From Lachnospiraceae bacterium (lineage in GTDB: Bacteria > Bacillota > Clostridia > Lachnospirales > Lachnospiraceae), in the NCBI GenBank assembly GCA_017462755.1, contig JAFTQM010000026.1:1-40934 (forward strand): a stretch of 40,934 nt of DNA, written 5' to 3'. The translations under genes and the position numbers were made by a program. The notes under the pieces are model-generated. The model ran no database searches. It was not told where the DNA came from and was given only the letters and a program-made list of their open reading frames with translations. Shown here in pieces: positions 1 through 40,934 of the stretch; positions within the stretch are counted from its first letter, which is position 1; the number at the start of each line of letters is the position of its first letter.

Positions 1-18
1 AACAGATACTTCGGCTAA
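1..18 (+). CDS. Rubrerythrin, C-terminal six codons only (partial)
   Basis: The first 18 bases read N-R-Y-F-G-stop. The same bases occur at 1264-1281, where a longer in-frame stretch gives DEARHGKAFEGLLNRYFG and stop, the typical C-terminus of rubrerythrin. Rubrerythrin is a cytoplasmic di-iron peroxide-detoxifying protein of anaerobes. I infer that an intact rubrerythrin gene lies to the left of the window. Only the tail is visible, so the call rests on the duplicated copy. Confidence 0.6.
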   Translation, partial: NRYFG

Positions 19-50
19 TCCTTAAACCATTGATTTATAAGATTTTTTTG

Positions 51-85
51 GAGATAGTTCCTGTATTGGGGGCTATCTCTTTTTA
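51..85 (+). terminator. Rho-independent terminator of rubrerythrin
   Basis: GAGATAG (51-57) pairs with CTATCTC (73-79), extended by inner T-G and C-G pairs, and is followed by a run of T. An identical terminator is present in the second repeat copy. Confidence 0.8.
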
Positions 86-115
86 TGGTCTGAAATAGCA
101 TTTTAATCAACCTCA

Positions 116-188
116 TGTGGCACGATTGTGGCATGGCTTACTCATTTACTGGTTATTAATCATTCAATGTGGCATTCATCCGTGTGGC
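116..188. other. Four TGTGGC direct repeats, candidate integrase arm-type sites
   Basis: TGTGGC occurs at 116, 127, 168 and 183, all in the same orientation just inside the left direct repeat. Short clustered direct repeats beside an attachment site are typical arm-binding sites of tyrosine recombinases. No integrase gene is seen in the insert, so this is inference. Confidence 0.3.
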
Positions 189-465
189 CTATAATGTCGT
201 TACGTTTTTATTCTATGCTTTTTATTTGAAACCAAATCATTCCATGTACATTTTCTTCAAAAACTGATTGACTTTTCAGCAAAATACGCATATTATAATT
301 ATAGAAGGACACTTCTCGAGAAGCACACTCGTAGAAAATGCTTTCCTTGCCTTTGAAGTAGAATCCGTGATGGAATGCGGGGACTATGGAGGTTTACAAA
401 GGTGGCAACTTACCATAATCCATCTTAGCTTCGGCGAAAGAAAGTTGTATTTACTAAAGGATTTG
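189..465. other. Gap between left repeat and PBECR4 gene
   Basis: An open frame runs through this stretch from a TTG at 268, but it has no ribosome binding site and its translation shows no recognisable domain. A perfect terminator hairpin lies between it and the well-marked ATG at 511. I take it as non-coding or the remnant of an older gene. A TATAAT box at 190-195 lacks a convincing -35. Confidence 0.4.
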
Positions 466-466
466 A

Positions 467-496
467 AAGCCTTGCAGTCTATGCAAGGCTTTTTTC
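467..496 (+). terminator. Terminator or attenuator just upstream of the PBECR4 gene
   Basis: A perfect 10-bp stem (467-476 with 482-491, loop GTCTA) is followed by a T run. It lies only 15 bases before the RBS-supported ATG at 511. It may end a lost upstream gene, or attenuate transcription into the nuclease gene. Confidence 0.7.
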
Positions 497-510
497 ATAC
501 GGAGAACTAT

Positions 511-1122
511 ATGGACTTAATCTATGAATGTGCTGTAAAATTCATACTTCTTGAACAATATGAATATAAATTTATCGTTTCTAAAAACCGTAAAACATGG
601 GAAATTATTTTAACCTTTTGCGATAGTGACTTCTTCCATCTGGCAGGCTTACATCATCTCACAGATATCAGTATTCCCAGAAACAGAAAAGAAACTCTGA
701 AAAACATTATTGAAAAGAAGAAGATAACAGATTCCCTGTTATACAGAAGTCGATTTTTTACTAATCCCGAACCAGATAAGGATATAAAATCAAGAATCGA
801 AGAATTACGTTTTCTGGAAGAATACTTAGACACCGATAATATAATTCGAATTTATAGTACCAAAAATATGAAATACCTTCATTCTTACATAACTGCTGAC
901 TATATTATTGAAAGCCAATTCAAAGGTTCGCAGGATATTGTTTATATTTTCTTAAAACAGCGAGAAGAAAATCCTGACGCATACTGTGTAACTTCCTTCT
1001 TCAAGAAAGACACTGTTACTTATAGTGGGGACTCTTTATATTGGATGTTAAAAGAAAAAATCAGTTCCAATGATTGTATTACGCTTTACCAACATCCAAA
1101 TTATAAGAGAACTTCATCATAA
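511..1122 (+). CDS. PBECR4-domain nuclease-like protein
   Basis: The 203-residue product resembles the PBECR4 family, part of the phage barnase/EndoU/colicin E5-D/RelE-like nuclease superfamily. Recognisable pieces are the N-terminal ECAVKFILLEQYEYKFIV, the motif FFHLAGLHHLTD near residue 45, and a C-terminal stretch with YIFLKQREENPDAY and SFFKKD. ATG 511 was chosen because GGAG lies six bases upstream (501-504) and because family members begin in this way. A longer frame from TTG 268 lacks an RBS and would run through a terminator hairpin. Codons are AT-rich, unlike the genes from 3100 on. No immunity protein, integrase or phage structural gene is adjacent. Nuclease activity is inferred from the family only. 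Confidence 0.7.
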   Translation: MDLIYECAVKFILLEQYEYKFIVSKNRKTWEIILTFCDSDFFHLAGLHHLTDISIPRNRKETLKNIIEKKKITDSLLYRSRFFTNPEPDKDIKSRIEELRFLEEYLDTDNIIRIYSTKNMKYLHSYITADYIIESQFKGSQDIVYIFLKQREENPDAYCVTSFFKKDTVTYSGDSLYWMLKEKISSNDCITLYQHPNYKRTSS

Positions 1123-1209
1123 AAAGCAAAGAACTACAAACTGCAAATAGTGTGCAAACTGGTGTGACTCAAAAATCGAAGTTTTGAAACCCGCATAAAT
1201 AAAGACTTT

Positions 1210-1281
1210 TTAATCCAGTACTATGACGAAGCAAGACATGGTAAGGCTTTTGAGGGATTATTAAACAGATACTTCGGCTAA
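1210..1281 (+). pseudogene. Rubrerythrin 3' fragment (duplicated tail)
   Basis: The frame ending at TAA 1279-1281 encodes YYDEARHGKAFEGLLNRYFG, the metal-ligand-bearing C-terminus of rubrerythrin (the E and H of EARH are di-iron ligands in the family). There is no start codon or upstream homologous sequence, so this is a fragment. It is the right-hand counterpart of the tail at 1-18 and marks the inner edge of the duplication. Confidence 0.75.
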
Positions 1282-1387
1282 TCCTTAAACCATTGATTTA
1301 TAAGATTTTTTTGGAGATAGTTCCTGTATTGGGGGCTATCTCTTTTTATGGTCTGAAATAGCATTTTAATCAACCTCATGTGGCACG
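1264..1387 (+). repeat. Right copy of the 124-bp direct repeat
   Basis: It is identical to 1-124 (offset 1263). It contains the rubrerythrin stop codon and a second copy of the terminator at 1314-1348. Similarity in coding sense begins upstream, around 1216, so the true duplicated unit may be about 170 bp. Confidence 0.85.
1314..1348 (+). terminator. Duplicated rubrerythrin terminator
   Basis: The same stem and T run as at 51-85, here following the rubrerythrin fragment. It would stop any transcript leaving the PBECR4 gene. Confidence 0.75.
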
Positions 1388-1502
1388 CTGTTGGGTGTTG
1401 AATACCTTTGTTTACACGTTTTTTGATATTTGGTAATTTTTTTAATGGGTGGAGCTCTGAGCGTAATTAACTTATCACATCCTTTCTTAAAAAATGGAAT
1501 AT

Positions 1503-1528
1503 AGAAAAAGAGATACCGAAGTACCTCT
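1503..1528 (-). terminator. Terminator of the 2366-1618 operon
   Basis: On the minus strand AGAGGTAC-TTCG-GTATCTCT forms an 8-bp stem with a UUCG tetraloop, followed by TTTTCT. It lies about 90 bases after the stop codon of the minus-strand gene ending at 1618. Positions 1388-1502 hold no other recognisable signal. Confidence 0.75.
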
Positions 1529-1617
1529 TAATCATTATGTTTAACCATTAAGTTGAAGGTATGCATATTTAGTGACTATGCTTGCTATAACGAAAAGGAT
1601 AAAAATTGCAAAAGATA

Positions 1618-1944
1618 TTATTTAAGAAGATTTATTAAGTTAAAGTATATTGTCTCTGGCAAGGGTGGAAAATGTTGTTTTTTATAAGACATCATTTCCA
1701 AAACATCTATCCATTCGTTTGTTCTATCCTTAGAGATGAAGTAAGCATCTACCTTTTTTCTGCTAAGAAAGTATTGTATCCCTTTTTGATTTCTTGCTAG
1801 AAAAGTAACGACGTACCAACATTGTTCAGGATCTTCTAAAAATGTTATATGAGTAGGTACGAAAGGTTCTCTTCCTTCAAAAACCCAAATGCGTTTTGTT
1901 AAATATTCTTTTTGATTTGAATTGAGTTCGTAAAAATTAGCCAT
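1618..1944 (-). CDS. Hypothetical protein, 108 aa
   Basis: I do not recognise this family. The protein starts MANFYELNSNQKEY and has mixed aromatic and charged residues, with no signal peptide or membrane segment. The ATG at 1944 follows GGGGG with eight bases of spacing. An in-frame upstream start at 1986 would lie inside the previous gene. The gene begins six bases after the stop of the YbjN-like gene, so the two are co-transcribed and probably act together. Base composition is AT-rich like the rest of the 1-3080 block. Confidence 0.65.
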   Translation of the reverse strand: MANFYELNSNQKEYLTKRIWVFEGREPFVPTHITFLEDPEQCWYVVTFLARNQKGIQYFLSRKKVDAYFISKDRTNEWIDVLEMMSYKKQHFPPLPETIYFNLINLLK

Positions 1945-1949
1945 TTTTA

Positions 1950-2366
1950 TTACCCCCAAAGACAACGCATTATTTTTGGATAACAATCGTCTGCAATATC
2001 TAATACTCTGGCAATTAAGCTCATAATGAGTTCGTTACTATCTTCTCCTGCCAAAAAGTCTGAACTAAGTATAATTCTACCATTATCATCAGTATAAATT
2101 TTAAACCATCGATAATAAGAATTAAGCTCATTAAGCATAGTCATAGATTCATATGTTGCTTCATCAATATCTCCTAATCCTCCGGCTGTTATCTGTATAA
2201 CGTTTGAGGTATCGTCATCAGATGATACTATAATCGTCATTAATACGGAAGAATGTTTGTCTAATGCATTCCTAATCACAACAATATTATTGTTATCAGG
2301 TACAGTTTGATATCGAAATCCGTGATTATCTAAAAATCTTTTAAAATTTCGTATAATTTGATTCAT
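1950..2366 (-). CDS. YbjN-like domain protein, 138 aa
   Basis: The layout (short N-terminal helix, then a beta-rich half with VVIRNAL, SVLMTIIVSS and MTMLNELNSYYRWFKIYTD, then a C-terminal helix LIMSLIARVLDIADD) fits the YbjN/type III secretion chaperone-like fold. Such proteins are thought to bind protein partners; a specific role cannot be given. Start ATG 2366 has AGGAGG eight bases upstream; an alternative GTG at 2402 has no RBS. It is the first gene of a two-gene operon, divergent from the XRE regulator at 2519 with 152 bases between the starts. Confidence 0.6.
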   Translation of the reverse strand: MNQIIRNFKRFLDNHGFRYQTVPDNNNIVVIRNALDKHSSVLMTIIVSSDDDTSNVIQITAGGLGDIDEATYESMTMLNELNSYYRWFKIYTDDNGRIILSSDFLAGEDSNELIMSLIARVLDIADDCYPKIMRCLWG

Positions 2367-2458
2367 GTTTGTAATCCTCCTATATGATATTTGGCTTATC
2401 ACTTATATTATACCACTTTTTATTTATTTGTCACTAATATTTTTTGAGCTTTGGATTA

Positions 2459-2490
2459 TTAATCTGTAACTAAACCAATAATATAATTGG
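2459..2490 (+). promoter_or_regulatory. Promoter with palindromic candidate operator of the XRE gene
   Basis: CCAAT (2475-2479) and ATTGG (2486-2490) form a 16-bp palindrome centred on a TATAAT box (2482-2487). A weak -35 (TTAATC, 2459-2464) lies 17 bases upstream. A palindrome covering its own -10 box suggests autorepression by the HTH protein. Confidence 0.45.
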
Positions 2491-2518
2491 GTTAACGATA
2501 AGAAGGGGGGATATCATT

Positions 2519-2836
2519 ATGAGAGAACTGGATTTTTCTGTAATTGGTCAACGGATTAAAGAGGTTAGATGTGAGAAAAAAATTACTCAAGAATATATTG
2601 CTAATGAAGTAGAGGTAAATGTATCACACATCAGTAATATAGAGAATAATAAGGTTAAGGTTAGTCTTACTCTGCTTGTATGTATTTGTAATGCATTAGA
2701 CATAACTGTTGATTATTTATTAGAAAATGAATATCATAATCCTACTTCTGCAACTGAGAAAGAATTGTTTAATACAGTTAAGAATATGGATAATGCTAAA
2801 TTAGAAACACTTTTGCGGATAGCCAAGGTACTTTAA
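2519..2836 (+). CDS. XRE-family transcriptional regulator, 105 aa
   Basis: Residues about 9-66 form a classic XRE helix-turn-helix (IGQRIKEVRCEKKITQEYIA, then VNVSHISNIENNKVKVSLTL and ALDITVDYLLEN). The rest is a short helical tail ending NAKLETLLRIAKVL, possibly for dimerisation. The start has a GGGGGG ribosome binding site. It is divergent from the YbjN-like operon and probably controls it and itself through the palindrome at 2475-2490. No downstream partner: 250 bases without a gene follow. Confidence 0.85.
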   Translation: MRELDFSVIGQRIKEVRCEKKITQEYIANEVEVNVSHISNIENNKVKVSLTLLVCICNALDITVDYLLENEYHNPTSATEKELFNTVKNMDNAKLETLLRIAKVL

Positions 2837-3028
2837 TGATAGTTTCGTCTATTCTCTTGTCTGTTTATTATATTTATATTCATAATGAATTGCTTTATCA
2901 TAAACTGTTATAATACGTCATTCATAATTAAATCCCTGATTTTTTATCTCTCATTATAAAGATGTATATAAGTGCATAGGTCCTCTGTTGATTTGCTATT
3001 CTATAGAGCTTTAGTTAGAGAAATTTAT

Positions 3029-3056
3029 TTTAACATTCTTGCGAATCTGGTATAAT
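3029..3056 (+). promoter_or_regulatory. Promoter of the GH105 operon
   Basis: TTTAAC (3029-3034), 16-base spacer, TATAAT (3051-3056), 44 bases before the chosen start codon. The rest of the gap 2837-3028 is AT-rich and shows no clear hairpin or ORF. Confidence 0.55.
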
Positions 3057-3099
3057 GACAGATGTAATTAACAATAGTTGATATGTTATGGAGGTTTAC

Positions 3100-4185
3100 A
3101 TGGAAAATAAGAAAACTGCATTAGACTATGCCAAGGCGGCCTGTGACACAATGATGCGCAAATTTGAAGCGGCAAAGCTGCCGCCGGAGGGACATTTTCA
3201 CTATCATCAGGGCGTGTTTTTGTCGGGCGTGTATCAGACGTATGAGCTTTGCAAGGAGGAAAAATATTTTCAGTACATAAAGGAGTGGGTGGATTCCATC
3301 ATTGACGAAGAAGGTCATATTCATGAGTACGACCCGGGGCAGTTGGATGACATTCAGCCGGGCATTTTGTTGTTTCCGTTGTTAGAGCGTACCAAAGAGG
3401 TGCGGTATCAGAAGGCTTTGGATGAGCTGGCAGAGGTAGTGCTGCATTTTAAACGGAACAAGGTGGGAGGCTTTTTTCATAAGGATTGGCATCCGCATCA
3501 GATGTGGCTGGATGGTTTGTATATGGGCGGACCGATTATTGCGGAGTATGGTCATCGGGAAAAAAGACCGGAATTTTTGGATTGCTGCATCGAGCAGGCA
3601 TTGCTTATGCGCAGGATGACGGAGGACAAGCAGACAGGGCTGTGGTATCATGCGTGGGATTGTTCTAAGGAAGCAAAGTGGGCGGACCCTGAGACTGGGC
3701 TTTCGCCGGAATTTTGGGGCAGATCCATGGGCTGGGTACCGGTGGCAGTGCTGGATGAGTTGGATTTTATTCCGACAGAGCATCCAAAGCGTGAGGAGAT
3801 GTGTCAGCTGGTAGTGGATTTATTGACTGCGCTTTGCAGATATCAGTCGGAGGAAGGTCGCTGGTATCAGGTAGTGAATAAGGGCGGCTGTGAAGGAAAC
3901 TGGCTGGAAAATTCCTGCAGTAGTCTTTATACGGCAGCGATTTGTAAGGCGGTACGAAAAGGGCTTCTGGATGAGATCTATTTAGAGCATGCGAAGAGAG
4001 CTTATGAGGCAGTCATTGCCAGTCTTACCTGGGAAGGAGAGGACGTTCAAATAGGTCATGTGTGCATCGGTACCGGTGTAGGCGATTACAAGCATTATTG
4101 TGAGCGTCCGGTGTCCGTGAACGATTTGCATGGTGTAGGTGCATTCTTACTGATGTGTGCAGAGGTAGCGAAAACGCTGAAATAG
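3100..4185 (+). CDS. GH105 unsaturated rhamnogalacturonyl hydrolase
   Basis: This 361-residue protein matches GH105 (YteR/RhiN type) in length and sequence. These enzymes remove the terminal delta-4,5-unsaturated galacturonate from rhamnogalacturonan oligosaccharides by vinyl-ether hydration. The (alpha/alpha)6 motifs are visible: HYHQGVFLSGVY near the start, YDPGQLDDIQPG, and WLDGLYMGGP, whose Asp138 corresponds to the general acid of YteR. WGRSMGWVPVAVLD and the C-terminal GTGVGDYKHY are also typical. There is no signal peptide, so it acts in the cytoplasm on imported oligosaccharides. ATG 3100 has GGAGG five bases upstream and is preferred to ATG 3088. Ten bases separate it from the next glycosidase, so the two form an operon. 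No transporter or regulator is beside them. Confidence 0.9.
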   Translation: MENKKTALDYAKAACDTMMRKFEAAKLPPEGHFHYHQGVFLSGVYQTYELCKEEKYFQYIKEWVDSIIDEEGHIHEYDPGQLDDIQPGILLFPLLERTKEVRYQKALDELAEVVLHFKRNKVGGFFHKDWHPHQMWLDGLYMGGPIIAEYGHREKRPEFLDCCIEQALLMRRMTEDKQTGLWYHAWDCSKEAKWADPETGLSPEFWGRSMGWVPVAVLDELDFIPTEHPKREEMCQLVVDLLTALCRYQSEEGRWYQVVNKGGCEGNWLENSCSSLYTAAICKAVRKGLLDEIYLEHAKRAYEAVIASLTWEGEDVQIGHVCIGTGVGDYKHYCERPVSVNDLHGVGAFLLMCAEVAKTLK

Positions 4186-4195
4186 GGGTCAAACA

Positions 4196-6319
4196 ATGGG
4201 GAATATGATAAGACTAATCGAAGAAATCAAGCATCCGTCCGAAGAATTCACACCGATTCCCTTTTGGTTTTTTAATGATGTACCGGACGAGGAACGTATT
4301 GCGGCACAGCTGAGAGATTATGTGGAAAAGGGTGTAAACGGCATTGTACTGCATCCGCGAATCGGGGTACCGGAGAGTTTGCCTTATTTGTCGGAAGCGT
4401 ATTTTGAGGTGGTACGTTTTATCGTAAAAACGGCAGCAGAGCTGAAGATGAAGGTGGTACTGTATGATGAGGGAATGTATCCTTCCGGTTCTGCGCATGG
4501 TCTGGTCGTCGCAGCCAATCCGGACTACGCCTCTAAGGGCATTCGATTGGTAGAGAGGGAAAGTGAGATTCCGGCGGAAGGAGAGATCATTACGCAGTTT
4601 GCCGAGGGAAACTATCTGGTGTACTGTTTTACCCACGGAACCATCCGAGGGATTCACTTCGGAGAGGACGATGGGGAGGCAGGTGCACCAGCATCTGCCG
4701 ATATATTGAATCCGGCAGCAGTAGAGGAATTTATCCATCTGACACATGACCGATATTATGAAGCATTGCGGGAATATTTCGGCAATACAGTGATTGCGTT
4801 CTTTACCGACGAGCCCTGTGCCTTGGGAAGAAACGCACGCGGATTTCGCGAATGGGTGTCCGGAATGGAGCAGGAGCTTGTGGCAGCGGGCGGCAGGCCG
4901 GAGGAATTGGAAGGGTTATTTACCGGAGAGCAGAATACTACTACGGAACTTTACCACAAGTTGATAAAAAAGCATCTGCGTGAGATTTTTTATGCCGCAC
5001 TTTCGCGGTGGTGCGAGCAGCATGGCATTGCGCTGATGGGGCATCCAGAGGCGAGTGATGATGTGGAGGAGGAATTGTATTTTCACATTCCGGGACAGGA
5101 TTTGATTATGCGCAGAGTGTCTCCGGAGACCGGCGGCATCAGCGAATTTGATTCGGTACAGGCGAAGCTTGCAGCGGATATCGCCAGACATTTAGGGCGC
5201 AGACGCAATGCAAATGAATGCTTTGGGGTATGCTTTCGAAATCAAATCCCTTGGTACTTTACCGGTGCGGATATGAAATGGTATATTGACTGGCTGGGGC
5301 TTCGTGGTGTCAATTTGTATGTACCGCATGCGTTTTATTACAGTGTGGCAGGCAAACGGAAAGAGGAGCGTCCGCCGGATGTGGGTCCGAATAATATCTG
5401 GTGGAAGCATTATCGCAGATTTTCAGACTATATGAAACGCTTATCCTATCTGATGACGGATTCGGTAAATGGAGCCAGAGTAGCGGTGCTTTGTGATAAT
5501 AACCGGGTGCCTTATGCAGAGGTGGCGGCATTGTATGAACAGCAGATAGAATTTAATTATCTGCCGGTGACTTTGTTGGCGCAATGCTGTGTAAAAGGTG
5601 GCAGGCTTAGTATTGGAGAGTATCAATACGATGTAGTGCTGAATGTGTTGGGGGCACCATACCAGCAACTGCCTGTGGGCGAGGATGGTTCACAGGTTGT
5701 GGTAGTTAACGCGCCGGAAGCCTTGCTGCAGCTTAGAACAGTCAAGACAGCTCAGTCTTGTCCGAATCTGCGGGTATCCAAGCTACGCAAGCTGGATACG
5801 GATATGTATTTATTTTCCAATGAAGGCGAGCAGGAGATTTCGACTTGTGTGGAGGTGCCGGAGGCAGGTACGCCGATACTGGTGGATTTGTGGCGCGCAA
5901 AATGCTACAAAGCGCAGAGACAAGAAGGGATTCCGATTTGTCTGGCACCGAGAGAGACGGTTTTGCTGATTTTGGCAGATGCTACAGAGGCAGAAGCAAT
6001 GGAATTGGCACAAGCACAGGAGCTTTCGGGAGATTGGACGAACCGCTTTACTTTGCAGGAGAAAGCAGAGAATCAGGCAATTTATACTTACACCCATTAT
6101 GCGGAGACGGTCTTGGGGACAGAGAGCTTTCAGGTAAGGGGAGAAGAGATGGTAGAGTGTTACTGCAACGGTACGCTGGCGGATGTCAGCTTTTGGGGGC
6201 CACATCGATTTGAAATCGGCACTGTTCTGCGCAAAGGAGAGAATGAATTAAAGCTGGTTGTGACCGGCAATGCTGCCAATATCTATTGTGAGGCAGAAAT
6301 TGCTTATGGACTTGCCTGA
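4196..6319 (+). CDS. GH106-like TIM-barrel glycoside hydrolase (putative rhamnosidase)
   Basis: This 707-residue protein begins with PIPFWFFNDV, then GVNGIVLHPRIG, PYLSEAYFEVV and VVLYDEGMYPSG (89-98). This series is typical of GH106-like and related alpha-L-rhamnosidase-type barrels. AFFTDEP (Asp205, Glu206) probably contains a catalytic acid. The C-terminal part (about 600-707) is beta-rich, as in the family. No signal peptide is seen, so the enzyme is cytoplasmic. With GH105 ahead of it, a likely job is removing rhamnose from rhamnogalacturonan fragments. The family assignment is by motif and memory; the substrate is inferred from the neighbour. AGGGG lies eight bases before the ATG. No terminator is evident after the stop. 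Confidence 0.65.
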   Translation: MGNMIRLIEEIKHPSEEFTPIPFWFFNDVPDEERIAAQLRDYVEKGVNGIVLHPRIGVPESLPYLSEAYFEVVRFIVKTAAELKMKVVLYDEGMYPSGSAHGLVVAANPDYASKGIRLVERESEIPAEGEIITQFAEGNYLVYCFTHGTIRGIHFGEDDGEAGAPASADILNPAAVEEFIHLTHDRYYEALREYFGNTVIAFFTDEPCALGRNARGFREWVSGMEQELVAAGGRPEELEGLFTGEQNTTTELYHKLIKKHLREIFYAALSRWCEQHGIALMGHPEASDDVEEELYFHIPGQDLIMRRVSPETGGISEFDSVQAKLAADIARHLGRRRNANECFGVCFRNQIPWYFTGADMKWYIDWLGLRGVNLYVPHAFYYSVAGKRKEERPPDVGPNNIWWKHYRRFSDYMKRLSYLMTDSVNGARVAVLCDNNRVPYAEVAALYEQQIEFNYLPVTLLAQCCVKGGRLSIGEYQYDVVLNVLGAPYQQLPVGEDGSQVVVVNAPEALLQLRTVKTAQSCPNLRVSKLRKLDTDMYLFSNEGEQEISTCVEVPEAGTPILVDLWRAKCYKAQRQEGIPICLAPRETVLLILADATEAEAMELAQAQELSGDWTNRFTLQEKAENQAIYTYTHYAETVLGTESFQVRGEEMVECYCNGTLADVSFWGPHRFEIGTVLRKGENELKLVVTGNAANIYCEAEIAYGLA

Positions 6320-6362
6320 GGGTATGTTTTTGCGCTTTTGTGAGGATTATCTTCCAATGTAA

Positions 6363-6391
6363 TTGACAAAAACTTATTTCTGATATAAAAT
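6363..6391 (+). promoter_or_regulatory. Strong sigma-A promoter
   Basis: TTGACA (6363-6368), 17-base spacer, TAAAAT (6386-6391) in an A-rich context. It leaves an untranslated leader of about 95 bases before the SpoIIAA-like gene. Confidence 0.75.
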
Positions 6392-6493
6392 AATAAAAAT
6401 CTATATATTCTGAAAATACATCATAAAAACATAAAACAGAAAGATAGTTTTTGAGAAGCGAGAAGTACAGATTACAATCAAGGAGGAAACAAT

Positions 6494-6892
6494 ATGGCAC
6501 AGGTGAATGGAGCACAATCGGTTGAAGTGATTGCAGGAAGAAAGATTGTACTTTCCGCAGGTGTAGGAAAGACGAATGAAGCAGAGTTGGATTGGCTGAC
6601 AGAAACAGTGTTGGCGAATGCGAAGGCATGGAAGCAGAGCGGATGGGCCTATATTGCAGACTGCTCGCAGATGAAGCCGGTGTCGCCTTCTGAGGGCGGT
6701 AAGCTGGTTGTTATGACCCAGAAGTTTGTAGAGGCAGGATGTCAGGCATTTGCGTTTGTAGAGGGTACCTCGATTATGCTGAAGATTCAGGCGCAGAAGA
6801 ATACGCAGCGTTCGGAAACCGGAGTTCTGGAAGGACATTTTGCTACACTTGATGAAGCATTGGCATGGTTAAAGGAAGAGGTTAAGATTTGA
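6494..6892 (+). CDS. SpoIIAA-like (STAS-related) small protein, 132 aa
   Basis: The layout resembles SpoIIAA-like/STAS-related proteins: beta-strand IVLSAGVGKTN, helix, WAYIADCSQMKPVSP (the ligand-loop region), helix, AFAFVEGTS, and the C-terminal FATLDEALAWLKEE that often closes such folds. It is soluble and cytoplasmic. The exact function is unknown. It has a strong promoter, an AGGAGG six bases before ATG, and its own terminator, so it is a well-expressed single-gene unit. Confidence 0.6.
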   Translation: MAQVNGAQSVEVIAGRKIVLSAGVGKTNEAELDWLTETVLANAKAWKQSGWAYIADCSQMKPVSPSEGGKLVVMTQKFVEAGCQAFAFVEGTSIMLKIQAQKNTQRSETGVLEGHFATLDEALAWLKEEVKI

Positions 6893-6914
6893 TTTGATAT
6901 CGATTAGATGAGGC

Positions 6915-6950
6915 AATCCCCACGTACATTCGGCGTGGGGATTCTTTGCG
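6915..6950 (+). terminator. Rho-independent terminator
   Basis: AATCCCCACG (6915-6924) pairs perfectly with CGTGGGGATT (6934-6943) over a 9-base loop, followed by a T-rich tail. It ends the SpoIIAA-like transcript. Confidence 0.85.
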
Positions 6951-6960
6951 TTTATATTTT

Positions 6961-7225
6961 GCGTTTCTGTATTTCTCGCCTGCACAAACGGTTGATTACG
7001 AAATGCAGTTTTTGCTAACATCAGCCAAGTTTAACCTAAAACGCACGCAGGCACGCTCCCGCTACTTCGACACTCGCAGCGGTACATAAGACGCTAAAAT
7101 ACAGCGTCTAAGTACCGGCGGGTCTCAAGTACCTGCTTTGGTTTTGGTTAACTTGTCTGACGGAGATATCGTTTCTTGCGAATCTCGTAATCAACCGTTT
7201 GTGGTAGGCGAGAAATGCGGAAACT
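6961..7225. repeat. 265-bp fold-back (inverted repeat) element
   Basis: The outer arms at 6961-7000 and 7186-7225 are near-perfect inverted repeats, for example CGGTTGATTACG at 6989-7000 against CGTAATCAACCG at 7186-7197. Pairing continues inward: CCAAG...AACC...AAAAC (7025-7041) with GTTTTGG...AACTTG (7140-7155), and a central hairpin GGTAC...AAGACGCT with AGCGTCT...GTACC (7081-7116). The whole would fold into one long interrupted hairpin. There is no ORF. It lies between a terminator and the trpS promoter, so it is probably a MITE-like element or a structured repeat, not part of the trpS leader. Confidence 0.75.
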
Positions 7226-7240
7226 CAAGCGTCATACACA

Positions 7241-7269
7241 TTGACAAAACTCCGCGGGGAATCTATAAT
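7241..7269 (+). promoter_or_regulatory. Consensus sigma-A promoter of trpS
   Basis: Perfect TTGACA (7241-7246), 17-base spacer, perfect TATAAT (7264-7269). The predicted transcript starts near 7276, leaving a leader of about 70 bases. That is too short for a T-box riboswitch, and no T-box motif is visible. Confidence 0.85.
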
Positions 7270-7344
7270 TGATACATTAATTGATTGTACAGAAATTGGT
7301 GCCGTTACCTTGATTTTCGGGGGATGGCGAGAATGGAGCGTATC

Positions 7345-8358
7345 ATGGAAGAAGCAGTAAAGACAGAGAGAAAAAAAGTAATATTAAGCGGAATTCAGCC
7401 AACGGGTGTATTTACGTTGGGAAACTATATCGGAGCGATTCGAAATTGGGATAAGATGCAGGATGAGTACAACTGTGCTTACTTTGTGGCAGATTTGCAT
7501 TCCCTGACGGTACGACAGGACCCGGCAGCGCTTCGGAAGCAGACGCTGGATGCATTTGCGTTGGTGCTGGCATGCGGCATTGACCCGGAGAAGAGTCTGG
7601 TATTTATTCAGAGTCATGTACCGAGCCATGCAGAGTTGAACTGGATTTTGTCCTGTTATGCTCAGTTTGGTGAATTGTCCCGTATGACCCAGTTTAAGGA
7701 TAAGTCTGCAAAGCATGCGGACAATGTGAATGCAGGTTTGTTCACATATCCGGTACTGATGGCGGGTGATATTCTGTTGTACCAGCCGGATTTTGTGCCG
7801 GTAGGTGCAGACCAGAAGCAGCATCTGGAGTTTACGAGAGATATTGTGACTCGTTTTAATAACCTGTACGGCAATGTGTTCCGTATGCCGGAGGCATATA
7901 TTCCGAAGGAAGGCGCGCGCGTTATGTCGTTGCAGGACCCGACCAAGAAGATGTCGAAGTCGGATGAAAATGTAAATGCGTTTGTTTCGATTTTGGATGA
8001 GCCGAATGTGATTATCAACAAGTTCAAGCGTGCGGTAACCGACAGTGAGAAGGAGATTTGCTACCGTGAGGGTAAGGACGGTATCAACAATCTGATGTCG
8101 ATTTACTCGGTAGTGACCGGTCTGACCTATGAGCAGATTGAAAAGGACTTTGAAGGCAAGGGCTATGGAGATTTCAAGCTTGCAGTCGGAGAGGCAGTCG
8201 TAGAAAAGCTGCGTCCGATTCGCGAGAATTTTAACCGTATCAGCAAGGATAAGGCATATTTGGAGGAGACCTATCGTAAGGGTGCCGAGATGGCGACCGG
8301 AATTTCGGAGAGAACGCTTTCCAAGGTAAAGAAAAAGGTAGGCTTGCTGGCAAAATAA
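7345..8358 (+). CDS. trpS: Tryptophanyl-tRNA synthetase
   Basis: A class I aminoacyl-tRNA synthetase that charges tRNA-Trp. From the chosen start the product is 337 residues, the usual length. It begins ...KKVILSGIQPTGVFTLGNY, where the TLGNY region is the HIGH-equivalent, and has DLHSLTV, HVPSHAELNW and KMSKS at residues 202-206. ATG 7345 is preferred because GGAG lies six bases upstream. In-frame ATGs at 7324 and 7333 and a TTG at 7285 would add residues outside the family and sit closer to the transcription start. The DHH phosphoesterase gene follows after 22 bases and is probably co-transcribed. Confidence 0.95.
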   Translation: MEEAVKTERKKVILSGIQPTGVFTLGNYIGAIRNWDKMQDEYNCAYFVADLHSLTVRQDPAALRKQTLDAFALVLACGIDPEKSLVFIQSHVPSHAELNWILSCYAQFGELSRMTQFKDKSAKHADNVNAGLFTYPVLMAGDILLYQPDFVPVGADQKQHLEFTRDIVTRFNNLYGNVFRMPEAYIPKEGARVMSLQDPTKKMSKSDENVNAFVSILDEPNVIINKFKRAVTDSEKEICYREGKDGINNLMSIYSVVTGLTYEQIEKDFEGKGYGDFKLAVGEAVVEKLRPIRENFNRISKDKAYLEETYRKGAEMATGISERTLSKVKKKVGLLAK

Positions 8359-8380
8359 GACCCAAGAAGAGGATGGCAGT

Positions 8381-9874
8381 ATGAAGCTGGAAACACTGGA
8401 AAAATACAATGATATTGTAATTCAGATGCATGACAATCCGGATGCGGATGCCGTGGGCTCCGGCTATGCGATTTACCGCTATTTTCAGGCAAAGGGGAAA
8501 AGGGTGCGTCTGATTTACGGAGGACGACAACCGATTACCAAAAGCAATATGAAGCTGCTGTTACAGGAGCTAGCGATTCCGGTCGAGTATGTACAGGAGT
8601 TAGAAGCTCCGGAGCTTCTGCTGACAGTGGATTGTCAGTACGGCGAGGGCAATGTACAGCGCTTTGAGGCGCAGAATATTGCAATGATTGACCATCATAA
8701 CACCGGACGTGTATCGGATGCGATGTCGGAGATTCGCAGCCATATTGTGAGCTGTGCTACGATTTGTTATGACCTTCTGCTGGCAGAGGGCTTTGATGTC
8801 AACGCGGACATACGGATTGCAACGGCGCTCTACTATGGCTTGTATATGGACAGCAAGGAATTGTCCGAAATTCGTCATCCGCTGGAGCGGGATATGATTG
8901 ATTTTCTGCATTATGACCGTGTCTTGGTGCGCCGGCTGAACCATGCGAATTTTACGATTGACGAGATGGAGACGGCGGGAATCGCAATGATTCGTCACAG
9001 CTATGATGAGAACAAGCGGCTTTCGATTATCAAATCCAATCCCTGTGACCCGAATATTCTGGGACTGGTGGGTGATTTGGTTTTGCAGGTGGACAGCATT
9101 GACGTATGTATTATCTTCAACGAATGTCCGGGCGGCTTTAAGCTTTCGGTGCGCAGCTGTGCGCCAGATGTGGCTGCAAATGAGCTGGCAAGATTTCTTA
9201 CCGCAGGAATCGGTGACGGTGGCGGTCATCTAGATAAGGCCGGTGGTTTTATCAGCAAACGACAGTACGAAAAGCGCTACGGGGAAAAGGGAATCGAGTC
9301 CTTTTTCTTTCAGCGGGTGGATGAATATTACGACAGCTATGATGTGATTTATGCCAAAGATGGTGTGAAGGATGTAAGCGGCTTTTGCAAATATCGTAAA
9401 AAGGCATATATTTGCGGCTTTGTACGCACGACAGAGGTGGTTCCGGCAGGGACGGTGTGCAGAATCCGGACGTTAGAAGGGGATGCTACGGTAACAGCAG
9501 GAGAAGATATTTATTTGATGATTGGCTATTTTGGAGAGGTCTATCCGATTGAACGTGTGGTTTTTGAACGCAAATATCGCGTGCTGGACGCATCGTTTGA
9601 GAAGTCTTTTGAATATCCGCCGACGTTGATTACGCAGGCAGATGGCAAGACAAGGAAGCTGCTTCCGTTTGCAAAGCAATGCATTGTGCAGGAGGAAGTT
9701 AGAGTTTTTGCGAGAGAGCTTTGTAAGGATACGAAGGTATTTACGAAGTGGGATTATGAGAAGTACATGGCAGGAGAAGCCGGAGATATGCTTTGCTACA
9801 CAGAGGGAGACGCAAAGGATTTGTATATCATCAAGAAGAATGTCTTTGGGGAAACCTACGAGGAAGCAGAATAG
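8381..9874 (+). CDS. DHH-family phosphoesterase (NrnA-like) with C-terminal extension
   Basis: The N-terminal DHH domain carries the metal-binding motifs HDNPDADAVGSG (17-28), TVDCQ (82-86), IDHHNTG (103-109) and MDSKEL. The DHHA1 domain ends with GDGGGHLDKAGG (GGGH at 280-283). Such proteins degrade nano-RNA, pAp or cyclic-dinucleotide-derived oligonucleotides in the cytoplasm. NrnA is about 320 residues; this protein has 497. The extra part of about 170 residues is soluble, beta-rich and of unknown role. It follows trpS closely and ends at a bidirectional terminator. The specific substrate cannot be told from sequence. Confidence 0.85.
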   Translation: MKLETLEKYNDIVIQMHDNPDADAVGSGYAIYRYFQAKGKRVRLIYGGRQPITKSNMKLLLQELAIPVEYVQELEAPELLLTVDCQYGEGNVQRFEAQNIAMIDHHNTGRVSDAMSEIRSHIVSCATICYDLLLAEGFDVNADIRIATALYYGLYMDSKELSEIRHPLERDMIDFLHYDRVLVRRLNHANFTIDEMETAGIAMIRHSYDENKRLSIIKSNPCDPNILGLVGDLVLQVDSIDVCIIFNECPGGFKLSVRSCAPDVAANELARFLTAGIGDGGGHLDKAGGFISKRQYEKRYGEKGIESFFFQRVDEYYDSYDVIYAKDGVKDVSGFCKYRKKAYICGFVRTTEVVPAGTVCRIRTLEGDATVTAGEDIYLMIGYFGEVYPIERVVFERKYRVLDASFEKSFEYPPTLITQADGKTRKLLPFAKQCIVQEEVRVFARELCKDTKVFTKWDYEKYMAGEAGDMLCYTEGDAKDLYIIKKNVFGETYEEAE

Positions 9875-9878
9875 AAAG

Positions 9879-9930
9879 AAGCGCATGAAAAAGTGAGTAG
9901 TATTGCTTTTTCATGCGCTTATATTTTTTA
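9879..9930. terminator. Bidirectional terminator
   Basis: A perfect 15-bp stem (9879-9893 with 9906-9920, 12-base loop) is followed by T-rich sequence on the plus strand and TCTTTCT on the minus strand. It serves the DHH gene and the convergent hybrid kinase gene, whose stop codon it partly overlaps. Confidence 0.85.
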
Positions 9931-12864
9931 CTTTATTCTCTCTTGAAGCAGAGCCGTTATTTTGACTAAATCAACATCCTTCATCCAAACCTGCAGCTGC
10001 GTCAGAATGGCTTGTTCCTCAGCAGAAAATTGTGCCGGCTTGGTATGCCGGAGCAGCTCGGAAGCAGAAGCGATGTCAAAGTCCTGAATCAAGTGATTCA
10101 GCCGTTGCAGGAGGGAAGGGAAAGCATCCGCTGCATCCGTGGAACTCTGCGGGGACGATGTCTGTAAAGATTCGGTCGACGCAGATGTGATATCGTTCGC
10201 AGGATTTTGAAGGAAGAAGGCTTGCAGCTGACGCAACAGAAGCCGGTAATCCTCTTCAAAGTCGATTTCATGCGCTGTGATATAAGCGTAATCCCGTTCC
10301 TTGGCGGCATGCTCCAGTGCCTTTGCCTGCTCGGATAGCTGCATGGCGCCGATGTTTAAGGCTTGTCCCTTTAATGCATGAACCCGAATCTGATATTCCT
10401 TGTAATCCTTTTGATGCAGGAAATCTGTCAATTCCTTAAGCTGTTCTGCACCGGATTGGTGTAGCAGCTGCAAAACATCCAAATAGGCGGATAGCTGTCC
10501 TGCACAGCAGGAAAGTCCGTGTGAGACGTTGAGCTGTGGCAGGTAGGACTGCAGGCGTTCTGCATCGGAAAGTGCGTTGGAAGAGTCTGCTACCGGAGCG
10601 GTATCAGCAAGGGTAGGGAGTTCTTTCACAGCAGATGGATGTATTAGCTTGTCCGGTGGAATGTATTGCTTTAACAATGCTTCCAGCTGGATAAAGCTCA
10701 TCGGCTTGGAAAGATATTCATCAAAGCCCTCCAAAAGCAGCTGGTCGCGGACGCCGGTTACTGCATTTGCGGTCAGAACGATGATTTTGCACGCACCATT
10801 TGCGGCATAGTAGGAACGCAGCTGACGGATAAGGTGCATTGCTTCCGTACCGTCCATTTCAGGCATCATCTGATCCATGAAGACAAGTGGATAATCCTGC
10901 TTCTCGCACAGTGCGATGGCTTCTTTGCCGCTGATGGCAGTATCCACCTGCAGACCATAATGCTCCAGACTGTATTTTGCAACCTTCAAATTAATCAAAT
11001 TATCGTCTACCAAGAGTACCTTGGTGTCGCGGATTTTTAATTCGCCCAGACTAAACTCATCCTTGTTCTCGTGTTCAGAACCGGCAAGGTATTGGATTGG
11101 GCTGGCATCGATAACAGGCTGCGGAAGGACAACGGTAAAGGTACTGCCCTCACCATATACGCTTTCGACGGAAATACTGCCGTTCATCAGAGAAACATAG
11201 CCCTTGACGATAGGCAGTCCGAGACCGGTGCCTTCGATACCCTTGTTTGCGTTGGTATCAATCTGAGTAAAGGTTTCAAAAATAGTTGCTAGCTTCTCCG
11301 GCGGGATGCCTCTGCCGGTGTCGGACACGCGGAATTCCAGCTGAACCGTATCTGCATCCTTAGTCAGTACGGATACGGTAAGGGAAAGGCTGCCACGTTG
11401 TGTATATTTTACGGAATTGTTCAACAGGTTTATCAAAATGCTCTGAATGCGGCTCTTGTCGCCATACAGAATGCTCGGAATGGTTTCGTCCAGATTCATG
11501 GAGAAGTCCAAGCCCTTCTTGACAGCTTGTGTCTCAATGATGGAAAGCACATCCTGAAACAAGGTGGCAGGATAATAATTCTCGCATTGCAGCTCCATGC
11601 GTCCTGCCTCAAGCTTGGAAATGTCCAGGATATCGTTGATAATGGCAAGAAGGTTTTTGGAGGAATTGCGGATATCTGTCACATACTCGGTTACGGTAGC
11701 ATTGGAGTCCTCCTTGAGTACAAGCTCCGACAGACCGATAATGGCATTCATCGGAGTCCGGATTTCATGCGACATATTGGCAAGAAAGATGCTCTTAGTT
11801 TTGTTTGCAAGCTCCGCCTCCTGCTTGGCATCCTGCAAATGCTGCAGAGTTTTTACGCGCTCGGACAAATCGGTTACCATCAAAATGTAGCCGATGGTAT
11901 CCTGATATTTGTCATGAATTTTGCTGATGGAAAGGTTGCAGTAAATCTGATTCTTGCGACAGACGGTATCAAGGCTGTAATCCTTTCCGGTAAAATCAAA
12001 CGCAGTGCTTTCCTCCAAATCGAACAACGTAGCCAGCGGTACATTATGCTCGGCCAACGTGTCTTGGGAAAGGTCAAAAAATTCGGCAGCGGCATCGTTG
12101 ATGATATGAAGCCGTTTGTCGGTATCGTAGACCAGTACAGGCATGGACAGTGAATAATAAATAAACTCGGACATATTGGAGATATTGATTCGCGAACGGT
12201 CAATCACAGAGAAGGCACGGTATAGTACAATTACACCGAAAACCTGAGTGATGGAGCTGCCCGGAATCGCGGAGATACCGAGAAGCGGAAAAATTGTATC
12301 CAAAATCATGCCGAACAAAATCAAGGTTTCGGTAAGCAGAAAGTATTTACCAAACACCCGGATACGCTTCAGCTTCGAGCAGCGAATCATATAAATTGTA
12401 ATAGAAAAAATGATTGCAGCAATGCCGATACTGTAGGTAGTATAAAGATTGTTGGCAAGACCCGGTTTGAAGGAATAGGTCATACCCATGTCGGATAGGT
12501 AATAAACCGTTTCTCCTCTCTGAATGAGAAGAAAATAAATCGGGATGGCAGTCAAGGAAAGTGCAGTAAAAATATATCGCAATCTTTTTGGGATTTCAGA
12601 GACATAAGAAACCAAAAGCTGTGCGATCATCAAGTACAAAAATACGCCAATCATACCGAAAGAACGGCAGTAATAAGCGATTTCCGGCTTCGTTTGAAGC
12701 AGCAGGGCACCGAAGCCGAAGCACCAGATACTGCTCGAGAAGCAAAACACAGCCAGCAGGAAATTTTCGAGGTATTTTTTTTCTTTTGACCAGCAGAAGC
12801 TTATGGCAAAATAGCCGCACAGCACACCGCTGATTAGCAAAAATACAGCAAATATATAGTTCAT
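9928..12864 (-). CDS. Hybrid sensor histidine kinase (7TM-PAS-HisKA-HATPase-REC-Hpt)
   Basis: The 978-residue protein starts with seven hydrophobic segments (about 4-220), like the 7TM N-terminal region of some histidine kinases. A PAS domain follows (about 235-335), then HisKA with NMSHEIRTPMN (phospho-acceptor His366) and an HATPase domain with the N-box NLLNNSVKYT, DTGRGIP, and GTGLGLPIV. The receiver domain has VDDNLINLK and MDQMMPEMDG (Asp664), and the Hpt domain has VHALKGQALNIGA (His829). The protein thus carries a full His-Asp-His relay, but no separate response regulator is adjacent. The final 80 residues are a low-complexity linker and a helical tail. AGGAG lies ten bases before ATG. 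It is divergent from the threonine aldolase gene. Confidence 0.9.
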   Translation of the reverse strand: MNYIFAVFLLISGVLCGYFAISFCWSKEKKYLENFLLAVFCFSSSIWCFGFGALLLQTKPEIAYYCRSFGMIGVFLYLMIAQLLVSYVSEIPKRLRYIFTALSLTAIPIYFLLIQRGETVYYLSDMGMTYSFKPGLANNLYTTYSIGIAAIIFSITIYMIRCSKLKRIRVFGKYFLLTETLILFGMILDTIFPLLGISAIPGSSITQVFGVIVLYRAFSVIDRSRINISNMSEFIYYSLSMPVLVYDTDKRLHIINDAAAEFFDLSQDTLAEHNVPLATLFDLEESTAFDFTGKDYSLDTVCRKNQIYCNLSISKIHDKYQDTIGYILMVTDLSERVKTLQHLQDAKQEAELANKTKSIFLANMSHEIRTPMNAIIGLSELVLKEDSNATVTEYVTDIRNSSKNLLAIINDILDISKLEAGRMELQCENYYPATLFQDVLSIIETQAVKKGLDFSMNLDETIPSILYGDKSRIQSILINLLNNSVKYTQRGSLSLTVSVLTKDADTVQLEFRVSDTGRGIPPEKLATIFETFTQIDTNANKGIEGTGLGLPIVKGYVSLMNGSISVESVYGEGSTFTVVLPQPVIDASPIQYLAGSEHENKDEFSLGELKIRDTKVLLVDDNLINLKVAKYSLEHYGLQVDTAISGKEAIALCEKQDYPLVFMDQMMPEMDGTEAMHLIRQLRSYYAANGACKIIVLTANAVTGVRDQLLLEGFDEYLSKPMSFIQLEALLKQYIPPDKLIHPSAVKELPTLADTAPVADSSNALSDAERLQSYLPQLNVSHGLSCCAGQLSAYLDVLQLLHQSGAEQLKELTDFLHQKDYKEYQIRVHALKGQALNIGAMQLSEQAKALEHAAKERDYAYITAHEIDFEEDYRLLLRQLQAFFLQNPANDITSASTESLQTSSPQSSTDAADAFPSLLQRLNHLIQDFDIASASELLRHTKPAQFSAEEQAILTQLQVWMKDVDLVKITALLQERIK

Positions 12865-12912
12865 ATCTTTTGTACTCCTAAAATAGGTTTTGTGAAATTA
12901 GTTATCATACAA

Positions 12913-12941
12913 ATTATAGCACGATGTCGTTTTTTTGTCTA
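12913..12941 (-). promoter_or_regulatory. Promoter of the hybrid kinase gene
   Basis: On the minus strand: TAGACA (12941-12936), 17-base spacer, TATAAT (12918-12913), about 50 bases before the start codon. Confidence 0.65.
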
Positions 12942-12973
12942 CAAAAAACTGAATTGTTCGGAAATAAATAGAC

Positions 12974-13002
12974 TTTACTACGCTACTGTTTTAGAATATA
13001 AT
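12974..13002 (+). promoter_or_regulatory. Promoter of the threonine aldolase gene
   Basis: TTTACT (12974-12979), 17-base spacer, TATAAT (12997-13002), about 38 bases before the start codon. It lies back to back with the kinase promoter, without overlap. Confidence 0.6.
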
Positions 13003-13040
13003 ATTTTACAGATTATATCGTAAACAATAGGAGGATTGTG

Positions 13041-14078
13041 ATGTTAGCATTTGAATGTGATTATAATCAGGGCTGTCATGAGAGGGTTTTGCAGCGTTTT
13101 ATGGAGACAAATCTGGAAAAGTTGCCGGGTTACGGAGAGGATAAGTATTGTATGTCGGCAAAGGAGAAGATAAAAGCAGCTTGCGAATGTCCGGAGGCGG
13201 AGGTGTACCTGCTGACCGGAGGTACGCAGACCAATCAGATTGTAATTGATACAATGCTTGCAGACTATGAGGGTGTGATTGCAGCGGACACCGGTCATGT
13301 AAATGTGCATGAGGCGGGAGCGATCGAAAAGACAGGACATAAGGTACTGTCACTGCCGGAGCATGACGGCAAGCTGGATGCAAAGGAGCTCGCAGAATAT
13401 TTGGCAGAGTTTGCGGCAGACGGAGACAAGGAGCATATGGTATTTCCGGGTATGGTCTACATTTCCCATCCGACGGAGTACGGTACCTTATACACGAAGC
13501 AGGAGCTGGCGCAGATTGCGGAAGTTTGTGCGCAGTATGAAATCAAGCTGTTTTTGGATGGAGCGAGACTGGGCTATGGTTTGTGTACACCGGGAACAGA
13601 TGTGACACTGCCGGTGCTTGCGGAGTATTGTGATGTGTTTTATATCGGTGGTACGAAGGTAGGAGCGCTGTGTGGCGAGGCACTGGTATTTCCGAAGCAC
13701 AATATGCCGAAGCATTTTACGGCGCAGGTAAAACAGCATGGTGCATTGTTAGCGAAGGGGCGTCTGGTGGGTATCTCCTTTGATACATTGTTTACAGACA
13801 ATTTGTACTTTGAAGTCAGTCGTCATGCAATGGAGATGGCAGAGAAATTAAAAGGAATTTTAACGAAATATTTTGAGTTTTATTTGGATTCTCCGACCAA
13901 CCAGCAGTTTGTATTGGTTGAGAACGAGTTTTTGAAGAAGCTGCAGGAGCAGGTACGGGTCAGTGTAAATCGTCGCTATGATGAAAAACGCATGGTAGTA
14001 CGCTTTACGACCAGCTGGGGAACCACGGCAGAGGAGTTGGAGGAGTTAGATAAGGTACTGGAGGCACTTAGTCGATAA
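13041..14078 (+). CDS. L-threonine aldolase (low-specificity type)
   Basis: A PLP enzyme of the beta-eliminating lyase/threonine aldolase family that splits L-threonine (and allo-threonine) to glycine and acetaldehyde. Visible motifs are LLTGGTQTNQ (58-67), the D-T-G-H-V-N-V-H-E-A-G loop, FLDGARLGYG (aspartate for the PLP ring nitrogen), and YIGGTKVGALCGEA, where Lys206 should bind PLP. The length of 345 residues is normal. ATG 13041 was chosen because AGGAGG lies six bases upstream; a GTG precedes it directly. The lipoprotein gene starts 20 bases later. This catabolic enzyme is in the same window as the threonine biosynthesis operon but about 17 kb away. Confidence 0.9.
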   Translation: MLAFECDYNQGCHERVLQRFMETNLEKLPGYGEDKYCMSAKEKIKAACECPEAEVYLLTGGTQTNQIVIDTMLADYEGVIAADTGHVNVHEAGAIEKTGHKVLSLPEHDGKLDAKELAEYLAEFAADGDKEHMVFPGMVYISHPTEYGTLYTKQELAQIAEVCAQYEIKLFLDGARLGYGLCTPGTDVTLPVLAEYCDVFYIGGTKVGALCGEALVFPKHNMPKHFTAQVKQHGALLAKGRLVGISFDTLFTDNLYFEVSRHAMEMAEKLKGILTKYFEFYLDSPTNQQFVLVENEFLKKLQEQVRVSVNRRYDEKRMVVRFTTSWGTTAEELEELDKVLEALSR

Positions 14079-14098
14079 ATGTGAAAAAGGAGTAGGGC

Positions 14099-16348
14099 AT
14101 GAGGAATAAAACAAAGCGTTTCTTGAGTTTGATGTTGTGCGGAATTTTATTAGCTTCCTGTGGTAAGGAAGCGGCTCAAAGCGAGGCAGAGGAGGATAAG
14201 GCGGCGAGTAGTGCAAAAGAGCAGGAAGCGGATATAACCCCGGAGCCAACTGCAACATCGGAGCCGACCGCGACCCCGGAGCCGACCGCAACCCCGGAGC
14301 CGACCGCAACCCCGGAACCAACGGCGACCCCGGAACCGACCGCAACCCCGGAACCGACCGCGACACCGATGCCAACGGCAACACCAACCCCTGCGTTGGA
14401 CGAAACACTTCGTACTGTTTTGGAGATTGGTGAGGCATGGGAAGGAGATTATGTAACCTTCGGTACTTATGAGCAGGACGGTGATAAATATAACGGTACA
14501 GAGCCGATTGAATGGAAGGTGCTAAGTAAGCAGGAGGACAAGGTATTACTTCTGAGTGTTTACGCATTGGACACCAAAAAGTATCATGAAACGTATGAGA
14601 ATGTTACATGGGAACACTGTACCCTGCGTGGTTGGTTAAATGATGAATTTTATAATACTGCATTCAGTGCGAAGGAACAGGCTTATATTGAAGAAACGTT
14701 AGTAATAAACAACGACAACGATTTTTGGGGAACGGATGGCGGCAATGATACTTGGGATAAGGTATTTTTGTTAAGCCAGGAAGAAGCGGAGCTGTACTTT
14801 GGTGCAGATTATGGTGAATATGAGCCCGCACGCAGGGTGCAGATAACCAAATATGCAAAAAGTCAAGGCGGAGCGATGTGCTTCAATAACGGTTATGTTG
14901 GCAATACCCTGTGCTGGCTGCGTTCTGTGGGAATGAGCAAATGTGCCGGACAGATATATTATTACGGTAATATATACAATGGTGCATATGTGAATAGCGA
15001 GGAGGTTACGGTACAGCCGGCATTCTGGCTGAGTATTCCTTCCGCATCGGAGGAAACGGAGGAACCCGAGCCAACACCAACTCCAACACCGATACCGCTT
15101 CCAACCTCCGTACCGGATACCGGAGAAACAGATGCTTCCGCAAAGAAGCTTAGTGAGGCACTGGTGGGGGATTATGTAAGCATTGGTGCTTATGAGCAGG
15201 ACAACGATAGCGGTAACGGAGCAGAAGCCATCGAGTGGCAGGTATTGGATAAGCAGGATGGTAAGGTATTGCTGCTTAGCAAATATGCTCTGGATGCAAA
15301 GCCGTACAATGAGGAGTCGGAATATGTAACCTGGGAGAATTGCACACTGCGTAGCTGGCTGAATGATGAATTTTACAGTAGTGCATTTAAGGATGCGGAA
15401 CGAAATTGTATTTTGAATACACAGAATGAAAATGCAGATAACCCGGTCTTTGGAGCGGCAGGAGGAAGTACTACCGTTGATAAAGTGTTTTTGCTGAGCT
15501 ATGAGGAAGCAACGACTTATTTTCTGGAAGACCCATATGCTTTTGATTCCGGACGAAGAGCGCAAATCACGGAATATGCGAAAGCGCAAGGCGGAGAAGA
15601 GTATCGTGACGAGAATTATGATTGGTATGGCACCACAGAATATGATGGAAACAGCAAATGGTGGTTACGCTCCTCGGGAGGAAATAACGGGATGGCAATG
15701 AAGGCAGACGAGAGCGGTGAAGTAGACCGTTATGGTGCGTCTGTAGGAGATAATGCAGTTACTGTACGTCCTGCCGTGTGGGTGGCTGCAGAGACATTGG
15801 TACCCGATGCGGATGAAGAGACGGTAACGGAACCGAAAGAATTGCTTAGCTCTATTAAGACGCTTCGTAAAGCATCCGTAGGTGATTCCGTAGATTTTGG
15901 ACGTTATGAGCAGGATACTAATTTGGAAAATGAAAAAGAACCGATTGAGTGGCTGGTATTGGATAAGCAGGAGGATAAGGTGTTATTGCTCAGCCGATAT
16001 GCACTGGATTGCAAGCCGTACAATGATAACAGAGAGGCAGTCACTTGGGAGACCTGTACGCTGCGTGACTGGCTGAATGATGAGTTTTATACGACGGCAT
16101 TTCATGACCGTGAGCGCGAATATATCATGGAAACCTTATTGAAAAACGAGGATCATCCCGAGAGTGGAACTGAGGGTGGTAATGACACACTGGATAAGGT
16201 ATTTCTGCTTAGTCTGGAAGAAATAGAGATGTATTATGAAGCTGATCCTGAGGATTGGGCTTCCGAACGCGGCGCACAGCTGACCAATTATGCCGAGTCA
16301 CAGGGCGGATATGAAAATGCGGACCATTATTATTGCGGCTGGTGGTGA
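14099..16348 (+). CDS. Lipoprotein with three DUF6273 repeats, last repeat cut by TGA
   Basis: The 749-residue product has a lipoprotein signal (lipobox L-A-S-C, Cys21), then a TPEPTA-type linker (about 47-98). Three DUF6273 repeats follow at about 113-313, 352-563 and 592-749. Each shows EPIEW-VL-KQ--KVLLLS-YALD, TWE-CTLR-WLNDEFY--AF and DKVFLLS. Repeats 1 and 2 end in -WLRS...V-V-PA-W, but repeat 3 stops at CGWW followed by TGA. The same frame continues for 55 codons and supplies the missing end, so this is a nonsense mutation or a sequencing error. The protein is probably anchored outside the membrane; the role of DUF6273 is unknown. AGGAG precedes the start. Confidence 0.85.
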   Translation: MRNKTKRFLSLMLCGILLASCGKEAAQSEAEEDKAASSAKEQEADITPEPTATSEPTATPEPTATPEPTATPEPTATPEPTATPEPTATPMPTATPTPALDETLRTVLEIGEAWEGDYVTFGTYEQDGDKYNGTEPIEWKVLSKQEDKVLLLSVYALDTKKYHETYENVTWEHCTLRGWLNDEFYNTAFSAKEQAYIEETLVINNDNDFWGTDGGNDTWDKVFLLSQEEAELYFGADYGEYEPARRVQITKYAKSQGGAMCFNNGYVGNTLCWLRSVGMSKCAGQIYYYGNIYNGAYVNSEEVTVQPAFWLSIPSASEETEEPEPTPTPTPIPLPTSVPDTGETDASAKKLSEALVGDYVSIGAYEQDNDSGNGAEAIEWQVLDKQDGKVLLLSKYALDAKPYNEESEYVTWENCTLRSWLNDEFYSSAFKDAERNCILNTQNENADNPVFGAAGGSTTVDKVFLLSYEEATTYFLEDPYAFDSGRRAQITEYAKAQGGEEYRDENYDWYGTTEYDGNSKWWLRSSGGNNGMAMKADESGEVDRYGASVGDNAVTVRPAVWVAAETLVPDADEETVTEPKELLSSIKTLRKASVGDSVDFGRYEQDTNLENEKEPIEWLVLDKQEDKVLLLSRYALDCKPYNDNREAVTWETCTLRDWLNDEFYTTAFHDREREYIMETLLKNEDHPESGTEGGNDTLDKVFLLSLEEIEMYYEADPEDWASERGAQLTNYAESQGGYENADHYYCGWW
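14238..14396 (+). repeat. 18-bp tandem repeat encoding Pro/Thr-rich linker
   Basis: About seven tandem copies of an 18-base unit (typical form GAGCCGACCGCAACCCCG) encode E-P-T-A-T-P. The copies differ mostly at third positions. Repeats like this vary in number between strains and here form an extended cell-wall-spanning linker. Confidence 0.85.
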
Positions 16349-16516
16349 TTACGCACACCGGGAACGGACAGCGAGAGTGCCATGAGTGTGAGCAGTAGCG
16401 GAAAAGTAAATATGATTGGTGGCTTCGTAGAATACGGAGCACTGTATTTTGCAGGCGGACGTGCAATTCAGATAAATCATGTAGTGCGTCCTGCCATCTG
16501 GGTAAGTTTGGAGTAA
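16349..16516 (+). pseudogene. Detached 3' end of the third DUF6273 repeat
   Basis: Directly after TGA 16346-16348, the same frame reads LRTPGTDSESAMSVSSSGKV and ends in HVVRPAIWVSLE and TAA (16514-16516). This matches the ends of repeats 1 and 2 (WLRS... to PAFWLSI and PAVWVAA). There is no start codon or RBS, so it is translated only by readthrough. Confidence 0.8.
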
Positions 16517-16563
16517 TTGCCGCTTGTTGCGTGCTTAGAGTAGCAAACGATGCAGTTGCCGTC

Positions 16564-16592
16564 TTGACTTTCAGCACGTCCTATGCTATACT
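16564..16592 (+). promoter_or_regulatory. Promoter of the SCIFF peptide gene
   Basis: TTGACT (16564-16569), 17-base spacer, TATACT (16587-16592), 38 bases before the ATG. Confidence 0.75.
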
Positions 16593-16630
16593 TGGCTCAA
16601 ATATTGTTATTAAGAATTGGAGTGAATACG

Positions 16631-16777
16631 ATGAAGAGAATTCAGACTTTAGAGACAAAGAATCTCTGTGAAACCGCAAAGAAGGGTGGCTGCGGCGAGT
16701 GCCAGACTTCTTGCCAGTCCGCATGCAAGACCAGCTGTGGTATTGCAAATCAGAAGTGCGAGAACAACAGAAAGTAA
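16631..16777 (+). CDS. scfA: Six-cysteine ranthipeptide SCIFF precursor, 48 aa
   Basis: The core GGCGECQTSCQSACKTSC followed by a CENN tail is the hallmark of SCIFF (six cysteines in forty-five residues), a ribosomal peptide of almost all Clostridia. The conserved cysteines are 21, 24, 28, 32, 36 and 43; an extra Cys13 lies in the leader. A radical SAM maturase (next gene) makes thioether bridges from Cys to other residues. The residue after Cys36 is Gly37. From memory, the Clostridium thermocellum homologue has Thr37 there as bridge acceptor, so the cross-link here may differ. GGAG precedes ATG 16631 by eight bases; an upstream in-frame ATG (16583) overlaps the promoter. Confidence 0.95.
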   Translation: MKRIQTLETKNLCETAKKGGCGECQTSCQSACKTSCGIANQKCENNRK

Positions 16778-16791
16778 TTCATGTTGTAGAG

Positions 16792-16820
16792 AAAGAGTTC
16801 CGCAAAAACGGGACTCTTTT
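16792..16820 (+). terminator. Partial terminator after the SCIFF gene
   Basis: AAAGAGTTCCG (16792-16802) pairs with CGGGACTCTTT (16809-16819) with one wobble, followed by TCTTG. It could end most transcripts after the peptide gene and let a fraction continue into the maturase. Confidence 0.6.
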
Positions 16821-16846
16821 CTTGTGTTAAAGGCACAAGAAAAGAG
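16814..16846 (+). promoter_or_regulatory. Competing hairpin (antiterminator-like)
   Basis: CTCTTTTCTTGTG (16814-16826) pairs perfectly over 13 bp with 16834-16846 (7-base loop). It uses the 3' strand of the upstream terminator stem (16814-16819), so the two hairpins cannot form together. This is the layout of an attenuator. Confidence 0.5.
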
Positions 16847-16905
16847 TTGGGGAAATGCGCACTCACGCGGAAGGAAATAGTCACGTTGTGACCGCGTTCG
16901 GCGCG

Positions 16906-16927
16906 CAAGAGTCACAAAGGACTCTTG
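16906..16927 (+). promoter_or_regulatory. Hairpin before the maturase gene
   Basis: CAAGAGTC (16906-16913) pairs perfectly with GACTCTTG (16920-16927) over a 6-base loop. It has no T run, so it is not a terminator. It may be a processing or stability element between peptide and maturase. Confidence 0.45.
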
Positions 16928-16970
16928 ATTTCTGGTGTTAAAGATAAACTAAAAAAGAGTGGAGGAAGCT

Positions 16971-18350
16971 ATGGTACATCAATATCAGTTGAATGGATAT
17001 AATATCGTGCTGGATACCTGTTCGGGTTCGGTGCATGCAGTGGATGAGGTTGCTTATGATATCATTGCCATGTATCAGGACAAGACGGAAGAGGAAATTC
17101 TGGCGGTGATTTTAGAGAAATATAAGGATCGTGAGGATGTAACGGAGGAAGAAGTACGTCTTTGCATTTCAGATGTGGGCGCATTGAAGGAGCAGGGAAA
17201 GCTGTTCACACCGGATACATATGCTCCGCTTGCAGATACATTTAAGGAGCGTAGCGGTGACGTGATTAAGGCGTTGTGTCTGCATGTGGCACATACCTGT
17301 AATCTGAACTGTTCCTATTGCTTTGCCAGTCAGGGAAAGTATCACGGAGAACGTGCGCTGATGAGCTTTGAGGTAGGAAAGCGCGCATTAGATTTTCTGA
17401 TCGAGAATTCCGGTACCAGAAGAAACCTTGAGGTTGACTTCTTTGGTGGGGAACCACTGATGAATTGGGAAGTTGTAAAACAGCTGGTAGAGTATGCCCG
17501 CAGTGTGGAGAAGCAGCACAATAAGAACTTCCGTTTTACGCTGACCACCAATGGTATGCTGATTGATGATGATGTGATTGAGTTTGCAAACAAGGAAATG
17601 AGCAATGTGGTACTGAGTCTGGACGGACGGAAAGAGGTGCATGACCGTCTGCGTGTGGACTATGCGGGCAACGGAAGCTGGGAGCGCATTGTACCGAAAT
17701 TCCAGAAGATGGTGCAGGCACGTGAGGGCAAGAATTACTATATGCGCGGTACCTTTACGCATGCCAATCCGGATTTTACGAAGGATATCGAGAAGATGTT
17801 AGAGCTTGGCTTTACGGAGCTTAGCATGGAGCCGGTAGTCTGTCCGGCAGATGATCCGGCGGCACTGACGCAGGAGGATTTACCGATTGTATTAAAGGAG
17901 TACGAGCGTCTGGCAGAGATGATGCTTGCGAAGGAGAAGGAAGGCAAGGGCTTTACCTTCTATCACTATATGCTCGACCTGAAGGAAGGTCCATGTATCT
18001 ATAAGCGTATTTCCGGCTGTGGTTCAGGAACGGAATACATGGCAATTACCCCTTGGGGTGATTTGTACCCATGCCACCAGTTTGTCGGTGAGGAGAAATA
18101 TAAGCTGGGTGATATCTGGAACGGTGTGAGCAACAAGACAGCTCAGGCAGAGTTCCGCGGCTGCAATGCATATACCAGAAAGGAATGTGCGGATTGCTGG
18201 GCGAAGCTGTATTGTTCCGGTGGCTGTGCAGCAAATGCGTACCATGCGACCGGTACGGTACAGGGCATCTATGAGTATGGTTGTGAATTGTTCCGTAAGA
18301 GAATGGAATGTGCAGTTATGATTCAGGTAGCACAGAGTCTGGAAGAGTGA
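16971..18350 (+). CDS. scfB: Thioether cross-link-forming SCIFF peptide maturase (radical SAM/SPASM)
   Basis: This 459-residue enzyme binds the precursor leader with its N-terminal RRE-like domain (about 1-90). Its radical SAM domain has CNLNCSYC (Cys110, Cys114, Cys117) and FFGGEP. A SPASM domain with cysteines at 342, 350, 368, 398, 406, 409, 415, 419 and 438 holds two auxiliary Fe-S clusters. It forms thioether bridges in the SCIFF peptide, in the cytoplasm. ATG 16971 has GGAGG five bases upstream and fits the family start; an earlier in-frame ATG at 16959 would place the RBS inside the gene. It follows the peptide gene by 193 bases of structured RNA and leads into the decarboxylase. Confidence 0.95.
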   Translation: MVHQYQLNGYNIVLDTCSGSVHAVDEVAYDIIAMYQDKTEEEILAVILEKYKDREDVTEEEVRLCISDVGALKEQGKLFTPDTYAPLADTFKERSGDVIKALCLHVAHTCNLNCSYCFASQGKYHGERALMSFEVGKRALDFLIENSGTRRNLEVDFFGGEPLMNWEVVKQLVEYARSVEKQHNKNFRFTLTTNGMLIDDDVIEFANKEMSNVVLSLDGRKEVHDRLRVDYAGNGSWERIVPKFQKMVQAREGKNYYMRGTFTHANPDFTKDIEKMLELGFTELSMEPVVCPADDPAALTQEDLPIVLKEYERLAEMMLAKEKEGKGFTFYHYMLDLKEGPCIYKRISGCGSGTEYMAITPWGDLYPCHQFVGEEKYKLGDIWNGVSNKTAQAEFRGCNAYTRKECADCWAKLYCSGGCAANAYHATGTVQGIYEYGCELFRKRMECAVMIQVAQSLEE

Positions 18351-18405
18351 GGAGAGTGTGAAAAATAATGCTGATGCAAAGAACGTTCTCGGAATGGAGA
18401 TTAAA

Positions 18406-19920
18406 ATGAATACGCCGATTTATGATTTTGTAAGACAGTACGCAAAGAGTGGTGTTTCACGTCTGCATATGCCGGGGCATAAGGGAACCGGCATGCTTGG
18501 TGTGGAAGCTCTTGACATTACAGAAATCTCCGGTGCGGATTCGATGTATGAAGCGGAGGGCATTATTGCGCAGAGCGAGCAGAATGCCTCCGCTCTTTTT
18601 GATACCGGAGCAACCTTTTATTCGACGGAGGGTTCGTCGCAATGCATTCGTGCAATGCTTTATCTGGCACTGCTGCATTGGAGAGAAAGGTATGCCGATA
18701 GGGTAGCGGAAAATACGGTGAAGCGTGAGGGCATGAGTGTAGGTGCACCATCAACACGTCCGGTTGTGGTAGCCGCACGTAATGCGCATAAAGCGTTTCT
18801 TGTGGCAGCTGCATTGTTGGACTTTGATATCGTGTGGCTGTGGAGCGAGAAGCAGGAGATGGGAGAACAAAATTCGAAGGAAGAAAAGGTATCTGTAGTT
18901 CCGTATGATGATGGCTCGTGTAATAGCCAGAGGGCAAAGCAAACGGAAAATGCAGGGCAGGGTTTACACTCGATTTGTGCCTGCACAGTTACTGAAGAGC
19001 AGCTTCGGCATACGCTTGGCGGGCTTTCGGTGCCTCCGGCAGCAGTGTATCTGACCAGTCCGGATTATCTGGGCGGGCAGTTAGATATTGCAGTGCTGGC
19101 AGAGGTGGCGCATGAGGCAGGGACACTTTTGCTGGTGGATGATGCGCATGGAGCATACCAGCACTTTCTGCCGGTGTCAAAGCATCCGATGGATTTGGGT
19201 GCGGATATCTGCTGTGATTCGGCGCATAAGACCCTGCCGGTATTGACCGGAGGAGCATATCTGCATATCGCGAGGACGGCTCCGCAGAAACTGATTGGCG
19301 AAGCAAGACAGGCATTGGCACTATTCGGCTCAACCAGCCCATCGTATCTGATTATGCAGTCGCTTGATTTGGCAAACCGTTATTTGGCAGAGGGCTATCG
19401 GGAACGGCTGGCAGAGTGTGTAGCAGCTTTGGATGAGTTGAAAGAACGTTTAAAAGAATATGGCTGGCAGTTTGTTGCGAGTGACCCGCTCAAGCTGACG
19501 ATTGCGGCAGCAGAGTGTGGCTACACAGGTACAGAGCTTGCGGCAGCATTACGCAGGGAGAAAATCGAATGTGAATATGCAGACCCGGATTTTCTGGTGC
19601 TGATGCTGACTCCGGAAAATTCGGCAGAGGATATGGAGCGACTGTATCAATGTCTTGCGAAGCGACCGGTAAGAGAAGCGGTGGCGCATACGATACCAGG
19701 CATGCAGCCGCCGGAGGTGGTTTGTACTGTAAGGGAAGCGACCTTTGCACCGCATGAATGGATATCGGTCGGAGCGGGAGCAATCGGCAGGGTACTGGCA
19801 GCAGCAACGGTGCATTGTCCACCGGCGATACCGGTGGTGGTCAGTGGCGAGCGCATTGGTGAGGATGCGGTAAGAGTGCTGGAGTACTATGGGATAGAGG
19901 AAGTGTGTGTGGTAAGGTAG
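18406..19920 (+). CDS. Orn/Lys/Arg decarboxylase family protein (fold I PLP enzyme)
   Basis: The 504-residue protein has the opening LHMPGHKGTGM and DITEISGADSMYEAEG, typical of the short (about 480 residue) Gram-positive arginine/lysine/ornithine decarboxylases. VDDAHGAY supplies the PLP-binding aspartate, and DSAHKTLPVLTGGAYL contains the PLP lysine (Lys275). A small C-terminal domain follows, as in SpeA/YaaO. The amino acid substrate cannot be told. An insertion at about 145-190, rich in charged residues, is unusual. ATG 18406 was chosen for GGAG six bases upstream; GTG 18358 has no RBS. It starts 55 bases after the maturase stop, probably in the same transcript. Confidence 0.85.
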   Translation: MNTPIYDFVRQYAKSGVSRLHMPGHKGTGMLGVEALDITEISGADSMYEAEGIIAQSEQNASALFDTGATFYSTEGSSQCIRAMLYLALLHWRERYADRVAENTVKREGMSVGAPSTRPVVVAARNAHKAFLVAAALLDFDIVWLWSEKQEMGEQNSKEEKVSVVPYDDGSCNSQRAKQTENAGQGLHSICACTVTEEQLRHTLGGLSVPPAAVYLTSPDYLGGQLDIAVLAEVAHEAGTLLLVDDAHGAYQHFLPVSKHPMDLGADICCDSAHKTLPVLTGGAYLHIARTAPQKLIGEARQALALFGSTSPSYLIMQSLDLANRYLAEGYRERLAECVAALDELKERLKEYGWQFVASDPLKLTIAAAECGYTGTELAAALRREKIECEYADPDFLVLMLTPENSAEDMERLYQCLAKRPVREAVAHTIPGMQPPEVVCTVREATFAPHEWISVGAGAIGRVLAAATVHCPPAIPVVVSGERIGEDAVRVLEYYGIEEVCVVR

Positions 19921-19965
19921 AGGGAAGAATGATACTTCGCATTTGCGGAGGAAGAAGGTGAGACG

Positions 19966-20547
19966 ATGAAAACACAGGCAGAGCTTCGGCAGGTGCAGTG
20001 CGAGCGAGGGATGCTTACCTATACCCTGATTCGAAAATCAGTTAAGAATATTAATCTCCGCATCAAGCCGGAGGGAGTTGTAGTTGTGTCGGCGAATCGG
20101 CGTGTACCTGTGGCATACATTGATGCCTTTGTACAGTCAAAGCAGGAGATAATTCGGCAGGCGCTTGCACGTTTTGCGGCAATGGAAAAGAAGCAGGTGC
20201 CGGAGAACCGAGAGAAATATGCAACTGCAGAATCGCGCAGACAGCAAAGAGAGTTGTTTGATACGGTTTGTAAAGAGATTTATCCGTTATTTGAACCATT
20301 TGGTGTTGCATATCCGCAGGTAAAAATCCGTTATATGACCTCGCGCTGGGGCTCGTGTCAGCCGATGCGAGGTATCATTACCTTAAACAGCCGCTTGCTG
20401 GACGCGCCACGGCGTTGTACGGAGTATGTGGTGCTGCACGAGTTTGCGCATTTTATTCATCCGAACCATTCAAAGCAGTTTTATGCATTGGTGGAAAGTA
20501 TGATGCCGGATTGGAAGGAGCGCAAAGAAGCATTGCGAGAAATGTAG
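19966..20547 (+). CDS. YgjP-like metal-dependent hydrolase (SprT-like zinc peptidase fold)
   Basis: The 193-residue protein has the YgjP layout: a beta-rich N-terminal part (SVKNINLRIKPEGVVVVSAN), the RWGSC motif (127-131), and the zinc site HEFAHFIHPNHS (His158, Glu159, His162, with His168 as likely third ligand). Members are cytoplasmic and of unknown substrate. Co-directional with the decarboxylase (45-base gap) and the Nudix gene (24-base gap), so part of the same operon. Confidence 0.88.
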   Translation: MKTQAELRQVQCERGMLTYTLIRKSVKNINLRIKPEGVVVVSANRRVPVAYIDAFVQSKQEIIRQALARFAAMEKKQVPENREKYATAESRRQQRELFDTVCKEIYPLFEPFGVAYPQVKIRYMTSRWGSCQPMRGIITLNSRLLDAPRRCTEYVVLHEFAHFIHPNHSKQFYALVESMMPDWKERKEALREM

Positions 20548-20571
20548 AGGATTGAACAGGGAGAGAAAATT

Positions 20572-21138
20572 ATGTCAGAGGAATGGAAGATAATATGTGA
20601 GTTGACGGACAAGAGCGTGTTGGGGTTGGATGGCTTGAGCAGCAAGCCGCCGAGAAAAACCGCTCGGGCGATTGTTTTAGATAAAGAGAACCGATGTGCG
20701 GTTATATATACTGAGAAATTTCAGCTGTATTCTCTGCCGGGCGGAGGCATCGAAGAAGGAGAGGACGAGATTTCAGCATTAATCCGGGAGGTATATGAAG
20801 AGACCGGTTGCACCTGTGATACGATAGAGCCGCTTGGAATTGTGTCGGAAAATCGATACCATCAGGATTATACGGCACTGTCGTATTATTTTGTTGTACA
20901 TACCAAAGCACAGGGAAATGCTTTGCATTTGACGGAGGCAGAGGAAAGGGATGGCTTGACGGTAAAGTGGTGCTATTTGTATGAGGCGCTGGAATTGGTT
21001 CAAAATGCGGAGCATGAAACGAATCAGAAGAAGTTTTTGCAGGCAAGGGATGTGGCGGCGTTAAAGGAACTGGAACGAAAGCGGAGAAAAGAAATGCTGG
21101 ATCAAATGTTTGAGGATGCATGGCTTTATTACTTATAA
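20572..21138 (+). CDS. Nudix hydrolase, 188 aa
   Basis: The Nudix box G-x5-E-x7-REVxEExG is intact: GIEEGEDEISALIREVYEETG region at about 61-81. These enzymes hydrolyse nucleoside diphosphate derivatives with Mg2+. The N-terminal 30 residues and a basic C-terminal helix (ELERKRRKEMLD) flank the domain. The substrate is unknown. It is the last gene of the run from the SCIFF locus; no clear terminator follows. Confidence 0.88.
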   Translation: MSEEWKIICELTDKSVLGLDGLSSKPPRKTARAIVLDKENRCAVIYTEKFQLYSLPGGGIEEGEDEISALIREVYEETGCTCDTIEPLGIVSENRYHQDYTALSYYFVVHTKAQGNALHLTEAEERDGLTVKWCYLYEALELVQNAEHETNQKKFLQARDVAALKELERKRRKEMLDQMFEDAWLYYL

Positions 21139-21205
21139 ACAAATTGAAAAGACAAAGTATTATGTATATCAAGTAATCCTTTACCTCTCCACAACGAATT
21201 GATAA

Positions 21206-21233
21206 TTGTTTTTCTCTGACCCCATGTTATACT
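21206..21233 (+). promoter_or_regulatory. Possible promoter of the XRE-helical repeat gene
   Basis: TTGTTT (21206-21211), 16-base spacer, TATACT (21228-21233). Between it and the gene lies a small imperfect inverted repeat, GTCGC-TCGGT-GCGAC (about 21270-21284). Confidence 0.45.
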
Positions 21234-21310
21234 AAAATCACACCGGTGATAATAACAGAGTTGCGGCTGCGTCGCTCGGTGCGACAAGTCGCTTAGAAAT
21301 GGGGGATTTT

Positions 21311-22468
21311 ATGCAAATAAGCATTGGAAAGAAAATCAGAGAATTACGGCACCGTGACGGCAGAACGCAGGAGGATTTGGCAAAGGCGCTTGGTGTGACC
21401 TGTCAGGCGATTTCCCGTTGGGAGGCAAATGGTGGTTATCCGGATATGGAAATCGTACCTGCTATTGCAAATTATTTTCATGTTACTATTGATGAATTGT
21501 TTGGATATCACGGAGAACGGGAAGCCCGGATTCGGGAGATTTTGGATAGGGCAGATGCAGAGCTTCGCGCGGTGGGCGGTTTCTTAGGACAGGGAAACGG
21601 CAATTTGGCTGAAACAGTAGAAATGCTCCGCGCTTCCGTAGAGGAATTTCCGAACGAGCCGGAGCTTATGATAAAGCTTGCGGATGCACTGTTCTTTTTT
21701 GGATGGCAGAAAAACGGCGCAAAAGTAACTGTAAAGGATGATTCGGAGTATGTCTGTGATGATGTAGAGTACAATGCAAAGAATGTCTATTGGCAGGAAG
21801 CGCTGCAAGTGTACGATAAGCTGTTTGGCATGGATATTGCGCCAAAGTTTCGAGAGCTTGCCCTTTTGCCAATGATAAATCTATGTAAATACATGGGCAA
21901 GTATGACAAAGCCAAAGCCCTTGCGAACGAGCAACCATCTATTATTCTTTGCAAAGAGATATTGCTTCCGCTTGCTACGATTGGGGAGGAAGCAGACCAA
22001 TATCATGGGGAGCTTATTCTTGTGCTTCTTAGGGAGCTTTCCGGAGTGATTTCCCAGGCTGTGCTTACAAAAACTACGATTTCTTCTTCGGAATACGGAA
22101 GAGCGGTGTTGGTTTCTCTTGTCAACCTGTTCGAAACGGTATGCGTAGATGGCAGATGCGGAAATCAGCATACGGATTTGCGGTATTTGTATCTGACTTT
22201 GGCGGCATTGGAGGCTCGTCATGGCAATGATTTGGCGCAGGCGCTTGCTTATTTTGAAAAGGGTTTTGAGCATCACAAAGAATACTGCCGCATTTTGGCA
22301 TTAGAAGAGTATCAATATTCGGCTCCTTTGGTGGCAAACGTTACTGTTTCTGCGGATAAATTCCCGCCGGTGCCGGAACATTTTTGGCAGTTCCAGATGC
22401 AGCAGCTGCCGGAAAGGCTTTGTGAAGAACTGCGAAAGGATGAAAGGTATAAAGAATGTTTTGAGTAA
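21311..22468 (+). CDS. XRE-family regulator with helical (TPR-like) C-terminal domain
   Basis: Residues 1-60 form an XRE helix-turn-helix (GKKIRELRHRDGRTQEDLAK, VTCQAISRWEANGGYPDMEI, VTIDELFGYHG). The remaining 325 residues are helical with TPR-like spacing (EPELMIKLADALFFFGW, ALALLPMINL-like stretches, LAQALAYFEKGFEHHKEY). Such proteins are common in Lachnospiraceae and often sense an unknown ligand. ATG 21311 has GGGGG six bases upstream; ATG 21299 would put that RBS inside the gene. No peptide gene or palindrome was found next to it, unlike the regulator at 37262. Confidence 0.8.
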   Translation: MQISIGKKIRELRHRDGRTQEDLAKALGVTCQAISRWEANGGYPDMEIVPAIANYFHVTIDELFGYHGEREARIREILDRADAELRAVGGFLGQGNGNLAETVEMLRASVEEFPNEPELMIKLADALFFFGWQKNGAKVTVKDDSEYVCDDVEYNAKNVYWQEALQVYDKLFGMDIAPKFRELALLPMINLCKYMGKYDKAKALANEQPSIILCKEILLPLATIGEEADQYHGELILVLLRELSGVISQAVLTKTTISSSEYGRAVLVSLVNLFETVCVDGRCGNQHTDLRYLYLTLAALEARHGNDLAQALAYFEKGFEHHKEYCRILALEEYQYSAPLVANVTVSADKFPPVPEHFWQFQMQQLPERLCEELRKDERYKECFE

Positions 22469-22500
22469 TAAGGGAAAGCTAGAGGAATGAGGAATATTTT

Positions 22501-22830
22501 ATGCCGCAGTCTACATTTGAATTAATTTATGACGTAGTAAAACAGATACCGAAGGGGAAGGTGGCGACCTATGGTCAGGTGGCTTCGCTTGCGGGAAACC
22601 GCAGGTGGGCGCGTGTGGTGGGATACGCATTGCATGCCAATCCTGACCCGGAGCATATTCCCTGTCATCGGGTAGTAAACCGCTTGGGAGAGGTGTCCAA
22701 GGCGTTTGCATTCGGTGGCGAAAACCGCCAGATTGCCCTGTTGGAGGGCGAAGGGGTTCGTTTGGAGGATGGCAGGGTGGATTTGGAAAAGTATCAGTGG
22801 AATCGGGTCATGCTGGAAATGCTGGAGTAG
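22501..22830 (+). CDS. MGMT-family methyltransferase, DNA-binding domain only
   Basis: The 109 residues cover just the C-terminal DNA-binding/active-site domain of O6-alkylguanine-DNA alkyltransferases: GKVATYGQVASLAG, WARVVGYALHANP and IPCHRVV. The acceptor Cys55 is present, which separates it from alkyltransferase-like (ATL) proteins, where it is Trp. It probably repairs or flags alkylated guanine; full Ada/Ogt proteins are longer. It lies 32 bases after the XRE gene, maybe co-transcribed, and converges on the sigma operon. Confidence 0.85.
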   Translation: MPQSTFELIYDVVKQIPKGKVATYGQVASLAGNRRWARVVGYALHANPDPEHIPCHRVVNRLGEVSKAFAFGGENRQIALLEGEGVRLEDGRVDLEKYQWNRVMLEMLE

Positions 22831-22842
22831 ATGGTAGTATGC

Positions 22843-23499
22843 TTATTCCGGTGTCACATATGCAAAAGGAATCTCTAGCAGGTAAGTCAAGGTATTGGCT
22901 TCCTCCATGGTTAAATCATAAGTGCCATAGCATTCCAGGATTCGTTCGGTAGGGTAGTACCACATTACCAGAGGTGCGTTGTTTTCTAAACGGATGATAA
23001 TGGTATGCTTGTAGCTTTGTGCGGTTTCGTAGTGTAAGCGTTCACGTCGGTGCGAAGAGAGATTGGTATGCTCTTTGTCGGAGAATAAATCGTAAAACGC
23101 AGTAATCGTTGCAGAATCGGTAAACTCGGAAACAAGTTCATAGTCGCGTGTAAGCACTTGGATTTTGGTAATTGCCTCAGGTAGTTGATAATGGTCAGAT
23201 AAAATGGCAAAGGAAGGATGGAGGATATCTTCGATAAAATATCCGTCTTTCAAAAAAGCGAACTCATCGGTCGGAGCGGAAGCGGAATCCTGCTTTAGGG
23301 TGGAGGCAGGATTTTGCTTCGGAGAAGTAACGGAAGAAATCAAAAATATACCAAAGCCGAGCAGGCATACGCACATCAAAACTGTGCAAATCCGGCGAAA
23401 ATAGGATGGGCGTATCGGAGTGAGTAATACGGTTTCGACAGGTGGTATCTTCTGTTCGTCGATTTCACTTATTAATCCAAATAATTCTTCGCTTTTCAT
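22843..23499 (-). CDS. Single-pass membrane protein, probable regulator of the ECF sigma factor
   Basis: The 218-residue protein has a short cytoplasmic part (1-35), one membrane segment (about 37-57) and an outer domain of about 160 residues. Its start overlaps the sigma gene by four bases (ATGA), so the two are translationally coupled. That layout is typical of an anti-sigma factor, but no zinc-binding HxxxCxxC motif is present. Anti-sigma function is inference from position and topology. Confidence 0.65.
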   Translation of the reverse strand: MKSEELFGLISEIDEQKIPPVETVLLTPIRPSYFRRICTVLMCVCLLGFGIFLISSVTSPKQNPASTLKQDSASAPTDEFAFLKDGYFIEDILHPSFAILSDHYQLPEAITKIQVLTRDYELVSEFTDSATITAFYDLFSDKEHTNLSSHRRERLHYETAQSYKHTIIIRLENNAPLVMWYYPTERILECYGTYDLTMEEANTLTYLLEIPFAYVTPE

Positions 23500-24056
23500 A
23501 GCTCAAAGCCCCCTTCCTTTAAATAATCTTTTAGCTTCTGTCTGGTGCGGTTCAGAATCACGGAAATATTTCCGGTGGTTTTGTGATACTTTTTTGCAAT
23601 CCGCTTGACCGGAATCGTGTACCAGTAGCGATAGAGAAAAATATCGCGATGCTCTGCAGAAAGTGTAGTGAGAAAGGCATTGATTGCCGCAATCAGAGCC
23701 TTGCGGTCAAGCTCCTGTTCGACGGAGGAGGTGTTTGAGATACACTCCGAAAGCTCATCCAACACCGATTTGATTTCGCTGTTTCTGCGTTTTTGGGCAT
23801 TGTAGTAGCGATAGCGGTCAAGCGAAAGATTGCGAATGATTTTACCAAGGTAGGTGGAGAGAACCGCAGGGCGTTGTGGCGGTATGGAATACCATGCACC
23901 GAGATAGGCATCGTTGACGCATTCCTCAGCATCCTCCTGATTTCCTAATATATTGAGAGCAATGGCATGACAATAGCTGCCGTATTTTTCAGCAGTGACG
24001 TTGATGGCGCGGGAATCTCTGTCCCAGTAAAGCTGAACGATTTCACTATCTTCCAT
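23496..24056 (-). CDS. ECF-type RNA polymerase sigma factor
   Basis: The 186-residue protein has region 2 (LYWDRDSRAINVTAEKYGSY, ILGNQEDAEECVNDAYLGAW, STYLGKIIRNLSLDRYR) and region 4 (LSAEHRDIFLYRYWYTIPVK, followed by YHKTTGNISVILNRTRQKLK). The linker is rich in Ser and Glu. It directs RNA polymerase to stress-response promoters. The downstream gene overlaps it by four bases and likely holds it inactive. A candidate self-recognised promoter lies at 24098-24123. Confidence 0.9.
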   Translation of the reverse strand: MEDSEIVQLYWDRDSRAINVTAEKYGSYCHAIALNILGNQEDAEECVNDAYLGAWYSIPPQRPAVLSTYLGKIIRNLSLDRYRYYNAQKRRNSEIKSVLDELSECISNTSSVEQELDRKALIAAINAFLTTLSAEHRDIFLYRYWYTIPVKRIAKKYHKTTGNISVILNRTRQKLKDYLKEGGFEL

Positions 24057-24097
24057 AAAAATGCTCCTTTCCTTTGGATTTTCCTTTCACCTATATA

Positions 24098-24123
24098 CAC
24101 GAAAAAATCATGAAAATCTTACA
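24098..24123 (-). promoter_or_regulatory. Candidate ECF autopromoter
   Basis: On the minus strand TGTAAG (24123-24118), a 16-base spacer and CGTG (24101-24098) lie about 40 bases before the sigma gene. Element and spacing resemble ECF promoters (TGAAAC-like, then CGTC-like), and no sigma-A consensus is visible. Confidence 0.4.
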
Positions 24124-24157
24124 CCGAAAAACAAAAAACGTAAATATATCTGTTTTT

Positions 24158-25039
24158 TTACACAACGAATACATACATGGCAGCGGCGTGTTGCAGTCTG
24201 GTGGCATAATAGTCTGCCATCGGAAGGAAATGCGTTTCATCGACTGCTGCCTTGGTGCAGATAAGGTGAATCAGTGCGCGTAAGCGCTCGTTAAGGTTAC
24301 CTCGGGCATCATCAAGCCATGCCTGCAGCACAGGAAGGTCCGTAATTTGCAGCTCCAAGGCAGTGACCGGACGCTCGGCAATCACGCAGCCGATTGCCTG
24401 TAGGAGGACTGCCTCGCAGATATTGTCGAGGTACAGGGTGCGGTATTCCGGCAGGATGCCGCGCAGCAGGCGGGTGACGGCGTGCGGCGTAAAGCAGTGC
24501 AGAAAGCGGTTTTCCTCGATAATATCTTCCAGATAGTCTAAAATCAGCGCTACGCCACAGCTCGACGGTCTGGCACCGAGGGAAGGATAATCGAGTGTGA
24601 GCAGATGGTTCTGTGGTGCAAAGAGTGGGTCATAGTGCAGGAAGAATTCCGGCATGGCCTTTCGGATGGTATCAAAATAGTGGCGGCAGCCGAAATCATC
24701 AAAATCGTTCATTAGTTCATCGTAAAGCTCGCGCGCCCGGCGGGCTTTTTCCATTACCAGCAGGGAGCCGCGCTCGTAGAGCGCAGCGAGTGGCAGATGG
24801 GTATCGGAGGTAGTAACGGATAGTGTAGTATCACTTCTTTCGGTAACAGCAAGCTCAATACAATAATGAATAGCTTCGGTCAGGGCAGCGGCACGTTCGT
24901 AGCTGATGGAGCAGCTTTCCTTGGAGGTGTATTTTTCGGAGAGTCGGGCGATGAGTGGTATCAGCTCCTCCAGATAACGTTCGTCAAATATGGTGTTTTC
25001 AGTAGTTTCGTTGGTATGCTGTGAGAAAAAGATATTCAT
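24158..25039 (-). CDS. DUF6179 family protein, 293 aa
   Basis: From memory of Lachnospiraceae annotation, this protein resembles DUF6179, which is typically encoded beside DUF6323 as here. It is soluble, helical and acidic, with stretches such as RYLEELIPLIARLSEKYTSK, DYLEDIIEENRFLHCF and ITDLPVLQAWLDDARGNLNE. No catalytic motif or signal peptide is visible. AAAGGAG precedes the ATG. It is the second gene of a two-gene operon, 69 bases after the DUF6323 gene. Function unknown. Confidence 0.65.
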   Translation of the reverse strand: MNIFFSQHTNETTENTIFDERYLEELIPLIARLSEKYTSKESCSISYERAAALTEAIHYCIELAVTERSDTTLSVTTSDTHLPLAALYERGSLLVMEKARRARELYDELMNDFDDFGCRHYFDTIRKAMPEFFLHYDPLFAPQNHLLTLDYPSLGARPSSCGVALILDYLEDIIEENRFLHCFTPHAVTRLLRGILPEYRTLYLDNICEAVLLQAIGCVIAERPVTALELQITDLPVLQAWLDDARGNLNERLRALIHLICTKAAVDETHFLPMADYYATRLQHAAAMYVFVV

Positions 25040-25108
25040 GAAAGGCTCCTTTCAGAGGGTGTGTGAAGAAACGAATGGTATATTGTAGTAATGCTTTGAG
25101 GTGTGTAT

Positions 25109-25648
25109 CTATTCGAAGAGTCTTGCCAGTGCTTCATAATAGGCGGCTTTATCCCAGTGTCCGTCCTCGTCAATATCCTCGTATTCACCATGTCCTTCGG
25201 TATCGTGAAAGCCTTGATAGCCGTTTCGAATTTTGCGGGCAAAACGCTCCAAACAGGTGCTTTCCAGATAATCCATATCGCCGTGGCAGGTTTGGTCGAA
25301 TTGCTCCCGCATAAAGGTCAAAAGCTCTGCATCCGTCAGTGCCTCACCACACTCGGATTTATATTCGTAGAAAATATCCTGCAGGCGTTTCAATGTGTCG
25401 AGATAATCGTCCCGGTCCACATAGGGCGAATCGCAGAAGGCGAAAATCAGAGGTTTCAGGATGCTGTGACCAAACTCGACCCGTTGGTGTTTAGCGAGGC
25501 TAATGTGGTGGCTGGTGACCAGCTCGCGCGCCTGTTCCTTGGTCAGCGCCAGACCAAAGGCTTCACTTTTTTCGTTGCAGGAATTGACCAGTGCTACCTC
25601 GTGAGTCGTGCGGCTTGCCTGCATTAATTCGAAGAATTGATGATTCAT
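25109..25648 (-). CDS. DUF6323 family protein, 179 aa
   Basis: A soluble protein beginning MNHQFFELMQASRTTHEVAL, with LTKEQARELVTSHHISLAKH and an acidic C-terminus (HGEYEDIDEDGHWD). The pairing with DUF6179 supports the family name. Start ATG 25648 has GGAGG nine bases upstream; an in-frame start at 25711 sits at the predicted transcription start and is rejected. Function unknown; the fixed pairing suggests that the two proteins form a complex or act in one process. Confidence 0.65.
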   Translation of the reverse strand: MNHQFFELMQASRTTHEVALVNSCNEKSEAFGLALTKEQARELVTSHHISLAKHQRVEFGHSILKPLIFAFCDSPYVDRDDYLDTLKRLQDIFYEYKSECGEALTDAELLTFMREQFDQTCHGDMDYLESTCLERFARKIRNGYQGFHDTEGHGEYEDIDEDGHWDKAAYYEALARLFE

Positions 25649-25718
25649 AGAAATGTACCTCCATTCGTAGAAATGATTGATGCGTAAGATGATAAGAACA
25701 ACGTTGGACACTCATTGT

Positions 25719-25724
25719 ATTATA
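25719..25724 (-). promoter_or_regulatory. -10 box of the DUF6323-DUF6179 operon
   Basis: TATAAT on the minus strand (25724-25719) about 70 bases before the start. No good -35 is visible at the right spacing. It lies back to back with the MATE promoter. Confidence 0.4.
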
Positions 25725-25745
25725 GGGGCGTCCGGATTACAAGAC

Positions 25746-25774
25746 TTGAAAAAATGCGGGTTTTGTGGTATGAT
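25746..25774 (+). promoter_or_regulatory. Promoter of the MATE gene
   Basis: TTGAAA (25746-25751), 17-base spacer, TATGAT (25769-25774). A second TATAAT at 25838-25843 lacks a -35. The leader of about 125 bases ends in the hairpin GGGGC-GAT-GCCCC (25881-25893), two bases before the GGAGG of the gene, which could limit ribosome access. Confidence 0.55.
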
Positions 25775-25906
25775 AAGTATGCAAAGAAAGGCAGGAGTTT
25801 GATAAAACCACCGCTTTTCTTTTTTCTTTTGCTGTGCTATAATGAGTGCGTTTGTCTGAAATACGGATTTGATAAGAAAAGGGGCGATGCCCCATGGAGG
25901 CAGAGG

Positions 25907-27277
25907 ATGAGTCAGAATAAATCAGTTTTGAATATGACAGAGGGCAATCCGAAGCGACTGATTATTCAGTTCGCGATACCGGTGTTTATTAGTCAGCTGT
26001 TTCAGCAGTTGTACAATTCGGTGGATTCCCTGATTGTAGGAAATTTTCTGGGGAAGGAAGCGCTGGCGGCGGTCAGCTCATCCGGCAATTTGATTTTTAT
26101 GCTGGTCAGCTTTTTTACCGGTACGGCGATGGGTGCCGGAGTCGTGATTTCACGATATTTTGGTGCGAAGGATTATAAGCGCGTGACACGCGCGATACAT
26201 ACCAATGTGGCATTTGGTCTGGTTTGCGGATTGCTATTGACGGTGGTGGGAGTGCTTGCTACACCGACGCTTCTCCGTTGGATGGGAACGGCACCGGAGG
26301 TGCTGCCGCAGTCGATTATTTATTTTCGGTATTATTTTATTGGTGTACTGGCGAATGTCATGTACAATATTTTTACCGGTATTATGAATGCGGTCGGTGA
26401 TTCGAAGAAGCCGATGCAGTATTTGATTTTTTCGTCGATTTTGAATGTGATTTTGGATTTGCTCTTTGTCGGAGTATTTGGACTGGGGGTCGGTTCGGCA
26501 GCGGTGGCAACGACGATTTCGCAGGCGGCCAGTGCGCTGCTTTGTCTGCGCCAGCTGCTTAAAAAGGGAACCGTGTATCAGCTGACTCCGTCGAAAATAC
26601 GGTTTCATGGGGATATGCTGCGGGAAATTGTGAAATATGGTCTGCCGACCGGTATTCAGAATTCGGTCATTTCGATTGCCAATGTGGTGGTACAATCCAG
26701 CATCAATTCCTTTGGTACAGAGGCGATGGCGGGCTACGGCTCTTATATCAAGATTGAGGGCTTTGCATTTTTGCCGGTGACCTGCTTTGCGATGGCGCTG
26801 ACAACCTATATCGGTCAGAATCTGGGTGCCGGAAAGCATGCGCGGGCAAAGGAGGGAGCACGCTTTGGCATCGTGACATCCCTCAGTCTGGCAGAGCTTA
26901 TCGGTGTATTGTTTTATTTATTTTCGCCACAGCTTATTGCGTTGTTTAATCGTGACCCGGAGGTCGTTTATTACGGCGTGCAGCACGCAAGAACGGTGTC
27001 GCTGTTTTATTTTCTGCTGGCATTTTCGCATGTGATTGCAGGTATCTGCCGCGGTGCCGGAAAGGCAATCGTGCCGATGGTGATCATGCTGTCCGTCTGG
27101 TGTGTGCTGCGAATTGCCTATATTACGACAATTATGCATTTCGTAAATAAAATCCAGTTTGTGTACTGGGCGTATCCGTTGACGTGGAGCATCAGCTCGG
27201 TCATTTATCTGATTTATTATCTGAAATCAAATTGGTTACATGGGTATGATAAAACGCCGGAAGTTACTGAGTATTAA
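25907..27277 (+). CDS. MATE family efflux transporter
   Basis: The 456-residue protein has twelve hydrophobic segments and the MATE hallmarks: FAIPVFISQLFQQLYNSVDS and VGNFLGKEALAAV near the N-terminus, GAGVVISRYFGAKD, and the repeat in the second half (FAMALTTYIGQNLGAGKHAR). Members export cationic drugs or metabolites using Na+ or H+ gradients. ATG 25907 has GGAGG six bases upstream and fits the family start; the frame is open to 25715, but that part is not conserved-looking. Substrate unknown. Confidence 0.92.
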   Translation: MSQNKSVLNMTEGNPKRLIIQFAIPVFISQLFQQLYNSVDSLIVGNFLGKEALAAVSSSGNLIFMLVSFFTGTAMGAGVVISRYFGAKDYKRVTRAIHTNVAFGLVCGLLLTVVGVLATPTLLRWMGTAPEVLPQSIIYFRYYFIGVLANVMYNIFTGIMNAVGDSKKPMQYLIFSSILNVILDLLFVGVFGLGVGSAAVATTISQAASALLCLRQLLKKGTVYQLTPSKIRFHGDMLREIVKYGLPTGIQNSVISIANVVVQSSINSFGTEAMAGYGSYIKIEGFAFLPVTCFAMALTTYIGQNLGAGKHARAKEGARFGIVTSLSLAELIGVLFYLFSPQLIALFNRDPEVVYYGVQHARTVSLFYFLLAFSHVIAGICRGAGKAIVPMVIMLSVWCVLRIAYITTIMHFVNKIQFVYWAYPLTWSISSVIYLIYYLKSNWLHGYDKTPEVTEY

Positions 27278-27288
27278 GGATGCAGAAC

Positions 27289-29451
27289 TTACTTTTTATT
27301 TTGTCGCTTATTTATTACGAGTAACAATATGATTGTGGCGATTGCGGTAAGCAATACAATGCCGGTGGTCAGGTATTTGGAATTGGTGGTATTGTCTGCA
27401 TCCGAGGTATTTGCAGGGACGTCGCCTGCACCGGTTGTTCCGGTGCTGGAGTTATCCGGCGTGGAATTGTCTCCGGTGGAGTCGGCAGGAGCTTCCGGTA
27501 CTTCGGTCGGAGCCGGGGTTGGTGTGACCGGAAGTGCTTCAAAGGAAGCCTCCAGCACAAAAATAGGCTTTCCGGCAGAATTGTCGGCAGAAATGTGAGC
27601 TTCGTCGGTGGTAATTTCGCCGGTAAAACCGGTAAAGCGATAGCCGTCCTTTGCAATAGCTTTTACATCAAGAGAGCAGTTTGAAAAATAGATACCTTCA
27701 AAACCGCCGTCCTCCTTGTTATAGGAATTAGAATCGCCGGTAATGTGCAGGGAGTTAATTTCCATTTCGCCCATGCTCGCATCGAACAGTACATGAAAGG
27801 TAAACTCGTTGCCGGTATCAAATGCTTCGCTCAAATGCAGATACATATAGTCCGGACGGTCACGCAAAAAGGTTTTTACGATATTTACATTATCGGAATA
27901 ATCGGAATATTGGTTGCCGGCGTTTTTGTTTTCTTTGATAAATCCGGCGTAACGTGCCGCCATGACATCAACCTCTTTGCAGGCCGCGGTGGATTCGTAG
28001 GTTTCATTGATTAAATCGCACATCCGGGTCAGAAATTTGGTAAAAAAGGTTGGATTCTTGAGCAGGCTTCGGAACAGAGCGGTAGAGCCATGCTGGTTCG
28101 GCCATTCGGTGGCGTACTCGTTCAGAACGTCAGCCACTGCGTTATAATTGGCAAATTCGCCGTACAGACCATAGCCGAATTCGGTATCGTACAGCAGAAA
28201 GCGCGCCTTTCCGTCACTGCCGATGGCTCCGGTGTCCGTACCCATATAGCGCCACATCTTGCAGTTGTTGCCCGGCCAGTCGGTATTGTTGCTGTACAGC
28301 TCAATACAGTAATAATCGATGAGGTTGTCAATATCGAAAAATCCGCAGACCTTTTCGTAATTGGCATCTATGCTCAAATCTGAAGTAGTGGCAAATTGAT
28401 AGATTTCCATGTACTCATTTTGTGCCTGTTCTACCAGCTCCCAGGTTTCGGCATCAGCAGAAACATTCAGATTACCCTGCTCATCATACCAGAATTCGTA
28501 AATTGCAATTTCTTCGCTCTTTAAATCATAATGCTCTTCAATATAACGTTGATCCTGACGTTCACGCAGGTTCATGATACCGTAATATTTTCCGTTCAAA
28601 AATACAATACAAGGCGTACTTGCCTGAATATCCAGACCGGTATCCTGCATCAGCCACGCACTCAGGGTATCGCGGAAATAGGTGCGCTCCCAAGCGGTTG
28701 CTTCATTGCCGCCGCCACGCAGCAGCAGACGTTTAAATTCGGTGATTGGTTCGCCGTTAATATCTGTTGCCGGCACCAGACCGTTTGAAAAGAAGTCATA
28801 AACAAATTTTTTTTGCGCGCCGTATTCCTTGCGGGCGTACAGACGCAGGGACTTGGTATCTGCTGTGCGGCTGGCACCACCATGAACGCGGGTACCGCAA
28901 TCCATCGCTACTGCCAAATCTCCGTTGGCAGCAAAATATTCAAAATGCATCGGGCGCTCCCATTCGTCGCCACGTCCCTCGTAATTGACAAAAATACCGG
29001 TTTCCTGATTGTAGAGGTTGTCCGGGTCGGTAACCAGTGAAATGACCGGTATGTAGTAGCGTGTGGTCATCTTGGCACCGACAAAGTAGGTCTTGGTGAT
29101 GACCGTACTGGTTTCACCGGAAGGAGACACGCTGATGGCGCGCACGACGGTACCCTTGGTAACAGAGGAGCCGCCTCTGGCATCAGCAAGTACCAACGGG
29201 TTTTGATATTGTTTCGTTGAAGAAGCACCGGGAACAGGCAGGGAGCCGTCTAAAGTAAAATAGATGGTATAGCCGTCCGGGGCAGTCAAAGCCAAGGATT
29301 GTGTATCGTCGTAAAAGCCTGCTTCTACCGAAAAGACCGGAGCAGCCGGGTCGGCAGTGGTTTCCTCCGCAAAAGTGGTAACAGAACCGGTCGCAAGGAA
29401 AAAGAGTATGCAACAGATTATAAATATGGTTCGATGTTTGAATGACTTCAT
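27289..29451 (-). CDS. Surface-anchored CotH-kinase family protein
   Basis: The 720-residue protein has a signal peptide (about 1-28, ending T-T-F-A-E-E), a chitobiase-type beta-sandwich (YTIYFTLDGSLPVPGAS, about 40-125), and a CotH kinase domain (RVHGGASRTADTKSLRLYAR; later FLLYDTEFGYG with the metal-binding Asp). A beta-rich domain, a Pro/Thr/Ser linker (TPTPAPTEVPEAPADS) and a C-terminal membrane helix with KRQNKK follow. CotH proteins are atypical protein kinases that phosphorylate spore coat or surface proteins; here the enzyme would act outside the cell. ATG 29451 has GGAGG seven bases upstream. Single-gene unit, convergent with MATE. Confidence 0.88.
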   Translation of the reverse strand: MKSFKHRTIFIICCILFFLATGSVTTFAEETTADPAAPVFSVEAGFYDDTQSLALTAPDGYTIYFTLDGSLPVPGASSTKQYQNPLVLADARGGSSVTKGTVVRAISVSPSGETSTVITKTYFVGAKMTTRYYIPVISLVTDPDNLYNQETGIFVNYEGRGDEWERPMHFEYFAANGDLAVAMDCGTRVHGGASRTADTKSLRLYARKEYGAQKKFVYDFFSNGLVPATDINGEPITEFKRLLLRGGGNEATAWERTYFRDTLSAWLMQDTGLDIQASTPCIVFLNGKYYGIMNLRERQDQRYIEEHYDLKSEEIAIYEFWYDEQGNLNVSADAETWELVEQAQNEYMEIYQFATTSDLSIDANYEKVCGFFDIDNLIDYYCIELYSNNTDWPGNNCKMWRYMGTDTGAIGSDGKARFLLYDTEFGYGLYGEFANYNAVADVLNEYATEWPNQHGSTALFRSLLKNPTFFTKFLTRMCDLINETYESTAACKEVDVMAARYAGFIKENKNAGNQYSDYSDNVNIVKTFLRDRPDYMYLHLSEAFDTGNEFTFHVLFDASMGEMEINSLHITGDSNSYNKEDGGFEGIYFSNCSLDVKAIAKDGYRFTGFTGEITTDEAHISADNSAGKPIFVLEASFEALPVTPTPAPTEVPEAPADSTGDNSTPDNSSTGTTGAGDVPANTSDADNTTNSKYLTTGIVLLTAIATIILLLVINKRQNKK

Positions 29452-29493
29452 AATAATCCTCCATTCCGAGAGCATTTTAGGTTTGTTGCAGAT

Positions 29494-29521
29494 ATTATAT
29501 CATGTTTCACAAGTGACTCAA
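29494..29521 (-). promoter_or_regulatory. Proximal promoter of the CotH gene
   Basis: On the minus strand TTGAGT (29521-29516), 16-base spacer, TATAAT (29499-29494), about 40 bases before the start codon. Confidence 0.55.
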
Positions 29522-29551
29522 AGCACCACACTCGTTTTGTTTTTCGTAAAC

Positions 29552-29581
29552 ATTATATCATGCTGCTTATAGTAGGTTCAA
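29552..29581 (-). promoter_or_regulatory. Distal promoter of the CotH gene
   Basis: TTGAAC (29581-29576), 18-base spacer, TATAAT (29557-29552) on the minus strand. The -10 regions of both promoters share the plus-strand string ATTATATCATG. Confidence 0.45.
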
Positions 29582-29661
29582 GGCAATGGTTGCGGAAGAT
29601 TGGGCAGAAAGCGCACAAGAGATTTTGTAATTTGATGCGATTATAAAAGAACTTCCGGTAA

Positions 29662-29709
29662 CGGCAAAAATATATTGCAAATCGGAAAAGCGCATTGATA
29701 TTTTTGCCG
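29662..29709. promoter_or_regulatory. Inverted repeat, candidate operator of the Fic gene
   Basis: CGGCAAAAATA (29662-29672) is matched perfectly by TATTTTTGCCG (29699-29709) with 26 bases between. The right arm overlaps the end of the -35 box and the spacer of the fic promoter. The Fic protein's N-terminal HTH is a candidate binder. Confidence 0.5.
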
Positions 29710-29724
29710 ATAACATGGTATACT
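29695..29724 (+). promoter_or_regulatory. Promoter of the Fic gene
   Basis: TTGATA (29695-29700), 18-base spacer, TATACT (29719-29724), 50 bases before the start codon. The stretch 29582-29661 between this and the CotH promoters holds nothing recognisable. Confidence 0.6.
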
Positions 29725-29774
29725 ATATTATAGGTTGGTGTAGTTTGGATTTAATTTATGATGGAGGATAGCAG

Positions 29775-30665
29775 ATGCGGTACCTTTCCGTTACTGAAAC
29801 AGCAAAAAAATGGAATATGTCGGAGCGTAGTGTTAGAAATTATTGTGCCAAGGGGCGTGTGATTGGTGCATTCCTTACCGGAAAGACGTGGAACATTCCG
29901 GAAAATGCAGAGAAACCGGAGCGGACCAACAAGAGAAAAGAGACTCCGATTACTCTGCTGGATATTCTAAAAGAACAGAAAGCAAACAGGTATTCCGGCG
30001 GTATTTACCACAAAACGCAGATTGATTTGACCTATAATTCCAATCACATCGAGGGGAGCCGACTGACACACGATCAGACCAGATATATTTTTGAAACCAA
30101 TACAATAGGCGTAGAGAATGAAGTGCTGAATGTGGATGATGTGATTGAAACAGCAAATCATTTTCGCTGCATTGATATGATTATTGACAATGCAAAAGTA
30201 GCGTTGACAGAGAAATTTATCAAGGAGCTGCAGCTGACTTTAAAGAACGGTACCAGTGATTCCAGAAAAGACTGGTTTGCTGTAGGTGATTACAAGAAAA
30301 TGCCGAATGAGGTGGGCGGCATGGATACTGCCCTTCCGGAAGAAGTTGCCGCCAAAATGAAAGCATTGCTGGCGGAATACAATGCAAAGGAAGAAAAGAC
30401 GTTTGAGGATATTTTAGACTTTCATGTGAGGTTTGAACGGATTCATCCGTTTCAGGATGGGAACGGACGTGTAGGCAGACTGATTATGTTTAAGGAATGT
30501 TTGAAGTATAATATTGTTCCGTTTATCATCGAAGACAATCTGAAAATGTTCTATTACCGCGGATTGAAGGAATGGAACAATGACAAGGGTTATCTGACAG
30601 ATACCTGCCTGACGGCACAGGACAGATATAAAAGGTATCTGGATTATTTTAGGATTGCATATTGA
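29775..30665 (+). CDS. HTH-Fic domain protein (putative AMP-transferase)
   Basis: The 296 residues start with a MerR/excisionase-like helix-turn-helix (YLSVTETAKKWNMSERSVRN, about 1-45). The Fic domain that follows has the full active motif HPFQDGNGRVGR (224-235, catalytic His224). The inhibitory helix motif S-x-x-x-E-G is present at SNHIEG (89-94) ahead of the Fic core, so activity should be self-inhibited. Fic enzymes transfer AMP from ATP to protein hydroxyl groups. No antitoxin gene is adjacent, fitting an enzyme with built-in inhibition. AGGATAG precedes the ATG. The HTH and the inverted repeat at its promoter suggest autoregulation. Confidence 0.9.
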   Translation: MRYLSVTETAKKWNMSERSVRNYCAKGRVIGAFLTGKTWNIPENAEKPERTNKRKETPITLLDILKEQKANRYSGGIYHKTQIDLTYNSNHIEGSRLTHDQTRYIFETNTIGVENEVLNVDDVIETANHFRCIDMIIDNAKVALTEKFIKELQLTLKNGTSDSRKDWFAVGDYKKMPNEVGGMDTALPEEVAAKMKALLAEYNAKEEKTFEDILDFHVRFERIHPFQDGNGRVGRLIMFKECLKYNIVPFIIEDNLKMFYYRGLKEWNNDKGYLTDTCLTAQDRYKRYLDYFRIAY

Positions 30666-30722
30666 ATAATGATAGAAAAAATCATAAAAACCCGAAAAAA
30701 AGAAAAATTTCTAAAAAAGTAG

Positions 30723-30751
30723 TTGCATTTCCTTTCAAACTGTGATAGCAT
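30723..30751 (+). promoter_or_regulatory. Possible promoter of the threonine operon
   Basis: TTGCAT (30723-30728), 17-base spacer, weak TAGCAT (30746-30751). The leader to 30886 is about 130 bases. It shows no T-box motif and no clear terminator. Confidence 0.35.
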
Positions 30752-30886
30752 ATCTTCTTGATACGGACACTTGTTCATGGTGGAAGTACACAAGAGGATT
30801 TGGAACATGGATTTGAGATTTATCATCGAGAATATTGGATTGATTTCGAGGGTCTCAAGCGAAAGCATTTTGGAATGGAGAATAAG

Positions 30887-31327
30887 ATGGAGGATGACAA
30901 GTACTATATTGTAAAGAAGAAAGCCTTGCCGGAGGTACTGTTAAAGGTAGTCGAGGCGAAGCGTCTGCTGGATTCGGAGCGGGTCTATACGATTCAGGAA
31001 GCGACCGATGCAGTGGAAATCAGCCGGAGTTCTTTTTATAAGTATAAGGATGACATTTTCCCGTTTCATGAGAACAATCGAGGAAAGACGATTAATTTCA
31101 TGATGCAGATGGATGATGTGCCGGGTCTGCTCTCCACGGTATTAAATGAAATTGCAAAGGCACATGCGAATATCCTGACGATTCATCAGTCGATTCCGAT
31201 AGGAGGTATTGCATCTCTGACCTTGGGTATAGAGATACTGCCGCAGACGGTGGAGACATCACAAATGATGGGCTTGATTTCGGAAATTGGTGGAATACAT
31301 TATATAAAAATATTAGGACGCGAATAA
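30887..31327 (+). CDS. pheB: ACT domain protein PheB (UPF0735)
   Basis: The 146-residue protein matches PheB in length and layout. An N-terminal helix-turn-helix-like part (KALPEVLLKVVEAKRLL, YTIQEATDAVEISRSSFYKY) is followed by an ACT domain (DDVPGLLSTVLNEIAKAHAN, TIHQSIPIGGIASLTLGIEI). ACT domains bind amino acids. As first gene of the hom-apgM-lysC operon it is probably a sensor for this pathway. ATG 30887 has GGAG six bases upstream; ATG 30875 and the open frame from 30758 lie upstream and are not family-like. Confidence 0.88.
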   Translation: MEDDKYYIVKKKALPEVLLKVVEAKRLLDSERVYTIQEATDAVEISRSSFYKYKDDIFPFHENNRGKTINFMMQMDDVPGLLSTVLNEIAKAHANILTIHQSIPIGGIASLTLGIEILPQTVETSQMMGLISEIGGIHYIKILGRE

Positions 31328-31388
31328 TGTGAAACTTAGAAATTCTAAATTTGCAAAAGACACAAATTAAGAATTTCTAAGTTTCACA
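31328..31388. repeat. 25-bp near-perfect hairpin between pheB and hom
   Basis: TGTGAAACTTAGAAATTCT (from 31328) pairs with AGAATTTCTAAGTTTCACA (31370-31388), and further bases extend the stem to 25 bp with one mismatch, over an 11-base loop. There is no T run. A second hairpin GTTTGCGC-ATG-GCGCAAAC lies at 31395-31413. A related, degraded sequence (AGAATTTGTGAGTTTCGCA) occurs at 32672-32690 before apgM, so this may be a small dispersed palindromic element. Confidence 0.65.
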
Positions 31389-31461
31389 TCCGCAGTTTGC
31401 GCATGGCGCAAACATGCAGTTAAGATAAAAAAGCACATTTATAGAAAGGTAGGAGATAGAT

Positions 31462-32664
31462 ATGAAGATTGCTATTTTAGGTTATGGTACAGTAGGTTCG
31501 GGAGTGTTTGAAATCGTAAATTCAAACGCAGAGGGTCTGGCAAGACGAGCAGGACAGGAAATCGAAGTAAAGTATGTTCTTGATTTGAGAGACTTTCCGG
31601 GAGATCCGGTAGAGAAGGTGCTGGTGCATGATTACAGTGTTATCGCAAACGATCCTGAGGTGGATATCGTAGTAGAGGTAATGGGTGGCGTAGAGCCGGC
31701 ATACACCTTCGTAAAGGAAGCATTGCTGAAGGGCAAGAGCGTATGTACATCCAACAAGGAGCTGGTAGCAAAGCATGGTGCAGAGCTTTTAGAGATTGCA
31801 AAGCAGAAGAAGGTAAACTTCCTGTTTGAAGCAAGTGTTGGTGGTGGTATTCCGATTATTCGTCCGCTGAACCAGAGCTTGACGGCAGATGAAATCGAAG
31901 AGATTACCGGTATTTTAAATGGTACAACCAACTACATTCTGACCAAGATGAGAGATGAGGGTCTGGATTTTGATACTGTATTGAAGGACGCGCAGGCAAA
32001 GGGCTTTGCGGAGAGAAATCCTTCCGCAGACGTAGATGGCTTTGATGCAGGTAGAAAGATTGCAATTCTGACTTCTTTGGCATATGGTTCTCAGGTAGAT
32101 TACGAGGATGTTTATACCGAGGGTATTACCAAGATTACGGAGAATGATATTGCTTACGCGACTGCAGCAGATGCAGCAATCAAGCTGTTTGGTACCAGCA
32201 AGTCGGTGGATGGCAAGATTTATGCAATGGTAGCACCGAAGCTGATCGGCAAGGAGCATCCGTTGTACGCAGTAAACGATGTATTTAACGCAATTCTGGT
32301 GCGCGGAAACTTCCTCGGTGATGTAATGTTCTACGGTAAGGGCGCAGGTAAGCTTCCGACCGCAAGTGCAGTGGTTTCCGATGTAGTAGATGCAGCAAAG
32401 CATCAGGGCGTGAATATTATGACCATCTGGAGCAACAAGAAGCAGCAGATTGCAGACAAGGCAACGCTGGCAACCAAGTTCTTTGTGCGTGTACCGGAGG
32501 CAGAGAAGGCAGCAGCAGAAAAGCTGTTTAAGATTGAGAAGGTTATGACCGCAGAGGGTGTAACCGGCGAGTTCGCATTCCTGACTGCAGAGATGGCAGA
32601 GGGAGACTTTGAGAAGGCAGCAGAGCAGCTCAATGTATTGAACCGCATCCGTGCTGAGCTGTAA
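31462..32664 (+). CDS. hom: Homoserine dehydrogenase
   Basis: It reduces aspartate semialdehyde to homoserine with NAD(P)H, the branch to threonine and methionine. The 400 residues show the Rossmann motif GYGTVGSG (8-15), CTSNKELVAKHG, FEASVGGGIPIIRPL, the family signature around GFAERNPSADVDGFDAGRK, and a C-terminal ACT domain (FFVRVPEAEKAAAEKLFKIE). The ACT part implies feedback control by threonine. GGAG lies six to seven bases before ATG. It is the second gene of the operon, separated from pheB by hairpins. Confidence 0.95.
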   Translation: MKIAILGYGTVGSGVFEIVNSNAEGLARRAGQEIEVKYVLDLRDFPGDPVEKVLVHDYSVIANDPEVDIVVEVMGGVEPAYTFVKEALLKGKSVCTSNKELVAKHGAELLEIAKQKKVNFLFEASVGGGIPIIRPLNQSLTADEIEEITGILNGTTNYILTKMRDEGLDFDTVLKDAQAKGFAERNPSADVDGFDAGRKIAILTSLAYGSQVDYEDVYTEGITKITENDIAYATAADAAIKLFGTSKSVDGKIYAMVAPKLIGKEHPLYAVNDVFNAILVRGNFLGDVMFYGKGAGKLPTASAVVSDVVDAAKHQGVNIMTIWSNKKQQIADKATLATKFFVRVPEAEKAAAEKLFKIEKVMTAEGVTGEFAFLTAEMAEGDFEKAAEQLNVLNRIRAEL

Positions 32665-32730
32665 AAAATAGAAGAATTTGTGAGTTTCGCAGTGCTTTGC
32701 GGTAACTTAGAGAGAAAAGAGGCAAGTGAT

Positions 32731-33933
32731 ATGAAATATATCGTAGTTTTAGGAGACGGAATGGCAGATGAGCCAATCGAAAGCCTTGGCGGTAAGACTC
32801 CGCTGGCACATGCCAATACTCCGATGATGGACGAGCTGGCAGGAAAGGGTGTTATTGGTCTGGCACACACGATTCCGGAGGGCATGAGTCCGGGCAGCGA
32901 TACTGCAAATCTGGCGGTACTTGGTTACTATCCGAGAAAATATTATACCGGACGTTCTCCATTGGAAGCGCTCAGTATTGGCGTACCGATGAAGGAAACT
33001 GATATTGCAATCCGCTGCAATATCGTAACAGTATCTGAGGAGGATGTACCTTACGAGCAGAGAACTATTATCGACCATAGCTCCAGCGAGATTTCGACGG
33101 AGGATGCGGCGGTATTGTTAGAGGCAGTGCGTGCAGAGCTGCAGAATGAGATGTTTAAATATTATGTAGGTACAAGCTACAGACACCTGCTGATTTGGGA
33201 CAAGGGTGAGGTGGTTGAGCTGACTCCGCCACACGACATTCTGGGCAAGGTAATCGGCGAATATCTGCCGAAGGAAAATCTGCTTGCAGAAATGATGAAA
33301 AAGAGTTATGATATCTTGAACAATCATCCGTTGAACGTAGAGCGTGCAAAGCGCGGTTTGAATAAAGCAAATTCCATTTGGTTCTGGGGCGCAGGCACCC
33401 GTCCGAATCTGGATTCCTTTCAGGAAAAGACCGGTAAGCGCGGCGTTATGATTTCGGCAGTAGACCTGCTCAAGGGCATTGCGGTAGGCGCAGAGATGAC
33501 AAATATCATTGTGCCGGGCGCAGATGGTACACTGCATACGAACTACGAGGGCAAGGCAATGGCAGCAGTCAAGGCATTGACCGAGGATGGTTACGATTTT
33601 GCATATATTCATGTAGAAGCACCGGATGAAATGGGTCATCAGGGTAGTCTTGCGAATAAACTGGAAGCAATCGAAGCATTAGACCAGAAGGTAATTGCGG
33701 TGGTAAAGAAGGAGATGGACGCATCCGGAGAGCCATACCGTATTCTGATTATGCCGGATCATCCGACCCCGATTCGTCTGCGTACACATACGTCGAATCC
33801 GGTTCCGTATTTGTTGTATGACAGTACGAGAGAGCGCAAGATGGTGCAGCACTACAACGAAGCAGAGGCAGCGCAGTCCGGCAATGTAGAGCCGGAGGGC
33901 TATCGCTTAATTGAGCAGCTGTTTGCAGAATAA
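32731..33933 (+). CDS. apgM: ApgM-type phosphomutase homologue, predicted homoserine kinase substitute
   Basis: The 400-residue protein belongs to the archaeal-type cofactor-independent phosphoglycerate mutase/alkaline phosphatase superfamily: LGDGMADEPIESLGGKTPL, SDTANLAVLGY with the catalytic Ser, HVEAPDEMGHQG, and the metal site PDHPTPIRLRTHTSNPVP. In Clostridia and Bacteroidetes, homologues in threonine operons have been predicted to act as a homoserine kinase in place of ThrB. Its position between hom and lysC, with no thrB in view, supports that. ATG 32731 fits the family; the frame extends to 32680 but without similarity. Confidence 0.88.
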   Translation: MKYIVVLGDGMADEPIESLGGKTPLAHANTPMMDELAGKGVIGLAHTIPEGMSPGSDTANLAVLGYYPRKYYTGRSPLEALSIGVPMKETDIAIRCNIVTVSEEDVPYEQRTIIDHSSSEISTEDAAVLLEAVRAELQNEMFKYYVGTSYRHLLIWDKGEVVELTPPHDILGKVIGEYLPKENLLAEMMKKSYDILNNHPLNVERAKRGLNKANSIWFWGAGTRPNLDSFQEKTGKRGVMISAVDLLKGIAVGAEMTNIIVPGADGTLHTNYEGKAMAAVKALTEDGYDFAYIHVEAPDEMGHQGSLANKLEAIEALDQKVIAVVKKEMDASGEPYRILIMPDHPTPIRLRTHTSNPVPYLLYDSTRERKMVQHYNEAEAAQSGNVEPEGYRLIEQLFAE

Positions 33934-33995
33934 AAGCAGGCACAACAGCATTGGCGGCAAGAAAGTTATTTAAATTATTTATATAGGAGGCAGCT

Positions 33996-35198
33996 ATGTT
34001 AATAGTAAAGAAGTTCGGCGGCACCTCTGTCGCTGATAAGGAAAGAATCTTCAATGTTGCCAGAAGATGTATCGAGGATTATAAGAAGGGAAATGATGTC
34101 GTAGTCGTTCTGTCCGCTATGGGTAAGTTTACCGATGTACTGGTAAGTCAGGCGAAGGATATCAATCCAAATCCTCCAAAGAGAGAGATGGATATGCTGT
34201 ACACCATCGGTGAGCAGCAGTCGGTTGCATTGATGGCAATGGCAATGGATAGTCTCGGAGTACCGGCAGTATCCCTGAATGCATTCCAGGTAAAGATGCA
34301 TACGACCTCGGCCTACGGCAATGCACGTCTGACCAAGATGGATACCGAGCGCATCCGCAACGAGCTGGACAGCCGTAAGATTGTACTGGTTACCGGTTTC
34401 CAGGGTGTAGATAAATCGGATAACTATACTACTTTGGGACGTGGTGGTTCGGATACGACCGCAGTAGCTTTAGCAGCTGCACTGCATGCAGATGCATGTG
34501 AGATTTATACGGACGTAGAAGGTGTATATACCGCAGACCCACGTTATGTAAAGAACGCAAAGAAGCTGGATGCAATCACCTATGATGAGATGCTTGACCT
34601 TGCCAGCTTAGGTGCAGGTGTATTGCACAATCGTTCAGTAGAAATGGCAAAGAGATATGGTGTTCAGCTGGTAGTACGTTCCAGCTTGAGCTTAGCAGAA
34701 GGAACAGTAGTGAAGGAGGCAGTAGACATGGAAGGAATGCTTATTAGCGGAGTAGCAAGTGATAAGAATACAGCACGTATTGCAGTAATTGGATTAGAGG
34801 ATCAGCCGGGTGTGGCTTTCAAGTTGTTTGACCACCTTGCAAGACACAACATCAACGTAGATATTATTTTACAGTCCGTAGGTCGTGACGGTACAAAGGA
34901 TATCAGCTTTACCGTAGCAAGAGATGACTTGGAGGAGGCAGTAGCTACCATCGAGCGTCACCGCAACACTTCCTTAAAGTGCGATAAGGTAGACGTAGAG
35001 GAGAATGTAGCAAAGGTTTCCATCGTAGGTGCAGGTATGATGACCAACCCTGGTGTAGCAGCAAATATGTTCGCAGCATTGTATGATGCAGGCATCAATA
35101 TCAAGATGATTTCTACTTCGGAAATCCGCGTAACCGTACTGATTGATGCACAGTACACCGAGAAGGCAATGAACGCAGTTCATGATAAGTTCTTCTAA
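33996..35198 (+). CDS. lysC: Aspartate kinase
   Basis: It phosphorylates aspartate, the first step to lysine, threonine and methionine. KKFGGTSV at the N-terminus, TLGRGGSDTTAVALAAAL and EIYTDVEGVYTADPR mark the catalytic domain. Two C-terminal ACT domains (from about 265: VIGLEDQPGVAFKLFDHLAR, and VSIVGAGMMTNPGVAANMF) bind feedback inhibitors. The length of 400 is typical of the monofunctional LysC. AGGAGG precedes ATG. Last gene of the operon, followed by a strong terminator. Confidence 0.96.
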   Translation: MLIVKKFGGTSVADKERIFNVARRCIEDYKKGNDVVVVLSAMGKFTDVLVSQAKDINPNPPKREMDMLYTIGEQQSVALMAMAMDSLGVPAVSLNAFQVKMHTTSAYGNARLTKMDTERIRNELDSRKIVLVTGFQGVDKSDNYTTLGRGGSDTTAVALAAALHADACEIYTDVEGVYTADPRYVKNAKKLDAITYDEMLDLASLGAGVLHNRSVEMAKRYGVQLVVRSSLSLAEGTVVKEAVDMEGMLISGVASDKNTARIAVIGLEDQPGVAFKLFDHLARHNINVDIILQSVGRDGTKDISFTVARDDLEEAVATIERHRNTSLKCDKVDVEENVAKVSIVGAGMMTNPGVAANMFAALYDAGINIKMISTSEIRVTVLIDAQYTEKAMNAVHDKFF

Positions 35199-35227
35199 AA
35201 TAAGAAAATAAATCAAACAATAATTGA

Positions 35228-35260
35228 GGCTGGTATGCGTTGTCCATACCAGCCTTTGTT
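35228..35260 (+). terminator. Terminator of the threonine operon
   Basis: GGCTGGTATG (35228-35237) pairs perfectly with CATACCAGCC (35245-35254) over a 7-base loop, followed by TTTGTT. It lies between the convergent lysC and GGDEF genes. Confidence 0.88.
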
Positions 35261-35277
35261 GATATTACGGTATAAAA

Positions 35278-37044
35278 TTATTCGGAAATATCGGCAAGCT
35301 TTTTAATCAATGCTTTTCCAATCATCATCAGCAGACCGCGTTCTACATTGGACCACTTACGGAAGCGGCTGAACAAATCGTAGCTTACGGCGATGCTGTC
35401 CTCTTTGGTGATGAAAAGATTGACATTGCCCTGAGCCTCCAGCTTTTGATAAATATCTTCCCACTTTTCCTTGATGCTGAGGAGCTTGTTGACGCACAAT
35501 ACTCCATTCATGTCAAATAAGGCGTCCTTGGTGCTGTCGTTCAAAAAGGCGGCATCTGTTAGCGGAGCAGGATATTCTCCGGCAGAAATCGTTCGAATAA
35601 AATCCTTGCCCTGATAGATTGCCACACCGTCAATACCAAATTCCTGTCGGATGCGGTCGATACACCATTCTACAGAGACATTAGGGTCGCGGATATCACT
35701 CATGACGGACATAGCAATGCTGCAAAGCTGATAATTGTCCTCGTAAAAATTATTTAAAGCGACCATTTTGTTGCTCTTGATATTCTCGATGTCACCATGC
35801 AGCTCCGGGCGGTAGATAATATAACGGTTCTTGCCCTTGGTCTTTGCCAGATACAGGCATTTGTCCGCAATCATCAAAAGCTCGTCATAGGTCTTGCCGG
35901 CTTCCGGATAGCAGGCAACACCGATGGAGGTAGTAATCTCAAAATCAGGCACGATATCTCTGCAATCCCAGGAAAGATTCTTGCGGATGGTTTTCAGCAT
36001 ATAGGTAAGTGATTCCTCATCTGCAATATTGTCCGTAATGACAAAAAATTCATCACCGCCAAAGCGTCCGACGTAGCCGCGTTCACCGACGTAGCGTTTG
36101 AACAGCTCTGCCGTTTTGACAATTACCTCATCGCCGGTCATATGACCGTATGTATCGTTGACGTTTTTGAAATCGTCAATGTCAATCATCATCACATAAT
36201 GACGCTTGCCATCCAGACTGGACAGAATATCAACGGCAAGCTCGCTGATGGCGCGTTTGTTGTAAACACCGGTAGCCAAATCAATGGCGTGGCTGGACTT
36301 GTAGTAACGGTCCTCTGATTCTTCGGCTTGTTCGTATTCGGTTTTGTTTACAACTGCGGCAAAAAGCAGTCGTTTGCCGTATTTGTATATGATACCGCCC
36401 TTGATATCCAACATACATTTGGCAATGCCAAATATACTGCCGTCCAACGAAAGACTAAGATTGTCCTTGCCCTCGGTCAGACTGTCATAAAGCAGACCAA
36501 AGCCCTGCTTTTGCTTTTTGGTATAGGACCGGCTGTTTACGATTTCGTTGTATAACACATCGATGTTTCGGTTAAAGAGAACGATGCCTCGGTCATTGAC
36601 ATATTCAAAAATATTGATGGTACGGCTGTCATAAAAATATTCGAAATAAATATTGTCGCTGTAATTCATGAACTTTTTGTTCTTGAAAGCACCATCCCGC
36701 AGCATGTCGAATTTTTTGTGATTGTTCGCGATATCAACAATCTCCATATCGATGGAATCCTTGCCCTTGTTCATGATGACATAAAGAAAACGATACTTTT
36801 CATCGATGCTGAAAAAACGAAGGGTCAGGTACTGCGTGCCCTCATCCAAACGTTCGACACACTCGTAAAAGGCAGGCAAATCGTCGGGATGCACCAGTGT
36901 AGTAAATGGACGTCCCGAGTTACAGCCCAGATATTTATATATTTTTTCATCTGCATTCACGATACTGTAGTCAAACTGGATTGACATCTTACCGTGAAAC
37001 AGCTGAAACTGGCTATCGTTATTGACATAGCTGGTAATGTTCAT
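35278..37044 (-). CDS. PAS-GGDEF diguanylate cyclase with C-terminal GAF-like domain
   Basis: The 588-residue soluble protein has a PAS-like N-terminus (about 20-105), a middle region of unknown type, a GGDEF domain (about 250-410) and a C-terminal part of about 170 residues that may be GAF-like. The active motif FGGDEF is intact (GGDEF at 329-333), with IDIDDFKNVNDTYGH upstream, so it should make cyclic di-GMP. The RxxD inhibitory site is absent at the expected place (residues 320-323 are GERG), so product inhibition is probably missing. No membrane segment. AGGAGG lies eight bases before ATG; a TATAAT box is at 37083-37078 on the minus strand. Divergent from the double-HTH regulator. Confidence 0.88.
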   Translation of the reverse strand: MNITSYVNNDSQFQLFHGKMSIQFDYSIVNADEKIYKYLGCNSGRPFTTLVHPDDLPAFYECVERLDEGTQYLTLRFFSIDEKYRFLYVIMNKGKDSIDMEIVDIANNHKKFDMLRDGAFKNKKFMNYSDNIYFEYFYDSRTINIFEYVNDRGIVLFNRNIDVLYNEIVNSRSYTKKQKQGFGLLYDSLTEGKDNLSLSLDGSIFGIAKCMLDIKGGIIYKYGKRLLFAAVVNKTEYEQAEESEDRYYKSSHAIDLATGVYNKRAISELAVDILSSLDGKRHYVMMIDIDDFKNVNDTYGHMTGDEVIVKTAELFKRYVGERGYVGRFGGDEFFVITDNIADEESLTYMLKTIRKNLSWDCRDIVPDFEITTSIGVACYPEAGKTYDELLMIADKCLYLAKTKGKNRYIIYRPELHGDIENIKSNKMVALNNFYEDNYQLCSIAMSVMSDIRDPNVSVEWCIDRIRQEFGIDGVAIYQGKDFIRTISAGEYPAPLTDAAFLNDSTKDALFDMNGVLCVNKLLSIKEKWEDIYQKLEAQGNVNLFITKEDSIAVSYDLFSRFRKWSNVERGLLMMIGKALIKKLADISE

Positions 37045-37197
37045 ACTGTATACCTCCTAATTGTCATATACTATTCTATTATACAATATCTTATTGGAAA
37101 ATGCACCTATTTTCAGAAGAATATTTCTCCTTTTCTGCTATTTACAGTGATTCGAATGGAATGAAACGGAACGAAAGGGAAAAAGCGACAGTTGCCC

Positions 37198-37226
37198 TTG
37201 AAGTAATATGACAAATTTGGTATAAT
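37198..37226 (+). promoter_or_regulatory. Promoter of the double-HTH regulator with embedded 13-mer operator
   Basis: TTGAAG (37198-37203), 17-base spacer, TATAAT (37221-37226). The spacer contains ATGACAAATTTGG (37208-37220). The identical 13-mer forms both arms of the palindrome at 39388-39475. A protein bound here would block RNA polymerase, so the regulator probably represses itself. Confidence 0.7.
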
Positions 37227-37261
37227 TGTCTAAAATAATAAGTTCGTGTGGTGATGAGTGA

Positions 37262-39109
37262 ATGGATTACGGAAAAATGATAGCGACCCTGCGGGTGCAG
37301 TGTGGATTTTCGCAGGCGAAGCTGATGTATGGAATCGGCGAAGCGCAAGAATTGTCGCGGTTAGAGCAAGGGTCGCGGATGCCGGAAAAGCTGCTGGCAG
37401 ATTCGCTGTTCCAGCGTATGGGAAAGACATCGGATGTGTTGGATTATACGGTTTCGGGAGAGGAATACCTGCTGTTGCTCCTGCGCGAATATATGAGATT
37501 CAACCTATTGGAGGGAAAATGGGAAGACAATCTGCCGGCTATGGCAATGTATGAGCAGGGCAAGGAGAAGGAGAAGCCGCTGCATCGTCAATATATTGGG
37601 CAGATACGCGCCCTGACGGAGTATCTGAGGGAGGATGATGTGCTGCTTTGCAAAGATTGTCTACAGGCGGCACTGGAGGTTACCTTTCCTGTCTGGCGAG
37701 AAGAGAGCTGGGAGGATTATTGCCTGTGTACGCAGGAACTGCGTCTGGCGATATTGCTGGCGTACTTTGAGGGGCAGTGTGACGAGTGCGAGACTGCGTT
37801 GCGGCTGCTGGAGCGGGTAAAGGATTATCTGGAGCGGCGTTACTGTCTGAGAGAGAAGATAAAGCTGTATCCGCAGTGTATCTGGGTCATGGCGAGGCTG
37901 TATGAAAGGCAGGGAGACTGGCTTCGGATGGAGCGGGTATGTGCGCAGGGAATACAGGTACTGTTGGAAAAGAGTGCGCTGTCTCTGTTAAAGGAGCTTC
38001 TGGAACTGCGCATCGCGGCGATTCGAGAGCTGCTAAAAGCTGCAGGAGCAGAGCAACGGACAGCATGGGAGAAGGTGCTGGAGGAGCTGGAGGCACAGTT
38101 AGAGAGTTTGAAGTTTGTGATAGAGGAATTTCATCAGGAGAAAAGGAACACACGGAATGCGGTGCAGCATATACTGATTCATTATAGTGACGATGAGATT
38201 GCGATTAATTATGAGACCCTGCGGGATTTGCGACTGGCACTGGGAATCTCGCAATTTGAACTGAGCGATGGTACGCGAAGTGCGGAGACGATATCCCGCA
38301 TCGAGAACGGTAAGCACAATCCGTCCCCTACGACCTTTCGTACCCTGAGCAATGCGATGGGAGTGCAGAGGAAATATCATCAGGGGCGTGTCGATACCAA
38401 TGATTATGCACTGCATGAGATGGTATATCAGCGAAATCAGGCAATTTTTCAGTTGGAGCTGGAGGAGGGCAAGCAAGTCCTGCGTGAGCTGGAGGCACAG
38501 CTGGATATGCGCCTGCCGATGAATCGCCAGTACATAGAGACTTGTAAGATACAGGAGCAGAGACATGAGAATACTATCTCATCGGAGGAAGCCATCGAGC
38601 AGCTTGTGAAAATCCTGCAGTATACGATGCCGGACTATCGGGGAGTCGTGAAGCGGGTGCCGACGCGGCAGGAGTTTATTGTATTGAATCAGATGGCAAT
38701 TTTCGAAAAACGGCGGGGCAATCCGGAGCGAAGTATTGAGATATGCGAAGAGCTATTGGCGGCATATCACAAGAGTATCGTGGAGGAGAAGCATCACACC
38801 AATTCGATAAAACTGCTGTATCTGAATTACGGAGAAAAGCTGGAGTGTGTCGGACGTCTGGATGAGGCAGAAGCGGCGGACCGCAGAGGTGTGGAAATAA
38901 CGATGGAATGTGAGCAATGCTCTATGATAGGGGAATATATGGCGAATCTGGCGTATGTGTATCGCAAGACGGCAGTACCGGAGAAGCAGGCAAAGATAGA
39001 GCCTTATCTCCGGCACGCCTATACGCTATGCCTAATGACAGGAGTCCCGCGGAAGGCGGAAATCGTGCGAAGATGTTATAAGGAGTGTTGTGGCGAGGAG
39101 TTGGTGTAA
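37262..39109 (+). CDS. Double-HTH helical-repeat regulator (RRNPP-like)
   Basis: The 615-residue protein looks like a duplicated XRE-plus-helical-repeat unit. The first half has an HTH (about 4-60, MIATLRVQCGFSQAKLMYGI, then LSRLEQGSRMP) and helical repeats to about 300. The second half has a clearer HTH (about 317-370, LRLALGISQFELSDGTRSAE, then ISRIENGKHNPSPTTFRTL) and TPR-like repeats to the end (IFEKRRGNPERSIEICEELL, RLDEAEAADRRGVEIT). HTH-TPR regulators of the RRNPP group (PlcR, Rgg, NprR) bind short exported and re-imported peptides. A secreted 50-residue peptide is encoded convergently 18 bases downstream, and a shared 13-mer links both promoters. Peptide sensing is inferred. Confidence 0.78.
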   Translation: MDYGKMIATLRVQCGFSQAKLMYGIGEAQELSRLEQGSRMPEKLLADSLFQRMGKTSDVLDYTVSGEEYLLLLLREYMRFNLLEGKWEDNLPAMAMYEQGKEKEKPLHRQYIGQIRALTEYLREDDVLLCKDCLQAALEVTFPVWREESWEDYCLCTQELRLAILLAYFEGQCDECETALRLLERVKDYLERRYCLREKIKLYPQCIWVMARLYERQGDWLRMERVCAQGIQVLLEKSALSLLKELLELRIAAIRELLKAAGAEQRTAWEKVLEELEAQLESLKFVIEEFHQEKRNTRNAVQHILIHYSDDEIAINYETLRDLRLALGISQFELSDGTRSAETISRIENGKHNPSPTTFRTLSNAMGVQRKYHQGRVDTNDYALHEMVYQRNQAIFQLELEEGKQVLRELEAQLDMRLPMNRQYIETCKIQEQRHENTISSEEAIEQLVKILQYTMPDYRGVVKRVPTRQEFIVLNQMAIFEKRRGNPERSIEICEELLAAYHKSIVEEKHHTNSIKLLYLNYGEKLECVGRLDEAEAADRRGVEITMECEQCSMIGEYMANLAYVYRKTAVPEKQAKIEPYLRHAYTLCLMTGVPRKAEIVRRCYKECCGEELV

Positions 39110-39127
39110 AAATCGTTGAAACGTAGA

Positions 39128-39280
39128 TTATTGTCTATCATCGTCGTCAAACGGTCCCTCAACCTCGCAGGTAGAGATTGGTGCGTCGGTGTTGGTAGCT
39201 TCGGATGCTGTCGACAGTGTCGCTGTGCAAAGGCACAGGAATAATATAAGGGATAAAAGTGTTTTTTTAAGATGCTTCAT
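39128..39280 (-). CDS. Small secreted peptide, candidate signalling peptide precursor
   Basis: The 50-residue product has a clear signal peptide: basic MKHLKK, hydrophobic TLLSLILFLCLCTATLSTA, and a likely cut near Ala25-Ser26. The mature part of about 25 residues is acidic (...PISTCEVEGPFDDDDRQ) with one cysteine. ATG 39280 has GGAGG five bases upstream, a strong RBS; the longer frame from 39346 has none. The size and layout match PapR/NprX-type pheromone precursors, and the gene sits directly beside an HTH-helical-repeat regulator. Its promoter region overlaps the 23-bp palindrome. That it is a signal for the regulator is inference. Confidence 0.7.
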   Translation of the reverse strand: MKHLKKTLLSLILFLCLCTATLSTASEATNTDAPISTCEVEGPFDDDDRQ

Positions 39281-39361
39281 GGTTTCCTCCAAAAAGATAA
39301 TATTTTCTTTGGGTAAATCGTGATGTACTTTGTAATCGTGGTTCACTCAAAGGATATGGGT

Positions 39362-39390
39362 AGTATAGCGGAAGTGTCGACAAGAAGCCA
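39362..39390 (-). promoter_or_regulatory. Promoter of the secreted peptide gene
   Basis: On the minus strand TGGCTT (39390-39385, weak), 17-base spacer, TATACT (39367-39362), about 80 bases before the ATG. The -35 overlaps the left palindrome arm. A poor -35 at an operator is typical of an activator-dependent promoter. Confidence 0.5.
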
Positions 39391-39475
39391 TGACAAATTT
39401 GGAGAATTTGTAACATTCGGATAATTTTTGAAAGAAAAAATCGAAAAAATTGCAAATTCTCCAAATTTGTCATGG
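39388..39475. repeat. 23-bp perfect inverted repeat, candidate operator
   Basis: Arm 39388-39410 is exactly inverted at 39453-39475, with 42 AT-rich bases between. Each arm contains ATGACAAATTTGG, which also lies in the regulator promoter (37208-37220). No T run follows on either strand, so it is not a terminator. It probably binds the double-HTH regulator. The long spacing could allow looping between two dimers or between the two HTH units of one protein. Confidence 0.7.
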
Positions 39476-39855
39476 TGGAAAAAAGGAAAGAGAGGTATAG
39501 TGTAGGTGATGAGCTCGTCAAAATAATAGAAAAAAGGAGAATTAAAGAAATTTGTAGGAGGCAGCTTGAATTTACCGTTGGAATTATATATCACTTCTGT
39601 TGCTCCGCAATATGTCGATGGCAATAATAAAAGAGTGATAACAACATTCAAAACAAAAACAACAGCTTATCCTGGTGGGTTATGGTAAATGGTATATGAA
39701 TCAAAAATAGCAGTTGAGGATGGATACAGTAGTATATAGGTTTGTTGATTTAGTCGTTTGACAAGAGATGATTATCCCTTGATAGGTTAGAGGGCTGAGT
39801 AGAAGAAAACTCTTGCGGGAGGGACGTTGATTAATTTGTTGTAGGAGAAGGGGCA
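39476..39855. other. Gap between palindrome and membrane protein gene
   Basis: Mostly non-coding apart from the doubtful small frame at 39566-39688. TTGACA at 39758-39763 could be the -35 of a promoter for the gene at 39856, but the -10 at 17 bases is poor (GATAGG). Confidence 0.35.
39566..39688 (+). CDS. Possible small ORF, 40 aa (doubtful)
   Basis: A TTG at 39566 follows AGGAGG (39556-39561) with only four bases between, and opens a 40-codon frame ending ...TTAYPGGLW and TAA. I recognise no family; the translation looks protein-like but has no signal peptide. It could be a real small gene or the tail of a decayed one. It lies about 90 bases beyond the palindrome and could share its control. 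Confidence 0.3.
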   Translation: MNLPLELYITSVAPQYVDGNNKRVITTFKTKTTAYPGGLW

Positions 39856-40934
39856 ATGGAGTGGTTTAAAGGAAAGTGGATTTTATTTGTTGCTATTGTG
39901 TTTGTGAGTGTATTCGGAGCATTTTTTTGTAAAAAGGAGGAAGTGGTTTCGGAGAACATTCCGGTTGTGTTGTATTCAGATTCGGCGCAAAACTATTCTC
40001 TACATGGAGTAAAACATATGTTGATAATAGAAGGAAAGATAATAAAGCGGTTGTTTCGGGCGGATGTGTTTGAAGGGGAGATTTATCTGGAAGGACACGA
40101 GGAAATGAAGCAGGCAGTAAAGGTAGTCGGCGGATTTCGAATCAAAGATAATACAATGGAATATGTGTATCAGGATGGTACAATACAGCAAAATGTAAAG
40201 CTGTTGTGGAATGAGAAGCGAGACAGGCTTGTGCTTTGTTTTACACAAAATGAGCGAAATGGTGAACCACTTGATACATATCTTGCGGTCGGTGCGTGTG
40301 ATTCTTTGTCGGAGGCAAAAGTATGTCTGAGTGAGATAGAGATCATCGGGATGAACACGGCAGTAAGCTATGAAGAAAAATTACTCAGAGAAGTGTTGGT
40401 AAATGAAGCCGGAACCGGGTTTACATTTCGTGGCGCAGAAGCTGCGTCGGAGGGAGAATTGCAGCAGAATATGGTGCTGTTGACGGAAGATACAGCGAAG
40501 AAATGTCTAGCGATTGATTCGGTTAAGGTGATGCCGGGAGATGGAGCGGGAAGTGAGATTTCGTTTGCGTTCCGATTCCGAAGTGTGGAAGAAATGCAGG
40601 AAGCGTATACCGTGTTTCAAAATGCATTGAATGTGTCGGAGCTTTCGGATGTGGAGAAACAGCAATATCTGGATGGAAGGAGCAGTTATACGGCGCAGGA
40701 TGGTTCGGTGCTGGAAGTGAGTGTAGATAAAAGAAGGATGAGATTTGATGTAACGATAAGGAGGGTCGGAGGCGAAGCGGAGAACGGCATCTTCAAGTTC
40801 GAATATTCTAAGGAACTGGAGAGTAAGCTTGCGGCAGAGGATTTGAAGCAGTTAAAGGAGCGCTTGCAGGGCGAGTTTGCGTTGGAAATCCTAGAGCAGA
40901 CCGAAGCGGGACTGCATGTGCGGGTAGTAGCGGA
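39856..40934 (+). CDS. Membrane-anchored hypothetical protein (partial, runs off the window)
   Basis: An open frame of 359 codons without a stop runs from ATG 39856 to the window end. AGGAG lies eight bases before the ATG. Residues 7-25 (KWILFVAIVFVSVFGAFF) form a membrane anchor or uncleaved signal; the following Cys is not in a proper lipobox. The rest is predicted extracellular, beta-rich and charged, with VLYSDSAQNYSLHGVKH early and FEYSKELESKLAAEDLKQLK late. I do not recognise the family. The codon use matches the core genes. It may be a target of the neighbouring peptide-regulator pair, by position only. Confidence 0.75.
   Translation, partial: MEWFKGKWILFVAIVFVSVFGAFFCKKEEVVSENIPVVLYSDSAQNYSLHGVKHMLIIEGKIIKRLFRADVFEGEIYLEGHEEMKQAVKVVGGFRIKDNTMEYVYQDGTIQQNVKLLWNEKRDRLVLCFTQNERNGEPLDTYLAVGACDSLSEAKVCLSEIEIIGMNTAVSYEEKLLREVLVNEAGTGFTFRGAEAASEGELQQNMVLLTEDTAKKCLAIDSVKVMPGDGAGSEISFAFRFRSVEEMQEAYTVFQNALNVSELSDVEKQQYLDGRSSYTAQDGSVLEVSVDKRRMRFDVTIRRVGGEAENGIFKFEYSKELESKLAAEDLKQLKERLQGEFALEILEQTEAGLHVRVVA

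What the first reader, a model, noticed from the sequence alone, without database searches (positions are those of the whole stretch)
37190..39480. Self-contained peptide-signalling circuit: double-HTH regulator, secreted peptide and shared 13-mer operator
The 13-mer ATGACAAATTTGG occurs three times here: between the -35 and -10 of the regulator's own promoter (37208-37220), and as both arms of a 23-bp perfect palindrome (39390-39402 and, inverted, 39461-39473) over the promoter of a 50-residue secreted peptide. By chance a given 13-mer is expected far less than once in 41 kb. The regulator has two HTH domains and helical repeats, like RRNPP quorum-sensing receptors but doubled. The parts fit a circuit of autorepression, peptide export and peptide-dependent switching that I do not recognise from known families.
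Basis: partly seen in the sequence, partly recalled or inferred. Interest (0 to 1): 0.82.

Follow-up and report, generated by a model that had tools for sequence, protein, structure and literature searches.

The report
Fused double quorum-sensing receptor with pheromone
A gut bacterium carries a gene switch that looks like two peptide-sensing regulators fused into one protein, paired with its own small secreted signal peptide and a mirror-image DNA site that appears to fire two promoters at once; relatives carry the same arrangement, but nothing has been tested at the bench.

Summary
The 13-mer occurs exactly three times in the window and nowhere else exactly in the held 2.73-Mb genome. The 615-aa regulator is a tandem duplication of an HTH+TPR unit; its C half matches PlcR over nearly its full length. 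The regulator-peptide pair is not a one-off: 41 of 59 distinct doubled receptors have a convergent 44-72 aa secreted-peptide ORF, against 10 of 166 control genes. The 'palindrome' looks like a bidirectional promoter: in anchored loci a -10-like box lies exactly 22 nt outside the arm's CAT, on the peptide side in 18 of 23 and on the opposite side in 14 of 20, with no -35 signal beyond chance. Operator sequence tracks the HTHs; peptide tails track the TPRs, with caveats. Opposite-side genes look RiPP/bacteriocin-like in 7 of 22 chosen loci. Best reading: a pheromone-activated, self-amplifying switch, a doubled variant of RRNPP quorum sensing outside the 250-500 aa rule of a published detector.

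The parts
37198..37226 (+). Regulator promoter: TTGAAG (37198-37203), 17-nt spacer, TATAAT (37221-37226)
37208..37220 (+). Half-site ATGACAAATTTGG inside the regulator promoter spacer (possible autorepression; not general in the family)
37262..39109 (+). Doubled RRNPP-like receptor/regulator, 615 aa, HTH-TPR-HTH-TPR
37271..37435 (+). N-terminal HTH region (residues about 4-58)
38213..38377 (+). C-terminal HTH region (residues about 318-372), PlcR-like; Pfam HTH_3 at 320-369
39128..39280 (-). Convergent 50-aa secreted peptide precursor (candidate pheromone), SD-like GGAGG upstream
39362..39367 (-). -10 box TATACT of the peptide promoter, 22 nt outside the CAT of the proximal arm
39388..39410 (.). 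Operator arm proximal to the peptide (23 bp)
39453..39475 (.). Operator arm distal to the peptide (23 bp, inverted copy, 42-bp gap)
39496..39501 (+). -10 box TATAGT of the opposing promoter, also exactly 22 nt outside the CAT
39566..39688 (+). Possible 40-aa target ORF (TTG start, SD GTAGGAGG at 39554-39561); no PHROGs match; not searched in Pfam or NCBIfam
39856..40934 (+). Possible target ORF with a hydrophobic start, at least 359 aa, runs off the contig; no Pfam, NCBIfam or PHROGs match

Best explanation
It works like RRNPP peptide quorum sensing, with a receptor that is a fused pair of HTH-TPR units. Inferred steps: the 50-aa precursor leaves through Sec, is cut to a short C-terminal pheromone, and is re-imported by an oligopeptide permease; the pheromone binds a TPR superhelix, perhaps the C-terminal one; the loaded receptor binds the arms of the inverted repeat through its HTHs. 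At each arm it sits where a -35 would be, 22 nt from a -10, and recruits RNA polymerase. Both arms fire outward: one way to the peptide gene (positive feedback), the other way to neighbouring target genes. In this locus a third half-site inside the regulator's own promoter probably lets the receptor limit its own expression. Shown here: architecture, homology, conservation of the pair, operator geometry and co-variation. Inferred: export, processing, import, binding and direction of regulation.
For: Internal duplication: hhalign 99.9%, E 4.7e-32 over 256 columns. C half to PlcR 2qfc residues 10-283, E 2.4e-19; N half to 4yv6/5w4m, E 1.7e-5 to 4.2e-5, named only 'Transcriptional regulator' in the output (that these are streptococcal Rgg proteins is recalled). 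Convergent peptide 41 of 59 against 10 of 166; 17 of the 41 peptide genes overlap the regulator stop by exactly 4 nt and 40 of 41 tails are net acidic. A post hoc motif [IV][SQET][TIVS][CYLF] is in 15 of 41 tails against a shuffled mean of 1.8, maximum 6. Operator-to-(-10) spacing of 22 nt in 18 of 23 (peptide side) and 14 of 20 (opposite side); the best offset in 2,000 random shifts never exceeded 13 on either side. A -35-like hexamer (4 of 6 or better) at spacing 16-18 in 4 of 18, as in control windows, 13 of 54. Operator distance correlates with HTH distance after removing TPR (partial r 0.31-0.41, p 0.0015-0.028, 18 loci). Peptide-tail distance correlates with TPR after removing HTH (0.37-0.38, 41 loci); with equal column numbers 0.29 against 0.04-0.12. 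Oligopeptide-permease-type binding-protein and ATPase domains are in the own genome.
Against: 18 of 59 doubled receptors had no peptide by the script; by hand one has a 77-aa peptide, one a frame-broken peptide, one too little sequence to judge, and two have the CATGAC repeat without a recognisable peptide. 18 of 41 peptide loci gave no CAT-anchored repeat, so the geometry rests on 23; the -10 cut-off is loose. The signal part of the precursor (residues 1-22) shows the same TPR-over-HTH pattern, weaker (0.24-0.26 against 0.09-0.10), and raw operator-TPR correlations are nearly as high as operator-HTH ones (0.48-0.53 against 0.52-0.59), so shared ancestry explains part of both. Autoregulatory half-site in only 2 of 21, near the chance rate at p<0.05. 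The own genome holds only this one doubled receptor among its two matches. Targets here are unrecognised and one is cut by the contig end. Secretion was called by a home-made hydropathy/RBS script, not SignalP. No structure could be predicted.
Confidence: 0.73

Rival explanations
1. The fused regulator is a repressor of both divergent promoters; peptide binding releases it (PrgX- or AimR-like), the two arms being bridged by a DNA loop.
For: In this locus the arm starts are 65 bp apart (39388/39453), and PrgX tetramers bind a 70-bp loop with two operators (passage in PMC5131891). The third half-site overlaps the spacer of a promoter that has a good -35, which suggests repression there.
Against: At the divergent promoters the operator occupies the -35 position and no -35 signal exceeds control windows (4 of 18 against 13 of 54), the layout expected of activation; 27 of 39 top-ranked repeats have arms no more than 15 bp apart, too close for a loop between separate sites.
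Confidence: 0.2
2. The small secreted peptide is itself an effector such as a bacteriocin, and the regulator responds to something else.
For: Peptides are hypervariable, and opposite-side genes look RiPP/bacteriocin-like in 7 of 22 chosen loci.
Against: Peptide tails co-vary with the TPR domains, 17 of 41 genes overlap the receptor stop by 4 nt, and the C half matches the peptide receptor PlcR.
Confidence: 0.13
3. The inverted repeat is a bidirectional terminator or a mobile-element remnant, unrelated to the regulator.
For: Long inverted repeats are common near genes; 18 of 162 control upstreams also scored at p<0.02.
Against: Fixed 22-nt spacing to -10-like boxes on both sides and co-variation with the HTHs.
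Confidence: 0.04

Closest known systems
PlcR-PapR (Bacillus cereus group)
   Same: C half aligns with PlcR residues 10-283; adjacent secreted precursor; HTH plus TPR
   Different: The PlcR chain is 293 aa, a single unit; here two units are fused and the peptide gene is convergent
Rgg-SHP (streptococci)
   Same: N half matches 4yv6/5w4m (Rgg identity recalled); neighbours are RiPP-type in some loci, as in Rgg-regulated RaS-RiPPs (titles and abstract starts)
   Different: SHPs use PptAB export (PMC10075063 passage); here the precursors look Sec-type and are 44-72 aa
ComRS
   Same: Pseudopalindromic 20-bp box with GACA/TGTC core (PMC5131891 passage) ahead of a TATAAT -10 (PMC4072589 passage); GACA is also in this 13-mer
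   Different: ComR is a monomer that dimerises on peptide binding; here two units are permanently joined and the site looks bidirectional
PrgX (pCF10)
   Same: Two operator sites bridged by a higher oligomer (PMC5131891 passage)
   Different: PrgX is described there as a repressor; doubled chain not described
Qsr/QssR of solventogenic Clostridium
   Same: RRNPP systems in Clostridia (PMC10075063 passage; PMC7206700 seen as listing and abstract start)
   Different: Validated receptors are quoted as 285-473 aa; this one has 615 aa

Membership tests
RRNPP (RRNPPA) peptide-sensing receptors | HTH plus TPR homologous to known members | tested here: met
   PlcR 2.4e-19 over one stretch (the profile's top row was an engineered TPR protein, and kinesin light chain and designed TPR proteins also match); Pfam HTH_3 above cut-off, TPR only below cut-off
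RRNPP (RRNPPA) peptide-sensing receptors | Adjacent small secreted propeptide gene | tested here: met
   Window pair; 41 of 59 relatives against 10 of 166 controls; secretion by home-made script only
RRNPP (RRNPPA) peptide-sensing receptors | Receptor length 250-500 aa (RRNPP_Detector rule, PMC10075063) | tested here: not met
   615 aa; rule seen in passages. It is a detector's size rule rather than a mechanistic criterion; each half is about 300 aa
RRNPP (RRNPPA) peptide-sensing receptors | One HTH-TPR unit per chain | tested here: not met
   Two units in one chain. So it is filed as a doubled variant that works like RRNPP, not as a canonical member
RRNPP (RRNPPA) peptide-sensing receptors | Pheromone binds the TPR domain | not testable with these tools
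   Indirect only: peptide-TPR co-variation
RRNPP (RRNPPA) peptide-sensing receptors | Re-import by oligopeptide permease | tested here: inconclusive
   SBP_bac_5 and oligo_HPY domains are in the genome; transport of this peptide untested

The most novel reading that the evidence does not exclude
A distinct RRNPP-type subfamily, seen mainly in Lachnospiraceae, in which an ancestral pair of different receptor units (still found as two overlapping genes in some species) became one covalent heterodimer. Each molecule reads one arm of an inverted repeat with two HTHs, so a dimer carrying four HTHs fires two opposed promoters at once, while the C-terminal TPR reads a private pheromone. Genomes with six, seven or more copies would run as many parallel peptide channels, some coupled to antimicrobial-peptide loci.
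Probability: 0.5. Interest if true: 0.82.

Novelty: new variant of a known kind. Interest (0 to 1): 0.72.

Why it matters
If true, a major gut-bacterial family has a layer of cell-cell signalling that a published genome-wide search would drop by its 250-500 aa size rule. The profile matches 48 of 397 sampled genomes of the family at E<=1e-15, single-unit relatives included, and three same-genus genomes gave 6, 6 and 7 distinct doubled receptors among the loci I fetched (tallied). The fused receptor and the rigid two-way promoter make an old question directly testable: how an RRNPP dimer couples peptide binding to DNA binding and polymerase recruitment. The operator signature also suggests which peptide loci each channel controls.

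Tried and rejected
The first scan of named genomes with the window protein found no relative; the second, with a close-ortholog alignment, found three same-genus MAGs already seen under G handles. Exact shared words between regulator promoter and downstream region are not general in the family. Autoregulation by a shared half-site was tested and is not general. A wider regulon was not shown: the 16-nt half-site at up to 3 mismatches has 25 matches in the own genome, 3 of them in this locus, against 10 for the reversed pattern, a modest excess; of the other 22 I checked four for a -10 at +22, and one passed my loose cut-off with a poor hexamer. The central relative L064 has no match in the plasmid collection and one in the phage collection, a 6-kb unannotated fecal contig. 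Across the phylum 2 of 398 genomes match at E<=1e-25, one the own genome, the other with single-half matches. Papers: PMC9765709, PMC12700828, PMC10075063, PMC5131891 and PMC4072589 were seen as search passages only; all others as listings or abstract starts.

That the doubled receptor is undescribed rests on literature searches and passage searches, in an open-licence library that lacks most subscription journals.
Full report
OBSERVATION. The first copy lies in the 17-nt spacer of a good promoter, TTGAAG-N17-TATAAT. The other two are the outer parts of two identical 23-bp arms of an inverted repeat with a 42-bp gap. By eye each arm has its own dyad, CAAATT-N5-AATTTG, so each may be a complete site. 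The expected exact count in the regulator intergenic region is 1.6e-5, with the reservation that the word was picked because it repeats.

THE REGULATOR. Pfam finds one HTH (residues 320-369) and sub-threshold TPRs. An alignment of 30 relatives, cut in half, aligns with itself over 256 columns at 99.9% probability, E 4.7e-32. Against solved structures the C half matches PlcR over residues 10-283 (E 2.4e-19), and the N half matches 4yv6 and 5w4m over residues 3-102 (E 1.7e-5 to 4.2e-5), which the output calls 'Transcriptional regulator' and which I recall as streptococcal Rgg; engineered TPR and kinesin light chain proteins also match the TPR parts, one of them ranking first. It is thus a tandem duplication of an RRNPP-type unit. 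In a tree of halves (59 doubles, 21 single-unit relatives), one split with support 0.98 has 59 of 59 C halves on one side and 54 of 59 N halves on the other; the five exceptions are distant members, four of them from one genome of another family (L045, L046, L050, L051) and L048, which may have another origin. Some species have two overlapping genes instead: in L100, L102, L035 and L103 the first gene groups with N halves and the second with C halves; overlaps are 19, 19, 19 and 28 nt, and three of these four have a convergent secreted peptide. L021/L055 (one locus) also has two adjacent units, both on the C side, without overlap or such a peptide. This suggests an old pair of different units that is either fused or co-expressed.

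DISTRIBUTION. With the window protein, 19 of 98 genomes, own included, match at E<=1e-3. Of the five same-genus relatives three list 10-11 matching stretches each and two, 67-68% complete, list 5 and 2; some stretches are halves or pieces of one protein. Among the loci fetched these three gave 6, 6 and 7 distinct doubled receptors (tallied). The own genome has two matches, this receptor and one single unit. With a profile, 48 of 397 genomes of the family, own included, match at E<=1e-15, single units included and with only three candidates scored per genome. One genome of another family of the order, G085, also has doubled receptors. Across the phylum 2 of 398 match at E<=1e-25, neither adding a double outside the own genome. 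Three same-genus relatives are named in public records as uncultured Lachnospiraceae MAGs.

THE PEPTIDE. From 62 doubled receptors (at least 480 aa) 59 are distinct. 41 of 59 have a convergent 35-75 aa ORF with a basic start, hydrophobic stretch and ribosome site within -200 to +700 nt of the stop; the same script finds one beside 10 of 166 other large genes in the same loci, one of the ten being a truncated family member. Of the 18 misses one has a 77-aa peptide, one a peptide with a broken frame, one only 92 nt of sequence, and two have the operator-like repeat but no recognisable peptide. In 17 of 41 the peptide gene overlaps the receptor stop by 4 nt; 40 of 41 tails are net acidic; a post hoc motif like ISTC occurs in 15 of 41 tails against a shuffled mean of 1.8. 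In the window the tail reads ...APISTCEVEGPFDDDDRQ.

THE OPERATOR. In the 200 nt upstream of the peptide, 30 of 41 loci have an inverted repeat beyond shuffles (p<0.02) against 18 of 162 control upstreams, some of which may be opposite-side genes sharing the repeat. Sequences differ, but 8 of 41 loci, each from a different genus, share CCATGAC/GTCATGG arms. In 23 of 41 the arm has a CAT-type anchor; 18 of 23 have a -10-like hexamer exactly 22 nt outside it. On the opposite side 14 of 20 do, and 14 of 20 have it on both sides. The best offset in 2,000 random shifts never exceeded 13 on either side. In the window both boxes are at 22 nt: TATACT 39367-39362 and TATAGT 39496-39501. A -35-like hexamer at the usual spacing is no commoner than in control windows (4 of 18 against 13 of 54), so the arm seems to take its place. 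This is the layout of an activated, bidirectional promoter. Scoring and anchor list are mine, the -10 cut-off is loose, and 18 of 41 loci were dropped for lack of an anchored repeat.

WHO TALKS TO WHOM. Operator distances correlate with HTH distances beyond the TPRs (partial r 0.31-0.41, p 0.0015-0.028; 18 loci, chosen to have a -10-like box); the raw correlations are 0.52-0.59 for HTHs and 0.48-0.53 for TPRs. Peptide-tail distances correlate with TPR distances beyond the HTHs (0.37-0.38) and not with HTHs beyond the TPRs (-0.05, 0.01); the signal part of the precursor shows the same pattern more weakly (0.24-0.26 against 0.09-0.10), so part of it is shared ancestry. With equal column numbers the tail contrast shrinks but stays, 0.29 against 0.04-0.12, and the C-terminal TPR is somewhat stronger than the N-terminal one. 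This is what a receptor that binds the peptide with its TPRs and the operator with its HTHs would leave behind.

TARGETS. Thirty opposite-side proteins from 22 chosen loci (of 41) were scanned with Pfam and ten with NCBIfam. Seven of the 22 loci look RiPP/bacteriocin-like: radical SAM with a weak PqqD part, then an ABC transporter (L062); radical SAM/SPASM (L112); ThiF-like, then M16 peptidase (L110); a small secreted protein with an ABC ATPase whose best NCBIfam match is a bacteriocin-export model, below its cut-off (L059, L106); and a small secreted protein with an ABC ATPase or FtsX permease (two L066 loci). The small secreted proteins themselves match no family. Others are subtilase, LRR surface protein, GH43, histidine kinase, EAL, MFS, S41 peptidase, lipase and HTH proteins, or unrecognised. 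In the window the opposite side has a 40-aa ORF with a strong ribosome site and an ORF of at least 359 aa cut by the contig end, neither recognised. Direct control of any of these is inferred from position.

AUTOREGULATION. A half-site in the regulator's own upstream region was found at p<0.05 in 2 of 21 loci, the window and one L066 receptor. It is real as sequence in the window but not a family feature.

VERDICT. It is best described as a fused, RRNPP-like quorum-sensing receptor with its own candidate pheromone and a two-way promoter. It works like Rgg/ComR/PlcR systems; it departs from them in the doubled chain and the apparently bidirectional operator. RRNPP_Detector accepts receptors of 250-500 aa (PMC10075063, passages), which would exclude it. 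No paper describing the doubled form was found in the searches listed under Tried and rejected.

Noticed in passing
window 35278-37044 (-): GGDEF-type gene (motif read by eye, no family search) between an aspartokinase-like gene (33996-35198) and the regulator; in L057 and L058 what looks like the end of the same kinase lies directly upstream of the regulator, so the locus seems syntenic.
   Followed up: partly
L100, L102, L103, L035: Two-gene versions of the receptor: overlapping N-type and C-type genes (19-28 nt), three of four with a convergent peptide; L102 has a 33-bp inverted repeat.
   Followed up: partly
L066 (both receptors): Two neighbouring paralogs share nearly the same long inverted repeat (GGCGTTTTGGTGACCA), and one has further copies upstream of its own receptor: possible cross-talk.
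   Followed up: no
L063 (two loci): CATGAC inverted repeat downstream of the receptor but no recognisable peptide gene: possible listeners without a signal.
   Followed up: partly
L117: Peptide-like frame broken near its start at a run of A; assembly error or decay cannot be told apart.
   Followed up: no
MT837868.1 2379-4118 (-): A 6-kb phage-labelled fecal contig encodes a 24%-identical relative over 94% of the query.
   Followed up: no
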